Origin: Aphanomyces cochlioides
Taxonomy: Eukaryota > Oomycota > Saprolegniomycetes > Saprolegniales > Verrucalvaceae
Assembly: GCA_019828595.1 (NCBI GenBank)
Contig: JAHQRK010000001.1
Coordinates: 3,410,001 to 3,474,000, forward strand
Reading direction: 5' to 3'
Length of the DNA: 64,000 bases
Within the stretch, counting starts at the first letter, position 1. Every line of letters starts with the position of its first letter. Made by a program: the position numbers and the translations under genes. The notes below the pieces were generated by a model that worked only from the letters and a program-made list of their open reading frames with translations, was not told the DNA's origin and made no database searches. Positions 1-64,000 of the stretch are shown here, piece after piece.

Positions 1-1026
1 TTGGAGGCGGCCACGAAGCCAACATCGCTTGATATGCCTTTCGTCTTCCGACACAGCAAGAAGTCCCCTCAAAACAAAGATGAAGTCAATATCGAGCCAG
101 GTGACACAAGGAATTGACTCGCCGAAGGAATCTCGCTGAATTGCGTTAAATTTCTAATCACTTTCGACCCATCGAATTCTTTTGATGTCATGTCGAACAG
201 CAGATTTGAAATATTCACCGTTCATCTACGAGATATCGTGGCGCAGCGTGCTCCAATGAGAAAAAAATGAAATATCAACTACCGGTAGACCCTCTCGAAC
301 AAAATGCGAGGCAGATCGTAAATTGAGCGATTGTGAGTTTGCCGTGCGACAGCAGACGCACGCCATGTGTTGCTTTTGCACTGTATATATTCAGTGTGGA
401 TTTGCAATTCACAGCGAGGTTGATAGGACCCCGGATACAAACGTCATGTGAGGAAATGTTCGAATCGAAGCGATAGCAAGACCAATGTAAAGTGCACCTT
501 GACGACGGGAAATTGATCAATCGAATTTTCATTGATGCGAGATTTGATTTTTGATTCATTGAGCGGGTGCCGAGGCCAGCATGGGCGAGTGGGAGATCCA
601 TGTGCATGAAAATATCGAACGTGCGAACTGATTCGCAGTAGAATATCAAGGCGTTGGTATGGACTTAATTGTCATCATCCTTGGCTTTGAAAGATAGGAA
701 AGCTTTGGTAGTCATACTGGGTGAATTTATTATGCCATCGACACATGAGATTTTTGCTCGTACACATCTCAACGTTGTTGAAAGTCTTGAACACAATGAG
801 CTTCTCGGCGACAAGATTGAACACGGGAACTGACAAATTAGTTGTTAACTCAAACTTCAACATGGTCAAACATCTTCAAATGATACACATGAATCGTAAC
901 TGGTGAAAGCTCTCGAGATCATGTGGGAGTCAGTCGGCTCGGGTGGCTCTTCAGGTTCTGATGTGGTCAGTTGCTGCTGTCCCCTATGTGTCAAGCATCA
1001 CTTCTATTACAGCACCTTTACGCAAG
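1..1026. other. No supportable gene
   Basis: About 1 kb downstream of the minus-strand myosin. Short open frames occur on both strands, but none has a recognisable motif or a neighbour-consistent exon structure. It may hold the 3' untranslated region of the myosin or an unrecognised gene continuing off the left edge. Confidence 0.5.
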
Positions 1027-4000
1027 TTACCAACGACTTTGCAATACTACTTTCCGGACTCTCCTCATGAGATCTTGCTGTTGCTTCACTTCTGCCTCCA
1101 ATTGCACTATAGGTTTGAAAACGTCTGGGTCACGAGACGTCCCCTTTGATGTCGCGTTTGTCGGGGCGGAGCCGTTCGTCACGACTGGTAGCATGACTTT
1201 GGCTTCACCACCAGAACTTGAATACACTGGGCTGAGAGGACTTCGAATGCCAAGTTCCTCCTTGCGAAGCTGCTTTCGTAGTTCGGCAATCAGGTCGTCT
1301 TTTTCTGCTATCGTTGCTCGCAATTTTTCCTACGCCATGTATCAATCAAACATGAACAACGAGATCTTGTACAATTGATTCGTTTGCTCTGGCTTCTTGC
1401 AAAAAATGTTCCTGTTTCATTTCCAAGAGTTTGAGTTGCGCCTCTAATGCCGCCACCTTGTTGTTGTTGCCATCGATCCGCGCCTCAAGCTCTTGTCGCG
1501 AGTTCTGGGAGTACCCTGAGTCTTCAGGAGTGACGGAAATGAAAACAGTTTGGACGTTGGACAGCAAATCGGTTGAGCTCGTAATTGGCGTCAGAGCTCG
1601 AATGTTGTTAGATATAATTGGTGCAGTAGACTTGAGCTGGTTGACGAGATCCGATTGGTAGGGCATGATCGGATCATTTGCTCGTTGCACTTGTTTGGAC
1701 TCATTGGATATATTCTTGACTCCATCCTGTAGCACATGTTAATAGACATGCTAAGATCGCTCCTCCGTACTGGTGTGGAAGCCAACTTCATGTCAGCCGA
1801 GCTATCAATTTCGACATCAAATTTCGTCATAAGCTGTGCGAGTTGTGTTTGAAGAGCATAAATGTGATCGTTGCTGTCTGCAATCCGATGGCCTAGCTCC
1901 TCTTCGGTAAGCTTCATGTTGAAAATTGTTGTGTTGGCATCCTTTAGCCTGCCCATAGCGGAAGCTAAATCCTCCTTGAGCTTTACATTCATTGCCTCCA
2001 CAGCCTAGTCGTTCGCAAGTAAGAAAAGTTGAGTGTAGCTTGTAACCATGATGACTGCTGCCTTAACATTCATCTCCTCTTGAGCTTGCTCAAGTTGAAT
2101 TTGTGTCTGAGCTGCTTGTGCATGCAATACAAGCATTTGATGGGAGTTTTCGTCAAGTTGCAGTTTGAAATCGGCTTCTTTGCATTGCAAATCCTCCACG
2201 TTACTTTTCAGAAGTGCAATTTCTTCTGTTAAACTTTGGTTTTCGAGTGATAATTCACTCGCCTTGCTCTTCAATTCCTAGAATGAGAGTTACATATTCA
2301 TGATGTCCAGAGTCCTACCAAAGCATTCGTCAATGTTGCCTCCAGTTGAGCTTCTGTTTGCTCGAGCTTGAGATTAGCGCTTTCAGTTTGCAATTCCAAA
2401 GCCATAACTTGTTTGCGACTTTCAGCCAATTGAACTTCCATCTTGGTCTCCTGTTGTTTTGATTCAGACAAATGGTGGATCAGGCTTTCCATCTTTTCTG
2501 TTAAAGTCATGTTGTCTAGCTTGAGTTGATTTTTGAAAGTTTCGAACACCTTCAATTAAAATGATTGAAATTTCAATCGGGACATATCTTACTTTCGCCT
2601 CAGCAGTCTTAATTTCGGCTTGCTCGTTCACTTCGCTAAATTGGCGCTGCACATTTCCCAACTGAGTTGTCAAGGACGAAATGTGTTCACTTGTGTTTGC
2701 TACATGTGATCCTAAAGTCCGCTCTTTGGCGCGCGATTCCGCCAGCGCCATTTCCAAATGGGTCACTTTAATCTGCAAATCCAATGACTTTTCTTTCAGC
2801 TCAGACATCATTCCTTCATAATCCTACAAAAATTGGCGTTACTGGTTAGTTGTACTCGATTGTGAGTGTCCTACAGAAATAACTTTCGCCTGTTCTTTGA
2901 TATGCGAGTTAGCGATATCAAACTGTAACTGCACAGATTCCAATTTGGATAGAAGAGTTGAAATTTCGCGGTTGCTGTCAGATAGTTGACTTGCTAGCTC
3001 CAATTCCTTATTTCTGACTTCGGCAATTGCTTTTTGTGAAGCGTCGACTTTTTCATAAAGAACTTCGTTATCTACTTTCAATTGCAATTTCATCGTTTCT
3101 TCAGCCTACTGGATATGAGCAACCACATTCAGAATACATGGAATGTACCATCACAACAGCATCTTTAACTGCGATGTGTTCATGGACTTGATCCAGTTGA
3201 AGCTGCATTTGCTTCAGCTGGGCTCCCAAAACAACAGCACGACGACTACTTTCTGCAAGTTGATCATCTAGTTCTTCTTCAGTTTGCTTTGCAGCGATTT
3301 GGCTGAGTTTGAGGGATTGTAGCTCCGTAGTGAGCGACGTATGAACTTCGGTCAATTGCCCACACATTTTTTCCAACTCCTAGGCACAGGGAAGTCTGAA
3401 AAACTGGGGAGAAATGTCCATGCTACCTCTACGGTTGCCGACTTGTCATCGAGAGCATTCTTGGTTCTTTCGAGTTCAGCCAGTTTGTCCTTCAAATTCA
3501 AACCTGTATACTGTAACTGAGACTGCAACTTTGAGATTTCTATGTTGCTGTCGGTCAGCTTGGTATCCAAAGCAACTTCCTTGTCCTTGGATTCCATCAG
3601 AGCTGCTGCCAAAGATTCCACTTTTTGCTTGAGGGTCATGTTGTCCTCCTTCAATAATTGTCTGAAGTTTTCGAATTCCTGCCATGTTCAATGAATTAAC
3701 GATAGCGATATTTCCCGCCCACCTTGACTGCTGCATTGTGAATTTCGATTTCCACCTGTGCTTGTTTGTATTGAAGATGCAAGGCTTTTAGTTGCGAATT
3801 GAGTGATGCCACTTGCTGGTTATGGTCCTCTTGCTGAGCTTGTAAAGCCTGGGTTAGTTCCTCCTCCTTGGAGGCTGCGAGTGTTTTCTCCAGTTGAACC
3901 ATCTTCTCCATGAGTTGGGAGCCTTTTTCTCGGTATTGATCTTTAATAGTTTCAAGCTCCTATGATACGCTATTAGATCAGGAATTCCATCGTGTAACTC

Positions 4001-7000
4001 ACTGAAATTTTGTTTGATTTGAGCTCAATATGGCTATTGGCAGCATCAAGATCTGCTTGTAGCCTGTTCAATTCAAAGTTCAAATGAGATATTTCACTCC
4101 TTGCGTTCGTAATTTCGGTTTCCAAACGATTAATTTTGTGAGAGGATTCAGAGTTAATCCGATCAAGATCCATCGAAAGTTGCATATTTTGGGACTTTAG
4201 TGCCAATAATGCTGTTTCGAGGTCCTAGTGGCATATGTTTAATGAAGCAAGTCATTCATGGTGCTTACAGTAAGTGCTTTCGATTTTTGGTCATGATCCT
4301 CGGCGGACTTTTGTAAACGGGCTTGCAAAGTTTCCACTTGGGCAGTCAGCTCAGATATTTTACTACTACTTTCTCTAGCATGGTTGGACAATGTTTGCTC
4401 ATGCAATTGCTCCATTTCATCCATGCGTCTTAACAAAGACTCGTTTTCGTCCTTCAGCTCAGTATTGTATTCTTCAAGCTCCTACATAAAATGAGCATTT
4501 TCACTAACGAAGTATATACCGAAACTTGGACTGTCTTTAGCCTCAATTCATGTTTCGTGTCGTTGATTTTATTTTGCATTGCGTCCACTTGATCTTTAAG
4601 CTGGTTATTTTGAAGCATGTTTTCCGTTTCAAAGGAACGATAGTTCTCTAATGAGGAAGAAAGTTGTTTTTCAAAGGAATAAAGTTTTTCTTCGAGAATT
4701 CTCCGTGATTCACTCAGTGCTTTGTTGGCTTCTTCAAGGCGAGAGCACTTGACAGCTTGGACTTCACCATCATTTTGGGAGATTCTAAGATGCACTTGCA
4801 GATCTTCAATTTGGCTCGTCAAGTGAGATATTTTAATATTTCTTGTAGAGATTTCTTCCTCAAATATTGATTTCTCCGTTGCAAACGACTCAGCCATAGC
4901 TTGGAATTTAGACTGCTTTTGATCCCAGGTAACCTTTACTGCCTCCAAGGTGTCTATTCTTTCAAGTAATTTCAAGTTTTGTTCGCTCAATTGACTGTTT
5001 TCATCGTTGAGTCGAGTGACATCACGTTCTAGTTCAAGTACGTGCGCTCTTCGGTACATGGCCATGAAGCAAATGTTGACCTTGGTTACAATGCGAATAA
5101 GATCCCAATGAGCGCGAGCCCGAGATTGTTGTCGAATTTTCTTCACGTAGTTGGTAGCCAGCACCCGACGAATCTACGATAAGATTAGGACTCTGTCGAT
5201 GCTATCAAAATTACGTGTGATTGGATTTTTACACAAGCACGTTCTCGACGAACTTTATCGAGAAGAGCAGTAAAAGCGCGTTTAGCAAGATAGGCAATGC
5301 ATGCGGCGCGACCAAGTTTGCGAACATACATTGCACGTTGAAGTGGGCCCAACCAAGTAAGAAGCCATTTGCCGTTTGCCTTCAAATTCTTATGTCTTAG
5401 CAAGACTTGCAGCAAAGTCAGTTTATCTTCAACACTTCGATCAAATGCTGACCTAATTTGTAACTTGCTGAGCAGAGAGTTCCATTTTTTGGAGGCTCGG
5501 TTTTCAGCTCGAATATTCTCCACGCGCTTGCGAGCTAATATTTGTCGGAACCAGCATTGCAAAACAATTGCACGACGTCCTTTACGACAATTCAAGAAAA
5601 TCTTCTCGCACGATCGCAGTACAATAACTTTGGTAGTTGCAGAGATCCAACTTTGCTTCGCTAAGTACGAGACGAGACGTGACTTCAATTCAGCGGGGGG
5701 GAAAGCTGGCGTAACTGCAAGGACAGTGTCAAGCAAATGAATTTTTCCTATCCATGTGATGACCCTACTGTATCTTCACATTCGAGACGTACCGGTCTTA
5801 AAGAACAGGCGAGTATCGCCAAGACGAAAAGCATCCGTGGGAAAGTCAAGTACTTGGCACAGTGCTTGTGTGAATAACCTGTCATTGTCCCGGAATCTTT
5901 GCATAAAAGGTGTTCCCAATAGGTCTGAATAGATGAACACAAGTTCTTCGTAGGAAACACGTGTAGGGAGACCAACTTGCAGCACTTGACAAGCTTGAAT
6001 AGTACCAGAGCATCGCAATTGATCCAAGACACTAGAACGATCAAATATTTTTGCGTCCATTGCAGGATTTGGCTTGATGCATCGGATAAAGTTATTTCGA
6101 GTCGAATCCAGCTCAAGAACCAGCCCTTTCATTTGGTGTGAAAACATCTCAGAAACACTGCCTGGGGGTGTTTTTGACGCCCCATCAAACGAGGATGCAT
6201 TCAAAAGCTTCAAAGTTGATCCAGAAATCAATTCTTTGAACTGAGATGACGCGACATTGTTATTTTTGTCGATGAATCCATCAATGCGGTAACGCACAAT
6301 GCCAGCGTAATGTTTAATACAGAAAGTGTGTTGTGCATCACGAGGATGGGGCACGACGAAGCTAGAAACGGATATGAAGCATAGAACGTGACCACATATT
6401 ACCATGGATGCTTCTTGAAAGTTGTGTGTAAGCGTTCATTGAGTTTGCGGTCGGATGGTCCAGCTAATCGACCCACTGTATTCAAGATAGCCAAAATACC
6501 ATCCCGTCGGTCAGTTATTAGAGATAGACATTCGCGGTTATCGTCATATGAAATGGGTTTTGCCGATTCGATCCGCCTATATATTCGATAAGCACTAAAT
6601 CACGAAGAAAATGAATGGAGCTTACTGTTGAACTACCAATGGTTCATCAGCAGGTTGGGGTAAAAAGGGAAACAATAGCGATGCATTTTGAGGTGCCCAA
6701 ATGTTCTCTGCTTGGTAAAGTTCTTGCTCGGCTTTTAAAATACATTGGTTGAACATGCATTGAAGAGCTTCGTTGGCATAGTTAATGAGCAGTTGTTCAA
6801 AAGAGTTTCGATTCTTTGGTTCGAAATCCTCGAACCCAAAGATATCCAAGACACCAATATATGGCAGTTCATCTTTCATTGCCAAGTTGTACTCCAAGAT
6901 ATCGGCACATTGTAACATTAATGACGAAAATACCTACAGTCACATAATGTCCAAATCGGCATTTCCTTGAATCTACCTGATCGTAGATCATTTTTGCAAC

Positions 7001-8469
7001 GGTATCACGCGAGTATGACGCTTGCTGCACTGTCTTCCCGACAAAGTAGACAGATCCACGTCGTTGAAAGCTGCCTTTAGTGCGCTCGATTTTCTTTTTT
7101 AGCAAAGCATCAAAGAGATCGTCAAGTTTAAGACCTAACATGTCGGCAATAATGTCAATACATGCTTCTTTGTCGTCCTCTCGATGGATGATGGCAGTCA
7201 TGCCTTCGGAGGTGTCTTCCTCGTCGAAGTTCAAATTGCCCAAATGAAGCACACCAGCCACGATACGGAAGAGCTCGTTTGGGTCAATGCCAGCAAAGTT
7301 CAGCGCAGATTTTAATAGTTGAAAATTTGCTCGGTCATCGATAAAGTCACTAGCTGTGCAACCTGAGCGGTTTAAATAATGATATTGGTCCATCCACTCT
7401 TCACTGTTTGATGATCCAAATTTTGACTTTACGTAAGGATTCGGAACTAGCTTCAACTCTTCCAGTAGGGGGGCATCACCAGAACGCAGCACTTCATAAA
7501 ACACATGGAAATTCCGCTCTCCTTCGGGGGGATGCACAACGCGGGATGTCTCCAGCAAATATGTATCAATGGATGCACCAGTCAGATGCAAAGCAGTGCT
7601 TTTAATATCTTCATCTGGAGAGAATTGAAGACGCATATATTTTCCAAATCGACTAGAGTTGTGATTGCGATGTGTCTTGGCATTTCCAAATGACTCGAGA
7701 ATTGGAATAGTTTCCATCAAGCGTTCGCCAAGTGCATGTTCGTGCTCACGAATTTCTTCGTCTTGATTTGACGTTGATCGAGAGAGTTTTGCGGCACTTC
7801 CACCCGTAAAGCTGGAACGTTCGGTAAGGAAGTCCAAAATAATTTTGGACGTCTCAGTCTTTCCGGAACCACTTTCGCCACTGATGATAATGGATTGGTT
7901 CTGTTTAACAGTGCGCAATTGCCGGTATGCATTCTAGAAAAAGTTGAGTACAGCCAATGGCGCAACAGTGTACCTCGGCAACATTGTATGGATGTGGTGG
8001 AGATTTGTCAAGGGATTGAGTGACGAACATCTTCTTCTCGAGTTTCTTGAGATATCGTAAAGGATTGACGGCAATTAAGACGTTTGACATTGATGTGTAT
8101 GGTTGTCGATCGTCAGGAATCCATCGATCGTACAGATTTTTCACCAGCGCTGCTTCGTGTAGGTATCGTAGGGACGTCATGTCGGGATATGTGCTAGATC
8201 ATTTCCTCAGTGTGTGAAGCGAGGGTTTAAACTTACGTAAATAAAGGGTTTGCGGGGCAAATTGTCATCGTGTTGAAGTCCAACTGGACCGTTCGATTCG
8301 GCATTCGACTCCCTGAGCATTCATCAATCAATGCACACATACCAGTCATCTTGGTCGAGTCGAAGTTCATGAGCTTGACAAGCACCCAATCCTTGGACCC
8401 ATCGTTGTCTTTCTTCCAGTAGAGATCACCGACGCGGTAAGCACTCTCAACTCCAGGGTCGTCGGACAT
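1027..8469 (-). CDS. Unconventional myosin heavy chain with long coiled-coil tail (multi-exon)
   Basis: Actin-based ATP-driven motor. The ATG at 8469 opens a short SH3-like N-terminal piece (about 78 residues). It is followed by the motor: P-loop [12 protein letters not shown] near 7,870, switch [21 protein letters not shown] near 7,660, and switch [10 protein letters not shown] near 6,840. The converter/neck lies near 5,700-5,200 and contains basic IQ-like stretches. From about 5,160 to 1,350 the protein is almost pure coiled coil, in some ten exons of roughly 70-85 codons separated by about 40-50 bp introns. The last exon ends with a short [17 protein letters not shown] segment that also closes the paralogue at 10,110. 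I estimate about 2,100 residues. The stop at 1027 overlaps a possible donor (TTG|GTAACT), so a further 3' exon is possible. The myosin class cannot be assigned by eye; no FYVE, PH, MyTH4 or FERM domain is visible. Confidence 0.88.
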
Positions 8470-10109
8470 GGTCCTTCTTCTCTTCAGTATCTTTAAGATG
8501 CACTGACACTATGCTCGGTCTTCGTGTCAATTAAAACCATCCAGAGCATCATCAGACACGCAAAGTGTTGCAGGTGGAACGCCAGTAATACTTGCTCCCA
8601 TTAAGAGTTTCTCGACGTGCTACTAAGTTTTGCTTTTTAACCTATTGATAAACAAGTATTGTCAATTTCACAGTCAAATTTGTATTTTCGACCAAAAATC
8701 AAGTGCATTTCCAAATCGATTTGACCATGCTGTAGCGACCTAAGATCGCTGATGCTTCGATAAATTGTTCATGCGGATGCTCCGTGGTGGGTTATCATAA
8801 TCGACCAAGAGCAAGGTATTATTAATGGATAAAATGGTTTTACTAACATTTGTAGAGTATTTTACTACGTAGTAATACTCTACAAATGTTGAAGACTTTA
8901 AAAAAACTCTTCAAGTGTTGACGTTAAAAACCTTGTCTACAAGCCAGGTGGAAGACGTTGTCATGGTGGTAACGATAGGATAGTATTACTACATAGAAAG
9001 GGATTGCCTGGAATGGAATGTGTGTACTCACAGCTGTCAACACGCACACTATAATCCCGAAAGTTTTTATATGGACAGACGAAAGAACGGGGACTTGCGT
9101 GGAAGGTTCTTTGTAATGGAAAAAGGTCCAGCGATCTGACGATACCGGTATGTCTAGGTGATGGCCCTGCTATGAGCTTTCCTCGATGTCGAATCGACAG
9201 GTTGGTAACAGATAGATGCAGGTGATTTCACATGCAGAGCCGGACGGCGAGAATAAAATCGGCAGCCAAACTTGCATTATTTCAAGCGTCGCCAACGTTG
9301 ATGCCACGCAGGAAGCATCACGCTGGGAATTGGAGCCACCCGATGGAGTGATTGTTAAAAAATTCGCGATCCATTTCAAACAGAGTTGTATGAGAAAAGA
9401 GCTTGCTGGGGAAGCAAACATATAGACCGTGGTGCGGTGCAGTCTCGCAAGGTGGTTCGGCGATCAGAGAGGTGATCGACAAACCCACAAATCAGCCGAC
9501 TCGATGCAAAGCAATAAAAAATATCGAATCGATCGCCAGACACTCAGATCCATCAACCATCGGCTGTGAAATTCACCACAACTAGCTTTCCACGCAAGTC
9601 GTAGTACAGCTGTTGCCTTCAGGTGTATGTACACAAGTCAAGTTTGTGCAGTACACGATCGAAAAATGGCGATGTCTCCGTCTGATGTCTCCATCATATT
9701 CACCATGACGTGATTGACATTCCAAGCTTGTTGGGGATTTGCATCCGATATCGCAATTCAGGCGGCAACACTCAGGCTCAGTTTAAGTATCCCTCGGTAT
9801 AGTAGCATTAGATTACAATTTTTCAAGTAGAGGACATTCATTATGTAGGAGAGAGATGACACTAAACTCAGGTAATGTGTATTTTGGCACAGTTAAAAGT
9901 ATCAAAAGTGGAAAATCCTGATGAATTCTTGGCCCAAATTTAACTTTTTGTTATTATTTGGTGATATTTCCTGCTTGCCACGTTTTGAAATTCATGTCGC
10001 GAAATTGCAACCAATTTGTTCGCACGTGCTTGGCGGCCGTAAGTTGCAGCATTCCACCACAGACCACAGACGAGAGCTGTACCGTTAACACTCATTTGTA
10101 TCCCGCGCT
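8470..10109. other. Divergent intergenic region between the two myosins
   Basis: A 1.64 kb spacer separates the start codons of the head-to-head myosin paralogues. No convincing coding exon was seen; the open frames at 9,170-9,585 lack motifs. It contains a striking near-perfect palindrome at 8,845-8,890, listed separately. It must hold promoters for both genes. Confidence 0.6.
8845..8890. repeat. 46-bp near-perfect palindrome
   Basis: The left arm AACATTTGTAGAGTATT and right arm AATACTCTACAAATGTT are exact reverse complements. The centre (TTACTACGTAGT) is itself nearly self-complementary, with ACTACGTAGT in the middle; only a 2-nt asymmetry breaks the full dyad. A related half (AGTATTACTACATAG) recurs near 8,982. 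It could form a long hairpin or be a tiny MITE-like remnant; no flanking duplication was identified. Confidence 0.85.
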
Positions 10110-13100
10110 ATGAGCTCCAACTCGTATTCTTATCGGATCGGTGATCTGTACTGGAAACAGGCCGGACCAAATGAATGGATTCTCGGCAAACATGTTGCAC
10201 TCGATGAAGCAACTGAATCGATCACATTTGCACCGGTTAATGAGGCCACCGGCGCTGTCGTGCCCAACTCGGAGAGTACATTGGATTTAAAAGCGACAAC
10301 TCTCTTACCAGCTAACCCTCTCTTCACGTACGTCGTTGTGCTTGTTTGAAGCAAACTGATTTTCATCGATAGCACGAGCGCTGACATGACTACCTTGCGA
10401 TATTTACATGAGGCTGCTTTGGTGAAAAACCTATATGATCGCTGGATTGTCGACGACCGCAAACCATATACGTCCATGTCAAATGTACTTATTGCAGTAA
10501 ATCCGCTACGGTATTTGCCAAAAGTTGAAAAGGCACCATACGTTCGACAATCCTTGGACAAATCCCCACCACATCCATACCACGTTGCAGAGGTATTTTT
10601 GGCCTTTTGATTTTGTGTTGCTCATACCTGTCTAGAACTCATACCGCCAATTGCGCTCGGTGAAACAAAATCAGTCGATTATTATCAGTGGCGAAAGTGG
10701 ATCAGGGAAAACAGAAACCTCGAAAATCATCCTTGATTTTCTGACAGATCGCTCGAGCTTGAATGAAAAGCAAACGCTGGATACGTCAAGCATTGATGAC
10801 GACGAGCAACATCGAGCTCTCGAACATGCCCTGGGAGATCGCCTCATGGAGACTATTCCGATTTTAGAATCGTTTGGCAACGCCAAGACGCACCGTAACC
10901 ACAACTCCAGTCGCTTTGGCAAATACATGCGTCTTCAATTTACGCCTGCAGAAAATTCAGAGACCAAATATCACGCTTTACATTTGACCGGGGCGTCCAT
11001 CGATACATATTTGCTCGAAACTTCACGAGTCGTCGTACCACCTACTGGTGAGCGCAATTTTCACATTTTCTACGAATTACTCCGGTCTGGTGACGACGCA
11101 CTGCTGCGTGATTTGAAGCTTGTGCCGAATCCGTACAACGCATTGTCTGATGGAGAGAAAGACGCAGATGCATGGATGAACCAATACCAGTACCTTAAGA
11201 AAAGTGGTTGCACGAGTAATGACTTCGTTGATGACGCATCCAACTTTAAAAGACTCGTGGCTGCGCTTAAATGCGTCAATATTGATGCTACCGAGCTGTT
11301 CCAGGTGGTATCTGGGCTCCTTCATCTTGGAAATGTCAAATTCAGCGAAGAAGATACATCCGAAGGCATGACTGCGGCCGTTCACGAAAACGACAGAGAC
11401 GGTGCTATAACTGTGGCAGCTGAAATGATGGGACTCGACCCAGATGATTTGATGGAAGCAATTTTAACGAAGAAAATCAGTCGCATGGCAAATGATACTG
11501 TCCAGGAGAAACGAACGGGGAGACCAGGGCTTCAACGTGAAGCATCTGTTTATTACGCCAAAAAGGACTTGCGTCAAGCGAGCTTTTCACGAGACACGAT
11601 TGCAAAAATTATTTACGAGCAGGTTAGTACCAGTCAAAGCTATCAGTTGACAAAATGTTTTAGGTGTTTGGATCACTAATGCGCCAATGTGCTGCTGCTC
11701 TCGAATACAATGCTGAAAAGAAAGATGAGCTTCCCTATATTGGCGTCTTGGATATCTTCGGTTTTGAAGACTTTGAGCCAAATAATCGAAACTCGCTTGA
11801 ACAGCTACTGATCAACTATGCCAATGAATCATTGCAGAGCCTTTTCAATCAATGCATTCTGAAGGCAGAGCAAGAATTGTATCAAACAGAGCACATTTGG
11901 TCGCCCCAAAATGCAAATCTATTGTTTCCATTTGGTGAATTCGATATTCCAACCACGACAACGTAAGAACTGAAAAGTCTTGAATTTGGAACTCATATGA
12001 GTGTAGCCCTGTATTTGATCAACAACCTCACCAACTGGTCTCGTACGATGACAACAAAGAGTGCCTCTCATTGATTGCGGCCAAGAATGACGGAATGTTT
12101 TCTGTACTTGATACCGTTGGCAAGCTTGCAGGACCAACAGATCGTAAACTCATTGAAAGATTTCATACCTTGTTCAAAAAGCATCCCTGGTACGTTCATA
12201 CCCATGAGTTCATACAACTGACTATAATGAAAAGCTTTGTGGCTCCACATCCCAAAGATATGGTGCACACGTTCTGCATTCGTCATTTTGCTGGTGTTGT
12301 GCGGTATCGAATTGATTCTTTCATTGACAAAAACAGCAACATTATATCAACTCAATTCGAAGATCTCATCAAGAGTTCAACGTTGTCAATTCTCAGCTCA
12401 GCATTTCCCGAGCAGTCCAATGAGTTAACTGTCTCACGAAGGCGAGGAGGTGCTGCTGCAAACAAAAATTCAGGCAGTGTTGCATTGTCGTTTTCGACGC
12501 AAATGAAGGGTCTGTTGACTGAACTTGAATCGACTCGCTGTAACTTCATCCGCTGCATAAAACCCAATGCAGCGATGGACGTGACAATTTTCAACCGTGC
12601 AAGCGTCCTGGAACAGTTGCGATGTTCTGGTACCATCCAAGCTTGTCAAGTACTTCAAGTTGGTTTACCAACTCGAGTGAATTTCGAAGAGATTGTCGAC
12701 ATTTACACTGCTCTCTTGGGCAATGATTTCATGTTCAAATTTCCGTCAAGTGGTCGTCTTTTTACACAAGCTCTCTGTTCAGTTCTCGAGTTTCCTGCTG
12801 ATGCATATCGCCTGGGTGACACAAGAATATTTTTTAAGACAGGTATGTTGCCCGCAACATTACCAAGTCAACTTTCTGTAGGAAAAATTCATTTGCTTGA
12901 CACTCTGCTTAATATTACACCAACCATGGAGCCCGAAGAACTGAAAAAGAGATTAATCCACTACTTGGTCAAACGGCGATGGATCTGTGCCGTGACTAAA
13001 GTAGCCGTTTCGCGTCGGATGCAGATTCTGTGCGAGGAATGTCAACATAAACGCCGAGCGGTAGTACTGCAGTGCTGGTATCGTCAAATTCTGGCTCGAC

Positions 13101-14153
13101 GAGAATTGGAAAAATTGCGAAAACAACATCGAATCGCTAAAGTATGGTGCAAATTTACCAAAAATCTTCGTGTCCAGTCAGCTTTCGAAGGAGCTACCGA
13201 AGACAAACTTTTGCTTTTGCACGCATTATTACGCCAACGCTCAATAGCCTCCCACTCAAAATGGCTACTGACGTGGTTGGGACCATTGCAACGGGCCATG
13301 TATGTTCAAAAGCTTGGGAAGGCTGCTTGCATTGCATATTTAGCCAAGCGAGCATTTGTATCCCTTCTCGTTAAAGTTCAAGAGCGCCGAGCGAGTATAA
13401 AAATCCAAGCACAGGTAATGAATATTGAACCTTAGGATGCGTTTTAAACTTTCTAGATTCGTCGCATGTTGGCAAAAAAGCACGTCGAAGTTCTACGCAA
13501 AAAAGTCAGGGCTCAAAAGCTTTGGCAACGTATCCGCATACGTGTGAAGGCGTCTATTTGGTTCTTTGCGATGTATCGACGAGCACACGTCTTGAACCTC
13601 GAAAGGGAATACGCGCGTTTGAAGGAGGAAAACGAATCTGTTGCAGCCAAACTTCACGACAGCAATAATGCCCTAGCAGAGTCAGAAGCATTGGCAAAGT
13701 CATTGGAAGCACAGATCATGCTCCTTCAGCAGCAATTGCAAGAGGTAATGATAGAAAAGACGGCCAGCGCTGAATCATATTAGGCTAACCGAGCCAACAA
13801 CTATCAAAACATGATCACGAGCCCTAATGCCACAAAGGCGTTCAGCTTTGTTGAGACTAATTCGACGTCTTCCTCGGTAATATTTGTCCTTCGTCGCAAA
13901 TTTATCAATCTTTTGCGCATAGGATTGGATGCATGGAAATGCTCCTGAAACGAGTAGTGAAGATGGTTTTTCAACTAGTTTCAATCCCCCAAGTTTACTC
14001 GTGCGGGAAAGCTCACTCAAACTTCGACGTTACGACTCAGATTTGTCAAATCAATTACTACGTGAAGTCGAGCAACAACAAGAGCTCACGAAGAAAATCC
14101 GCAATCTGGTTCTCAATATCAATTGTATTAGGCCGCAGTCACAAGCTCCTTGA
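10110..14153 (+). CDS. Unconventional myosin heavy chain, short-tailed paralogue (multi-exon)
   Basis: Divergent paralogue of the minus-strand myosin at 1,027-8,469, with the same exon layout through the head. The ATG at 10110 gives [17 protein letters not shown], matching [10 protein letters not shown] in the partner. The P-loop [12 protein letters not shown] lies near 10,690, switch [21 protein letters not shown] near 10,880, and switch [10 protein letters not shown] near 11,750. The relay/converter region carries [20 protein letters not shown] near 12,620. IQ-like basic neck segments follow at 13,040-13,400, then a single coiled-coil exon (13,456-13,743), two short low-complexity exons, and the conserved terminal [15 protein letters not shown]. 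The tandem coiled-coil exons of the partner are absent. The end is uncertain: either read-through to the TGA at 14153, or a very short intron after IRNL. It converges on the phosphodiesterase gene 113 bp away. Confidence 0.88.
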
Positions 14154-14266
14154 TGCATTTATATCTTGTATAATAGAAGGGGTTGATGATCTCCATGGAG
14201 TTGAGTTGATTAAGACGACAAAAGACATTGAATCAAATGCTAAATATGCCGATTTAATTTACATTG

Positions 14267-15334
14267 TTATATCACATGACAATCTGCTGGGTTATCCAAC
14301 TGTGATATCCGATTGACTTTGAAGTATCGGCGTTTGTTCTTTCGCGATCCATTGACGCAAGGGATGTCCTCAAAGCGCATACGCTTGAGGTCTGGGTTCT
14401 TGATCAAGTCTTCAGGATGACTCTGTGACTCCGTTAAGTTGAGCCACATGCGTCGGCTCCGCGCAATGTTTGACATGCAATGAACAGTGACATAATCGTC
14501 GAAACGATTTGAGGTACTCAAAAGACGCCACGAAGGGGCGACGAAAGAGTCAATGAAGCCAAGATGCATCTTAGCTTCTTCAGCGCTGAAAAGATCAACC
14601 TTCATGTAAGTGCTGACGGGGATTCCAAGCTTCGCTTCTTCATCAACTTGAAAGCGGAATTCACGAGAAACTGCATGCGACCACCATTTTGCAATGTCAG
14701 GCCGCTTCGTTGGGTTCGAGATGTCAGCACAATGCAGAATCATCTTAGCTTGGGTTAACGTGTCGGACTTGTTGCCATACTCTTGGATGACTTCATCATG
14801 AATTGCCATGTCAGTTGCCAAAATAAGTTCTTCGATAAGTGTCTTGAGGGTATTGCTGTTGGTCTCGTCCAGGTTGTCGAAGATTCGCTCGTTCATCATT
14901 GTCTGAAGAGCAACCGAGGCATGCATAGCTTCCAAAACTGACGCTTTATGATCCGAGAACTCTTGAGCTAATGGCGAGTTGACAGACTTGTGGAAACCGC
15001 TCGTTCGTCCATTGTGCTGAATATCGTGACACAAAGCTGCCAACAGCAATCCTGTGGTTTCCAATGTCGAGAACGGAGATTCTTTCAAACTCTGGATAAG
15101 CATGTACGTGGTATGCATGACATTGAATGCGTGCTTGAAATTGTGGTAAGGCGTCGACAGATACATTGCTGCAACTGTCTGACACAGATTCTTGGCTTTG
15201 TCATTTACACCGAGGAACGCCGTCGCGCCAGACTTTTCGAGGATATGCAGAGCCAGGTCCACATGCTCCTCTGTACTGTACAACCTAGGGTCCAGATCGG
15301 CGTCGAGGGTGACAGTTTTGAGCGACTCGCTCAT
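14267..15334 (-). CDS. 3',5'-cyclic nucleotide phosphodiesterase (class I PDE catalytic domain)
   Basis: Hydrolyses cAMP and/or cGMP. Single exon, 355 residues, ATG at 15334. The class I PDE metal-binding signature is complete: YHNFKHAFNVMH (about residues 79-90), LCHDIQHNGRT about 40 residues on, the ATDMAIH segment, and HCADISNPTK. The invariant Gln/Phe region is represented by EFRFQVDEE. No GAF, PAS or membrane segment is present, so this is a catalytic core with a short N-terminus. The C-terminus is basic (SRKNKRRYFKVNR) and ends in Cys-His-Val-Ile-stop, which fits a CaaX prenylation box. If processed, it would anchor the enzyme to membranes. Substrate preference cannot be read from sequence. 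Confidence 0.93.
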   Translation of the reverse strand: MSESLKTVTLDADLDPRLYSTEEHVDLALHILEKSGATAFLGVNDKAKNLCQTVAAMYLSTPYHNFKHAFNVMHTTYMLIQSLKESPFSTLETTGLLLAALCHDIQHNGRTSGFHKSVNSPLAQEFSDHKASVLEAMHASVALQTMMNERIFDNLDETNSNTLKTLIEELILATDMAIHDEVIQEYGNKSDTLTQAKMILHCADISNPTKRPDIAKWWSHAVSREFRFQVDEEAKLGIPVSTYMKVDLFSAEEAKMHLGFIDSFVAPSWRLLSTSNRFDDYVTVHCMSNIARSRRMWLNLTESQSHPEDLIKNPDLKRMRFEDIPCVNGSRKNKRRYFKVNRISQLDNPADCHVI

Positions 15335-17251
15335 GACTCAACGGATTGCTGTCAAGTGGAGAAACCGCAACTGATCCAATCTTGGCGCTCTGTATGTAAA
15401 ATTGTCGGCTTGTAAAATAATATAATTTTCCTCTCTTTGACTTGAATTTAGTATGCAATGAGTTGTCAGGAAATAAAATTAGCATCTGTGAGTGTCGCGT
15501 TTTCCGTGACTTGTCACAAGTAAGAGGAAAGAACGTGGTCATGGGCCAAACTCATATGGGGCAAACTCATATGGGTCAAACAGGTGGCTCGTTCAGGGTT
15601 GCTAACTCATCGCCTTCTCTTCATGGACGCTTCTTCTTCATGGTCTTGCGTCATAATGGTCATGGAGAGACTGCAAGATCCTCGTGAAAAGAGTTTGTAC
15701 GTGGTTCAACATTCGTTGCTGGGCCGCCACGAAATTGTCGAACACCATCATTTTTTACGCACCAGTAGACATGGCAACTGTTGGATTGACTCTTGAGCTC
15801 TCTATGCCGCCCTTGTCTCATCAGCCGCTGTCTTGTACACTCCTCACTGAATGGCTGGGCCAGCTCGAGCCGATGCTGCTGAAGAAGTCACAAAGCGCGC
15901 TCTTGCTGCTTGCCAAAAATGACAATATCGCCGACGTGTTGACACCGAAATCGTGATTTGAAGTTGCTCACGTTCTTGATTCTGTTCACACTGATACATG
16001 AAATTCTGGGGCAAAGTCCCACCATCTGCTCGGTGTTGTCCAGATGCATCTATTCTGTGCGACACAGTGGTTCAAAGTTCGACGTAGGCGTGCCACGCCA
16101 GATGGCAACATGGCCGCAAGGAGGCCGCCAACGCTGGTGTCCCAGCTCGAGCGACATGCCATCCTTGCGAGAAATGAGTGATCCTGGGGGGCTTTGAAAT
16201 TTTCAGCCTGTAGATATGGTTATTGTCTTGCTCTGTTGGCCCTCGACGAGCGAGCGTGGTTGCGCACGAAGCCGCCCCTTCTCTCTCTCTCGTTTTTTCG
16301 GAAGTGCGCTGCTGCAAAGAAAGCAGGAGCCATGAGAGTAAGGCCGGCACGGTTGACATGTTTCATCTGTCTTGGTCTCTGAACTCCCAGCGACGTTAGT
16401 TCGGCGTTGAAATTGGTAGCGTCCGATCGCCCTCCTGGAAAGTTCCACTCATTCAACTCGAGAAGATGTCCCTCCCCCTTACAATTTGAGTCTGCCCCGT
16501 GATTGTCAGAACGGTGCCGCACTTTCAGCCTGTCGACAGAGAGAGAAGGCATGGTCTTCCAGTGGATTTCAAGGCTGCCTTTCACCTGCAATCGCATTGA
16601 GACACGTCTTCCCCATGGCGATACGATACAAGAAAATCAATTGCGGACAACAGACCAACTCTCTAGGACGAAACCTCTGCGATCGTCGTGTGCATTCGAT
16701 GTCTTTCCGTCGAGGTCCTTCACTTTATCAAATGAAACAACCGACTTGGACATGTGTGTCGTCGTCCTTTCGGCTTTGATTTACGAGCTCACAAGGTGTG
16801 GTACTGAATGACTCGTTGAATAGGCTGTGACGATACTCTGCAGTCAACTGTGGTGCGAGCGATCAATCTGTTACAAACCTGCGACCAGCTCTTGCTAACG
16901 TTAGCACTATCTTTGAATCGCGTCGCTTTCGAACTTGATATCGCACTGAGCGTTGTTGAGCACGACGATGCTCGACTTCGAATGCATTCGACGCTAACTT
17001 GGAAAGTTTCCATGTTCTTCATGGATTTTTATCCAGTACTCTCCTCAAAGAGCACAAGGATCGAATGGAAAAGATGAACTTCCACAAGGATGATGGGTGC
17101 AAGTTCATATCGCTCATACTATTAATAGTCTGAAGAGTTTTTGACCGACTAACGCAAAATGCACCGATTGTGCTCCATGTCAAGCAATTTATGCTGCCTC
17201 GCCTTTGAACATTGCCATTGGTAGGCGTGACACATTCATATTTCGGCAGGT
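15335..17251. other. Intergenic region, possibly holding an unrecognised gene
   Basis: 1.9 kb between the phosphodiesterase and the MYND gene. A short tandem repeat lies at 15,540-15,583. On the plus strand, 16,503-16,798 and 16,849-17,077 read as plausible exons; the second gives a leucine-rich stretch with STVVRAINLLQTCDQLLLTL and ends in TGA. I could not join them in phase with a convincing intron, nor recognise a family. Nothing else was supportable. Confidence 0.35.
15540..15583. repeat. Three-copy tandem repeat, about 14-bp unit
   Basis: The unit CATATGGGNCAAACT occurs three times in a row with small changes (first copy CATGGGCCAAACT). It lies about 200 bp upstream of the phosphodiesterase start codon, so it may sit in that promoter. 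Confidence 0.8.
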
Positions 17252-18054
17252 ATGCGCTGTATTTTTTGCAAGAAGAGCGGAGCTGCCAAGCAGTGCAGTC
17301 GATGTGGGAACGCCACGTACTGCAACCGAGATTGCCAAGTTCGACATTGGCATGCAGGGCACAAGAAAATCTGCGCCGCGAAACCGCTCGTTCTCTTTCC
17401 ACCAGAAGAAGGACTCCGTCACTTGTATCCTGGACCGCCAGGATGGTTCAATCGTGCGGAACACTACATCCAACTCCTTGGCAAGCTCCCCATGCTGCCG
17501 AATCTTGCACAAAAGTATGAAGAGTATCGCGAACGAGAAGCTCGAACTCGATACTTGTACGAACTACTCATATCGTTCCTCCTTGATCTTCTCTCTCTCG
17601 TAGACGCCACTTTTACAAAAAGCAGTCGTATGGGACGTCGGAATGCATTGCATTCGTTGAGCATGAGAAGAACTTTGGCTCCATCGGATTCAACTTGACC
17701 GCTAAGTACGTCGACCGTTCATCGTTTGAGCTCATGGCATGTGCTTGTAGACGACCTTTTGCAGTGACAGACGACGGTCTTTGGTCTTTCGTCGACATCA
17801 TCAACACGATTGGCGTCCCTCCATTGTATCCCAAAGCCATTCGACCAACGTTGCCTCCGTTGGTTCCTCGGTGTGTCCAGTGCAAATGCGAATGCACTGC
17901 CGAGTGCGCTTGCGGAACAAATTACTGCTCAAGAGATTGCCAGCGCATGGACCTCTCAAGGCACACAGAGCATTGCGACAAAGTGCACGCCAAGTATGAA
18001 TTTGCGATGGCACTCACAACGAGATATTGGAAGAGCATGGGCCAAAAGAGTTGA
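17252..18054 (+). CDS. Double MYND-type zinc-finger protein
   Basis: Two exons, 17252-17556 and 17604-18054, joined across a 47-bp intron (GTACGA...CGTAG) that restores frame; the product is 251 residues. The first finger is at the very N-terminus: CIFCKKSGAAKQCSRCGNAT then YCNRDCQVRHWHAGHKKIC. A second MYND-like finger closes the protein (CVQCKCECTAECACGTNYCS then RDCQRMDLSRHTEHC). The middle (LYPGPPGWFNRAEHYIQLL, EKNFGSIGFNLTAKYV) resembles MYND proteins with a C-terminal conserved domain. MYND fingers bind proline-rich peptides, so a scaffolding role is likely. The start is uncertain: CAG immediately precedes GTATG, so an upstream exon could splice in here. Confidence 0.75.
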
Positions 18055-19706
18055 ATTATCACCAGCCATTAGGGTTCGCCTTATACTTACACGTGTATAG
18101 AGCACTATATGTCTTTATACCCGTGTAATTTGTATACCATTATTTAGTATACACTGTGCATGCGTTGCTTTGAGGAGTCGTTTAACCACCGCGGCTCCGA
18201 TGGATCCCGCAAGGATCGACTTGCACTTCCTTAAACAAGAGCTGGTCGTTCTCGTGTCGTCAGTGTACATCTCGCCACCTTATTGTAGTGGCAAATAAGT
18301 CGCGCTGAGGTAGCACTGAGCTTCACACCAATGAGTTTGTAGCCACAATATTTACCAGAAATAGCTTAGTATTCTTGCACAGCAAGAGCAACTTTGACAC
18401 AGTGCAATGGCCTTTCCCTTGTATGGAGTTTGCTCCAGTGGTCCCAAAGTCTAGGATGGTGAAGCTGTGGGGGCCCCCTCTAGCATTAAGACGAACTGGT
18501 GACGAAGAAAGTAAAATGGGCATGAGAGGCTAGTCGATTTACACCAATCACAATGTATAAAAGAAAGTCAACTGCTACGACAATAAGTCATCTAAAAAGT
18601 GTTGTGGACGACGTCTTGGATTTTCTTTTTTAAGTGTGCAGTCCAGGTTCAGAATAGATCAACATGGAATGCAATACATCGTATAATATACGTCCACTAT
18701 ACATGGTATAATATGTATAGCTTGTATAATGAATCAAACTATACTCGTATACTTCCGAACCCTACCAGCCATAACATGATGGAACGCTAGTGCTGCTAAC
18801 CATGGATGGTGACACTGCGTAGTAAACACGAGCCATATTTCCGCTATATTAACACTCAATCTAAAGAAGTTATGGGAGCATTGCCGCCTTGCGACCGACA
18901 TGTTTATAACATTGGTATCGAGGAACCGCAGATAGACAGGATAGTATTCCCATCCTGTTGATCTTAGCGCAAATTATTTGCTGGTTGATCTTGCGAGTAC
19001 AATTGTTGACGGGCTGTTGACCCAGTAAGTTGATAGACTGTAGAAAATCAATATCCCAGCTTCGACATCTTTCAAGGTTCGCGGCATTGATCTGCGCACT
19101 GAAGATTTTGATGGATGATTGAAAAGAATAACGTCGACAACGTTTCAAAGTCATTTTAAATCGCACAGGGGCACGCGGCGTGCTCCTAGTTTTTTTCTAA
19201 ACAACAGTGAACTTGATTTCCCCTGAGAACGACATAACGTATACCCAAAGTGCAATAGGCAAGCTCATGCATGTCCAATATACGTATAGCTTGTTGAAAT
19301 CGACGAGTTGTTTGGGTTTCACAGGCCCAACGAGTTCACGAAGGGGACTTTGTCATTCCTTCGAGAAATTGAATCGTTTCTTTCGACGACGCACGGTAAA
19401 TTCTCTTACTTGTCTTGGTTTAACTACGGAAGAGACCATCGACCGGGACTAGAAGCAAACGCCCAAGATATCCACTGCAAGTACTCTTGATGCACTCCTC
19501 TCTGCAGTGGGATCTTTCATGTTCAAGTCATTTTATCATTTCAAGTGGCTGGTGCAGTCGGCATACAAAAGTCAAGATATTTTATGAAAATGATTCGTCG
19601 CTTTATAAAATGCAAGTCCCTATACTTTATCCAAGTTATTGCTGAAAAGAAACGAATTTCTGCACCACGTTCGTCAATCTTTCATTATTGAGCCGTTGAG
19701 CACACA
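18055..19706. other. AT-rich intergenic region
   Basis: 1.65 kb with no supportable gene. It contains clusters of TATAC/GTATA steps around 18,090-18,150 and 18,680-18,755. A plus-strand stretch at 19,207-19,330 reads ITYTQSAIGKLMHV, faintly like the region after the reverse transcriptase of copia elements. The surrounding frames are broken and I do not call an element. Confidence 0.4.
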
Positions 19707-21877
19707 ATGAATGCAAGCGAAGAAGAATGGAAAGAGATGCTCTATAACAGTGTCGAGTGCGAACTGTGCAATGAACCTTACGGAGACTCAGAAGACCATA
19801 CTCCCCGCCTCCTCAGTTGCGGCCACACCTTTTGCCATGTAAGTCGAGAACACTTTTTGTGCTGCTTGAAAAGTGTCCGTTTCAGCAACAACTCATAAGC
19901 ACCTTCTGTAGTCTTGCCTGAGCGGATGGGCGAACAGTGCAAGCAGCAGTTCTGCCCAAAATGCAGTGGAATGTCCAAGCTGTCGCAGAGAAACTATAAT
20001 TGGAGCTGATGGACTTCCCAAGAATTTTGAAGTGCTGCGTATCCGTGATGAACTGGAACAATGGACATCTGAACGACTTGCTGCTTTTCGAGCCCAGAGT
20101 GAACGTGTCATTGGCGAAAAGGAAAAATTGGCACTTGAAGCTGAGAAGGCTGCTCAAATTGCGCAACAAGAAGCTGCTCAGGCTGCAGAACATGCCGAAG
20201 CACTGCAAAGACAGGTTGCCATCAATGCGCGAGAGAAACAAGCCGCCATCGCTGCAGCAGAAACTGCCCATGCGCGTGCTATTCAGGCAGTTGTGCGCGC
20301 AGAGGAATTACAAAACGAAACAGAAGTGCTTAAAAGGCAAGTCGAATGGGATGCCATTCAACTCCAACAGGTGAAGAAAGACGCCAGTAGTGCCGTGGCT
20401 ATCGCAGCTGATTTGCAATCAAAAGCGAATGCCTTGCAAGAACAGGTAGATTTCATGATAAAACTCAATCTAACTCATCGACAGGTCGACAGAGTTAAAG
20501 CTCAATTGTCATTGCATTCTGGAAAGCACGATCCAACTCGTATGGTTGTTTTAGTGTGTGATCCTATAACAGTTGGCTCATGGCTTTTGCCATATACGCG
20601 ATATACAGTTGTAAGACGTTGATATGTCCTTGGATTCCTCCGACTCTCTTTTTTAGATTTGTATTGCCAACGAAAATGACCAAATGGATTCAATGCGAGC
20701 AGCCAAGGAATGGATCTGCAAGCCAAACCAAGTCCCATTCTTGAAAAGTCATCTTGCGTCCGTCAAAGTATACCGCCGCTACAGCGATTTTGTGTGGCTC
20801 CATCAAGCTTTATGCGACGACTTCCCTGGTCTTTTTGTCCCATTTTTGCCTGGAAAACATTTCTTCAAAAATAACATCGACTTCGTTTCATACCGTATGA
20901 GATCGCTACAGGTTTGTCAACTTCCTGGTGCCATATTATTTACTGTAATGTAATGTAGGCCTTCTTGAGAGAAGTGTTACGAAATCCCGTCATGAGTCGA
21001 TGTGAAGCCACGCGATCGTTCCTCCTATTGTCAACTGAAGAGCTGGAAAAATACAAAGCCAAAACTGAAAAACAAGTCGAACCAATTGTGCCTAAAGCCA
21101 AGTCGCCTCCATCATCTGTCGTCGCGTCATCTTGGCTAGCCCCCGCAACATCCCAATGGGCATGGGGAGCTGTATCAAAGTTGACGACTAAATTAGCGAC
21201 TAAAGCTGGTCTACATACTACTGAGGAGCCTGAAATGGATAGCGAGCAGACTTGGCTGAATCTTCGGCGCAAAAGCTATCAACATTTGTACGTGTCTGTG
21301 GTACCATCTCTGTCTAACAAAATACAGGTGTCAGATGTACCAATCTGCTTCAGATAAGGGTGGACTCGTGTTGAAATTGGAGCGAAAGCAAGTTCGAGAT
21401 TGGATATATTTGGCGCAGGACTTTGAGAGAATTGCTTCGCTAGAAGACAGAGTGTCCAGCATGGCTGGAGAAATGAGAGCATTTGGAGTGGCCAGCAAAG
21501 GCATGCCAGACATTGCAGAACATGCAGTGCTTGAGACCCTCCGTATGCAAATGCTTCAATTGGGGGCGATCGAAGACGGCTTTGATCGGATTCATGCGAA
21601 AGAAGAAGATCTCGAGCAGTTGGATCAAGCAGTTGCCCAAGAAGCCGACAATCACGTAAAAGATCACTTGCTGAACCAGGTCGCACAGAAAAAAAATGAG
21701 CTAGAAGAAATGAAAAACGGTATTACTGGCCAGCTGAAGGAGTTGGAACCTCAAAGATCATTGTTCGTTGCCAAGAACCTCACCAAGTGCTGCGAGGACC
21801 TTTATCAACTCTCAGTCGAGACTCGAGAATCTTGGGAAGCTCTTCGTGATCGCCTCCGCGAAAAAGACTGGACTTAA
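19707..21877 (+). CDS. RING finger - coiled coil - PX - BAR-like protein
   Basis: Exons 19707-19838, 19912-20445, 20485-20610, 20657-20911, 20959-21287 and 21328-21877; all joins keep frame and give about 641 residues. An N-terminal C3HC4 RING is formed across the first intron: CELC, then CGHTFCHSC, then CPSC, as in E3 ubiquitin ligases. An Ala/Glu-rich coiled coil (about residues 85-180) follows. Next is a PX domain with the phosphoinositide-binding VYRRYSDFVWLHQAL, the proline loop VPFLPGKHF and the closing FLREVLRNP helix. The C-terminal roughly 220 residues are helical and Vps5/BAR-like (DWIYLAQDFERIASLEDRVS, ending RESWEALRDRLREKDWT). A likely role is an endosomal sorting nexin with ubiquitin-ligase activity. 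The 39-bp third-position-neutral intron 20446-20484 could be retained. Confidence 0.85.
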
Positions 21878-21882
21878 TATAT

Positions 21883-23472
21883 TTATGAAGAATGTTTTGT
21901 ATATGCTTTGTACGAAGGAGCTACATTGAGGCAATAAGTCTTCATGGAGGGCAAGTCGAATGTCACAGTGTGTTTGCCAAAGCATAATTCTTCATGCGAT
22001 TCGGTGTGCCTTGGCCTCAATTTGCCTGGGAATTGTTTTCTTGATGGTTGTTTGGTTGGCTTTATTTCTTGTACACTGGAACATCCGTGGGCTAACTTAT
22101 TGACAATGCCAACAAACTCTTGCACATCGTGCTCTGCTGCATTGACCATCTCGACTAATTCGCTCACGCGGGCTTTCTCAGCATTTTGAATGCATTCCAA
22201 TAACTACAAGAGTAATCATAAGGGCATTGTCTCCTAGCTGGCGCTACATTTTTGCAAAGTTTTTCGCCCAACTCTAGTAATTACACTCAGTAACTGCAAT
22301 AGCCACAAATGCGGTACCAGTTAAGCCAGTCGCCGTAATAGGATATGGCTCGATGCTTTCATTAGGAAGCTTGTCACTGAGTTTCTCTTCACGGATTGTA
22401 CATCGCAGCCAGGCAATTTCAGCAGGATGCGAGATATTTTGTAATTTCCGTTGACATGCCTCGATTCGCTCCTGGCACATTCTCGAACCATGAATTATAT
22501 CAATCGCATGGACTTACTTGTAGTTCTAGCCGAGCTTCGAAGGAATAATACGCTGGATCTTCATCACTTGAAGCTTGGTGGATTTTGTCATCCTTTGGGG
22601 CAATGGGTTGCGGCTCTGGTGGTGGAATTGCAGGAGATGGAGGCAAAACTTCGATTGGATGCGTCTGGACCTGCGTGACTCTTCTCTGTTGAGAGTGTCA
22701 ATGCTGAATGAAGTGCGTGCAAGCATTATACCGAGGACACACTCGAACGTTTGGGTTTAGGAGCAGGAGTCACGGCAATTTCTTTCTGGATTGTGGATTT
22801 CCGTTTGGGGGGACTTGAGCTTTTCCTCGACGGCTTACGACAGGAGATATACTCCTCTTTGTACAGAACAAACACATACTCGTATAAACCTACAGCTCTT
22901 TCTGCGTCCACCAAGTCATACTGTCTTACCTGTGAGAAAGTCAACGTATGTTTCGACAGCTTTGCCTCGAGCCCAAGTTTCGGCTAATTCGTAAATAGAA
23001 ACACACAGTCGCGTTTTATCAATGGAGAGATGTCCTCCGCTGTCGCGTTTCCAGTCTTCCTGTGAAAGGTGTCGGATGTGTCGTCTCCATGAACATACCT
23101 CAATGAGCTCGTCGATATCATCCGTTATGACTGCCTTCTCTCCGTAGATGCATGAAGTGCCATAAATTAGCCGCTTGTACAAATTGACGTATTCGTCTAG
23201 TCGATCAGTTCATGCCGCGAAACACTCATCACGCTGTACTTCTTTCGAGAGTTCCATTTCCATCAGTGTCGAGAATACTCAATGAACTCTTCCACCATTT
23301 GTCCATTATCTCTGACAATTCGGGATCTTTCAAGTGTTCTTCCATCTCGCTGACGGACGGCTCTAGCTCAAATTTATCGACAATGTAGGAGTCTGTAGGA
23401 CACACCTGGTGCAGCCTCTAAGTTGATAGATGCGTCATTGGATCCACTGATGTTGTGAATCAAAGAAAACAT
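21883..23472 (-). CDS. EF-hand hypothetical protein (multi-exon, 5' end unresolved)
   Basis: Convergent with the RING-PX gene, stops 5 bp apart. Reading down the minus strand, an acidic segment (KFELEPSVSEMEEHLKDPEL) leads into a canonical EF-hand loop DTDGNGTLERNE. The loop is split by a 43-bp intron at 23197-23239, and its position-12 Glu is supplied by the next exon. A second, weaker hand-like segment follows (EDWKRDSGGHLSIDKTRL), then a Lys/Ser/Pro-rich linker (CRKPSRKSSSPPKRKSTIQK), a Pro-rich stretch, and a helical C-terminus (NAEKARVSELVEMVNAAEHD). At least five short introns are needed. The first exon is uncertain; an ATG at about 23472 is the best upstream candidate. Calcium binding at the first hand is likely; no family was recognised. 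Confidence 0.6.
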
Positions 23473-23953
23473 TGCATTTGATACGTGGGGTTTCTCGCTT
23501 GTGCCCTCTACATCAAAATGCCATGGTCATTTATGTGTGTCGACGTTTTCAGTATGTACTGGAGTCGGGCATTGTCGCGGTCCTTTTCCAACTCGGTCAG
23601 TAAATCTAAAAATATCGTGGAGCTACACGGAGGTGTACTCTGTTCATCTTAGTGAGATGACGACGATCACTTTCCCAACGTGCTGGTGTACTCTCTTTGA
23701 GTTTTCTCCTTATCACAAGTAGTCAACTCAAATGCTTGCAATTCGAGCTACAAATGTAGTATGGCTTGATCGATCTGTACATGTGAGCTTAAGAATATTC
23801 TTTCGATTCTAGACGAAAGCTAAGCCCGTTGCATGATGTAAAATGATAATGCGGTCGTGATTGTGGCTGCATGGGGTGCTTTTCCTTCAAGACAATGCAC
23901 ATCGCATACATCACTTCTGCTGTCGCACAGCCCAGGGAGAAGGGAAAAAGTTT
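23473..23953. other. Intergenic, nothing recognised
   Basis: 480 bp between the EF-hand gene and the tRNA gene. No coding exon, repeat or RNA gene was seen. Confidence 0.5.
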
Positions 23954-24026
23954 CTCCCACTGCGGGGCTCGAACCCGCGACCACAGGATTAAAAGTCCTG
24001 CGCTCTACCGACTGAGCTAAACGGGA
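23954..24026 (-). tRNA. tRNA-Lys (anticodon UUU)
   Basis: 73 nt without intron. The acceptor stem TCCCGTT pairs with AGTGGGA (two wobbles). The D arm is GCTC/GAGC, with box A TAGCTCAGTCGG. The anticodon stem CAGGA/TCCTG holds the loop CTTTTAA, giving anticodon TTT. The T arm GCGGG/CCCGC holds TTCGAGC, which contains box B GGTTCGAGCCC. The discriminator base is G and there is no encoded CCA. The gene appears intact. Its first 14 nt are duplicated twice more to the right by retrotransposon insertions, which abut its 5' end. Confidence 0.96.
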
Positions 24027-24027
24027 A
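24013..24027. repeat. Target-site duplication, copy 1 (tRNA-Lys nt 1-14)
   Basis: TGAGCTAAACGGGAA on the plus strand is the complement of tRNA-Lys nt 1-14 plus one upstream base. This copy belongs to the intact tRNA gene and abuts the first base of the U6 sequence. Confidence 0.9.
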
Positions 24028-24050
24028 GGAACCCTTCGGGGTCATCCGTA

Positions 24051-24081
<31 letters not shown>

Positions 24082-24131
24082 GGCCCCTGCGCAAGGATGA
24101 CACGCATAAATCGAGAAGTATCGCACTTTTT
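24028..24131 (+). ncRNA. U6 spliceosomal snRNA sequence (probable retrocopy in a LINE chimera)
   Basis: Full-length U6. The 5' stem-loop is formed around CCCTTCGGG. The invariant ACAGAGA box is in GATACAGAGAAGATTAGCAT. The U4-pairing and ISL region reads GGCCCCTGCGCAAGGATGAC, and the 3' part ends in five T. It is colinear with plant and human U6 across the core. It begins exactly at the target-site duplication and its T-run runs directly into LINE coding sequence. It is therefore best explained as a U6 RNA copied onto the end of a LINE cDNA rather than a native gene. It could still be transcribed if a promoter lies in the adjacent tRNA gene. Confidence 0.9.
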
Positions 24132-24677
24132 CTTGGCGATGCTTCGGTGTCAATTTCGATTGGACTGCCATCACCAACATCGACCGCTTTCAAGTCAACG
24201 AACGCGGTAGCCAGCTTCAAGACATACTGTTTGTGCTCTGGGCTCTTCTGTGTGCTTCCAACCTTCACTATATTTGGACAACGCACAACGCCGCCAAGTT
24301 CGAATCGAAGAAGCCGCCTCCGCCAGAAATTTGGCAAGAAGTCAGCTTCATCCGATGGCATGCATCGATCCGCAGATGGCTTCGCCTCCAAGAAGTTGAC
24401 AGCCCTCAACGAGTGGAAGCAATATCAGCAATCAATACTTTGCATAGACAACCTGTCTATCGCCCACTGGTAGCCAAGTACCCGACTTTGCTCGCGCTCC
24501 AACCTTCAGCCCCAAATTAACAAGCCCCAAGTATTTATTCAACAAGTCAAAAATCGCTGTACTCCAAAGCCCAAAGTAGAAAATCTGCTGAAGCATTTGG
24601 AAGTGGGATGAGCCGTTAGTAGGCAATATTAGTATTAGTAGATATTGAAAGTCTATTAATATACCTCCCCATTGCAG
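24028..24677 (+). mobile_element. U6::LINE chimeric retrocopy (5'-truncated LINE)
   Basis: Insertion unit bounded by perfect 15-bp duplications (24013-24027 and 24678-24692). Its 5' part is full-length U6 (24028-24131). From about 24134 the frame reads [10 protein letters not shown]...[10 protein letters not shown]...HNAAKFESK. This aligns with the C-terminus of the full-length LINE to its right (WRPFGIPFRW...LWVLLVSSLL...RNRTKFEGK), then stops at TAA near 24,519. A 3' tail of about 160 nt ends CCTCCCCATTGCAG, resembling the CCCCGATTGTCAT end of the second element. There is no poly(A). Protein identity between the two copies is only moderate, so they are different subfamilies. Confidence 0.85.
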
Positions 24678-24692
24678 TGAGCTAAACGGGAA
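24678..24692. repeat. Target-site duplication, copy 2 (tRNA-Lys nt 1-14)
   Basis: A perfect 15-bp copy of 24013-24027 (TGAGCTAAACGGGAA). It separates the U6::LINE chimera from the full-length LINE and serves as the right duplication of the first element and the left of the second. Confidence 0.9.
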
Positions 24693-24868
24693 CTCTTAAA
24701 TTGCTTTTTGTACCCCACAAGTCAATTCTGGACCAACCAGAAGCTTCGACTCTTTCACAAGAACCCTTTCTCACGCGTGACCTACGTTGCTTACGTCTTG
24801 CCTGTCCCGCACCCACCGCACCCATCGAATTTTTCAACATTTGTAACGTTTCGTCGACTTTGCAAGCC

Positions 24869-27354
24869 ATGACGAACCCAACTCATTTGAAGAATAGCGA
24901 CCAAGAACCCATTACTGCCGCCGAGCACGCCCACCGTGACCTGATCGACGGAGTTGAAGTCTCTGCTGGAGGGGGATCATGTATTAGAGTTGGCGCTGAT
25001 ACACCATCCCTCGTTGCCTCCCTTGGTGTTGGCACTAGTGAGACTTCCTCGACTGAAAAGGTTGCCGATCCATCGAGCCCATTGACACTCCCTCAGGATG
25101 GGAAGGTTCACTAGTCGACTTTTGTCGGCTGGGAGATGAGCCTGAGGCAGCTGTTGATGACGTTCAAGGCCTTGACTTTGCCCCCCACGGTGCTTTCACT
25201 GGATTGCATGGAGATCATCTCAGTACTCCGGGAAAAGATGTGTCTCGCAGTTCTCGAAACGTTAGCACTGAGCCTGGGAATGTTCAGCGGCGGATCAGTT
25301 CTGAGAAAGAAATTTCTCAAGAACAAGGTGATAGCATTACTCTCGACCAACCACGCGAAAATGCACCCACTACAACTGGCGATGGCGACACGCACCCGTC
25401 CAAGACAAATCCTGCATCCAATCAATCGACTTGGACCTTTGCCGATGCTGTCAAGAACGCGAATGCTGCGAACGGCAAAGCGAAAATCGAAACTGTTTTC
25501 GCTCGACCCTCACGTGAGAAACTTCTCAAGCTCATTGAAATGGCCGACGATGATACGTGCGATGACGATGCTATGCTTGAAGCCATGGATGACGCCATTC
25601 CGTACCCCCAGAAGACTGCTGTTACACACTTTTGGGTTGAGACGGGATCCGATTTGGCTGCACAATCGAACGACAAGATCATTTCATCCATTTTCTCGGA
25701 AAATGATTCAGCCACCTGGAGCAAAATTTTACCCGATTTCGTCCAAGTGAACAAGACCAGAGGCGGCGACCTGGTGATACATGTTGCTACAGAATCTGCG
25801 AAGACAGCGATGTCGGAACAAAAGATTACCATATTTGGGAATCAATATGGTGTTGCGCCTCCCCGCGCTCCTCGTTCCTCTCGAGGTGGTGGTTTTCAAG
25901 GTCCATCGAACTCCATCCACGACCACTATTTCATCGACATCATTGGAATACCCTCGAATTTTGATTCCAAGAAATTGATCCGTTTGCTTCGACGATTCAA
26001 GACGAGTCCAATTTTTCAAGGCTACAAGACCACTGTTCGAGGAGGTGCTTGTCACGGAAACATTTGGCGTGTCTATTTTCGAGCAAGTGATATGCCTGTC
26101 CCACTTACGATCAACCGACATCCTGTGGACCAAATCAAACTGGATGATATCTACTACGCTGTGTTCGCAAAGAATTACGTCAAGTCATCGGTTGCGCGTG
26201 AGAACAACCGCTCCGCGCATTGCCTTGATTTGGATTGGATCGAAGAATCTGCACAAGGTCCGCCTGAAGCAAATGGCGATTCAAATACAACCAACATGAA
26301 GAAGGCCAAAACGGGCAAAGTTATTGACCTGAGCGAAGTCAATCCTGGCACAAATGAGCTGCAAAATGAACAAGAATCAGTGGAGCAGCCTTTGCAAGAC
26401 GATCCCATGGGAGCACTGTTTGACTCATCCAAGACCAACAACAATCTCATTCAAAACGAACCACCAAGTGAACAGGCGAGAGCCTCGAACTCATTTTTGA
26501 AGCCCAAGAAGACTAGCAAGCGCAAACAAGAGGATTTGGCCAAGTCTTGGGCGTCTGACAACTTGGTCGATCACTTGAGAGACCTTCAACTCAAAACACT
26601 TCTCGTCAAGTTCAGCGATCCCCAACGCCAAGCATATCACGTGACGATTGGCGATATCCCTCATTTGACGTCAAGCGATCTCTCCACGTCTATCAAGAGA
26701 ACTCAAACCAAGGACGGACGACTGGATTGGCACCCGGACAACCTTTCTCTCAAAGAGATTGTGGATCTTTTGGCGCAGCATGCTGTCCAAAGCGATGACC
26801 TCGTGGACAATGTGACACGACGCGAAAGATATGCGGCGATACCATTTGCAGAGCCTCTCGAAGCTTGGCTAAACGAAGGCAAAATCGACGAACTCTGGCA
26901 ATGGGCCTCTGTGAATACATTGACGGCGAATTTTCATATCACCGATCTCAACACCACCAAGCCAGCAGCCTTTCAAACGTTTGTACGGCTCCATACTTGG
27001 CATCGGTGGATTTCGGCGACTACAGCACCAGAGGCAATGTCATTTGCTGAAGGTTTCAAGCACGTTTTTGGTTGTTTACCCACAGTTGAGGACCTAAACA
27101 ACTTTCCGATGGATGCAGCTTTTGCCGAAACATTGGAGTTGCCCGAAGGCCTCTCTTTCCTTGGAGTTGAAGACGCATTATCAGCACTGGAAGTCTGGCT
27201 ATCCTTGCAAGCGAGAGACATGCTGGACAAAGATGCTTGGTTGATCAGCATCACGAAACGCCCTGTCATCCCGCTTCCCACACATGCTGGCTCACGGCTC
27301 TTCTCGGCGGACACCCTGTGGAATGTTTACACTCAACATTTGGCCATGTCATGA
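24869..27354 (+). pseudogene. LINE ORF1 (RNA-binding gag-like protein), frameshifted
   Basis: The ATG at 24869 (MTNPTHLKNSDQEP) opens a frame that stops at the TAG ending at 25114. Coding resumes in another frame before 25134 (DEPEAAVDDVQGLDFAPHGA) and runs to the TGA at 27352-27354. The central part (HDHYFIDIIGIPSNFDSKKL through WRVYFRASDMPVPL) looks like an RRM-type fold, the usual RNA-binding module of many LINE ORF1 proteins. No CCHC knuckle is visible here. The C-terminal 250 residues are acidic/helical and unrecognised. The frameshift around 25,060-25,115 makes it a pseudogene unless it is a sequencing error. Confidence 0.75.
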
Positions 27355-27521
27355 TGGCTAACCTGGCACACGCCCTCCCTGGCCTCACTACGTCCGTGTT
27401 GCTCGAGTTGCAGAAGCTTGGGTTTCGCTACTCTGAACAACGCACGGCTATGTTCAAGCAATACTTGATCGAAGACAAGCCACACTGCCAACTGCAGCTA
27501 GGCTTGACCCTCCACTATTAA
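27351..27521 (+). CDS. Small ORF bridging LINE ORF1 and ORF2
   Basis: 57 codons starting in the ATGATG that overlaps the ORF1 stop (TGA 27352-27354) and ending TAA 12 nt before the ORF2 ATG at 27533. The sequence (MANLAHALPGLTTSVLLELQ) has no known motif. The overlap suggests coupled termination-reinitiation, as described for some insect LINEs. It could instead be a chance frame. Confidence 0.35.
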   Translation: MMANLAHALPGLTTSVLLELQKLGFRYSEQRTAMFKQYLIEDKPHCQLQLGLTLHY

Positions 27522-27532
27522 CCAAGTTCTCC

Positions 27533-30500
27533 ATGGTTACCCCTGCAGCTCGTTCACGAAGCCCACCTCTGTCTGGTGTTTCTCGCAGTACCATCCCTGG
27601 CTCCGACACTCAAGAATTGCAAATCTTGACAGCCAACATCAACGGCTTGAAAGATAACGGCCACAAACTTGCCGAAGGCTTGCTCAAGCATCACAACGTT
27701 GTGGCACTCCAAGAAACGAAGATAGCTCATCGCTTCCAATACGACACCTTTCGTTTCCATCTTGATCATGCCCTGGGAGTTGGCAACTACTTCTTGGCTA
27801 CCAACGATCAACGGCACACTCAAGACTCCTCTGAGCAACATCGCAGCAGTGGCGTCATGATGTTATTTTACAAGGAGACCCCTGGCTTTGCGCGTCTCGT
27901 ACACAACAAGGCTCTGGATATCCCCAACAAGTACATGGTTGTTCACACTTGGTGGGAAGATACTCCTGTGTTTTTTCACAACGTATATGCGCCTGTTCAA
28001 AATCAAGAGCGAGAAGCCTTTTTTGATGCACTGCCTCGAGATTTCCCAGTCAACGCGCAACACATCGTTATGGGCGACTTCAACCTACCACTCCAGCGTG
28101 AATTGGATGCGATGGTTCCATCCTCATGTCATCACACTGGCCGATCCCAATGCTCTCAATGGCTCGAGGCCTTGCATGTCGTGGATGCTTGGCGTCTACA
28201 CAATCCATCAACCCGAGTATTCTCCTCTCCTCATGGACGAAATCGCCTCGACTATATCTTTATGGATGAAGACCTTATGCGCACGGCATATCATCAATCG
28301 ACGTACTTTCGTTCCCCGGAAATTGTCGAGCACATGTGCCACAGAGTTATTCTGCAACCGGTGTCTCAACCCAAGCGCCGTGCCTATTGAAAACTACCGA
28401 AGGAGCTTCTCCAAGTACCCGAAGTGGTCGAAACCATTGTCGCTGAAGCGAAACAACTTCTTCCAGTGCTCCGTCAGGCCAACAATCCTGGGGTTGTCTG
28501 GGCTGGATGGAAAAAGCAAGCCAAAAAGTTTTTCCAAGAGTATCATGTGGAGCATCTATTGGCAAAGACACGCGTTTCAGACTTGGCCAAACGAGAACTG
28601 TTACGTTCACAGCAAGCGTTCAATGCGGGACGTTTGCCGCTTCAAGCCTTGGAACAAGCTCAAGCCAAGTATGACGAGACGATGTCCGAGTGGAAGTCCT
28701 ACCAAAATGACATCAACTTCGATTTTCACGCGACCAAGAATGAAACTTCTACAGCGCACTTCTTTCGTCCTCCAAAGAAAGTTCTGTACAACGTGCCCAT
28801 CGTGGAAGTTCAAGACGCTGACGGCACAGTCTCGACATGTCCTCAAGTCATCCATGATGTGTTTCATGCAAAATGGTCTGCCGTGATGTGCGAAAACGAC
28901 TTTCAAGCGCCGAACCGTGCCAGTCGACGCCGATTCGTACGGCTATTGCAAAAACGTTTGACGGACGAACAACGCGATTCCCTTGACAGCCCAATCACAA
29001 CCTATGAACTTGCACAAGCCATCAAGACCATGGCTCCACACAAGTCTCCAGGAATGGATGGATTCCCTGCGGCCTTTTACCAATTGGAGGCGGATCTATT
29101 TGCCGAGATACTTTGCTTGGTCTTCAAGTATTAACTTTCACGTGGCGAGTTGCTTGGCATTCAACGACGTTCTGCCGTGTCCTTGCTCTTCAAAGGTGGT
29201 GACAGAAGCAACCCTGGGAATTATCGACCAATTGCTTTGATCCCAGTTGAAGTCAAAATTCTCACAAGGGCACTTGCTTGTCGTTTGCGTGATCTGCTGC
29301 CTGCCCTGATCCATCCGATTCAAACAGGATTCGTGGCTGGCAGGCGCATTCATGACCACATCATCTTTCTCAAGGACCTTCAACACAAGTGTACTCTGGA
29401 CGACATCGAAGGATACGCTATGTTTCTGCTTTGAAAAAGCGTATGATCGCGTCAATTGGGATTTCATGTACGACGTTTTGGAAGCATTCAACTTCGGTCC
29501 TGTGTTCATCAGCTGGATCAAGTTGATGTACCATAGTCCCATCATCCACTTGGTCATCAACGGCGAGTCGAGCCATTTACCCCACGCGTGGAGTCAAGCA
29601 AGGGGATCCTTTGTCGGCGCTGTTGTTTGTCCTCTCAGTGGAACCTCTGAGTCAGCTACTGCGCAATCACGAAGAATACAGCCTTCCTTTCTCTGAGGAG
29701 CTCTTTGCCATGGCAATGTTCTTTGCTGATGACACAACATTGGTTTCGTCCTCCCTTGAAGACTTGGAACGACAACTGGAGCTTGTCCAAGAATTTTGTA
29801 CTCAGTCAGGTGCAAAACTTAACGTGGGCAAGTGCAAAGTTCTCACGCTGAATGGAAACCAAGACGTACCTCGACATCCAAGACTCTCCATGGTTGCCTC
29901 GGGTACTCCGACAAAGTACTTGGGGATATTGTTTGGCCACCGTTTATCCGACCAAGTACAAATCAATGCGCTTTCCGACTCGTTCTATCAGTCTTTTATC
30001 ACGTGGGGCTGTCGAGCAAGAACGCTGCGAGGTCGACGGCTACTTGCCAACACCATGATGTTGTCCAAGCTCTGGCACTACACAGCTGTCATCCACATCC
30101 CTGAAGACACGGTCGCCAAGTGGCAGTCCATGGTGTACAAGTTCATCTTGACAAGAAAGCGACAAGGAAGACAAACACATGTCCTTGATCAATCTGGCGT
30201 GGCGTATCATCCCAGCCTGGGTCTCAGGATTCCGCATATTGCGTCAAGAATTCGTGCTCAACGTGTTCAGCGACTTCATTCCTTGTTCAGACCGACAAAG
30301 AAGAACCATCGTTATGGTCTGTTCTCCCGAAGCAGCTCTTTCGAAGGTGCATGGAGCCGTTCGCAAGATACTCGTCGTGGGACTGCCTCATGTATCATCC
30401 CAACCACAACACAAATCACATGCGACTTGAAGTACTCCCTTTGTTGTGGCGGAAAATCTGGGCCAACTGGCATCGTATCCCCCTTACGCGCAAATGTCCT

Positions 30501-31628
30501 GAAACGCCGACACAATCTCAGCTCCTTACCATGTCTGTTTGGCTGCAAATTCATCCGCTGTTTTTGGTTCCTGGTTCCAATGGACCAACCTCGCTTGCTG
30601 TTGCCCTCAAACATCATCGTCCCTTCTACAAGTTCCTCGCCCAAGAAGGCTTGCATTGCTTGGACAATTTCGTCACCACACAACGCGTGTGGCCCTCCTA
30701 TGAAGAATTCAAGTTGCAAATGGAGCCTTACGTTTGGCGGTTCCCTGGCGATGATTTTCCATGCGTGTTTCGCCATTTGTACTCCCTGCTTTCACTCATT
30801 GCGACCACTGTATGGCAAGTACTGGGTATCCCTCTCGTGGAAGCTGTGCCTCCCAATCGTGAAGTTCAAATCCCCGTCGGACAAGTTTGGAAGAATGTCT
30901 TTGTTCCTTTTCAACAATGGCCGCGCAAGTACATCCGATCGATTTGCTTTTGCGCGCCACTACTCACCAAACAGCACCCCTTGTCGAGCGATTCAAGAAA
31001 CAATGATTTGGCGATCAAGAAATACATGAACAAGACGGTGAAACCTTTGATGCGATATCCAACTCCTGTTCAAGCCGATGTGTGGTGGCGAATCTTGTTT
31101 CGGATGCTACCCGTCAACTCTCGCTTCTTTTTCCTTCAAGACACCAACCCTAGCATTATCGAATGCTCCTTTCCTGGTTGCTTAGCCGTCGAAACGATAC
31201 AACACATCCTGTTCGACTGCAAGTTTGTCAAGCCTGTGTGGAATTGGCATCAAGCAGCGTGGCGGCCGTTTGGTATTCCATTTAGATGGAATACGATTAT
31301 CAACCTCGACGAATTCGCGGTTTCTGAAGAATGGGTGTCTCATTTTTCAGTGACTCGTTGTTTGTGGGTCCTTCTCGTTTCATCTTTGCTACGGGACTTT
31401 TGGATTCATCGCAATCGAACCAAGTTTGAAGGCAAAACAGTGCCATACATCCAGGCGGTCAAGGAAGTATCTCTTGTTTCGTGGACCGCAAATATCAGAC
31501 GAATGCTCCGTGATCCTACAATGGACAGTTATGAAGCAATGCAAGTCTCCGAGATAGTCGAAAAACTCAAGTCTCATACCAACTACACTTGGTTTTGGGA
31601 GAAGAACTTGCGAGCGACACTTGTGTAA
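27533..31628 (+). pseudogene. LINE ORF2: APE endonuclease - reverse transcriptase - CCHC finger, disrupted
   Basis: The ATG at 27533 begins an exonuclease-endonuclease-phosphatase domain: LTANINGLKDN, ALQETKI, VMGDFNLPL and the terminal NRLDYIFMDED. The RT follows with MAPHKSPGMDGFPAAFYQ, NYRPIALIPV, QTGFVAGRRIHDHI, DFEKAYDRVNW-like, VKQGDPLSALLFVLSVEPLS and the catalytic FADDTTL. The C-terminus has a zinc finger C-x4-C-x7-H-x4-C in IECSFPGCLAVETIQHILFDC. Damage seen: TGA at 28388-28390 (Trp-like position), TAA ending at 29134, and frame changes near 29,430, near 29,590 and near 30,310. The endonuclease catalytic residues appear present. The family clade is not resolvable by eye. Confidence 0.88.
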
Positions 31629-31784
31629 AGAAGTCTCAAGATTTCAAGACAATGCAAGAGCTCAATCGAACTCACGCAACGATTCAAGTGGCTTTCGAGT
31701 AGAACTTAGTAGTCCTTGTTCCCCATTGGATCGTCTAGGCAAATATTTATAGGGGTTAAAGGTCAAATATACCCCGATTGTCAT

Positions 31785-31798
31785 TGAGCTAAACGGGA
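31785..31798. repeat. Target-site duplication, copy 3 (tRNA-Lys nt 1-14)
   Basis: TGAGCTAAACGGGA, a perfect 14-bp match to copies 1 and 2, followed by TTGATATATG. It marks the right end of the array; no other tRNA sequence follows. Confidence 0.88.
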
Positions 31799-32122
31799 TT
31801 GATATATGTTTTTATTATATGGTACTATAAATATAAACAAATATTGCAGGGTTTTCTTTGAATGCTCTCTTCGCCCCCCTGACAAACTCTTTCAAAAGAA
31901 TAATGGACCGACGTCAAATAAGACTCATCACGGAAGTTTATTTGTTGTTGGTTGACGTCAAAAACTTCACCTGTTGGCAAAGGAAAGGAGAGAAATTAAA
32001 GATCGGAGAGTACAGATACAAAGTGCAAGATTGATGGATCTTGCAAAATGATTGGCCAATGTATACTTCGTTTTGGCGGAAAATAGTTTTCGCGCGGTTG
32101 TGCCATTGTAAGTTTGGACGCG
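31799..32122. other. Promoter region of DNA polymerase delta
   Basis: 324 bp between the retrotransposon array and the polymerase start codon. It contains the palindromic double CCAAT box ATTGGCCAAT at 32051-32060 and AT-rich sequence; no coding exon was seen. Confidence 0.6.
32051..32060. promoter_or_regulatory. Back-to-back CCAAT boxes (ATTGGCCAAT)
   Basis: Palindromic ATTGGCCAAT 63 bp upstream of the DNA polymerase delta ATG. The identical decamer occurs at 41129-41138 upstream of the mitochondrial carrier. It is consistent with NF-Y-type binding, by analogy only. Confidence 0.45.
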
Positions 32123-35100
32123 ATGGAACCTGCGTTGAAGAAGCCCAAGATCATCCGCACGCACGCAAGTTCGTGGCCTCGCAATGAACTTCCACAATTT
32201 AATGCGACCGAGCATTCTATTCGATTTCAATGGATAGATATTGGAATGTATGATGGAGAACCACTCGCAGTGAATCCATATTCACGAACACAACCAATTC
32301 CTGGCCCCAGATCTGGAAGCACGTCGATTGTTCGATTGACTGGTGTGACGGAAGAAGGACATAGCATCATGGCTCATATTCATGGCTTTGTTCCGTACTT
32401 CTACGCATCGTGTCCTGAAGGTTTGAAACCATCAGATTGTGGGGTTGTGCGAGAAGCTCTTGACGCCGTTGCAAAAAAGAACCCATCCGATGCAACTGCA
32501 GTCCAAGGTGTTGAGATTGTTGAAGACAAAATGTCATTGTACGGGTATCAATTCGACAAGAAAGTGCGATTGATTAAGGTAAATCTTAACACAATCTTTT
32601 CTGATGAATGCGCATAGGTGTACTTGACCCTACCTAATTTCGTCCCCAAAGTTCGTAGTGCTCTTGAAAGTGGAATTACTATTCCTGGCTATGGCACTCG
32701 GAGTTATCAAACATACGAAAGCAACGTTCCATACATTTTGCGTTTTATGATTGACCAAGAAATTCAAGGATGTAATTGGGTTGAACTTCCTGCTGGGACT
32801 TATCGCTTCCGCAATCCTCATCAACAAGTCTCGTTGTGTCAAATGGAAGTAGATATTGTGTACATGAACCTTGTTAGCCATGCCCCCACAGGAGAATGGG
32901 GAAAACTCGCCCCTCTCCGTATATTAAGTTTTGATATAGAATGCATGGGGCGCACTGGCCATTTTCCCGAAGCTGAAAAGGTATTTTCAAACGTATGAAG
33001 AAATCCTCGTACTTATAAATGCACGTAGGATCCAGTCATACAAATCGCGAACGTCGTCTGGGAACAAGGTGCAGAGCATCCAGTAGCACGAAATGTGTTT
33101 GTTCTTGGAACTTGCAAACCACTTGTTGGTGCCCATGTTATGGAATTTGAAACGGAAAGTGAAATGCTCGAAGCATGGGCTACATTCGTTCGACAAGTTG
33201 ATCCTGATGTCTTGACTGGCTACAATATTGATAACTTTGATATCCCGTATCTGATCAATCGGGGCAAAGCCTTGAAATTATCTCCGCAGTACCACTGCTG
33301 GGGCCGTTTGAAAAACACGTAAGGGAGTACTTCAACGACATCAACTGATATGAATCTAGAGCGAATATTATGGAAAAAAAAGCCTTCCAGTCAGCTCAAT
33401 ATGGCAAAAGTGATAATATGCGTACCACCATGCATGGGCGTACATCCTTCGATATGCTTCCGATTATCCGAAGAAGTCAACAACTGAGCTCGTATTCGCT
33501 AAATTCTGTTTGTGCTCAATTCTTGGGGCAACAAAAGGAAGATGTGCCTCACGGTATTATCAGCGACCTACAGCGTGGAACAGACGATGATCGCCATCGA
33601 TTGGCTATGTACTGTCTTAAAGATGCTGTCCTGCCTTTGACTTTGCTTCAAAAACTCAGTTACTTGGTAAACTACATTGAAATGGCTCGTGTCACGGGTG
33701 TTCCATTGGACTTTTTGATTGATCGAGGCCAGCAAATCAAAGTTTACTCAATGTTGCTGCGAAAGTGCCGTGGCGCTGGACTAGTTGTTCCAAATTTGCC
33801 TCGACAGGGTGGTGGTGATGACGCTGGATATGAAGGAGCTACAGTCATTGAGCCAGTCAAGGCATACTACACTATGCCCATTGCCACTTTGGATTTTGCA
33901 TCTTTGTACCCCAGTATCATGCAAGGTTACAATTTATGTTATTCAACGTTAGTTGCACCAAGCGATGTGAGCAAGTTGTCCCCTGATGCATATCAAACAT
34001 CTCCTTCTGGCGATGTGTTTGTACGCAATACAACGAAAAAGGGAATTCTCCCTCTAATTTTGGAAGAGTTGTTAAGTGCACGTAAGCAAGCAAAACGTGA
34101 CATGGCTACAGCTCCGGATGCTATGACGAAAGCTGTCCAAAATGGGCGTCAGTTAGCGTTGAAAGTTAGTGCCAATTCTGTGTATGGATTTACTGGCGCC
34201 AATGTGGGGCAATTACCTTGTATCCCAATTGCTTCATCCGTCACAGCTTACGGTCGTGAATTGCTTTTGAAAACAAGGGAACATGTTGAAAAACTATATA
34301 CGGTAGAAAATGGCTACAAGCACAATGCTCAAGTAATTTATGGTGATACTGATTCAGTTATGGTGAAGTTTGGAGTGGAAACAGTTGCTGAAGCAATGCC
34401 CTTGGCCGAAGAAGCTGCAAAACTTGTATCTGATATTTTTCCCTGGCCCATCAAATTGGAGTTTGAAAAGGTTTATTATCCCTACTTGCTTATGAACAAA
34501 AAGCGGTATCTTGAATTAATTTTGAACTCGTCTCACCGCCAAACTTAGATATGCAGGATTGTTGTGGACCAAGCCAGAAAAATACGACAAGCTAGATACC
34601 AAGGGTCTTGAGACAGTTCGTCGAGACAATTGTCTTTTGACACGTCGAATGGTGGAAAGTATTCTCAAGAAGATCTTGATAGAACGCAACGTTGATGCAG
34701 CAATATCCTACACCAAACATATTATTTCCGAATTACTGCAAAACAAAATCGACATTTCGTTGTTGGTCATCACAAAAGGTTTGAGCAAGTCTTCAGACTC
34801 AGATGACTACAAAGTGAAGCAAGCACACACTGAGCTAGCTGCCCGAATGAAGAAACGTGACCCTGGTTCTGCACCAGTTCTAGGAGAGCGCATTGCCTAT
34901 GTAATTATCGACAAGGGCAAGAATGTTCCGCTCTACGACAAGGCTGAAGACCCCGTGTATGCCCTAACAAACAACATTCCTATTGATTGTGACTATTACA
35001 TGTCAAATCAGTTGCAAAACCCGATTGAACGTATTTTTGAGCCTATTATTGGGTTATCAAAGGTGAAGAGTGAATTACTCGCTGGTGACCACACTCGCAA

Positions 35101-35446
35101 GCGTGCAAAGCCTGGATTGGTCCAAAACAGTGGCGGCATGATGAATTTCGCTGTGAAGAAGTTGAAATGCTTGGGATGCAAGGCTCCACTGAGCGGCGAG
35201 CAAGCTCTATGTTCCTCATGCATTGACCAAGAAGCCCAAGTTTACAGCAAGCAACTCAACGTGGTAGTGACTTCTGAACAACAATTTGCTCGCTTGTGGA
35301 CGCAATGTCAAAATTGCCAAGGAAGTCTTCACCAAGATGTATTGTGCACCTCTCGCGATTGTCCAATTTTTTACAAGCGCATCAAGGTGCAAAAAGAATT
35401 GGGAGAGGCCCAACTGGCCCTTGAGCGATTCAAATATGAATGGTAA
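32123..35446 (+). CDS. POLD1: DNA polymerase delta catalytic subunit
   Basis: Replicative family B polymerase with 3'-5' proofreading. Exons 32123-32578, 32618-32980, 33029-33318, 33360-34505 and 34549-35446; the four introns of 39-48 bp all keep frame, giving 1,050 residues, the usual size. Exonuclease motifs: FDIEC (Exo I), GYNIDNFDIPYL (Exo II), YCLKDAVLPL (Exo III). Polymerase motifs: LDFASLYPSIMQGYNLCYST (A), KVSANSVYGFTGA (B), IYGDTDSVMVKFG (C). The C-terminus has both cysteine modules: CLGCKAPLSGEQALCSSC (CysA, PCNA/zinc) and CQNCQGSLHQDVLCTSRDCP (CysB, Fe-S cluster and B-subunit binding). Start chosen at the first ATG (MEPALKKPKI). All catalytic Asp residues are present. Confidence 0.97.
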
Positions 35447-35451
35447 ATGTA

Positions 35452-37169
35452 TTAAAACAATTGTCTCTGAACATTACTTAAAATTTCTCCTTGTTGCTGC
35501 AAGAAGTTAGGATTTTGAGCTTCGGTTTCATTTTGAATCATTTCAACGATTCGCTTCCACTCGTCTTCGGAAATGCTCTGTTTCTTCCACAATGTTGGAA
35601 ACACAGCAGTAAAAAATGCATCTTCCATAATGCCAATGCAGACCATCAACACAACGTACGCGAACAAAACGATGTAGCTGTACAAATACACCTACTCTAA
35701 AGTGAGAACATGAAAATACTGAAAAACGGACATGGCCAAGCCATGGGAGAGCGAGAAATGTTTCTCTGATTTCGTCCCCATTGGCAATTGCAAAAAGTGT
35801 TGTGGCTGTCGCAGCAACCCCTGCAAATCGAGGGACCTGCAACATGTAAGGAAATATTATCCTCAGTTTCAAACAAACCGTTGCACCAAACATTACGGCT
35901 CCAAAGACAATATAGCCCACAAACAGAGGAAACACTCCAATTAGGAATTCAAACACGTGTGGTACCCCACGGCGCAAGGTCAGTCCAAGGATATAAGTTC
36001 GAGGGTTAAAGCCTAAAAAGCGCAGTAGCGTAATCCACTGCGCAGCACATGCCAATGCATAAATCGAGCTAAGTGGTTGGACGTAAATGATGTAGGACGC
36101 CTGGAGAAATGCCTGCAAAATCATCTTAAGACATTGAAATCTCTCGCGAATATATTACATGAACAAAGCAGGCAATTGTGGCGATATTTGTCGCAATAAC
36201 GACAAAGCTGGACATTTGCATCCGAAGAACTGTTGCCCTAAATCCATATTTTAGATCTTACACAGCAAGGAACCACACATAGATGACATGAGCAAAACGT
36301 TGAAAATATCCCATGCCTCCAGTGCCTATTTAATTGATATTGGCATTTTTGAAAATGAACACGTACCAAGTAAATGACAGCAACGATAATGAATGCAACA
36401 TATCGTCCAAGAAAATGTGAAGGCTCAGGAATGGCATACTCCAGCGACGGCATCTGACGGGTAACATCCATACTGAGGAGTATTTGGCCTTGATTCGAAA
36501 AGTCATAAAGAAATCTTGCGTCCCATCGCATATATTCCATGTGCTGCAGACCAGTTTTAGATTTACATGTGCGGGGCCTGTGGGATTCAACGCCCATAAT
36601 GATATCCATTGATTTCAGCGAGTCGAAGAAAAGGCGTCTGTCTAGAACAGACGCATTATGTCGTAACCCATCAGGCCAAGACTTGTCGTTATTTTTTTCT
36701 AGTTTGTACGTCTTCTCTGTCTACCAAAATGATCAACATACGCTAGAGAGTCTATTATACCTCCTGGTCTGGGTTAGTTTGGCTTGCATACACGACATGT
36801 AGGGTTGGAAGTGGGATTTCTGCAAGTGTAACTGGACTATTTACTCCTAAGTTGTGTGTCAAAGGGAGCAACACAACCAATTATACCTCGGGCAGATGCA
36901 ACTCGCAAATTTCCGAGTGCCGTTGTAGGCAGGGCAAAGTAGTTGGCAAGGGCAGCGTGTGCATGGTTAACTGATTCCTCAATTGTGAAAAGCTCCAGAG
37001 GCTGGGGACTCTCTCCTCCATTTACGAGCCTCCATAGCTCACTGTGTAATCCGTGTGTGTATGGATACAAGTGAGAATCAATTTCCACAGCATGATATGT
37101 CATGCACAGAACGAGAAACGTGTGTGCCATCGCGCGGCAGATCCATGATACATGTTGTCCTCTTCCCAT
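35452..37169 (-). CDS. TRPML (mucolipin)-like cation channel
   Basis: Multi-exon minus-strand gene converging on POLD1 with 5 bp between stops. From the ATG at 37169: TM1 (AMAHTFLVLCMTYHAVEID), then a luminal domain (FFDSLKSMDIIMGVESHRP, then NQGQILLSMDVTRQMPSLEY), then TM2 (YVAFIIVAVIYL). TM3 and TM4 include SSFVVIATNIATIACFVHV and YALACAAQWITLLRFLGFNP. S5 is LRRGVPHVFEFLIGVFPLFV then GYIVFGAVMFG. The pore is ATATTLFAIANGDEIRETF, with NGDE where mucolipins have NGDD. S6 is YLYSYIVLFAYVVLMVCIGI. The cytosolic tail ends NVQRQLF. About 430 residues. It is likely an endolysosomal Ca2+/cation channel. The exact start is uncertain because more 5' exons are possible. Confidence 0.82.
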
Positions 37170-37569
37170 TGCCAAACCTCTCTATTTACAATGACACCAT
37201 TTAATTGGTCGAAAATTTTGCTTTATATCCAATCAATGTGCAAAATATCTTTGTAGTCTTAACGAGTTGCTTAGAAGAGACACCGGCATCAAATCGCGAG
37301 CGCGACGCTGTAATAGCAGCTGAGTGACCACCTTCTGGAGTAGAGCAAGTGCGATTGAGTGGCTCACAGCATTTGCAGACTGTGATGGTCAATCATGGAG
37401 GCAGATCTTTGAAAGGCGGTTTCGGGGTCGGTTACAACTATATTCGATTTTGATTGGTTACGAAAATTTGGCATTGCATTTGATTGGCTCCAATATTTTG
37501 GATTTGGCTCGGAGATCTTTGGCCGACGGACGCCATGAGTTTGGTCACTTCCCGAAAGATCTGGTCAAG

Positions 37570-39663
37570 ATGAAGACGGCTCTCTTGCTGGTCGGAGCTC
37601 TTACTGCCAACGCTGTGGCTAAAGGTTATGCTCCGACGAGGGCACCTACTCCAGCGCCTTACGACGACAGCTACGATGACGAATATTACGACTCGCCATC
37701 GCCAGACGACTACAACACCTACGATGATTATAGCCCTCCATCTGATGATTATTCGCCTCCATCGGATGACTATGAACCACCTTCTGATGACTATAACCCA
37801 ACCCCTGCGCCTTACGACGACTACAACGACAACTACGTCCCTCCATCAAACCCAAGTGACAACTATTACGATGCACCTTACCAGTCCTATGATGGATACC
37901 CAACAGACATGTACACGCCCCAATATTCCCCCTCGGATAGCTATGTGACAGAAGTTCACAAAGTCAAGCGTCCTTACCCAACAATTACCCTTGAGGACGA
38001 AGTCCCCCTCCGCCTACCTCACTTGGGTCAATATCACTGCTTCCTCCAAGGTGCACCATGGACAAACTGTGGCGGCAAGTCTCTCCGCGAGTTCTTCTTG
38101 GATCAATGCTTGACGTTGTACTACCGCTGGTCCGCTTCGGTCGATGGATTGTGTGTTGGAGCGTCGAAGACCCCTCCCCCAGCCCCAAAACCATCTCCCA
38201 CCCCGGCTCCCTACAACGACGACGACGATGACGATAGTTACTATTCTTCATACAGTAGCTACGGATATTCCAAACCTGCACCTAAGAAGACCACTTCACC
38301 TCCTCGCACGACGAAACCTGCGCCAACTTACGCCCCTCCTTACGTTGCACCCTCGTATTGTGATGCTTACTACGAAGAACGATGTCTCCAAACCAGTTAT
38401 GTTTCTATCATCACCGCGACCGTGCAGTGCTTGACTGAGAACTCGATTCGCATCCTCTTCATCGAGAAATATGCCGCGGCAGCCTCAAACAATCCAGTGG
38501 AAGGCCCTATCTTGTACCTGAAGAAGTTGCACGAATTCATCTCACAGGTGATCAAGTGCAACCCAGACAAGGTTGGCAACTACCCCACGCTCTGGCGTCG
38601 ATTCACGAGTCAGTTGGGCGTGAAATATTGGCCCACTGCACCTTTCACTGTTGGCCAGAACAATCGCATTGACATTCCGCGTTGTACAAGCCGTCAAGCT
38701 TCGGGCTGGAATGTTTTCGAAACAAATGGACGCTTTTATTGCCCCAATCAAGACACATTGCTCACAACACCGCCGATTTTAGGCAGCAGCACATTTGGCA
38801 CGTATCCAGTCGACAACACGGATAGATTCTACGATGCAGGAGCTGTTATTGATACCGACCACTGCAACGCCGAAATCTATGGTTACACTGGCGTTTCACC
38901 GTTGCTCAAGCAATGTGAAATCCTCCAAAACCCAACTGAAAATGTCGCCATTCAATACTCGAACCCAGATACCCTCCGAGGTCTGTTGGACAGTGTCCGA
39001 ATATGGGACACAGCGACAAAGGCCAATGTTCGCCCGTCCACCCTTGCAGAAACTGCGGCCCGCTTCCGCGGAACTCAAAAGCAACCTATCCTTGAAGGCA
39101 ACGGCATCTTGTACTTCTGTGCATTTTATGCATGCCGTGCTAACAACGATGGCGATGTCTCGTCGTGCTTCCCAGGGGTATCGAACTCTGACTGGGCTCT
39201 ACCACACTACAAGGTTGATGTATGGAATCAATTGACAGACGACATCCAAGAATGTCTTGACGAACAATGGATCACCGCTGAAGATGTCAATGAGATTGCC
39301 AAGCGACTTACGCAAGATTTGCGTCACCGCACACATATCTGCCAAGCCGAGGCCGAGCTTGTGGCTTTCTTCAAAGTCATCAATGGTGATTTCGATGTCA
39401 ACGTGCAAGACGGTCATTGGGTGTACCTACGCCAACTGGCTTACGAACGATGCTCGCATCCCAACGTCTACCCCAACGACGGTCCTTTGGGATGTGATGA
39501 CGTTGACAGTGTGTATGAGCAACTCTTTGTTGTCCTGCGGAAAATCAAGAACCGATGCATCTCACGCATGGCCAGCTACGTGCCTCCTGCTCCAACGAAG
39601 CCGCCTACATACTACAAGCCTTCGAAGCCCAAGACAACCAAGCCCAACAAGTATGTCGCGTAG
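37570..39663 (+). CDS. Secreted Tyr/Asp/Pro-rich, cysteine-containing protein
   Basis: Single exon, 697 residues from the ATG at 37570. I preferred this start because it opens a clean signal peptide (MKTALLLVGALTANAVAKGY). The frame is open for 246 nt upstream but has no typical start there. Residues about 20-125 are low complexity with imperfect PPSDDYS/PPSDDYE repeats and many Tyr-Asp pairs. A second Pro/Tyr/Lys-rich linker lies at about 195-260 and a third (PTKPPTYYKPSKPKTTKPNK) at the C-terminus. Between them lie globular Cys-containing modules (YHCFLQGAPWTNCGGKSLRE; YCDAYYEERCLQTSYVSIIT; CEILQNPTENVAIQYSNPDT). No catalytic motif was recognised. The Tyr-rich linkers suggest an oxidatively cross-linked cell-wall or extracellular-matrix protein. 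Confidence 0.85.
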   Translation: MKTALLLVGALTANAVAKGYAPTRAPTPAPYDDSYDDEYYDSPSPDDYNTYDDYSPPSDDYSPPSDDYEPPSDDYNPTPAPYDDYNDNYVPPSNPSDNYYDAPYQSYDGYPTDMYTPQYSPSDSYVTEVHKVKRPYPTITLEDEVPLRLPHLGQYHCFLQGAPWTNCGGKSLREFFLDQCLTLYYRWSASVDGLCVGASKTPPPAPKPSPTPAPYNDDDDDDSYYSSYSSYGYSKPAPKKTTSPPRTTKPAPTYAPPYVAPSYCDAYYEERCLQTSYVSIITATVQCLTENSIRILFIEKYAAAASNNPVEGPILYLKKLHEFISQVIKCNPDKVGNYPTLWRRFTSQLGVKYWPTAPFTVGQNNRIDIPRCTSRQASGWNVFETNGRFYCPNQDTLLTTPPILGSSTFGTYPVDNTDRFYDAGAVIDTDHCNAEIYGYTGVSPLLKQCEILQNPTENVAIQYSNPDTLRGLLDSVRIWDTATKANVRPSTLAETAARFRGTQKQPILEGNGILYFCAFYACRANNDGDVSSCFPGVSNSDWALPHYKVDVWNQLTDDIQECLDEQWITAEDVNEIAKRLTQDLRHRTHICQAEAELVAFFKVINGDFDVNVQDGHWVYLRQLAYERCSHPNVYPNDGPLGCDDVDSVYEQLFVVLRKIKNRCISRMASYVPPAPTKPPTYYKPSKPKTTKPNKYVA

Positions 39664-40004
39664 AGCAGATCTAGTGAGCCACTTGACAGTGCGACTTAAC
39701 GTGGTAGCTGTTCCTGCAATGCGGTGACAGGTGGCTTAGTGAGCAACTTGTTAAATGTGTTTATAATTGCTTAACATTCTTTTTTGCTGAGATCGTCCCT
39801 GGTGCACTTCATCCGCGAATACACCACACATTCAGATCAAGGTTTGCTCCGGCTTTTGTTTGTTGATACCAGATAATCTGCAGTCTCTCACTCCACTTGT
39901 GAAGGAGTTATTGCGGCTACAAGTCAGGCAAACTTGAACCATCGGTTTTACTCGACCGATGATCGCCTTAATTTACATTTTAGCGTCCTTCATCCTAAGC
40001 TAAT
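39664..40004. other. Short convergent intergenic region
   Basis: 340 bp holding the 3' ends of the secreted protein gene and the carrier gene. Nothing else was recognised. Confidence 0.5.
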
Positions 40005-40931
40005 TTAGGCAAATGTGCGGCACACAAATTCCATGACAGCAAATGTGATACCTTGACCAGGAGCTACTCGTGCAATACGAGGGACCAAGCCGCGATAAAG
40101 GGCACCGACACCTTCTTCCTTGGCAACGGTCTGGATGCAATGAATCATGCCGTTATATTTCGCAGCTTCGCCCTTCTTGTTGGCTTGAGCCATGAGGCGC
40201 GTCTTGGCCACATCGACGGGAGTGTTGAAAATTGGGCCCAGCATACCGGCCACCATACCTGTGAAGAGGGCTTGGTAGGAGGAAATTTTGTCATCACGGC
40301 TGAGACCCCACATGCCCTTCTTCAGCAAGTCATACGAGCCGAACAAGAAACATTGGTTCAAGCCTTGGCGAGTCATGGTTGGCACGCATCCCTTCCACAA
40401 GGCAGCAGCACCTTCCTCACGGAAAATCAATTGTGCAGCATGGATAGGGCCCTTGTATTTCAAGTTGGTTTGGCCCTTTTGTTGTTGAAGACGAGTCTTA
40501 ACGACTTCGAATGGGGTGACAATAAAGATAGCTTCGGTGATACCAGCACCGGCACCGGCCAAAAAGCCGCGGAATGGGGTGACCTTGCCTTCCTTGTCAG
40601 CCAGGAGACCACGGTAAAATTCGTTGGTCGAGAAACGGAGTGCGTACTTGATAACCAAGTGGGTAATGAATGGGGTCAAACCCTTGTAGAGCGCCAAAGC
40701 ACCTTCTTCTGCCACAATTTTTCGGCCCACTTCGATCGCACCTTGCTTCGTGCCCGAGAGTTGGAGACGAGTCTTGACCGTGTCAAGTGGTTGCAAGGCG
40801 CAAGCTTCGACAAAGCCACCAGCCATACCGCCGAACGTCTTGAGCGTTTTCGAGACTTTGCGGTCTTCCGTCTTGGGGGCAATCGTTGATGTCAATGTCT
40901 TGGGCACAGCAGCGACAGCGGTTGTCGACAT
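40005..40931 (-). CDS. Mitochondrial carrier, succinate/fumarate (SFC1/ACR1)-like
   Basis: Inner-membrane solute exchanger. Single exon, 308 residues, ATG at 40931 (MSTTAVAAVPKT). Three tandem carrier repeats are visible, each with the PxD/ExxKTRL signature: QPLDTVKTRLQ, TPFEVVKTRLQ and TPVDVAKTRLM. Phrases such as VVKTRLQQQKGQTNLKYKGP and VDVAKTRLMAQANKKGEAAK resemble the fungal Sfc1 succinate-fumarate carrier. That would feed succinate from the glyoxylate cycle to mitochondria in exchange for fumarate. A citrate/tricarboxylate-type carrier is the main alternative. An ATCCGGAT motif and a double CCAAT box lie upstream of the start. Confidence 0.85.
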   Translation of the reverse strand: MSTTAVAAVPKTLTSTIAPKTEDRKVSKTLKTFGGMAGGFVEACALQPLDTVKTRLQLSGTKQGAIEVGRKIVAEEGALALYKGLTPFITHLVIKYALRFSTNEFYRGLLADKEGKVTPFRGFLAGAGAGITEAIFIVTPFEVVKTRLQQQKGQTNLKYKGPIHAAQLIFREEGAAALWKGCVPTMTRQGLNQCFLFGSYDLLKKGMWGLSRDDKISSYQALFTGMVAGMLGPIFNTPVDVAKTRLMAQANKKGEAAKYNGMIHCIQTVAKEEGVGALYRGLVPRIARVAPGQGITFAVMEFVCRTFA

Positions 40932-40989
40932 GGTCAAAAAATTTACAAATGACAGCGTGGAAGTTCACTCCGCCTTTTGGTAAACAAGA

Positions 40990-40997
40990 ATCCGGAT
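40990..40997. promoter_or_regulatory. ATCCGGAT promoter motif (carrier)
   Basis: Palindromic ATCCGGAT within AATCCGGATAAA, 58 bp upstream of the mitochondrial carrier start codon. One of five promoter intervals in this window with the same core. Confidence 0.55.
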
Positions 40998-42011
40998 AAA
41001 TGCTGGAAGAGATTCAATGCGAGGAGGGGCGACTCCAAATTGAAGATGTCTTCAAATGTATTACAAACATGTCGCCCGTCCTCGTTTCAAGATGCTACTC
41101 AAGCCAATGAAACCGACGCTTCGATCTGATTGGCCAATGGAATCAGCTTCGTGCAAATTTATTGGTGAATTTGTCTCTCGAGCTGCATCGACAGTGCCGA
41201 CGTGGTGATGGAATTACGCCAATCACTCGAATGGATTTCCGTGGAAATGTCGTTCTCGCACTTGGAAAGGCCAGATAGATGTGATGTGGACGCAGGGAAG
41301 GTGTAGAGTAAGCACAGACGGATTTCCACGACTTGATCTCACTCCTAAAGATTCTTCCCCCATGATATATTGGATCGCCCCCTTGAGTGGATGCCGTGTT
41401 CCTGAGATGACCGCTTGGAAGACAAGATCAATTTCAAGAGGCCTTCTGCATTTCCTGCCGCGTCCAGTGAAATCGAAGAAGAAAGGCCTGATTGTGAGCA
41501 CGATGGATGTTGCGGGTTGTTTGTGCAATGCCGCCGAGATTTATTCCCATTCGTGCTTTGTTGTTCGACGTCAACAATGACTACAGATTGGAAATGGTCT
41601 CGTGGCAACGATCTGCCCTGTTCGACAATGTGCCAAAATTCGAAACAACGCCGAGGCACGATCTGAGCCTGTTGCCCGTGTATCAGGCGAAATAGCAATT
41701 ATCGTGATCCCATACATCTCCAGCGGATTTACTAAATATCTCTAGCCAACGGACAACTCCATCTTCGTGTCTCTGCAATGATGACTCGACTCCAAGTCAG
41801 TCCCACTTGCTCTTATTGAGGCGCATATATGAAGCTCGAGATAACCACAGCTACAATAAATGTTCCTTTTGCTCAAAGGACTCACATGAGTCATCACCAG
41901 AGTCATTCTATCCTCATCGCCTGGCTTCTGTCTTGTCCAGCCGAATCTACAGGAGACCTCTGCTTCTTACCAAGAATTTTTAAAATGAGGAAGTCTCTTC
42001 AAGATCTTGAT

Positions 42012-42029
42012 AAATTATCCGGATAATTT
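42012..42029. promoter_or_regulatory. 18-bp perfect palindrome with ATCCGGAT core (RPC8)
   Basis: AAATTATCCGGATAATTT is a perfect dyad ending 60 bp before the RPC8 start codon. It is the most extended form of the shared motif. Confidence 0.6.
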
Positions 42030-42089
42030 GAATTCGTACGGATATCAGTGGACTTGCGAGCCAATGGAAAAACTTAACGTCGAAGCGCC

Positions 42090-42994
42090 ATGTTCGTCTT
42101 GTGCCGCATTGCCGACGTGATTCAAGTCGCGCCAGACTTTTTTGCAGCTGACTACTCGAGTGTCCTGATCGAAGAGATCGACCGAAAATACGCTAATAAA
42201 GTCATTGCGGATGTTGGCTTGTGCATCACGCATTATGACTTCATTGAAATTGGCGACGCATATATTCATCCATCCGATGGCACGTCCCACACGGAAGGTA
42301 TTCTATGCGCAGGTTGCGATGCTGACAATGGCGTAACTAGTTATCTTTCGCATGGTTGTGTTCCGGCCCTTTATTGGCGAAATCCTGAAAGGCAAGATCA
42401 TTAGCTGTACTGAGGAACACATTCGAGGTACGGCGTGGATATGCTTGTAGCTCAATTGATTATGCACCCCAGTCTCAATGGATTTCGTCCAGGATATTAT
42501 CATTCCGTCATACGCCATGCAAAACCCATCCTTCTTGTACGATACACTCTGACATCACCATCTTATCTCATGATTATGATTCTAGCGACAAGACGGAACG
42601 ACTTTGGGAATGGAAGTTTCCAGGTCGCGAAGGTATGTGCCATAACGACATAAAACTTGACTCGAGACGACCGTAGAGGGCCAAGATCCCTATTACATGT
42701 ATCTGAACGAAGAGATCCGTTTCCGCGTGACCAATATCAATTTCACTCGAGTCCTCAAGACTGCGACGGGCATCCAAGCTGTAACAGAGACGGCCGACAC
42801 GATTCCTGACAAGCGCGAGAATCCAACACGGCGCCGCTCATCCAGCGTGGATCTTTCGGAAACCGACCCAAAGCCTTCCGCTTTACAGATTGTTGTAAGA
42901 ATTATATTGTGTTCACCCAGCGTCCTCAAACTTTGTACAGGGCACGATCGATGAAGATGGCCTTGGATTATCCTCGTGGTGGGTCGAGACTTGA
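42090..42994 (+). CDS. POLR3H: DNA-directed RNA polymerase III subunit RPC8 (Rpb7-like)
   Basis: Stalk subunit of Pol III, which transcribes tRNA, 5S and U6 genes. Six exons: 42090-42297, 42341-42427, 42473-42536, 42586-42632, 42677-42894 and 42941-42994. All introns are 43-49 bp and restore frame; the product is 225 residues. The N-terminal Rpb7 domain starts MFVLCRIADVIQVAPDFFAA and includes NKVIADVGLCITHYDFIEIG and DAYIHPSDGTSHTEV. The OB-fold part follows with FRPFIGEILKGKIISCTEEH and DFVQDIIIPSYAMQNPSFFD, then EEIRFRV. The C-terminus GLGLSSWWVET matches the family ending GLG-SWW. It converges on the monopolin-like gene with 31 bp between stops. Confidence 0.95.
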
Positions 42995-43025
42995 GCACTA
43001 TCTTGTTAGTTGTACAACGGGCTAA

Positions 43026-44403
43026 TTACGACTTTTTACGGATCACAACTTCGAGAACTGTTCGCATGAAGCGAGTCAATTCAGACCGCTGGAAAGTCAA
43101 TTCATCCTACACAGATATGCGTCAGTCGAAGACGGCAAAGAGGAGCCTACAAGAAGGTATTCTGGGATTGTTGGTTCAGCTTGACGGCGATGGTGGTCCA
43201 CTTCTTCCTTAGCAGGAATATAGTCGAGTTGGACGCGAGGATTGTTTGGGATGGCCAAGTCAAAGCAAAATTGCTTGGAATCCAACGAATCCATAGCCCG
43301 ACATGACACTTCGATCTTCTCGTCCGATTCAGACTTGATGCCGACATGTAGGCTCGCCAGTAGTTCATAAATCCCAACGAGCTACGACAACACTTCAGCG
43401 ACAGAAGTATCATGAACACTTTACCTTGTTTGATTGTGTCAACTTGTCAGTCAAATCTTTGATAGTCGCTTCGTAGCGCTTCGTGTCGGCGGGTGTTGCG
43501 GGGTTGACAGGAATGTGTTTCAAAGACCTTTCACTTTCCAGCTCCTTTTCCATTTTCTTCAAACGACTGCGCAAGGAATCGTTGTCGGCAAGGAGAGTTG
43601 CGTTTTCATGCATGAGTGCGACGACTCTAAAAATTGAATGAGATTGCAATCTTTGACAGTCGATCATACGTTTCGGGATTGCTGTCGTCGAGGTCGCTGC
43701 GGGCTTTGACGCGGTCTAGATTTTCGCGTATCTTTTCAAACTTGTCGAGCTTCTTTGTCAAATTCGCGACTTGTTGACGAAGTTTCGAGTTCAAGTCGTC
43801 ATGCGCAATCTTCGCCTCTTTTGCAAGTCGGTTGGATTCTTCAAGCAGCTTCTCGGGCTCTGTCTGCCGTACATTAAGCAGTGCCAGATAGTCTTTTTGT
43901 AGCTTCTTGAAAGCAGAGTCTCGATCTTTCTCTCCATCGTACTGGGCCAGCACCTTTTCGATAGTTTGAACAAAGACTCCAACAAGCTTTCCAGACTCGT
44001 GCTTTGCATCAGACATGGTGGTCGATTTCGAGCTATGGCCAGACGACTTCGTGTGGTGTGAATCTGCATGGTATCGCTTGGACGGTTTGTGCTTGTCATC
44101 TTCGACGTCGTTTCGATGCGTATCGGTACGCTTCTTGGTCACGTGGGCGTCTCTGCTCGATGAAGAATGTTTTTCTTCTCGATCGGTCGATCTGTGTTTT
44201 GATGAATGACCTGCATCGGATCCTTCAGTCACGTTTTGCGTTTTTGACGTTGTGGCTTCTTCGCGAGACGGAGAACCTGGTTCCTTTTCCTCAGCTCTCG
44301 AGTCCTTTTCCCTCGATGAAATGGTTGGTTTGGGCCTCTTGGATGCTACAAAGTCCGCTAGTGAGCCCGAAGACGCCTCTGGAACTTGCGAGCGGGACGT
44401 CAT
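43026..44403 (-). CDS. Csm1/Pcs1-like (monopolin) chromosome-segregation protein
   Basis: Four exons: 44403-43670, 43626-43425, 43381-43151 and 43106-43026; introns of 43-44 bp keep frame, giving 415 residues. The N-terminal 130 residues are Ser/Lys/His-rich and disordered. A long coiled coil follows from about residue 135 to 310. A compact C-terminal domain (LVGIYELLASLHVGIKSESD through RVQLDYIPAKEE, then IPEYLLDELTFQRSELTRFM) has the layout of the Csm1 globular head, including the LP-x-YL-x-x-E-I/L-x-F signature. In fungi Csm1/Pcs1 clamps kinetochore microtubule sites. The assignment rests on pattern memory of a fast-evolving family, so a different RWD-type kinetochore protein is possible. 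Confidence 0.7.
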
Positions 44404-44496
44404 CTTGGACGAATCGAACAGATTTTGATTTCATTTCATTTAAAACCGTTCAAATATTTGAAACGAAGTTCACGTTTTACGGATACACGAATTGTT

Positions 44497-44504
44497 ATCC
44501 GGAT
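44497..44504. promoter_or_regulatory. ATCCGGAT motif shared by divergent genes
   Basis: ATCCGGAT in TTATCCGGATATT, 94 bp upstream of the monopolin-like start and 55 bp upstream of the PDCD2 start. The whole spacer is 155 bp, so the site probably serves both directions. Confidence 0.55.
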
Positions 44505-44558
44505 ATTTTGCAGCCAATGACAGGGGAGACAAGTTCAATCATTGCAGTGGTTGGTGCC

Positions 44559-45962
44559 ATGGATGAGTCCGAAGTTGTTCTCTTGGGAATTCCCACGAAA
44601 GATGTTCGAGTGGATGAAAGCTGCCCATTCAATGCTAAGCTTGGTGGCATTCCGGTACGAAGCACATATTTTTGACTGAATGGATGCAAATGAAAAGGAA
44701 CGTAGGCTTGGTACGACAACAAAAAAGCCATTGCACAAGAGCAACTTGTATGCCCAAAGTGCCAGAAGAGTCTCTACTTGGTTGCTCAAGTTTGTATGTC
44801 TCGTGTGATCCAGCTTGATCACGGTGTAGGTCTATGCACCTGTCACAACACATCGAACGCTGTATGTATTTGGATGCAACTCCTCCAAGTGTGGCGACAC
44901 ACCAAAGAGGTAGGTACACATCTTGTATGCAATGTAATTGTAGCTACGATTCACTTTAGCTGGCGAGTCTTCAGGTTCCAAGCTGAGGAGAATGAATCCA
45001 AAGCAAGCGACGTTGAATCACCCCCGGCTCCTGTAACTATTTCGACGGGGGGTTGGGGAAATGATTCTGGCGATGAGGATGACGATGATGACTGGGGCGA
45101 TGTTCCTGGTTCCACATGGGGCTCTCAGGCAACTTCAGCTTCTACCAATGTGGATCTAGAGGAATTGCTGTCGGCTCGAGACCATGCCTTGCAATCTACT
45201 CGAGTCCAACAGCAACCGACATCAACTCCAGCTAAACCTGAAGAACAACCCCCTCAGCCGGTTCATATGGATGGTCCACACTTTCAAAGTATTTACTTGA
45301 GCGTGGAAGACGAGCCTGTTGTGAGTGGCGTCGAGAAGTATCACCACGAGACTCAATTGTTGAATGCATACTTGGAAGAAGAAGAAAAAGAAAACGCGTC
45401 GGAGGCGACTCGATTGCGTCAAATTCTCAATAACAAAGGTGAAAGTAGTGGAAGCAGTGACTCTCAAGGAGAGCACACTGAATCGTATGAACGGACACCA
45501 CTCCGTGAAAAATTGTTCCTCCGATTCCAGAAGCGGATCAAACGAAGTCCAAATCAGTGCCTCAGGTATTGCATCTGCCATTCTTCGTCTGATCATGGAT
45601 TGAAGATACAATTATGGTGGTGAACCACTGTGGCCATCACCACCACCCCAACTGGAAATACCAAAATGTCCCTGCGGGGAGCCACGAATGTTTGAGATGC
45701 AGGTACGTCATAGAAATTTTGCAATTCGTATCAAATTGATTTGTAGCTTATTCCAACGACAAATTACTTCTTGAAAGTTGAAAATTACATCGAAAAATCG
45801 ATCGAAGTGGCGAATGCGTCGCTTGATGAAAATGGTCAGTACAATTCGAAGATTTTGGAAGGTGGGATGGACTGGCAAACTGTCGTTGTTTGGTCATGCC
45901 CACAGAGTTGCTCTAATAGCTTCGAAGAATTTGTCTATGTTATGCCACCGTTGACAGATTAA
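44559..45962 (+). CDS. PDCD2: PDCD2 family protein (ribosome-biogenesis chaperone)
   Basis: Exons 44559-44654, 44706-44789, 44830-44909, 44960-45565, 45606-45702 and 45747-45962; introns of 40-51 bp keep frame, giving 392 residues. The N-terminus MDESEVVLLGIPTKDV then FNAKLGGIPAWYDN, with CPKCQKSLYLVAQVYAP and LYVFGCNSSKCGDTPKSWRV, is the diagnostic PDCD2 N-terminal repeat with its Cys pairs. An acidic low-complexity linker follows (GNDSGDEDDDDDWGDVPGS). The C-terminal PDCD2_C domain has QCLRYNYGGEPLWPSP, KCPCGEPRMFEMQ and WQTVVVWSCPQSC. In yeast and animals PDCD2 proteins act as co-translational chaperones of ribosomal protein uS5. An in-frame ATG also exists at 44517. Confidence 0.94.
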
Positions 45963-45995
45963 TTCAATTATGGTTTTCTACTTGGACTTGAAAGG

Positions 45996-48451
45996 TTAGC
46001 ATCGCTCGAAAATCTTGTATAAATTGTTCAAACACGCAACGGGGGTGATTGTGGTATTGTCGTTCAGAAAATGAGGAGCCACGAAGTTGGTTGACTTGAA
46101 GGCGGGGAAAATGAGATGCTCAATCACGTTATGTGCTCGAGTATTGCTCTCAGACTCGTCTGGGTAGTTAACATCGCTGTACCATTTCGCAAGTGTTGTA
46201 CTAACATTATCAAAGCAGGCTTCTTCTTCGTCCCAGTTGATATCATTCATACGCAGAATAAATTCTGGTAGAGCGTGCAACGAGGGTTCGTGGCCTGGTA
46301 AAATTTCAGGAATGCGTTTCAAGTGACCCTATGATATCTTATCTTGCAAACTATCCGAGTCATGACCCACCTCGGATGAAATATGGAGTCCAAAGTACTC
46401 TGCCAGCATAGGAGCTTTCTCGATCAATAAAGCTTCAATCTCCTTAGCAAATTCGTCGTGAGGGCCATCCTCTTCCGAGTAGCCGTTGTAAGGATTATCA
46501 AGAGCACAAATGGCAAGTTCAGCAATCGGCAGACTTTCGTATAATGGAATCGTCGTGAACGAGCCAAATTGACGGAGAATACTCTGGTACATAAGTGTTT
46601 CAGTCAACACAGAATGCTGCACAAGGTAGAGTTTAGTTTGATGTTGTATGACTGACGTTTCTTGATTGACGACACCCACAAATGTGTGCTCACGTAATGC
46701 CTACATCACATTAAGCTGACTACTTCGCTCTTGAAGGAAATACTTTGGTCAGAGCTCGATTGCTCTTCGATCTGACTTTTTGTGTCAATGTGACAATACT
46801 CGTCAAATTCTTTGGATCAATTTCTACCAAAGATGAATCTTCCAACACAGTTTGTGCTAATCATACCTTCATCGTTAGAATCTACATCAACACCTTCAAC
46901 CCTCACGATAGTCGCTGAGTCAATATGTTCAGAAATATGCCGTTCTTGTGAGGAATTTTGCGACAATATAAATTTGTCGATTGTGGTTGCCGCATGGTCT
47001 GTGCGGACCAGTTTTTGTGGTGCCTAGGAAAGTTTACTTTCGTGACTTTTGAGAATAAGCACACCTTTGCTGGTTGGTAAGTTTTCGGTTTCGATTTTGA
47101 AAGACTTAATTGCACCAATGTCGGAGTTTCAGGAATTGTTTTTATCTTTTTCTTTTTTGGGGTGTCACTATCCGAGTTATCTTCATCTTTCTCTTCATCA
47201 GATAGCCTTGCTGACGCCTTTTCTCGCATGTTCAAATGCGACGTCATCATGGCAGCTATGGGTTGAACAGTGAACGACCTCGATTGATTGCCTCCTTGCA
47301 GTAAAGTATTCATGCGATTCGTAATTGATTCAACAACTGCGTCTTCATGTAGAAAGTGGACTTCCCGTTTAGTTGGATGAACATTTACGTCAACATGATT
47401 CGGTGGAATGTCAAGTGCAAGATAAATAAAAGGATGAGTATGCTTCGGCAAGTACTGACTATAGATATACTCACAAGCACGCTTTAGAGCTGGACAGTCA
47501 ACCAAACGATTGTTAATGAACAAAATAAACGTGCTCTTTTTGGTACTATAATAGCAATTCAGATTAACTAAGCACATTTCAAAAGAGATCGTACTTGTAG
47601 TTTGCATTCGTGATGTAACCATGAGCCTTTACACTTTCTTCTGATTCAAACAAGAATGGAATGAGTTCATTTCCCAATGAAGAGCCGTAAATAGAGTTAA
47701 TCACATCCAATTGACTTGCTTGAGCAGCAGTATTAAGGTCACATGTATTTTCGCGATGCTTTTTGCAGACAAAAGACTTTCCTTTGCCACCATAATGGAT
47801 TGCATAACGCTGCATGACTTCCAAGATGCGATGATACTGTTCTGAAAAGTTCTTCAGCGCCTGCTTTCTAGTGCTCAAGTTGTAAAACATATCTTCGACC
47901 TGTGCTGCATGTAATGTTTTGATCTTACACAATCATCGTACCAGAATCTGTGTGCCAGTCTTGCCTGCACAAGGAATTGGTTCTTTTGATCCACCGGGAG
48001 TCTTGGAGACGAGCTCGCCATCACGGTAATGAGCTCTGAGGAGTATGAAACTATTGATTTATCCTTTGTGATTGTCTTACCTGTATGCACACGGTTGCTC
48101 TTTCGTTTTTGAAGTGATAGTTACGTGTGCAACATGCGATACACTGGATAGTGCTTCTCCTCGAAAGCCGTACGATTCAATCTCCTGCAAGTCTTCAAAT
48201 TTGCGCAATTTGCTCGTCGTGAAGCGTTCGCATACGATGGGCAAATCTTCCCTGCGAATTCCACTTCCATCGTCAGTGATTTGCAACAACTTCATCCCGC
48301 CTTGTCCTGCGACAACATTGATTTGATTTGCTCCAGCATCAAGACTATTCTCCAGTAGCTCCTTTAAGGCACTAGCAGGACGATGGACGACCTCGCCAGC
48401 CGCTATCTTGTCAACCACACTTTGCTCCAGCCGCACGATCCGTTGGGCCAT
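45996..48451 (-). CDS. MLH1: DNA mismatch repair protein MLH1 (MutL homologue)
   Basis: GHKL-ATPase that couples mismatch recognition to strand incision. The ATG at 48451 gives [20 protein letters not shown] then [20 protein letters not shown] (motif I), DDGSGI (motif II) and [16 protein letters not shown] (motif III). Then come [20 protein letters not shown] and [15 protein letters not shown], with the MutL signature [17 protein letters not shown]. An acidic linker with basic KKKKIK precedes the C-terminal dimerisation domain. The protein ends FERC-stop, the invariant MLH1 C-terminus. At least six short introns interrupt it (for example after CAY at about 48,094 and after TQIL at about 47,939). 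It converges on PDCD2 with 33 bp between stops. Confidence 0.96.
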
Positions 48452-48499
48452 GTCCAAATTTCAAATGGCGCGAACTTTATTGCCCGGTTAAACGATTTT

Positions 48500-48507
48500 A
48501 TCCGGAC
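48500..48507. promoter_or_regulatory. ATCCGGAC motif between MLH1 and the PDZ-like gene
   Basis: ATCCGGAC lies 48 bp upstream of the MLH1 start and 43 bp upstream of the divergent gene start, in a 99-bp bidirectional promoter. It differs from the palindromic core in the last base. Confidence 0.45.
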
Positions 48508-48550
48508 ATCCTAAAATTAACTTCAATTTCGAGATTGCCACGAACGAAGA

Positions 48551-50264
48551 TGACAGCCGACGAAGATTTTCTAAAGGTTGAGATGTATCTCTACTTCATG
48601 CTCACAGTTGATACCTACACATTTAGTACGTATTCCAAGAGCGAGGAGATCTGGGCATTCGTTTGGATTTAAGTATGCCTGGCCAGGCATTTGTCGAAAA
48701 AATTGAGCCGGTGAAAGGTACACCAGCTCTATACTTTGACATTATGTTTATCCCCCACTTGCTAGGGCTTTTCGAACTCTGTTTTCCAGGTCTCCATGAA
48801 GGCGACGTGCTGTATTCAATTGTAAGGGATTCGTTTCCAAAGCTTATCGCTCATATGTGTCGATAGAACTCGTCATCCGTTCTTGGAATGCAATTTTCTG
48901 ATGTCATGAACCTTCTCCGAAAGAGCTTATCGTCCCAGACAAACACAACATTGGAGTTTATACCGGCCGCCAACTCTTTCCTGTCGGCAGAAAATGCAGT
49001 CAATGCATGGAAAGAAAAAGAGTTGAAGGCCCTAGACGATGGCGAATTTGAAGTTGTGTTTCCGTCGTCCGAACCGCTTGGTTTCCGACTGACTGAAAGC
49101 TTTTTAATGGTCCAACCTGTCTGCCTTGCGACGACTTCTGTAGACATTCTCAAGCCGTTTCTCCATCATGCAATCGTCAAAATCAATCAGCATGTTGTGC
49201 TTGGCTACCAATACAAGGATGTACTACAACTTCTGCATGACCCTGCCCATTTTCCTATGCAAGTGTGGTTGTGGGATATCACCCGTGACGAGAACGACGT
49301 ATATATTATCCTAACAATTCCTTCACGAGACCACTTATCATCCATGGGTCTAAGACCACTAGATCTCATGCTCGAAGTCCCAAGTGTGCACTCACTTATT
49401 TGCCGAAACAAACAAAGCACTGAGAACAATACGAACTATTCCAAATTTTCTACTGCGCGTCAAGACTGTATCCGAAAAGACCAACTTTTGATGGCGGTGA
49501 ATGGAATACCAACACTATTCTTACCGCAAGATCCAACGACCGGTATTTCCCACATTTCCATGTTGCATGGCACGATGCACAACCTTCTGGATAAGCCGCG
49601 GCGACTCCTCTTTCGAGACGTCAAGCTTTACCAGCAAGAGTTTCGTGAACAGCGCCCGATGTCACCTTGGAATCGACAGAAATCTTCGGTTCAAATTAAT
49701 AGCTGCACCAAACCAAACAACTCGGCGATAAAAATTGAAGTTGTTTCAAGCAGATTTGAAGAGCTAGTCGAGAAGTATTCCTTGCCAAGTTTGGAAAATG
49801 CTAATCAGCCATTACGACGCAAATGGTCTGATAGCTCTGTCCACAGAGTAGTGGTCCCTCCGACTGGTGAGCCTCTTGGGATCCAGCTTGAAACTGACTT
49901 CACTGGAAAATTCACGATCTTCAAAAGCTACAATCGGTGCGAGGGTTACTTTGATTACAGTACCTGATATTATAGTGGTTTCGTAGCACCTGGAGCCAAG
50001 CCAAGCGAAATATACGTGAAAGAGATCGAATTGTGTCGATCAACAGAGTTAACGTAGGGGAGTACTCTGTAGAAGAGATGGACCGACTTTTAAGAAGTCA
50101 TGTCGACGAACGGTATGAATTAAACCACGACGCTCGTCATGAATTGTTACAGACAAATGGTCATTGCGCGTCGGAAAAGTAGCTCGTTGTGGTCGATGGC
50201 AAAATCTTGGCTCCAATTAAATACGTCAGTGAAGAGTGCTCAAGTACAGGACTACGAAAATTGA
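48551..50264 (+). CDS. Protein with tandem PDZ-like domains
   Basis: ATG at 48551 (MTADEDFLK); at least five short introns, about 450 residues. Three PDZ-like units are visible. The first has YVFQERGDLGIRLDLSMPGQ and GDVLYSINSSSVLGMQF. The second has PSSEPLGFRLTESFLMVQPV and ILKPFLHHAIVKINQHVVLG. The third has VVPPTGEPLGIQLETDFTGK and RDRIVSINRVNVGEYSVEEM. The carboxylate-binding loops read DLGI/PLGF/PLGI. The stop is TGA at 50264. The intron starting at 49,938 has two possible acceptors (49,978 or 49,987). The upstream one gives a very PDZ-like GFVAPGAKPSEIYV but then needs a one-base frame change; the downstream one keeps frame. It probably scaffolds membrane proteins; partner unknown. Confidence 0.72.
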
Positions 50265-50297
50265 ACAAATGACCTAATTTATACTACAACCATGCAA

Positions 50298-53200
50298 TTA
50301 TGAAGTTTTATGAAGCGCTAGTGTTTGCTGCTTAGCAAGTCGCAATCCCTCTTGGTAGATACGATGTACGATCGATGAGCTGTGTAATATCGATACCTAC
50401 ACAATTGTTACAAGACATCTACGACGGCAGTGGTATACCTTGAAGGTTTCAATTTCTAACTTGATGATCTCAATCACAGTGACCTTTTTGAGCCTCGAGT
50501 CACACTCGACGCTTTCTTCAGGGTCGGATCCTTCCAATAATGACATGAAATCTACATGGTATCTGTTGGCCTCACTGCATGGGTACCTCTGACTCACCTT
50601 GCTCGTAACTCTTTTTGATTTCTTCAATGATTGGTTTATCTCGAAAACCTTTCCATGCAGCATCTTCCTCCAGTGAAAGCGACACCCGTGTATTCACATC
50701 CTTCTTTGTTTTAGTGAGAGCCTCGCGTCGTTTGTAGTCATTGTAGCTCCTGTTGAACTGACTTCCCACGAGTGTTAGAGGCATAGCTGTGTAGCATGCC
50801 CCAAATATCATCGCCAGGACGGCAATGAACTTGCCAGGCATTGTAATCGGTGTTATATCACCATATCCGACCGACGTGATCCTGAAATGTCATTAAACAA
50901 TTTTGACCCCAAGGAGTGACTTACGTAACGATAATGAACCAAATACCAGAGAAAACGTCCTCAAACTGGGAGAGATTACCTTTTCCGTCAATGAGAATTC
51001 GCTTTCCAGGCTTCATGTGAAGTGTGGCATTGGGCATTTTAGTCAACGCTTGGCCATTCACAATACATGGCTGACCCACGAAACACTCCGTCCCCATCTC
51101 GAGCTGGTAAATTATGAAGGCAAAGATCGTTGTGACAAGTGCAAGCATAAAGTACTAGTGACAATTTTAATGTTGAAAACATGCAATTTCGTACTGGAAT
51201 GACAAGACGCTTGTAGGTTTTCATAATGGCCTCTGAAACAACAATAGTGGCTGGGATTTCCTATCAGAGAAAGTTGGGACAAGCACATTAGACGGAATTA
51301 CCTTCTGGATTTGAAACCAGCGGAAGATTCGGGCGAAACGCAGCACTGTGAATATATCATGGGAGCTGGGAACGATTGCATATCGCGGCTTGATGCCGGC
51401 CACAAATCTCTTTAATTCAAAAATGCAGAAGGGGATGAACGAGATGGCGTCAAGCCATTGCCATGGATTTTTCCAATTGACGTAGCGAAAACCTCCAGAG
51501 ACCCATGCTGTCAATAGAAACTCGACAACTGACGAGAAAAAGAAATAATACTCGAGGAGTGGCCAGGCGTTTGACGGATCGACGTAGTAAAAATGATTTC
51601 TTTGACATTCGCGGCGCTGGCAAACATCGTACGGAAGCTCGTCGGATGCAAGTTGATACCCTGTTCTAAAGGGTTGCACAAGACTCAATCCTGTCAGATT
51701 GTAGTTGTTGTTATTCCACAAGCACCCAATCGATCCATTCAAGAGAGAACCAAAGTTGTATCCCAAGCCGTAGCACTTGGATTGAGTAGCATTATCGCTC
51801 GAATCGCAAGTGAAATCAAGCCTCTGGTTGGGATCAGTGACACTGAAGCATGCAGGGTCCGTCGTGGAGTTTATGGTAGAGGACAGCTGACAGTACGACT
51901 CAACGACCGACTTGCACACGATGGTGTTTTCTCCATATGCTTGGAGTTCCGGCATAGTCTCAAGCACGAGGACAAGTATGCTTAAAACCATAACAGCCCA
52001 GCGATAGATATACCACCGACTCCTTTTGGCTCCATCATCTGCCAATCTTCGCCCTAATTTTCCCTTCAATGCGCTATGGAATGACGATAGGAGTCGATTG
52101 CGGAACGACACATGCGTTTTCGTCTATGACACCAAAAACTTAAAAGCGACAATTTGATTCTTAGTCACCTTGATCGCCTCTGGTTCGCATACAATTTCAT
52201 CAATAATGCGGACAAGTTCTTTGTATTTGTCGAAGCATAATTGCATGTGGGCATGGAGATCGCGTGCAATTTGTTCGACTTTCGAATTGTCCCGCTCATA
52301 CTTGAGTTCATTCGCCAGTGCACTCGAGATGAGAGCCATTTCACCAGCAAGTGAAGCAAGACGCAAGTACGTCGTATTGGGAATCATGTACTTAGTCAAG
52401 ATTTCAGGATTGTCATCCATGATAGGATCGTGTTTTGTCGCTTCAGGCCGGCCAGCGGCTAGCGCACGCATCGATTCCAAGCTTCGTTGGACAACTTTTT
52501 CTGTATGGTCGCGCCAAGCACGATCAAATTCTGTGCCGACAATAGCAAGAGGCATAGACAAGAAAAGTGTGCCCATGATCATGATAACGATGGCTGTGAT
52601 GCGACCGAGTGCGTTGCCAGCCAGAGGCACAACATCACCATAACCAACCGTAGCGACACTAAGGAACTCAATTAAGACGAAAATACATGGAAAGCTCACG
52701 TGACAACGACGTAGTAAGCTGAGGTAAGCAAATCGGGAAACATGCATGTATCTTTGTCGTAGCATGGGTCAAACAAATACATCAAACACGAAAAGACGAG
52801 AACAATTTCGAGAAGAAAGATAAGCTAACCATGAGGGATCAAACGAATTGACGCATCAGAATGTTACCGCAATAGTGATCCCAGGAATACTGGCACGGAT
52901 GGCTTGAATTAGAATATACGTACCCGAGTTATTCTACAAGGCATAATAAATCGTGAATGAGTCCATGACTACCTTGGCAAGTCGGAAGATGCGAAGGAGA
53001 CGAGCTAGGCGCATGACCACAAAGGAGGTTCCGTCGCCAAATATCGTATCAACATAAAAGGGCACGAGGGCAAGCAAGTCAAACCAATTGAAGATATCTT
53101 TTGCAAATGGAAGGAGGCGGCGTTCACGGAGAACGTCACAATCTTTCCACATGCTTGGCCAAATTACCAAGCGAATGATAAAGTCGAGGGAGAACAGAAC

Positions 53201-53539
53201 AGTGAAAATGCCGTCAATCAGCTTGTATGTTGCTTCGTCGGGAAGAGTTGGGTAATCTGGGTACAGAGAGTCCAAGTTTGGCCCGTCAAGCGTTCGGAGA
53301 AAGAGTGACCCACACGATATTAATGCTGAGAGAGCCATGATGTGGTGGAATACTTCAGCGTACTTGGAAGAATCTGGCACTGTGAAGAATTGGAAGATAG
53401 ATTCAAACCGATTAAGCCGCGTGAGATTCTGCGGGGTGTACATCTTCATGGACGTATCCGTAAGCAATCCAGCATTATGCAGCGCTTCGATCGACAGACC
53501 TTCATTATATTTCGGAGAGATAGCCGAGAGCACCGGCAT
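50298..53539 (-). CDS. Twin-domain (12-TM) voltage-gated K+ channel
   Basis: One continuous spliced reading frame encodes two complete six-TM Kv modules. Domain I (from ATG 53539): S1 FHHIMALSALISCGSLFLRT, S2-S3 (IDGIFTVLFSLDFIIRLVIW, FNWFDLLALVPFYVDTIF), S4 VVMRLARLLRIFRLAK, pore VATVGYGDVVPLAGNALGR. A cytosolic linker (HAHMQLCFDKYKELVRIIDE) leads through EAIK|TKTHVSFRNRLLSSFHS, joined across an intron near 52,130, into domain II. Domain II: S1 WAVMVLSILVLVLETMPEL, a long Cys/Asn-rich S1-S2 loop, S4 TVLRFARIFRWFQIQK, and a pore spliced as VTITSVGYGDITP. Both filters are GYGD, so both predict K+ selectivity. The tail ends ALHKTS-stop at 50298. It would form pseudo-tetramers as dimers. No T1 domain is present. 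Confidence 0.85.
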
Positions 53540-53660
53540 GGCGCAACTGCTTGATGAAGCCCCAAAGGTCGCGAGGTTTCAAAAGTTACTGACTATCATT
53601 CCAGGCAAGTGTTTGTCTTACCCCATACTGGTATTATAATTTCGAAAAAAGATCGCGAAG

Positions 53661-54183
53661 ATGAATAAGGCAACGACGAAGCTGTTGAGCACTACAGTCG
53701 GAGTGCTTACGGTCGTTCAAGGACTTGGAACAGCGCTCGGTACGTCTCTCCCCAAGGTTTTTCTCATCGTGATCGTCATTTTAGAGTCCAGTCATACAAC
53801 TCTCACGTCTTGTAAGCTGATTTGTGTTGACGACGAGCACTGACTTGTGTGTAGTGTTTCTCGGTTTGAATTTGATCTTGATTGGCGTCTGGCTGCTCTT
53901 CCAAGAGTACAATCCTTTTGTTGCACCGTTTGATATGGCGAAGTGGACACCATTTTTGCAATCGCAGCTCGGCAAGGCATTTGTATACCAGTTTCTCGCG
54001 TTCTTGTCGGTGGGCTCGTACTTTGGGTCACTTTGGAACACATTTGCGTTCTGGTGGCAACTTGGCGTTGCTATTATCTTTGCTTTGAGCCATGTTTCAA
54101 CAAGCCAAAGCGTTCCACGGGATGGCAATCAAGAGAGCTTGCTCATGCACGACTACCAAAAACTAGACGTCTTGGCCATGTAA
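53661..54183 (+). CDS. Small multi-pass membrane protein
   Basis: Exons 53661-53739, 53785-53811 and 53855-54183 (the middle exon is only 27 nt); the product is 144 residues. Four hydrophobic segments are visible, including TVGVLTVVQGLGTAL, LFLGLNLILIGVWLLF, AFVYQFLAFLSVGSYFGSL and WQLGVAIIFALSHV, with an aromatic-rich loop between the second and third. The layout resembles COPI-associated/TVP15-like Golgi membrane proteins, but no signature settles it. It diverges from the K+ channel gene with a 121-bp spacer. Confidence 0.7.
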
Positions 54184-54666
54184 TTCATCAATACCCTACA
54201 GCTGTAGTCTTTCCGTCCGTCACATGAGTCATTTTGCCACATCCTTCAATCATTTCGGTGCATCTTCACCCATTGCGCCGTCATGTGCCCCAGGACCATT
54301 TGTGCACAATGCTGTAGATACTCTTGGGTACAAGGGATGTGAGCACGATGCAAAGACACGGCTTTGGTAATCAGAGCATATGAGTTCTTTTACTAGAGTC
54401 TTCAACGTACTCGCATCAACATTAAATGACGGAAGATACGAGCATCCTCCTCAGGGCCCATTTGTCCGAGCGTTCTTTCGCGCCTTTTTGAGTCGATCCT
54501 TGCAGCAGACTTGTACTTTTTTCGAATGATGCAAGAATGAAATAGGTTCGTTCTGGTGCAAATTGATTGGCTTCCTGATACACGAACGGACCAATCAGCG
54601 TCCAGTGCGCCTTTCCTTTGTGGAAGCCAGGGGAACCCATTTTCCAAAAGTCGATTCCCTGGCGAG
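54184..54666. other. Intergenic region upstream of the Phe-pathway fusion
   Basis: 480 bp, no exon recognised. The frame of the downstream fusion protein stays open back to 54,556 but without an ATG. Confidence 0.5.
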
Positions 54667-56817
54667 ATGGTCCTCAACATTGCGTATCAAGGAGTTCCTG
54701 GCGCATACTCCGAGAAAGCGGTGCACCAATTGCTCGGACAAGACGGTATCCAAGCGCATGGATTTTCGTCGTTCGAAGAGGCGTTTGAAGCTGTTCAATC
54801 GGGAAAAGCCCATTACGCTTTGCTGCCATTTGAAAATTCTCTTGGTGGATCGATCCATGCCAACTACGATTTACTCTTGCGCTTCAATCTCCACATCGTG
54901 GCTGAAACTCACCTTCGCGTAAATCACAATTTGTTGGGTTTGCCTGGCACGAAGAAAGACGCCATCAAGACTGTCATTTCGCATCCACAAGCACTTGCGC
55001 AATGCGATCGCTACATTCGAAGCCTTGGCGCCACTCCTCGTTCGGAGTATGATACAGCTGGTTCTGCCAAGATCCTTGCTGAGCATCCTGATTGGACCAC
55101 GACTGCAGCGATTGCAAGTGACTTGGCCGCTACACATTATGGCCTCTCTGTGCTCGATTCCAGCATCGAAGATGACCCGAGCAATCACACTCGATTTCTT
55201 CTTCTTGCTGGAAACAAAGTGTCTGCTCCTTCATCGGCTTCCACCAAAACCACGGTTGCATTTGCCACCAATGAAGGAGCGATCTCTTTGCCCAATGTGC
55301 TCTCCGCCTTCACCGGGTCGCTTAAGTTGACCAAGCTTGAAAGCCGACCATTCGGTCCAGTTGCTTCCACTCGATTGAACGTGGGAGTGTCCGGCGACAA
55401 GTACAAGTACGTATTTTTCGTAGATGTTCAAGGCGCAGTCAACGACGTGGAATCTGCCTTGACCAAATTGAAGAGTTCTGGTGCTGACTACATTGTCCTC
55501 GGTTCTTACCCTGCTGACGGTGTCCTCGTCGACTCAATCCGCCAAAATGTACCCACGGCGCCTGCTGCCCCAGCTGTGGGCTTGAACCCATTGCTCAATA
55601 AACTTGCACCTTCCAAGACTGGTCAAATCCTTGGCCTTACGAAGCAACTTGAAGCTCAAGGAGAGACCGTTTACTCTCTCTGCGTCGGCGAACCTGATTT
55701 CAATCCTCATGCTGAAATTATTGCGAAGGCCATAGAAGGTCTTGCTCAGGGTAAGGTGAAGTACACCGAGATGCCTGGCATGATTGCGCTCCGCCGTGCG
55801 ATTGCTCGTTATTTGGAACGCGCCAAGGGTATCAAGTATGACCCTGCGACGGAAATTCTTGTTTCGAACGGTGCCAAGCAAAGCGTCTTCCAATCTCTTT
55901 TGGTCGTTTTGACCCCAGGTGACAAAGTTCTCATCCCTGCTCCTTACTGGGTGAGCTACCCTGATATGGCCAAGCTTGCTGGTGGTGTCCCTGTCATCCT
56001 CCCAACTCGTCTTGAAAACTCCTACTTGATCGAGCCTCAAGTTCTCCGCGAAACTCTCCTGGCCAATCCAACGACGCGAGTTTTGATCTTGTGCAACCCC
56101 AGTAACCCTGCTGGTGTTCTCCATGGCCCTGAACTTCTCGCCGAGATCGCCCAAGTCCTCCAAGAATTCCCAAATGTGCTCGTTTTGGCTGACGAAATCT
56201 ACGAACAACTCGTCTTCCAAGACGAAGGTACTCCTGAACGCCGCCACATTAGCGTCGCTTCTTTGCCTGGCATGTACCATCGCACGCTTGTTATCAACGG
56301 TTTCTCAAAGAGCCATGCCATGACCGGTCTTCGTGTCGGCTACTTGGCCGCACCCAAGGTGTTCACGGCCGCTGCGTCAAAAATCCAGAGTCAAATCACG
56401 TCCTGCCCAAGCTCGGTCGGCCAAATTGCTGCCATAGCCGCTCTCGACTTGGAAGAATCATCACCAACTCCCCTCATCGCAGGAACGTTGGCAAACATGG
56501 ACGAGAAGCGCAAGTATGTGTGTGGCCGTCTCGATGCGATGGCCCATGTGAAGTATGCCCACCCCACGGGTGCATTCTACGTTTTCATTGAATTCCCCCA
56601 TTACATCGGCACGGGCTTCAAGACTCCAGCTGGCGTTGACATCGACACTGACGAAGCCTTCTGCACGTATTTGCTCGGATCTTTCCATACTGCGATTGTG
56701 CCAGGATCGGCGTTCGGAGTCGAAAAAGCTGTTCGCTTGTCGTACGCTACTTCGCTCGAAATCTTGGGCCATTCGCTCGACGCGTTTGAAAACAGTTTGA
56801 AGTCGTTGGTTAAGTAA
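54667..56817 (+). CDS. Prephenate/arogenate dehydratase - aminotransferase fusion (phenylalanine synthesis)
   Basis: Single exon, 716 residues, ATG at 54667 (MVLNIAYQGVPGAYSEKA). Residues about 1-190 are a dehydratase domain: AYQGVPGAYSEKAV, LPFENSLGGSIHANYDLLLR, and the catalytic TRF in NHTRFLLL. An ACT domain (about 200-290) carries KLESRPFG, the ESRP Phe-binding signature, so feedback inhibition is expected. Residues about 310-716 are a fold-type I aminotransferase: VGEPDFNPH, SNGAKQSVFQ, PYWVSYPDM, CNPSNPAGV, ADEIYEQLVF, the PLP-lysine segment GFSKSHAMTGLRVGYLAAP, and the terminal RLSYATSLE. One polypeptide could thus perform the last two steps to phenylalanine, through arogenate or phenylpyruvate. 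Which order is used is not visible. No targeting peptide is evident. Confidence 0.95.
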   Translation: MVLNIAYQGVPGAYSEKAVHQLLGQDGIQAHGFSSFEEAFEAVQSGKAHYALLPFENSLGGSIHANYDLLLRFNLHIVAETHLRVNHNLLGLPGTKKDAIKTVISHPQALAQCDRYIRSLGATPRSEYDTAGSAKILAEHPDWTTTAAIASDLAATHYGLSVLDSSIEDDPSNHTRFLLLAGNKVSAPSSASTKTTVAFATNEGAISLPNVLSAFTGSLKLTKLESRPFGPVASTRLNVGVSGDKYKYVFFVDVQGAVNDVESALTKLKSSGADYIVLGSYPADGVLVDSIRQNVPTAPAAPAVGLNPLLNKLAPSKTGQILGLTKQLEAQGETVYSLCVGEPDFNPHAEIIAKAIEGLAQGKVKYTEMPGMIALRRAIARYLERAKGIKYDPATEILVSNGAKQSVFQSLLVVLTPGDKVLIPAPYWVSYPDMAKLAGGVPVILPTRLENSYLIEPQVLRETLLANPTTRVLILCNPSNPAGVLHGPELLAEIAQVLQEFPNVLVLADEIYEQLVFQDEGTPERRHISVASLPGMYHRTLVINGFSKSHAMTGLRVGYLAAPKVFTAAASKIQSQITSCPSSVGQIAAIAALDLEESSPTPLIAGTLANMDEKRKYVCGRLDAMAHVKYAHPTGAFYVFIEFPHYIGTGFKTPAGVDIDTDEAFCTYLLGSFHTAIVPGSAFGVEKAVRLSYATSLEILGHSLDAFENSLKSLVK

Positions 56818-56819
56818 TC

Positions 56820-58749
56820 TCATTTAACCAAACTGCATGCGGTGAGGCAACATGTTGCGTAGTAGAACAGTGGAAGGACGAGGTTGTCGATCTGCATAGT
56901 AATCGCTTCAAGAGCAGCGGTGAGTAGTGTTGCACTTGCGAACGCAATGGCCTACAAAATGATATCCTGCAAGAATCTAGATTCCTCGTACCGATGCATA
57001 TTTTCCCTGAACAAAGTCCCAATGGTACGAATGACAAGCAAAAGATACGATCACCATGGAAGCAAACATTGCAATGCTTCCTTCCAATGACTTTTTCCCG
57101 ACAATCTTGGTCTTTCCCATCGTCGAGCCTACGGCTGCCCCCTAAGCAATTCATGTTAATCTCGCGGTCATATATTTGTAACCATAGCATCTCCAATGCC
57201 AAGAGCGAGAACCCCAGCATTTGCGATCAGAACAAATGATGTTGACGAGGCTGGCAACCCCGAGAGAATCCATGTGGGCAATGCACACCCCAACAATAAA
57301 TACGTGTGACTCAAGACAACACAGCCTTCGTCCCGGTGATCCAAGTAGACGCGAATGAAGAGTGCGATGTGTCGACCAAAGGGTGGCACAGCGAGCGCTC
57401 GAATGCACTCAACAACGACAAATACACCGACGGCGACACCGTAGCTCAACCGTAGCATGTCAACCTAGAATGAGTCAGCAGAGAGAGAGATTTCAGCTTA
57501 CCTCATAGAGACTGACGGGTAGAAACATGAGCACTGCAAGGACATGATAGAGCTTTCGTGAAACGATCTGTTTGAGGCCAAGTTGCTTGGCCACGATGGG
57601 ACAAACAGGCACAACCACAGCGAGAACAACGATCCAATACCCGGCAACCATCAACTTTGACGAAACAACCAAGTTCTCTAGCACCCAGAGCCAGAGCGGT
57701 TCGTTCAGCAGGAAAGAGGCCCACACGATGAAGTTTAATGCGACAAGTGCGAGCAGTCCAAGGAAGATAGCTGTCTGGGACATAGGAAGTGCTGGACGGA
57801 TAATACGCGGTGTGGAGGTTCCATAAACTCGAAAGAGTGGAATACAAAGGGCAGGCATCACGAGAGCACTCAATAGCCCCAACTGGAGAACGATCGAAAA
57901 CCCATCGCGAGATGGAATATCCGCCAAGCTCATGCCAAACTACATCATTTAAAAAGAACCAGCCATAGATTGGTATTACCTGCTTCAGCGAGAAGAGGAG
58001 TGCATCAATAGCTAGAAAAGCCACGCCTTGAGAAATTAGCATTCCTTCGCCGAATGTGAAGGAATGCGAGAGAAATGGCAAGCCGAAGCGCAAAGTGATG
58101 TTGTATGCAGCTATGGTCGCATGTATATGGACATACGAAGTTACTACGAGTTGGCAAGTATGAAAATGAGTCACAAGTACCCGTGCAATACCGGTACCTT
58201 GGTCAATCGGAAGAAGGATATAAGCAATGTGTACAAACAGAATGTCAAGAATTGCATTGGCAAACGACCACGAGACTTTCGTCGCTAAACGTATGATAGA
58301 GGATGTGGCAATGAGGAGCGATAGCCACAGGTGCACATGCGTGTAGTCTAAATTCACGTCAAGCTATACAATGCAACTCCATTCTGCAGACGTACCAGAA
58401 AACTCGTGATATTCAGCCCACACAAACATGAGACGGCTCGAAATCACAATTGGAACTAGCGTTAGCCCAACCAATATTCCGCTATCTTGCTCCACCCTAC
58501 GCATATTTTTAGTCTTCGCCGCGTTATGTACACAGACCTCATGTGCTGTTGCACATGGCGTGGAAGGATGTCTGTTGCATGTATTGTTGACGCAACACCT
58601 CCAAAGAGGAGAAATACCATCAATGCAAGCGCATAGGGCAAAGACTTGACTGGCATCTCGTGGAAAGATGGAATTTGATCCAGAAGCATGTATATCCATA
58701 CAACAGCGAGGCCCAAGACGCATGCTTCCGCCGCGACTCGACTCCACAT
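56820..58749 (-). CDS. DOLK: Dolichol kinase
   Basis: ER membrane CTP-dependent kinase making dolichyl phosphate for N-glycosylation and GPI synthesis. The minus-strand gene runs from ATG 58749 (MWSRVAAEACVLGLAVVWIY) to TGA 56820, with about six short introns and more than ten hydrophobic segments. The diagnostic C-terminal region is clear: LKQIVSRKLYHVLAVLMFLP, RVYLDHRDEGCVVLSHTYLL, AGVLALGIGDAM and then AAVGSTMGKTK (CTP-binding region). The end reads LEAITMQIDNLVLPLFYYAT. Its stop lies 2 bp from the stop of the convergent Phe-pathway fusion gene. Confidence 0.93.
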
Positions 58750-58795
58750 TTGCGCGCTTTATTTGAATCACACCTTTGTGCTCGGTTGGAAGTTT

Positions 58796-58812
58796 ATCCG
58801 GACAATCCGGAT
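58796..58812. promoter_or_regulatory. Double ATCCGGA motif (dolichol kinase / SRP54 promoter)
   Basis: ATCCGGAC at 58796-58803 and ATCCGGAT at 58805-58812 in tandem. They lie about 47-63 bp upstream of the dolichol kinase start and about 160 bp upstream of SRP54. Confidence 0.55.
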
Positions 58813-58970
58813 ACAAATTGCAAAAAAGGCTTAAAAATGTTTTCTGGAATTAAAGTGAATTTATCAATAAATTTGTATGCGTTGAACGGAAAGAATAGAA
58901 AATAAAAAGGAGAAAAAAGAAAAATAATGGCATGTCGTCGTCATCCAGCTAACGCCAAGCACGAAGCAAG

Positions 58971-60491
58971 ATGGTATTGGCAGAACTCGGAAGCAAGATT
59001 CAAAATGCGCTGGGAAAGTTGAGCCAAGCAACGACGGTGGACAACGAAGTTGTTAATGCGATCTTAAAGGACATTTGCCGTGCTCTGATCGAGTCGGATG
59101 TGAACGCCCGTTTGGTGCAACAATTGAGGGCCAAAGTGATGAATGCGCTCGAGGAAGACACCTCTGCGGGGAACAATCGCCGCCGCCTCGTTCAAAAGTC
59201 AGTCGTAGATGCGCTCGTGTCGATGCTGCAACCAGAAACCCCGCCATACAAGCTCAAGAAGGGACAATCGAACGTTGTCATGTTTGTCGGTTTGCAAGGT
59301 AGCGGCAAAACAACAACTATTGCAAAGTATGCCCATTACTATCAACGAAAGGGCTGGAAGACGTGCATGGTTTGCGCCGATACATTTCGTGCCGGTGCCT
59401 TTGATCAATTGAAGCAAAACGCAACCAAGTTGCGCGTTCCGTTCTATGGTAGTTACACTGAAGCTGATCCTGTCCGCATCGCCCAAGAGGGTGTCGCGCA
59501 ATTCCGAGCAGAACACTATGAACTTATTATTGTCGATACCAGTGGTCGCCACAAGCAAGAATCCGATTTGTTTGCTGAAATGCAAGAAGTATACGACGCT
59601 GTGTCTCCGGACGACGTAGTCTTTGTCATGGACTCTACGATCGGTCAAGCCGTGCATGATCAAGCAACGGCTTTTCGTCAAGCAATTCCTGTCGGCAGTG
59701 TTATTATCACTAAGCTTGATGGTCATGCCAAGGGTGGTGGTGCCATGAGTGCCGTTGCCGCGACAGATGCCGCAATTACCTTTTATGGTACTGGTGAACA
59801 CTTCGCCGATTTTGAATCGTTCAATGCTTCGTCATTTGTCAGCCGTTTGCTTGGTATGGGCGACATGCAAGGTCTTATGGAAGAAGTCAAGTCTGCTGGT
59901 ATGCTCGACAATCAAGAAGAAATGGTGGCCAAGCTGCAGAAAGGCGTCTTCACGTTGCGTGATATGTACAATCAATTCCAAACCGTCATGAAGATGGGAC
60001 CGCTTTCCAAAGTCATGGGAATGATCCCCGGTATGGGTCAAGCATTTGGTGAAATGCTTAAGGGCGGTGGCGAAGAAGAAGGTGTCCGAAGACTGAAGCG
60101 GTTCATCTACATGATGGACAGTATGACTGCGGCTGAATTGGACGACCTCACACCCATCACTGAGTCTCGCAAAATGCGTATTGCACGCGGATCAGGCTGC
60201 CTTCCATTTGAAGTTGACTTCCTCCTGAGGTGCCACAAGCAATTCGCCGGCGTCATTTCGCGCATGGGCAAGAGCGGTCTTCTGAAGGGCGGCGATGAAA
60301 AACTCAACAAGCAAATGCAGCGAAATCCTCAAGCCATTATGAACCAGCTCAACAAAGCAATCGACCCCCGCATGATGGCACAAATGGGTGGGCCTCAAGG
60401 TATGATGGACATGATGAAGCAAATGTCGGGCATGGACCCGAGCGCCATGATGGAGATGATGGGGGGCTTTCCAGGCATGGGCAAGTTTTAA
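58971..60491 (+). CDS. SRP54: Signal recognition particle 54 kDa subunit
   Basis: GTPase that recognises signal peptides and docks ribosomes at the ER. Single exon, 506 residues, ATG at 58971 (MVLAELGSKIQNALGKLSQA). The N domain has the four-helix start. The G domain has FVGLQGSGKTTTIAKYAHYY (G1), DTFRAGAFDQLKQNA, IIVDTSGRHKQE (G3), TKLDGHAKGGGAMSA (G4/G5) and GTGEHFADFE. The C-terminal M domain is Met/Gly-rich, with MGPLSKVMGMIPGMGQAF, ESRKMRIARGSG and RMGKSGLLKGG, ending in a run of Met. Length and motifs match eukaryotic SRP54 throughout. Confidence 0.98.
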   Translation: MVLAELGSKIQNALGKLSQATTVDNEVVNAILKDICRALIESDVNARLVQQLRAKVMNALEEDTSAGNNRRRLVQKSVVDALVSMLQPETPPYKLKKGQSNVVMFVGLQGSGKTTTIAKYAHYYQRKGWKTCMVCADTFRAGAFDQLKQNATKLRVPFYGSYTEADPVRIAQEGVAQFRAEHYELIIVDTSGRHKQESDLFAEMQEVYDAVSPDDVVFVMDSTIGQAVHDQATAFRQAIPVGSVIITKLDGHAKGGGAMSAVAATDAAITFYGTGEHFADFESFNASSFVSRLLGMGDMQGLMEEVKSAGMLDNQEEMVAKLQKGVFTLRDMYNQFQTVMKMGPLSKVMGMIPGMGQAFGEMLKGGGEEEGVRRLKRFIYMMDSMTAAELDDLTPITESRKMRIARGSGCLPFEVDFLLRCHKQFAGVISRMGKSGLLKGGDEKLNKQMQRNPQAIMNQLNKAIDPRMMAQMGGPQGMMDMMKQMSGMDPSAMMEMMGGFPGMGKF

Positions 60492-61149
60492 CATGATTTC
60501 CATCGAATGTGTCACTGTAAATTGCTCAATAAAGGAGATTCGACCAATCATATCATCCCAAGATATGTTTCAGCGAATCAAAACTACTCTCATTAATTCC
60601 ACATCACTGATGATGAGAATGAATTGGATTGGCCATATTTCCTTGTCATTCCTCGGTAAGAATGTTCATTCCGTATTTCAACTTGAAAGAGATTTGACCA
60701 ATGAAATCACCCAATTAATTATTTTTAGCCAATGAAGTATTGTCATTATTGAATATAGTTTATTTGAACTTGATTGGATGTATTCATCTCTTTATTACCA
60801 ATTAGACAAATTTTTCGGATTGAGTGAAGGTCCCACGTCGGTGACACGATCCATTGGATTTAGCATGCTTTCTAGCTCTATGGTGACTTGGCCATGTCGT
60901 GGCAGCATCTAACTTTGACAGCCTCAAGGAATCAAGACCAGCTTGTCGTGGATGAGCTGGGAATTGGATGAAAAAGATCAACCAAGACTGTGGGTTGTAT
61001 GGGTTTTGTATGCAAAGTTCGAAGTTTGTCCAGATTCGAGAGTAATGACCAATCGCATTTCATTTTCTTATTTGTCCGCCAAAGCTTGCGTCCACGACCG
61101 ACCGCCGCATCTTCCGAACCTCGTCGATTCCTCCCTCATCCTTCTCAAT
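60492..61149. other. CCAAT-rich intergenic region
   Basis: 660 bp with many CCAAT/ATTGG elements (for example 60,543, 60,628, 60,699, 60,711 and 60,729) and AT-rich sequence. It is probably the promoter of the RING gene; no exon was recognised. Confidence 0.5.
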
Positions 61150-62923
61150 ATGTACGAACCAGACCATCATTTATTAGACGAAGAAGACGCCGTGCAAATG
61201 GCGCTCACCAAAGGCCATGTATGTCGTCGTTTCTCATCTCTTGTCTGATTTGCTATCGACGATGTTTGTAGAAACGAAATGGCTTTGACCGACGCAAGAG
61301 CAAAGGGTCAGTCGCGAATCATTTGCTCAACTTTTCCCTACCGCAGCGCAACAACGACCCTGCGCCGTATGTGCGAAAGAAAAAGGGCCCACCGCCTCGC
61401 ACTCGCGATGAGTTTCTCCATGCCAAGTAAACACTGCTCATCTGGCTTTTTCGTGATGGTTCGTCGTAGTTTTCGCTTTGTGATTTCCCCCCTGTCTGAG
61501 AGCGAGCCCCGGACGTTATATGACCCGGATGCCCTGACTGAATGTTCGTTCATCTTCTCATTGACATCGACTTTAAAATGTCATTGACAGGGGACAACAT
61601 TGAGCAAGTGATTGTGGCAAATGAAGCTGCTGATATCGAGCATCGTTGTCCCATTTGCTTAGACACGCTAAGGGCACCCAAGATTACGCGTTGTGGACAT
61701 ATCTATTGGTATGGAATGCTGCTGCTAGGTGTTTGACATGGAATTATCGTAGTTGGCCTTGCATTCTCACCTACCTGTCTCTGACAGAAAATTACTGGCG
61801 TCGTTGCCCGATGTGTTTTGATTCTGTGAAGAAGACTGATTTACGCAGCGTCTTTGTTGATCGAAATCGCACAACTCCGTCCGTCGGTGACATTGCAACA
61901 TTTCAATTTATCCATCGCTCTCGCAGCAGTTGGTTTCCTCATCTTCCAACGGATCCAATTGGAAAGGCACGTCTTCCATCCGTGCACAGCTCCAATGCAC
62001 CATTTGCCCGCATTGTGGAATCATCCCTGGAATACCTTCAGTCGATGATTCAAAGTGAAATGACTGATCTTCACGCAATGGCACGGGAAGCCGAAAGTAG
62101 TGGTGACGATGGGATGCTTCCTGTCATCCACGAAGCGCTTGTCTACTGCGAAAAGCGACTTGGCAAAGTTGTCGAATCCTACCCAGAGTCTTTAATCGGC
62201 AAGCCAGCGTCTCCAGTTGCTGACGATGAACCTCCGTACAAGTTTTACCAACTGCAAAATGGCCACTACGTCATCCTGCATCCACTTTGCATGCGAGCAC
62301 TGACCAAGGAATTCACAGACCATGAATTTCCCCCGGAACTTTCCGGTAAAGTGCTCGAGATTGAGCATGTTGTCATGAACGATGAAGCCCGCAAACGCTT
62401 CCGCTTTATGTCGCATTTGCCGTCACACTGCGATTTGTTTCTTGCTGAAATCGATTTGACCAACCTCGTATCACCTGCTACTTACGCTCATTTCCATCCT
62501 GAGATCAAGAAACGTGCACGCCATCGTCATGCCAAGCGTCAAGCCCAACAGAATACTGAGCGCAAGAAGACTCACAGTCTTGAGATGAACCTAATGCTTC
62601 AGATGGCCCTCGATAGCGACGACCATTATCCCCACCTCATGCAATCGTCCTCCATGGAAGTATCTGCATCATTTGTCGAAGAAGACGTTGTGCCTGACAA
62701 TACGTCGACTACGTCTTCGCCATTCAACTCTCCGTATGCATCCTTTGCCGAGATCACGACGAACCAAGGATATTATCCAGCATTGAATCTCAATGGTTTT
62801 GAAGAAGCCAGCTGGCCTAATGTTGACGCGCCACCATCGCTCGACGAGCTCAAGAAAGGCGGCAAGAAGACGAAGAAGGGTGTTTCCCTCTTCGCGACGT
62901 CGCAACGTCGTTCGTACCGTTGA
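61150..62923 (+). CDS. RNF10-like RING-finger E3 ubiquitin ligase
   Basis: Exons 61150-61218, 61272-61426, 61470-61543, 61591-61708 and 61753-62923; introns of 43-53 bp keep frame, giving 528 residues. The N-terminal PYVRKKKGPPPRTRDEFLHA then FRFVISP, TEWDNIEQVIV, and the C3HC4 RING [24 protein letters not shown]...CPMC match the RNF10 arrangement. A downstream region (LPVIHEALVYCEKRLGKVVE, FYQLQNGHYVILHPLCMRAL, FLPEI-like LFLAEIDLTNLVSP) is also RNF10-like. RNF10 in yeast and animals ubiquitinates 40S proteins on stalled ribosomes. The upstream frame is open, so an earlier start cannot be excluded. Confidence 0.9.
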
Positions 62924-63008
62924 GAGGATGGGCAAGGGTAGACGAGGAGAGGATTCAAACTAATGAAACTTGTTGCGGTGTCGGTTACATAATCGGTTTC
63001 ACAGAGTC

Positions 63009-64000
63009 ATGTTGAAAGCATGGGATGGCGGTACTACTCGGACGACATGACATGACGCTCATCTGATAGAGTAGCGACCAAACCTCAGCGCAAGGATCTT
63101 CTCAACGACTTTATTCAACGGTATCATGGCGCTCATCTCTTTGAAAGCCGTGAGAACCTTGATGATGACTTGGGATCGTCCGCTGGTCTCTATCTGTCCC
63201 GCATTTTATCGTGGCTGCGTCTCCACTGCAGTGACGGCGATGGACTTGCCCTGCATATTCATGCAATCTCCATCTTTGTACGATGCGGATATATCCAAGA
63301 ACTCATCGACGTACGGTGCCACCTCGCATACGAAGCAGCTTATCTTCCTTCATGTAGATGGAAGGAGTACCAGTGCTGTTGTATGTGCTGACATTTCCGT
63401 CCCAAGTGATTCAGGACAACCACTGCATGCTGGTGATTCAGCTCCTCCAGACCATTGGGCGATGTGGACGAGCTTTCAAAGAGTACATCAGTCTCTGTGG
63501 TGGCGAACACAGTGTTATTGATTGCTGTATTGGCAAAGGTTCTTGTGTCCTGCTTGCAGGGCTCGCTTACGTTGTATCCTCCATAGGTCATCCTACGTGT
63601 AACAGTCCTCTCTGGCTCACATGCCGAACGATGGTGCTCGGTCAGTGCTGTGGGAATCCCAACTCGGTTGGGACAACTGCGGCCGCTGTGCAGCTCATGC
63701 TCGATCACGAGAGCGTTCCAGTACAATGCCTGGGCTCTCAAGTAAGTGAAACCCGCTAACAAAGTCACAAGCATGGCCAAGGTGCTACGAGAGCTCGTGT
63801 ACTTCAAGTCTCCCCACTACGATGTGGAATTCACCAAGCGATTTGGTAATCTTATTCCACTCGCGATGAAGATGCTGGCCCATGACAGCTGCAAAGTGCA
63901 GTATGAAGCTCTTGAGCTTGTTCATATTGCCCTGGACGATCGCTCCACTCATGTAGGTCACACCCTCACCGACACGACTGACGTAGGTGCTATTAGCATG
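63009..64000 (+). CDS. ARM-like helical-repeat protein (partial, runs off right edge)
   Basis: Exon 1 63009-63030 (MLKAWDG), then a 44-bp intron, then exon 2 from 63075 (ATKPQRKDLLNDFIQRYHGA). Later joins that keep frame are after IQELID (63,310) to MEGVPVLLYVLTFPSQVIQD, and after CLGSQ (63,740) to VLRELVYFKSPHYDVEFTKR. The sequence is a series of amphipathic helices with Leu/Ile spacing and phrases like MLVIQLLQTIGRCGRAFKEY and YEALELVHIALDD, typical of armadillo-type repeats. No specific family was recognised. It continues beyond 64,000, so the C-terminus is missing. Confidence 0.65.

Follow-up and report, generated by a model that had tools for sequence, protein, structure and literature searches.

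A probable template-switch chimera of U6 snRNA and a tRNA-gene-targeting LINE in an oomycete genome

A U6 snRNA sequence and a truncated LINE lie side by side at a tRNA-Lys gene in the 64-kb stretch of oomycete DNA analysed here (the window). Very probably, as judged from the sequence, they arrived together in a single target-primed insertion, during which a LINE specific for tRNA genes (LINE-A) would have switched template to U6 RNA. The unit is bounded by duplicated tRNA bases and is genuine, and its boundaries agree to the base with those given in the initial annotation of this DNA. To this origin we attach a further and much more tentative proposal, namely that the U6 copy may have acquired a promoter through its insertion.

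Structure of the U6-LINE unit

The target is an intact tRNA-Lys(TTT) gene on the minus strand (23954..24026; Rfam, 69.7 bits), whose 5' base is 24026 in Rfam and 24027 in ARAGORN (24027-23953), and which is identical at 73/73 positions to a second genomic tRNA-Lys copy (L026). The first copy of the target site duplication (TSD), TGAGCTAAACGGGAA at 24013..24027, consists of nucleotides 1-14 of this tRNA plus one flanking base, in antisense, in agreement with the tRNA origin that the initial annotation had assigned to it. As also proposed there, a complete U6 sequence starts at the first base after this TSD (24028, the TSD ending at 24027), its terminal T-run leads directly into the C-terminal coding region of a LINE, and a second, perfect copy of the 15-bp duplication, again TGAGCTAAACGGGAA, follows the LINE 3' end (24678..24692).

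The U6 snRNA retrocopy (24028..24131, plus strand) is full-length and ends in T5; the Rfam U6 model (positions 1-105) matches at 24030-24132 with 101.6 bits and an E value of 3e-25. The LINE-A copy (24132..24677, plus strand) is 5'-truncated, and its 546 bp, equivalent to positions 6782-7327 of a 7327-bp copy in locus L037, contain the C-terminal ORF2 coding region and the 3' UTR. At the junction, where no microhomology was seen, the U6 T-run is joined to an internal position of LINE-A.

The TSD can be read as 14 or 15 bp, one A at a junction being ambiguous. Its first 14 bases have three matches in the window, all of them exact when up to one mismatch was allowed, against a mean of 0.02 in shuffled sequences, so that these repeats are not due to chance; the third match, at 31785, is the far TSD of another element, LINE-B. 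One perfect TSD pair surrounds U6 and LINE together, and U6 alone is flanked by no repeat. The unit had been described as inserted in the tRNA-Lys gene, and its position at this gene holds, yet the disruption that such wording implies does not: the unit lies at the 5' edge of the gene, which remains whole because one TSD copy stays attached to the tRNA, the duplication regenerating the gene.

LINE-B (24692..31784, plus strand), recognised by its TSD pair and its open frames, is an older element of about 7.1 kb at the same tRNA-Lys; its ORF1 frame spans 25057-27354, and the frames of its ORF2 are broken. Its TSD, TGAGCTAAACGGGA, occurs at 24678-24691 and, as the far copy, at 31785-31798. Because the duplications are nested, the sequence indicates that LINE-B was inserted first and that the U6-LINE-A unit arrived later at the same tRNA-Lys. 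For the 3' junction of LINE-B, TTGAGC included, the genome has 49 matches, 48 of them exact (up to two mismatches allowed; control, 0), a count that shows many copies at such a site and is no measure of specificity, since the pattern contains the target.

The U6 copy in the window and the native U6 genes

A nucleotide search of the assembly (76.2 Mb, 94 contigs) found three U6 copies (3/3 candidates scored), all identical at 104/104 positions, so that the alignment of the window U6 to the other genomic copies, proposed in the initial annotation, gave full identity to both. The same three copies were above the cut-off in a covariance search of the best 48 of 4129 candidates; weak U6-like matches at three loci (L004-L006) were rejected as U6, with 29-31 bits against a cut-off of 44. 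The two native U6 genes (L001 and L003) are both on contig 3, and the 54 nt directly upstream are identical between them. This block is absent from the window U6, which starts at the common GGAACCC, exactly where both native genes start, and ends in five T before the LINE. Lacking the native upstream block, and with the common start and the T5 end, the window U6 is thus best regarded as a copy made from RNA.

A different history has to be weighed, in which the tRNA-Lys already had a native U6 gene as its divergent neighbour and the LINE was inserted alongside later. Divergent tRNA-snRNA pairs of this kind are described for trypanosomatids in the available text of PMC4950102. In the window, however, a TSD copy directly adjoins the tRNA on the side of U6 that faces away from the LINE, and this places U6 inside the inserted unit; the window U6 has no native upstream block; and in 12 of the 13 other truncated LINE-A copies read, the LINE follows on a tRNA-edge duplication of the same kind. 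We consider a pre-existing native gene very improbable.

LINE-A is an L1-like element

With its last 548 bp as query, LINE-A has at least 40 copies at 100% identity (rounded) and, besides that of the window, at least 13 copies with the top score (100% over 546 bp), both counts being taken among the best 40 of 226 candidates; from its sequence, LINE-A is evidently young and abundant. The full-length copy in L037, flanked by tRNA-Ile duplications, is 7327 bp long; of its two long open frames, the second, ORF2, comprises 1396 codons. This copy carries no poly(A), and the named close relatives of its ORF2 are oomycete proteins, both as anticipated in the initial annotation. Identity of ORF2 to its relatives is 94% at best, 66-67% for Aphanomyces astaci, 63% for Thraustotheca and 41-46% for Globisporangium.

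Among proteins in the PDB, ORF2 matches human L1 ORF2p (7.3e-57) and R2 proteins (5.9e-25 at best), and part of it matches L1-type endonucleases (4.7e-5). RVT_1 was found by Pfam, the endonuclease model PF03372 scored 19.9 bits, below its cut-off of 24.5, and no RNase H was found in LINE-A by Pfam. The matches to L1 ORF2p and L1 endonuclease, together with RVT_1 and the sub-threshold PF03372, indicate an APE endonuclease and reverse transcriptase of the L1 group.

LINE-A targets tRNA genes

The sequence that follows the LINE-A 3' end was compared at 30 loci, including the window, which were chosen by LINE similarity only (30 of the best 40 of 226 candidates) and are not all independent, several of them having common flanks. 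In 31/31 cases the 3' end is followed by TGAGCTA or TGAGCCA (TGAGCYA), with eight distinct continuations. TGAGCYA is the antisense of the tRNA box A region, and tRNA genes are therefore the target of LINE-A. Across the genome, the LINE-A 3' end with TGAGCYA has 220 matches, and another pattern for the 3' end alone, without the target, has 221, the reversed control giving 0 in each case. All 98 places (98/98) of the no-target pattern within the listed part of the TGAGCYA set occur in both sets; the sets are not nested, as the listed part of the TGAGCYA set also has places missing from the other. The initial annotation had treated the tRNA as an incidental site, which these counts contradict.

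ARAGORN identified tRNA-Lys, -Met, -Ile and -Phe genes directly adjoining some LINE-A copies. In one check of 12 loci it found no tRNA gene at LINE-A in four, two of which (L028 and L053) have a target resembling an intron-bearing tRNA. Head-to-tail LINE-A copies with one duplication between them also occur, as expected if a rebuilt tRNA is hit again. On the strength of its protein matches and insertion sites, LINE-A is assigned to the L1-like elements as a site-specific, tRNA-gene-targeting member.

Two minor features of LINE-A insertions may be added. At the 3' junction in L016, the five nucleotides TGCAG are repeated before TGAGCTA, as if reverse transcription had slipped while starting on the target primer. 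In G000:C34:3905697-3919826, LINE-A 3' ends are alternately about 2.29 and 2.41 kb apart, which suggests a tandemly duplicated block.

Origin of the chimera

Fourteen 5' junctions of truncated LINE-A copies could be read; they are those lying in the fetched loci and not a random sample. U6 is present in one (1/14, the window), the duplication passes straight into the LINE in 12/14, with at most one extra base and with one of them (L063) visible for only 7 bases upstream, and a short tRNA-derived repeat is present in 1/14 (L059). The initial annotation had suggested a search of the assembly for further U6-LINE junctions; apart from the one in the window, none was found among the three U6 copies and the 14 junctions read. 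With one U6 chimera against 221 LINE-A 3' ends, the event is rare. The segment repeated at the LINE 5' junction in L059 is partial and tRNA-Phe-like; insertion may also bring in tRNA-related sequence.

The single TSD pair and the missing native upstream block agree with the initial annotation's reading of the unit as a one-event chimera formed by template switching. The following course of events would account for it. LINE-A would nick the tRNA-Lys gene after TAGCTCA of the sense strand, and target-primed reverse transcription of its own RNA would begin there. After 546 nt, the enzyme would jump to the 3' U-tail of a U6 snRNA, which would be copied through to its 5' end. The second strand would be cut some 14-15 bp away, at the 5' boundary of the tRNA, and the resulting duplication would rebuild the tRNA-Lys gene.

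Two insertions in succession, first of the LINE copy and then of a U6 retrocopy at the LINE 5' junction, might leave a similar arrangement, and sequential events have been considered for some mammalian copies in the accessible text of PMC4476161. The U6 retrocopy would, however, have had to land exactly between the TSD and the LINE, ending exactly at its U-run, and no duplication flanks U6 by itself; we give such a succession hardly any weight. No more credible is an assembly artefact that joined a U6 gene, the tRNA and a LINE. Mis-joins are conceivable with near-identical copies and 221 occurrences of the LINE 3' end in the assembly, but perfect duplications of the local tRNA stand on both sides of the unit, and the U6-LINE junction coincides with no element end and does not correspond to sequence beside the native U6 genes. 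A single insertion with a template switch thus stays our strongly preferred explanation.

Comparison with known elements

Chimeras of U6 with LINEs are reportedly known in vertebrates from the work of Buzdin in 2002. Template switching from LINE RNA to U6 is described as general for LINEs by Doucet (2015, PMC4476161), and U6/L1, U6/L2 and U6/RTE chimeras are known in vertebrates (Doucet 2015, PMC4476161; PMC13174262); according to the portions available of a 2026 study, U6 in L1 chimeras is consistently full-length and in sense orientation (PMC13174262). The window unit resembles these chimeras in that a full-length, sense U6 lies 5' of a 5'-truncated LINE and is joined to it at the U6 3' end, with one enclosing TSD pair and a U6 derived from RNA. 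It differs from them in its oomycete host, in a LINE without poly(A), in the tRNA-gene target and in the reversed box B supplied there.

In the fungus Magnaporthe, MINE (WEIRD-MGL) comprises LINE chimeras with another RNA (PMC2104539, 2007). As in the window, a non-animal LINE would have switched template to a small cellular RNA, with direct repeats of 10-20 bp; unlike in the window, the partner is the unknown WEIRD RNA and not U6, and tRNA is unmentioned in the available text of PMC2104539. The initial annotation took the window chimera to imply, as something new, that switching to U6 is an old or convergent property of LINE reverse transcriptases, an implication that is not new given that U6 switching was already described as general (PMC4476161) and that fungal LINE chimeras are known (PMC2104539).

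Other non-LTR elements also target tRNA genes (PMC5911963, PMC5006619, PMC4640811, PMC3706591; statements here follow the parts of these papers that were available). They include TRE5 and TRE3 of Dictyostelium, NLTR-A of D. purpureum, inserted 2-6 bp upstream of tRNA genes, planarian LIN15 and LIN25 at tRNA-Arg and tRNA-Glu, and zebrafish Dewa in a tRNA-Leu spacer. Like LINE-A, the TRE elements and NLTR-A are L1-group elements with APE endonuclease and reverse transcriptase; TRE5 and NLTR-A insert on the 5' side of the tRNA, TRE5 in the opposite orientation to it, as LINE-A does. Unlike all of these, LINE-A has a fixed site, where the cut probably falls within the conserved TAGCTCA, and across many different tRNA genes it duplicates roughly the first 14-15 bp. 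An RNase H is present in NLTR-A, whereas none was found by Pfam in LINE-A.

Among the open-licence papers listed, which can give no proof of absence, we found no oomycete U6-LINE chimera, no tRNA-gene-specific oomycete LINE and no stramenopile U6 promoter with a reversed box B; nor did these papers yield a report that combines a U6 chimera, tRNA targeting and promoter features. The chimera alone is of a known kind, and the novelty is the site-specific, tRNA-targeting partner and the possible capture of a promoter. With the window unit, the LINEs known to switch to U6 would include a site-specific one from a stramenopile.

A reversed box B upstream of U6

As a rule, a retrocopy of a Pol III RNA is dead from the outset, its promoter having been left behind. 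Insertion at Pol III genes could allow a LINE to overcome this barrier: since tRNA 5' ends are where LINE-A inserts, a promoterless U6 would gain a reversed box B at near-native spacing and may be transcribed.

Boxes were scored over 10 positions against the box B consensus, which we take to be GGTTCGANTCC; the box A consensus is likewise our assumption. A reversed box B is present upstream of the two native U6 genes and two SRP RNA genes, the 11-mers starting at -60, -60, -57 and -57 and matching 10, 8, 8 and 7 of 10 positions, where the SRP starts, like that of U6atac below, are Rfam model boundaries or derived from them and not mapped ends. After box B, these native U6 and SRP genes have CCAATTG or CCAACTG, followed in the two U6 genes and one SRP gene by ATGACTGG. 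A motif built from the four genes has 25 matches in the genome (up to one mismatch), against one for the reversed control. Among them is a new, exact match before a U6atac gene (77.8 bits), with the box 11-mer at -59 (7/10), which is an independent confirmation of the shared motif. For the RNase MRP gene, no reversed box B reached 8/10, which counts against generality; the box of one SRP gene (L071), at 7/10, is also below this threshold. The motif points to a reversed-box-B promoter common to U6, U6atac and SRP genes in this oomycete.

The window U6 has the box B of the tRNA-Lys (GGTTCGAGCCC, 23965..23975, minus strand), reversed relative to U6 and thus in the native orientation, at -63 to -53 from the U6 start. 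It matches 9/10 positions and starts 3-6 bp farther away than the native boxes (-63 versus -57 to -60); the tRNA box A is at about -9 to -20. In the 64 kb of the window, this strand holds three box B matches as good as this one and the other strand none, so that a random site would rarely offer such a box at this distance. Upstream of the LINE-A insertion point, the best reversed box B starts at -59 to -63 in 7/9 copies measured, including the window, and this geometry is thus a general result of LINE-A targeting; in two of the seven, at tRNA-Met, the box reaches only 7/10. In the other 2/9 copies, both with an intron-like tRNA, it starts at -98/-99.

Whether the U6 copy works is a matter of function only and does not compete with its origin by a single insertion. 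We think it fairly probable that it is a dead pseudogene lacking the second promoter element: the native CCAATTG...ATGACTGG block is absent upstream of it, its box B is 3-6 bp off, and most if not all retrotransposed snRNA copies are non-functional through lost cis elements, according to the available text of Doucet (PMC4476161). Against this, the U6 body is intact (104/104) with its T5 end, and the tRNA's own box B stands in native orientation near the native spacing. The window U6 is too young for sequence decay to tell whether it functions. That it is transcribed as a working gene we hold to be possible, on balance doubtful. A shade more doubtful still is the wider proposal that the combination of targeting and template switching gives rise to Pol III retrogenes equipped with a promoter from the moment of insertion, the window U6 being a new working U6 gene.

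According to the available text of PMC4950102, trypanosomatid snRNA genes use the boxes of a tRNA, or of a tRNA-like sequence, that lies divergently upstream, box A being about 104 bp distant. The window is like these promoters in having a divergent tRNA upstream of an snRNA and a reversed box B, and unlike them in its distances, box A lying about 9-20 bp upstream and box B at -63. If promoter capture by this route were true, it would offer a testable route by which new snRNA genes could arise, as well as divergent tRNA-snRNA pairs like those of trypanosomatids. In its boldest form, the same doubtful proposal would have the native reversed-box-B promoters of this lineage arise from earlier events of this kind. 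Native U6 promoters were considered as decayed tRNAs: a lax Rfam search (E up to 10) around L001 and L003, the two native U6 genes, gave no trace of a tRNA, which leaves box B as what this idea draws on.

Other sequences were seen behind the motif. A CCAATTC variant is present in 8 of its 25 matches, four of which were read. At L085, L087, L088 and L089 the motif is followed by a dispersed, RNA-like family of very roughly 150 nt that ends in a T-run, after which the flanks diverge; these sequences have no Rfam match. The sequences behind the motif at L074, L078, L079, L081, L083, L084 and L086, likewise without Rfam matches, are of other kinds, and some have in common GGGAAACCTGG (on either strand) or GTACGNAGGACGTAAGGTC.
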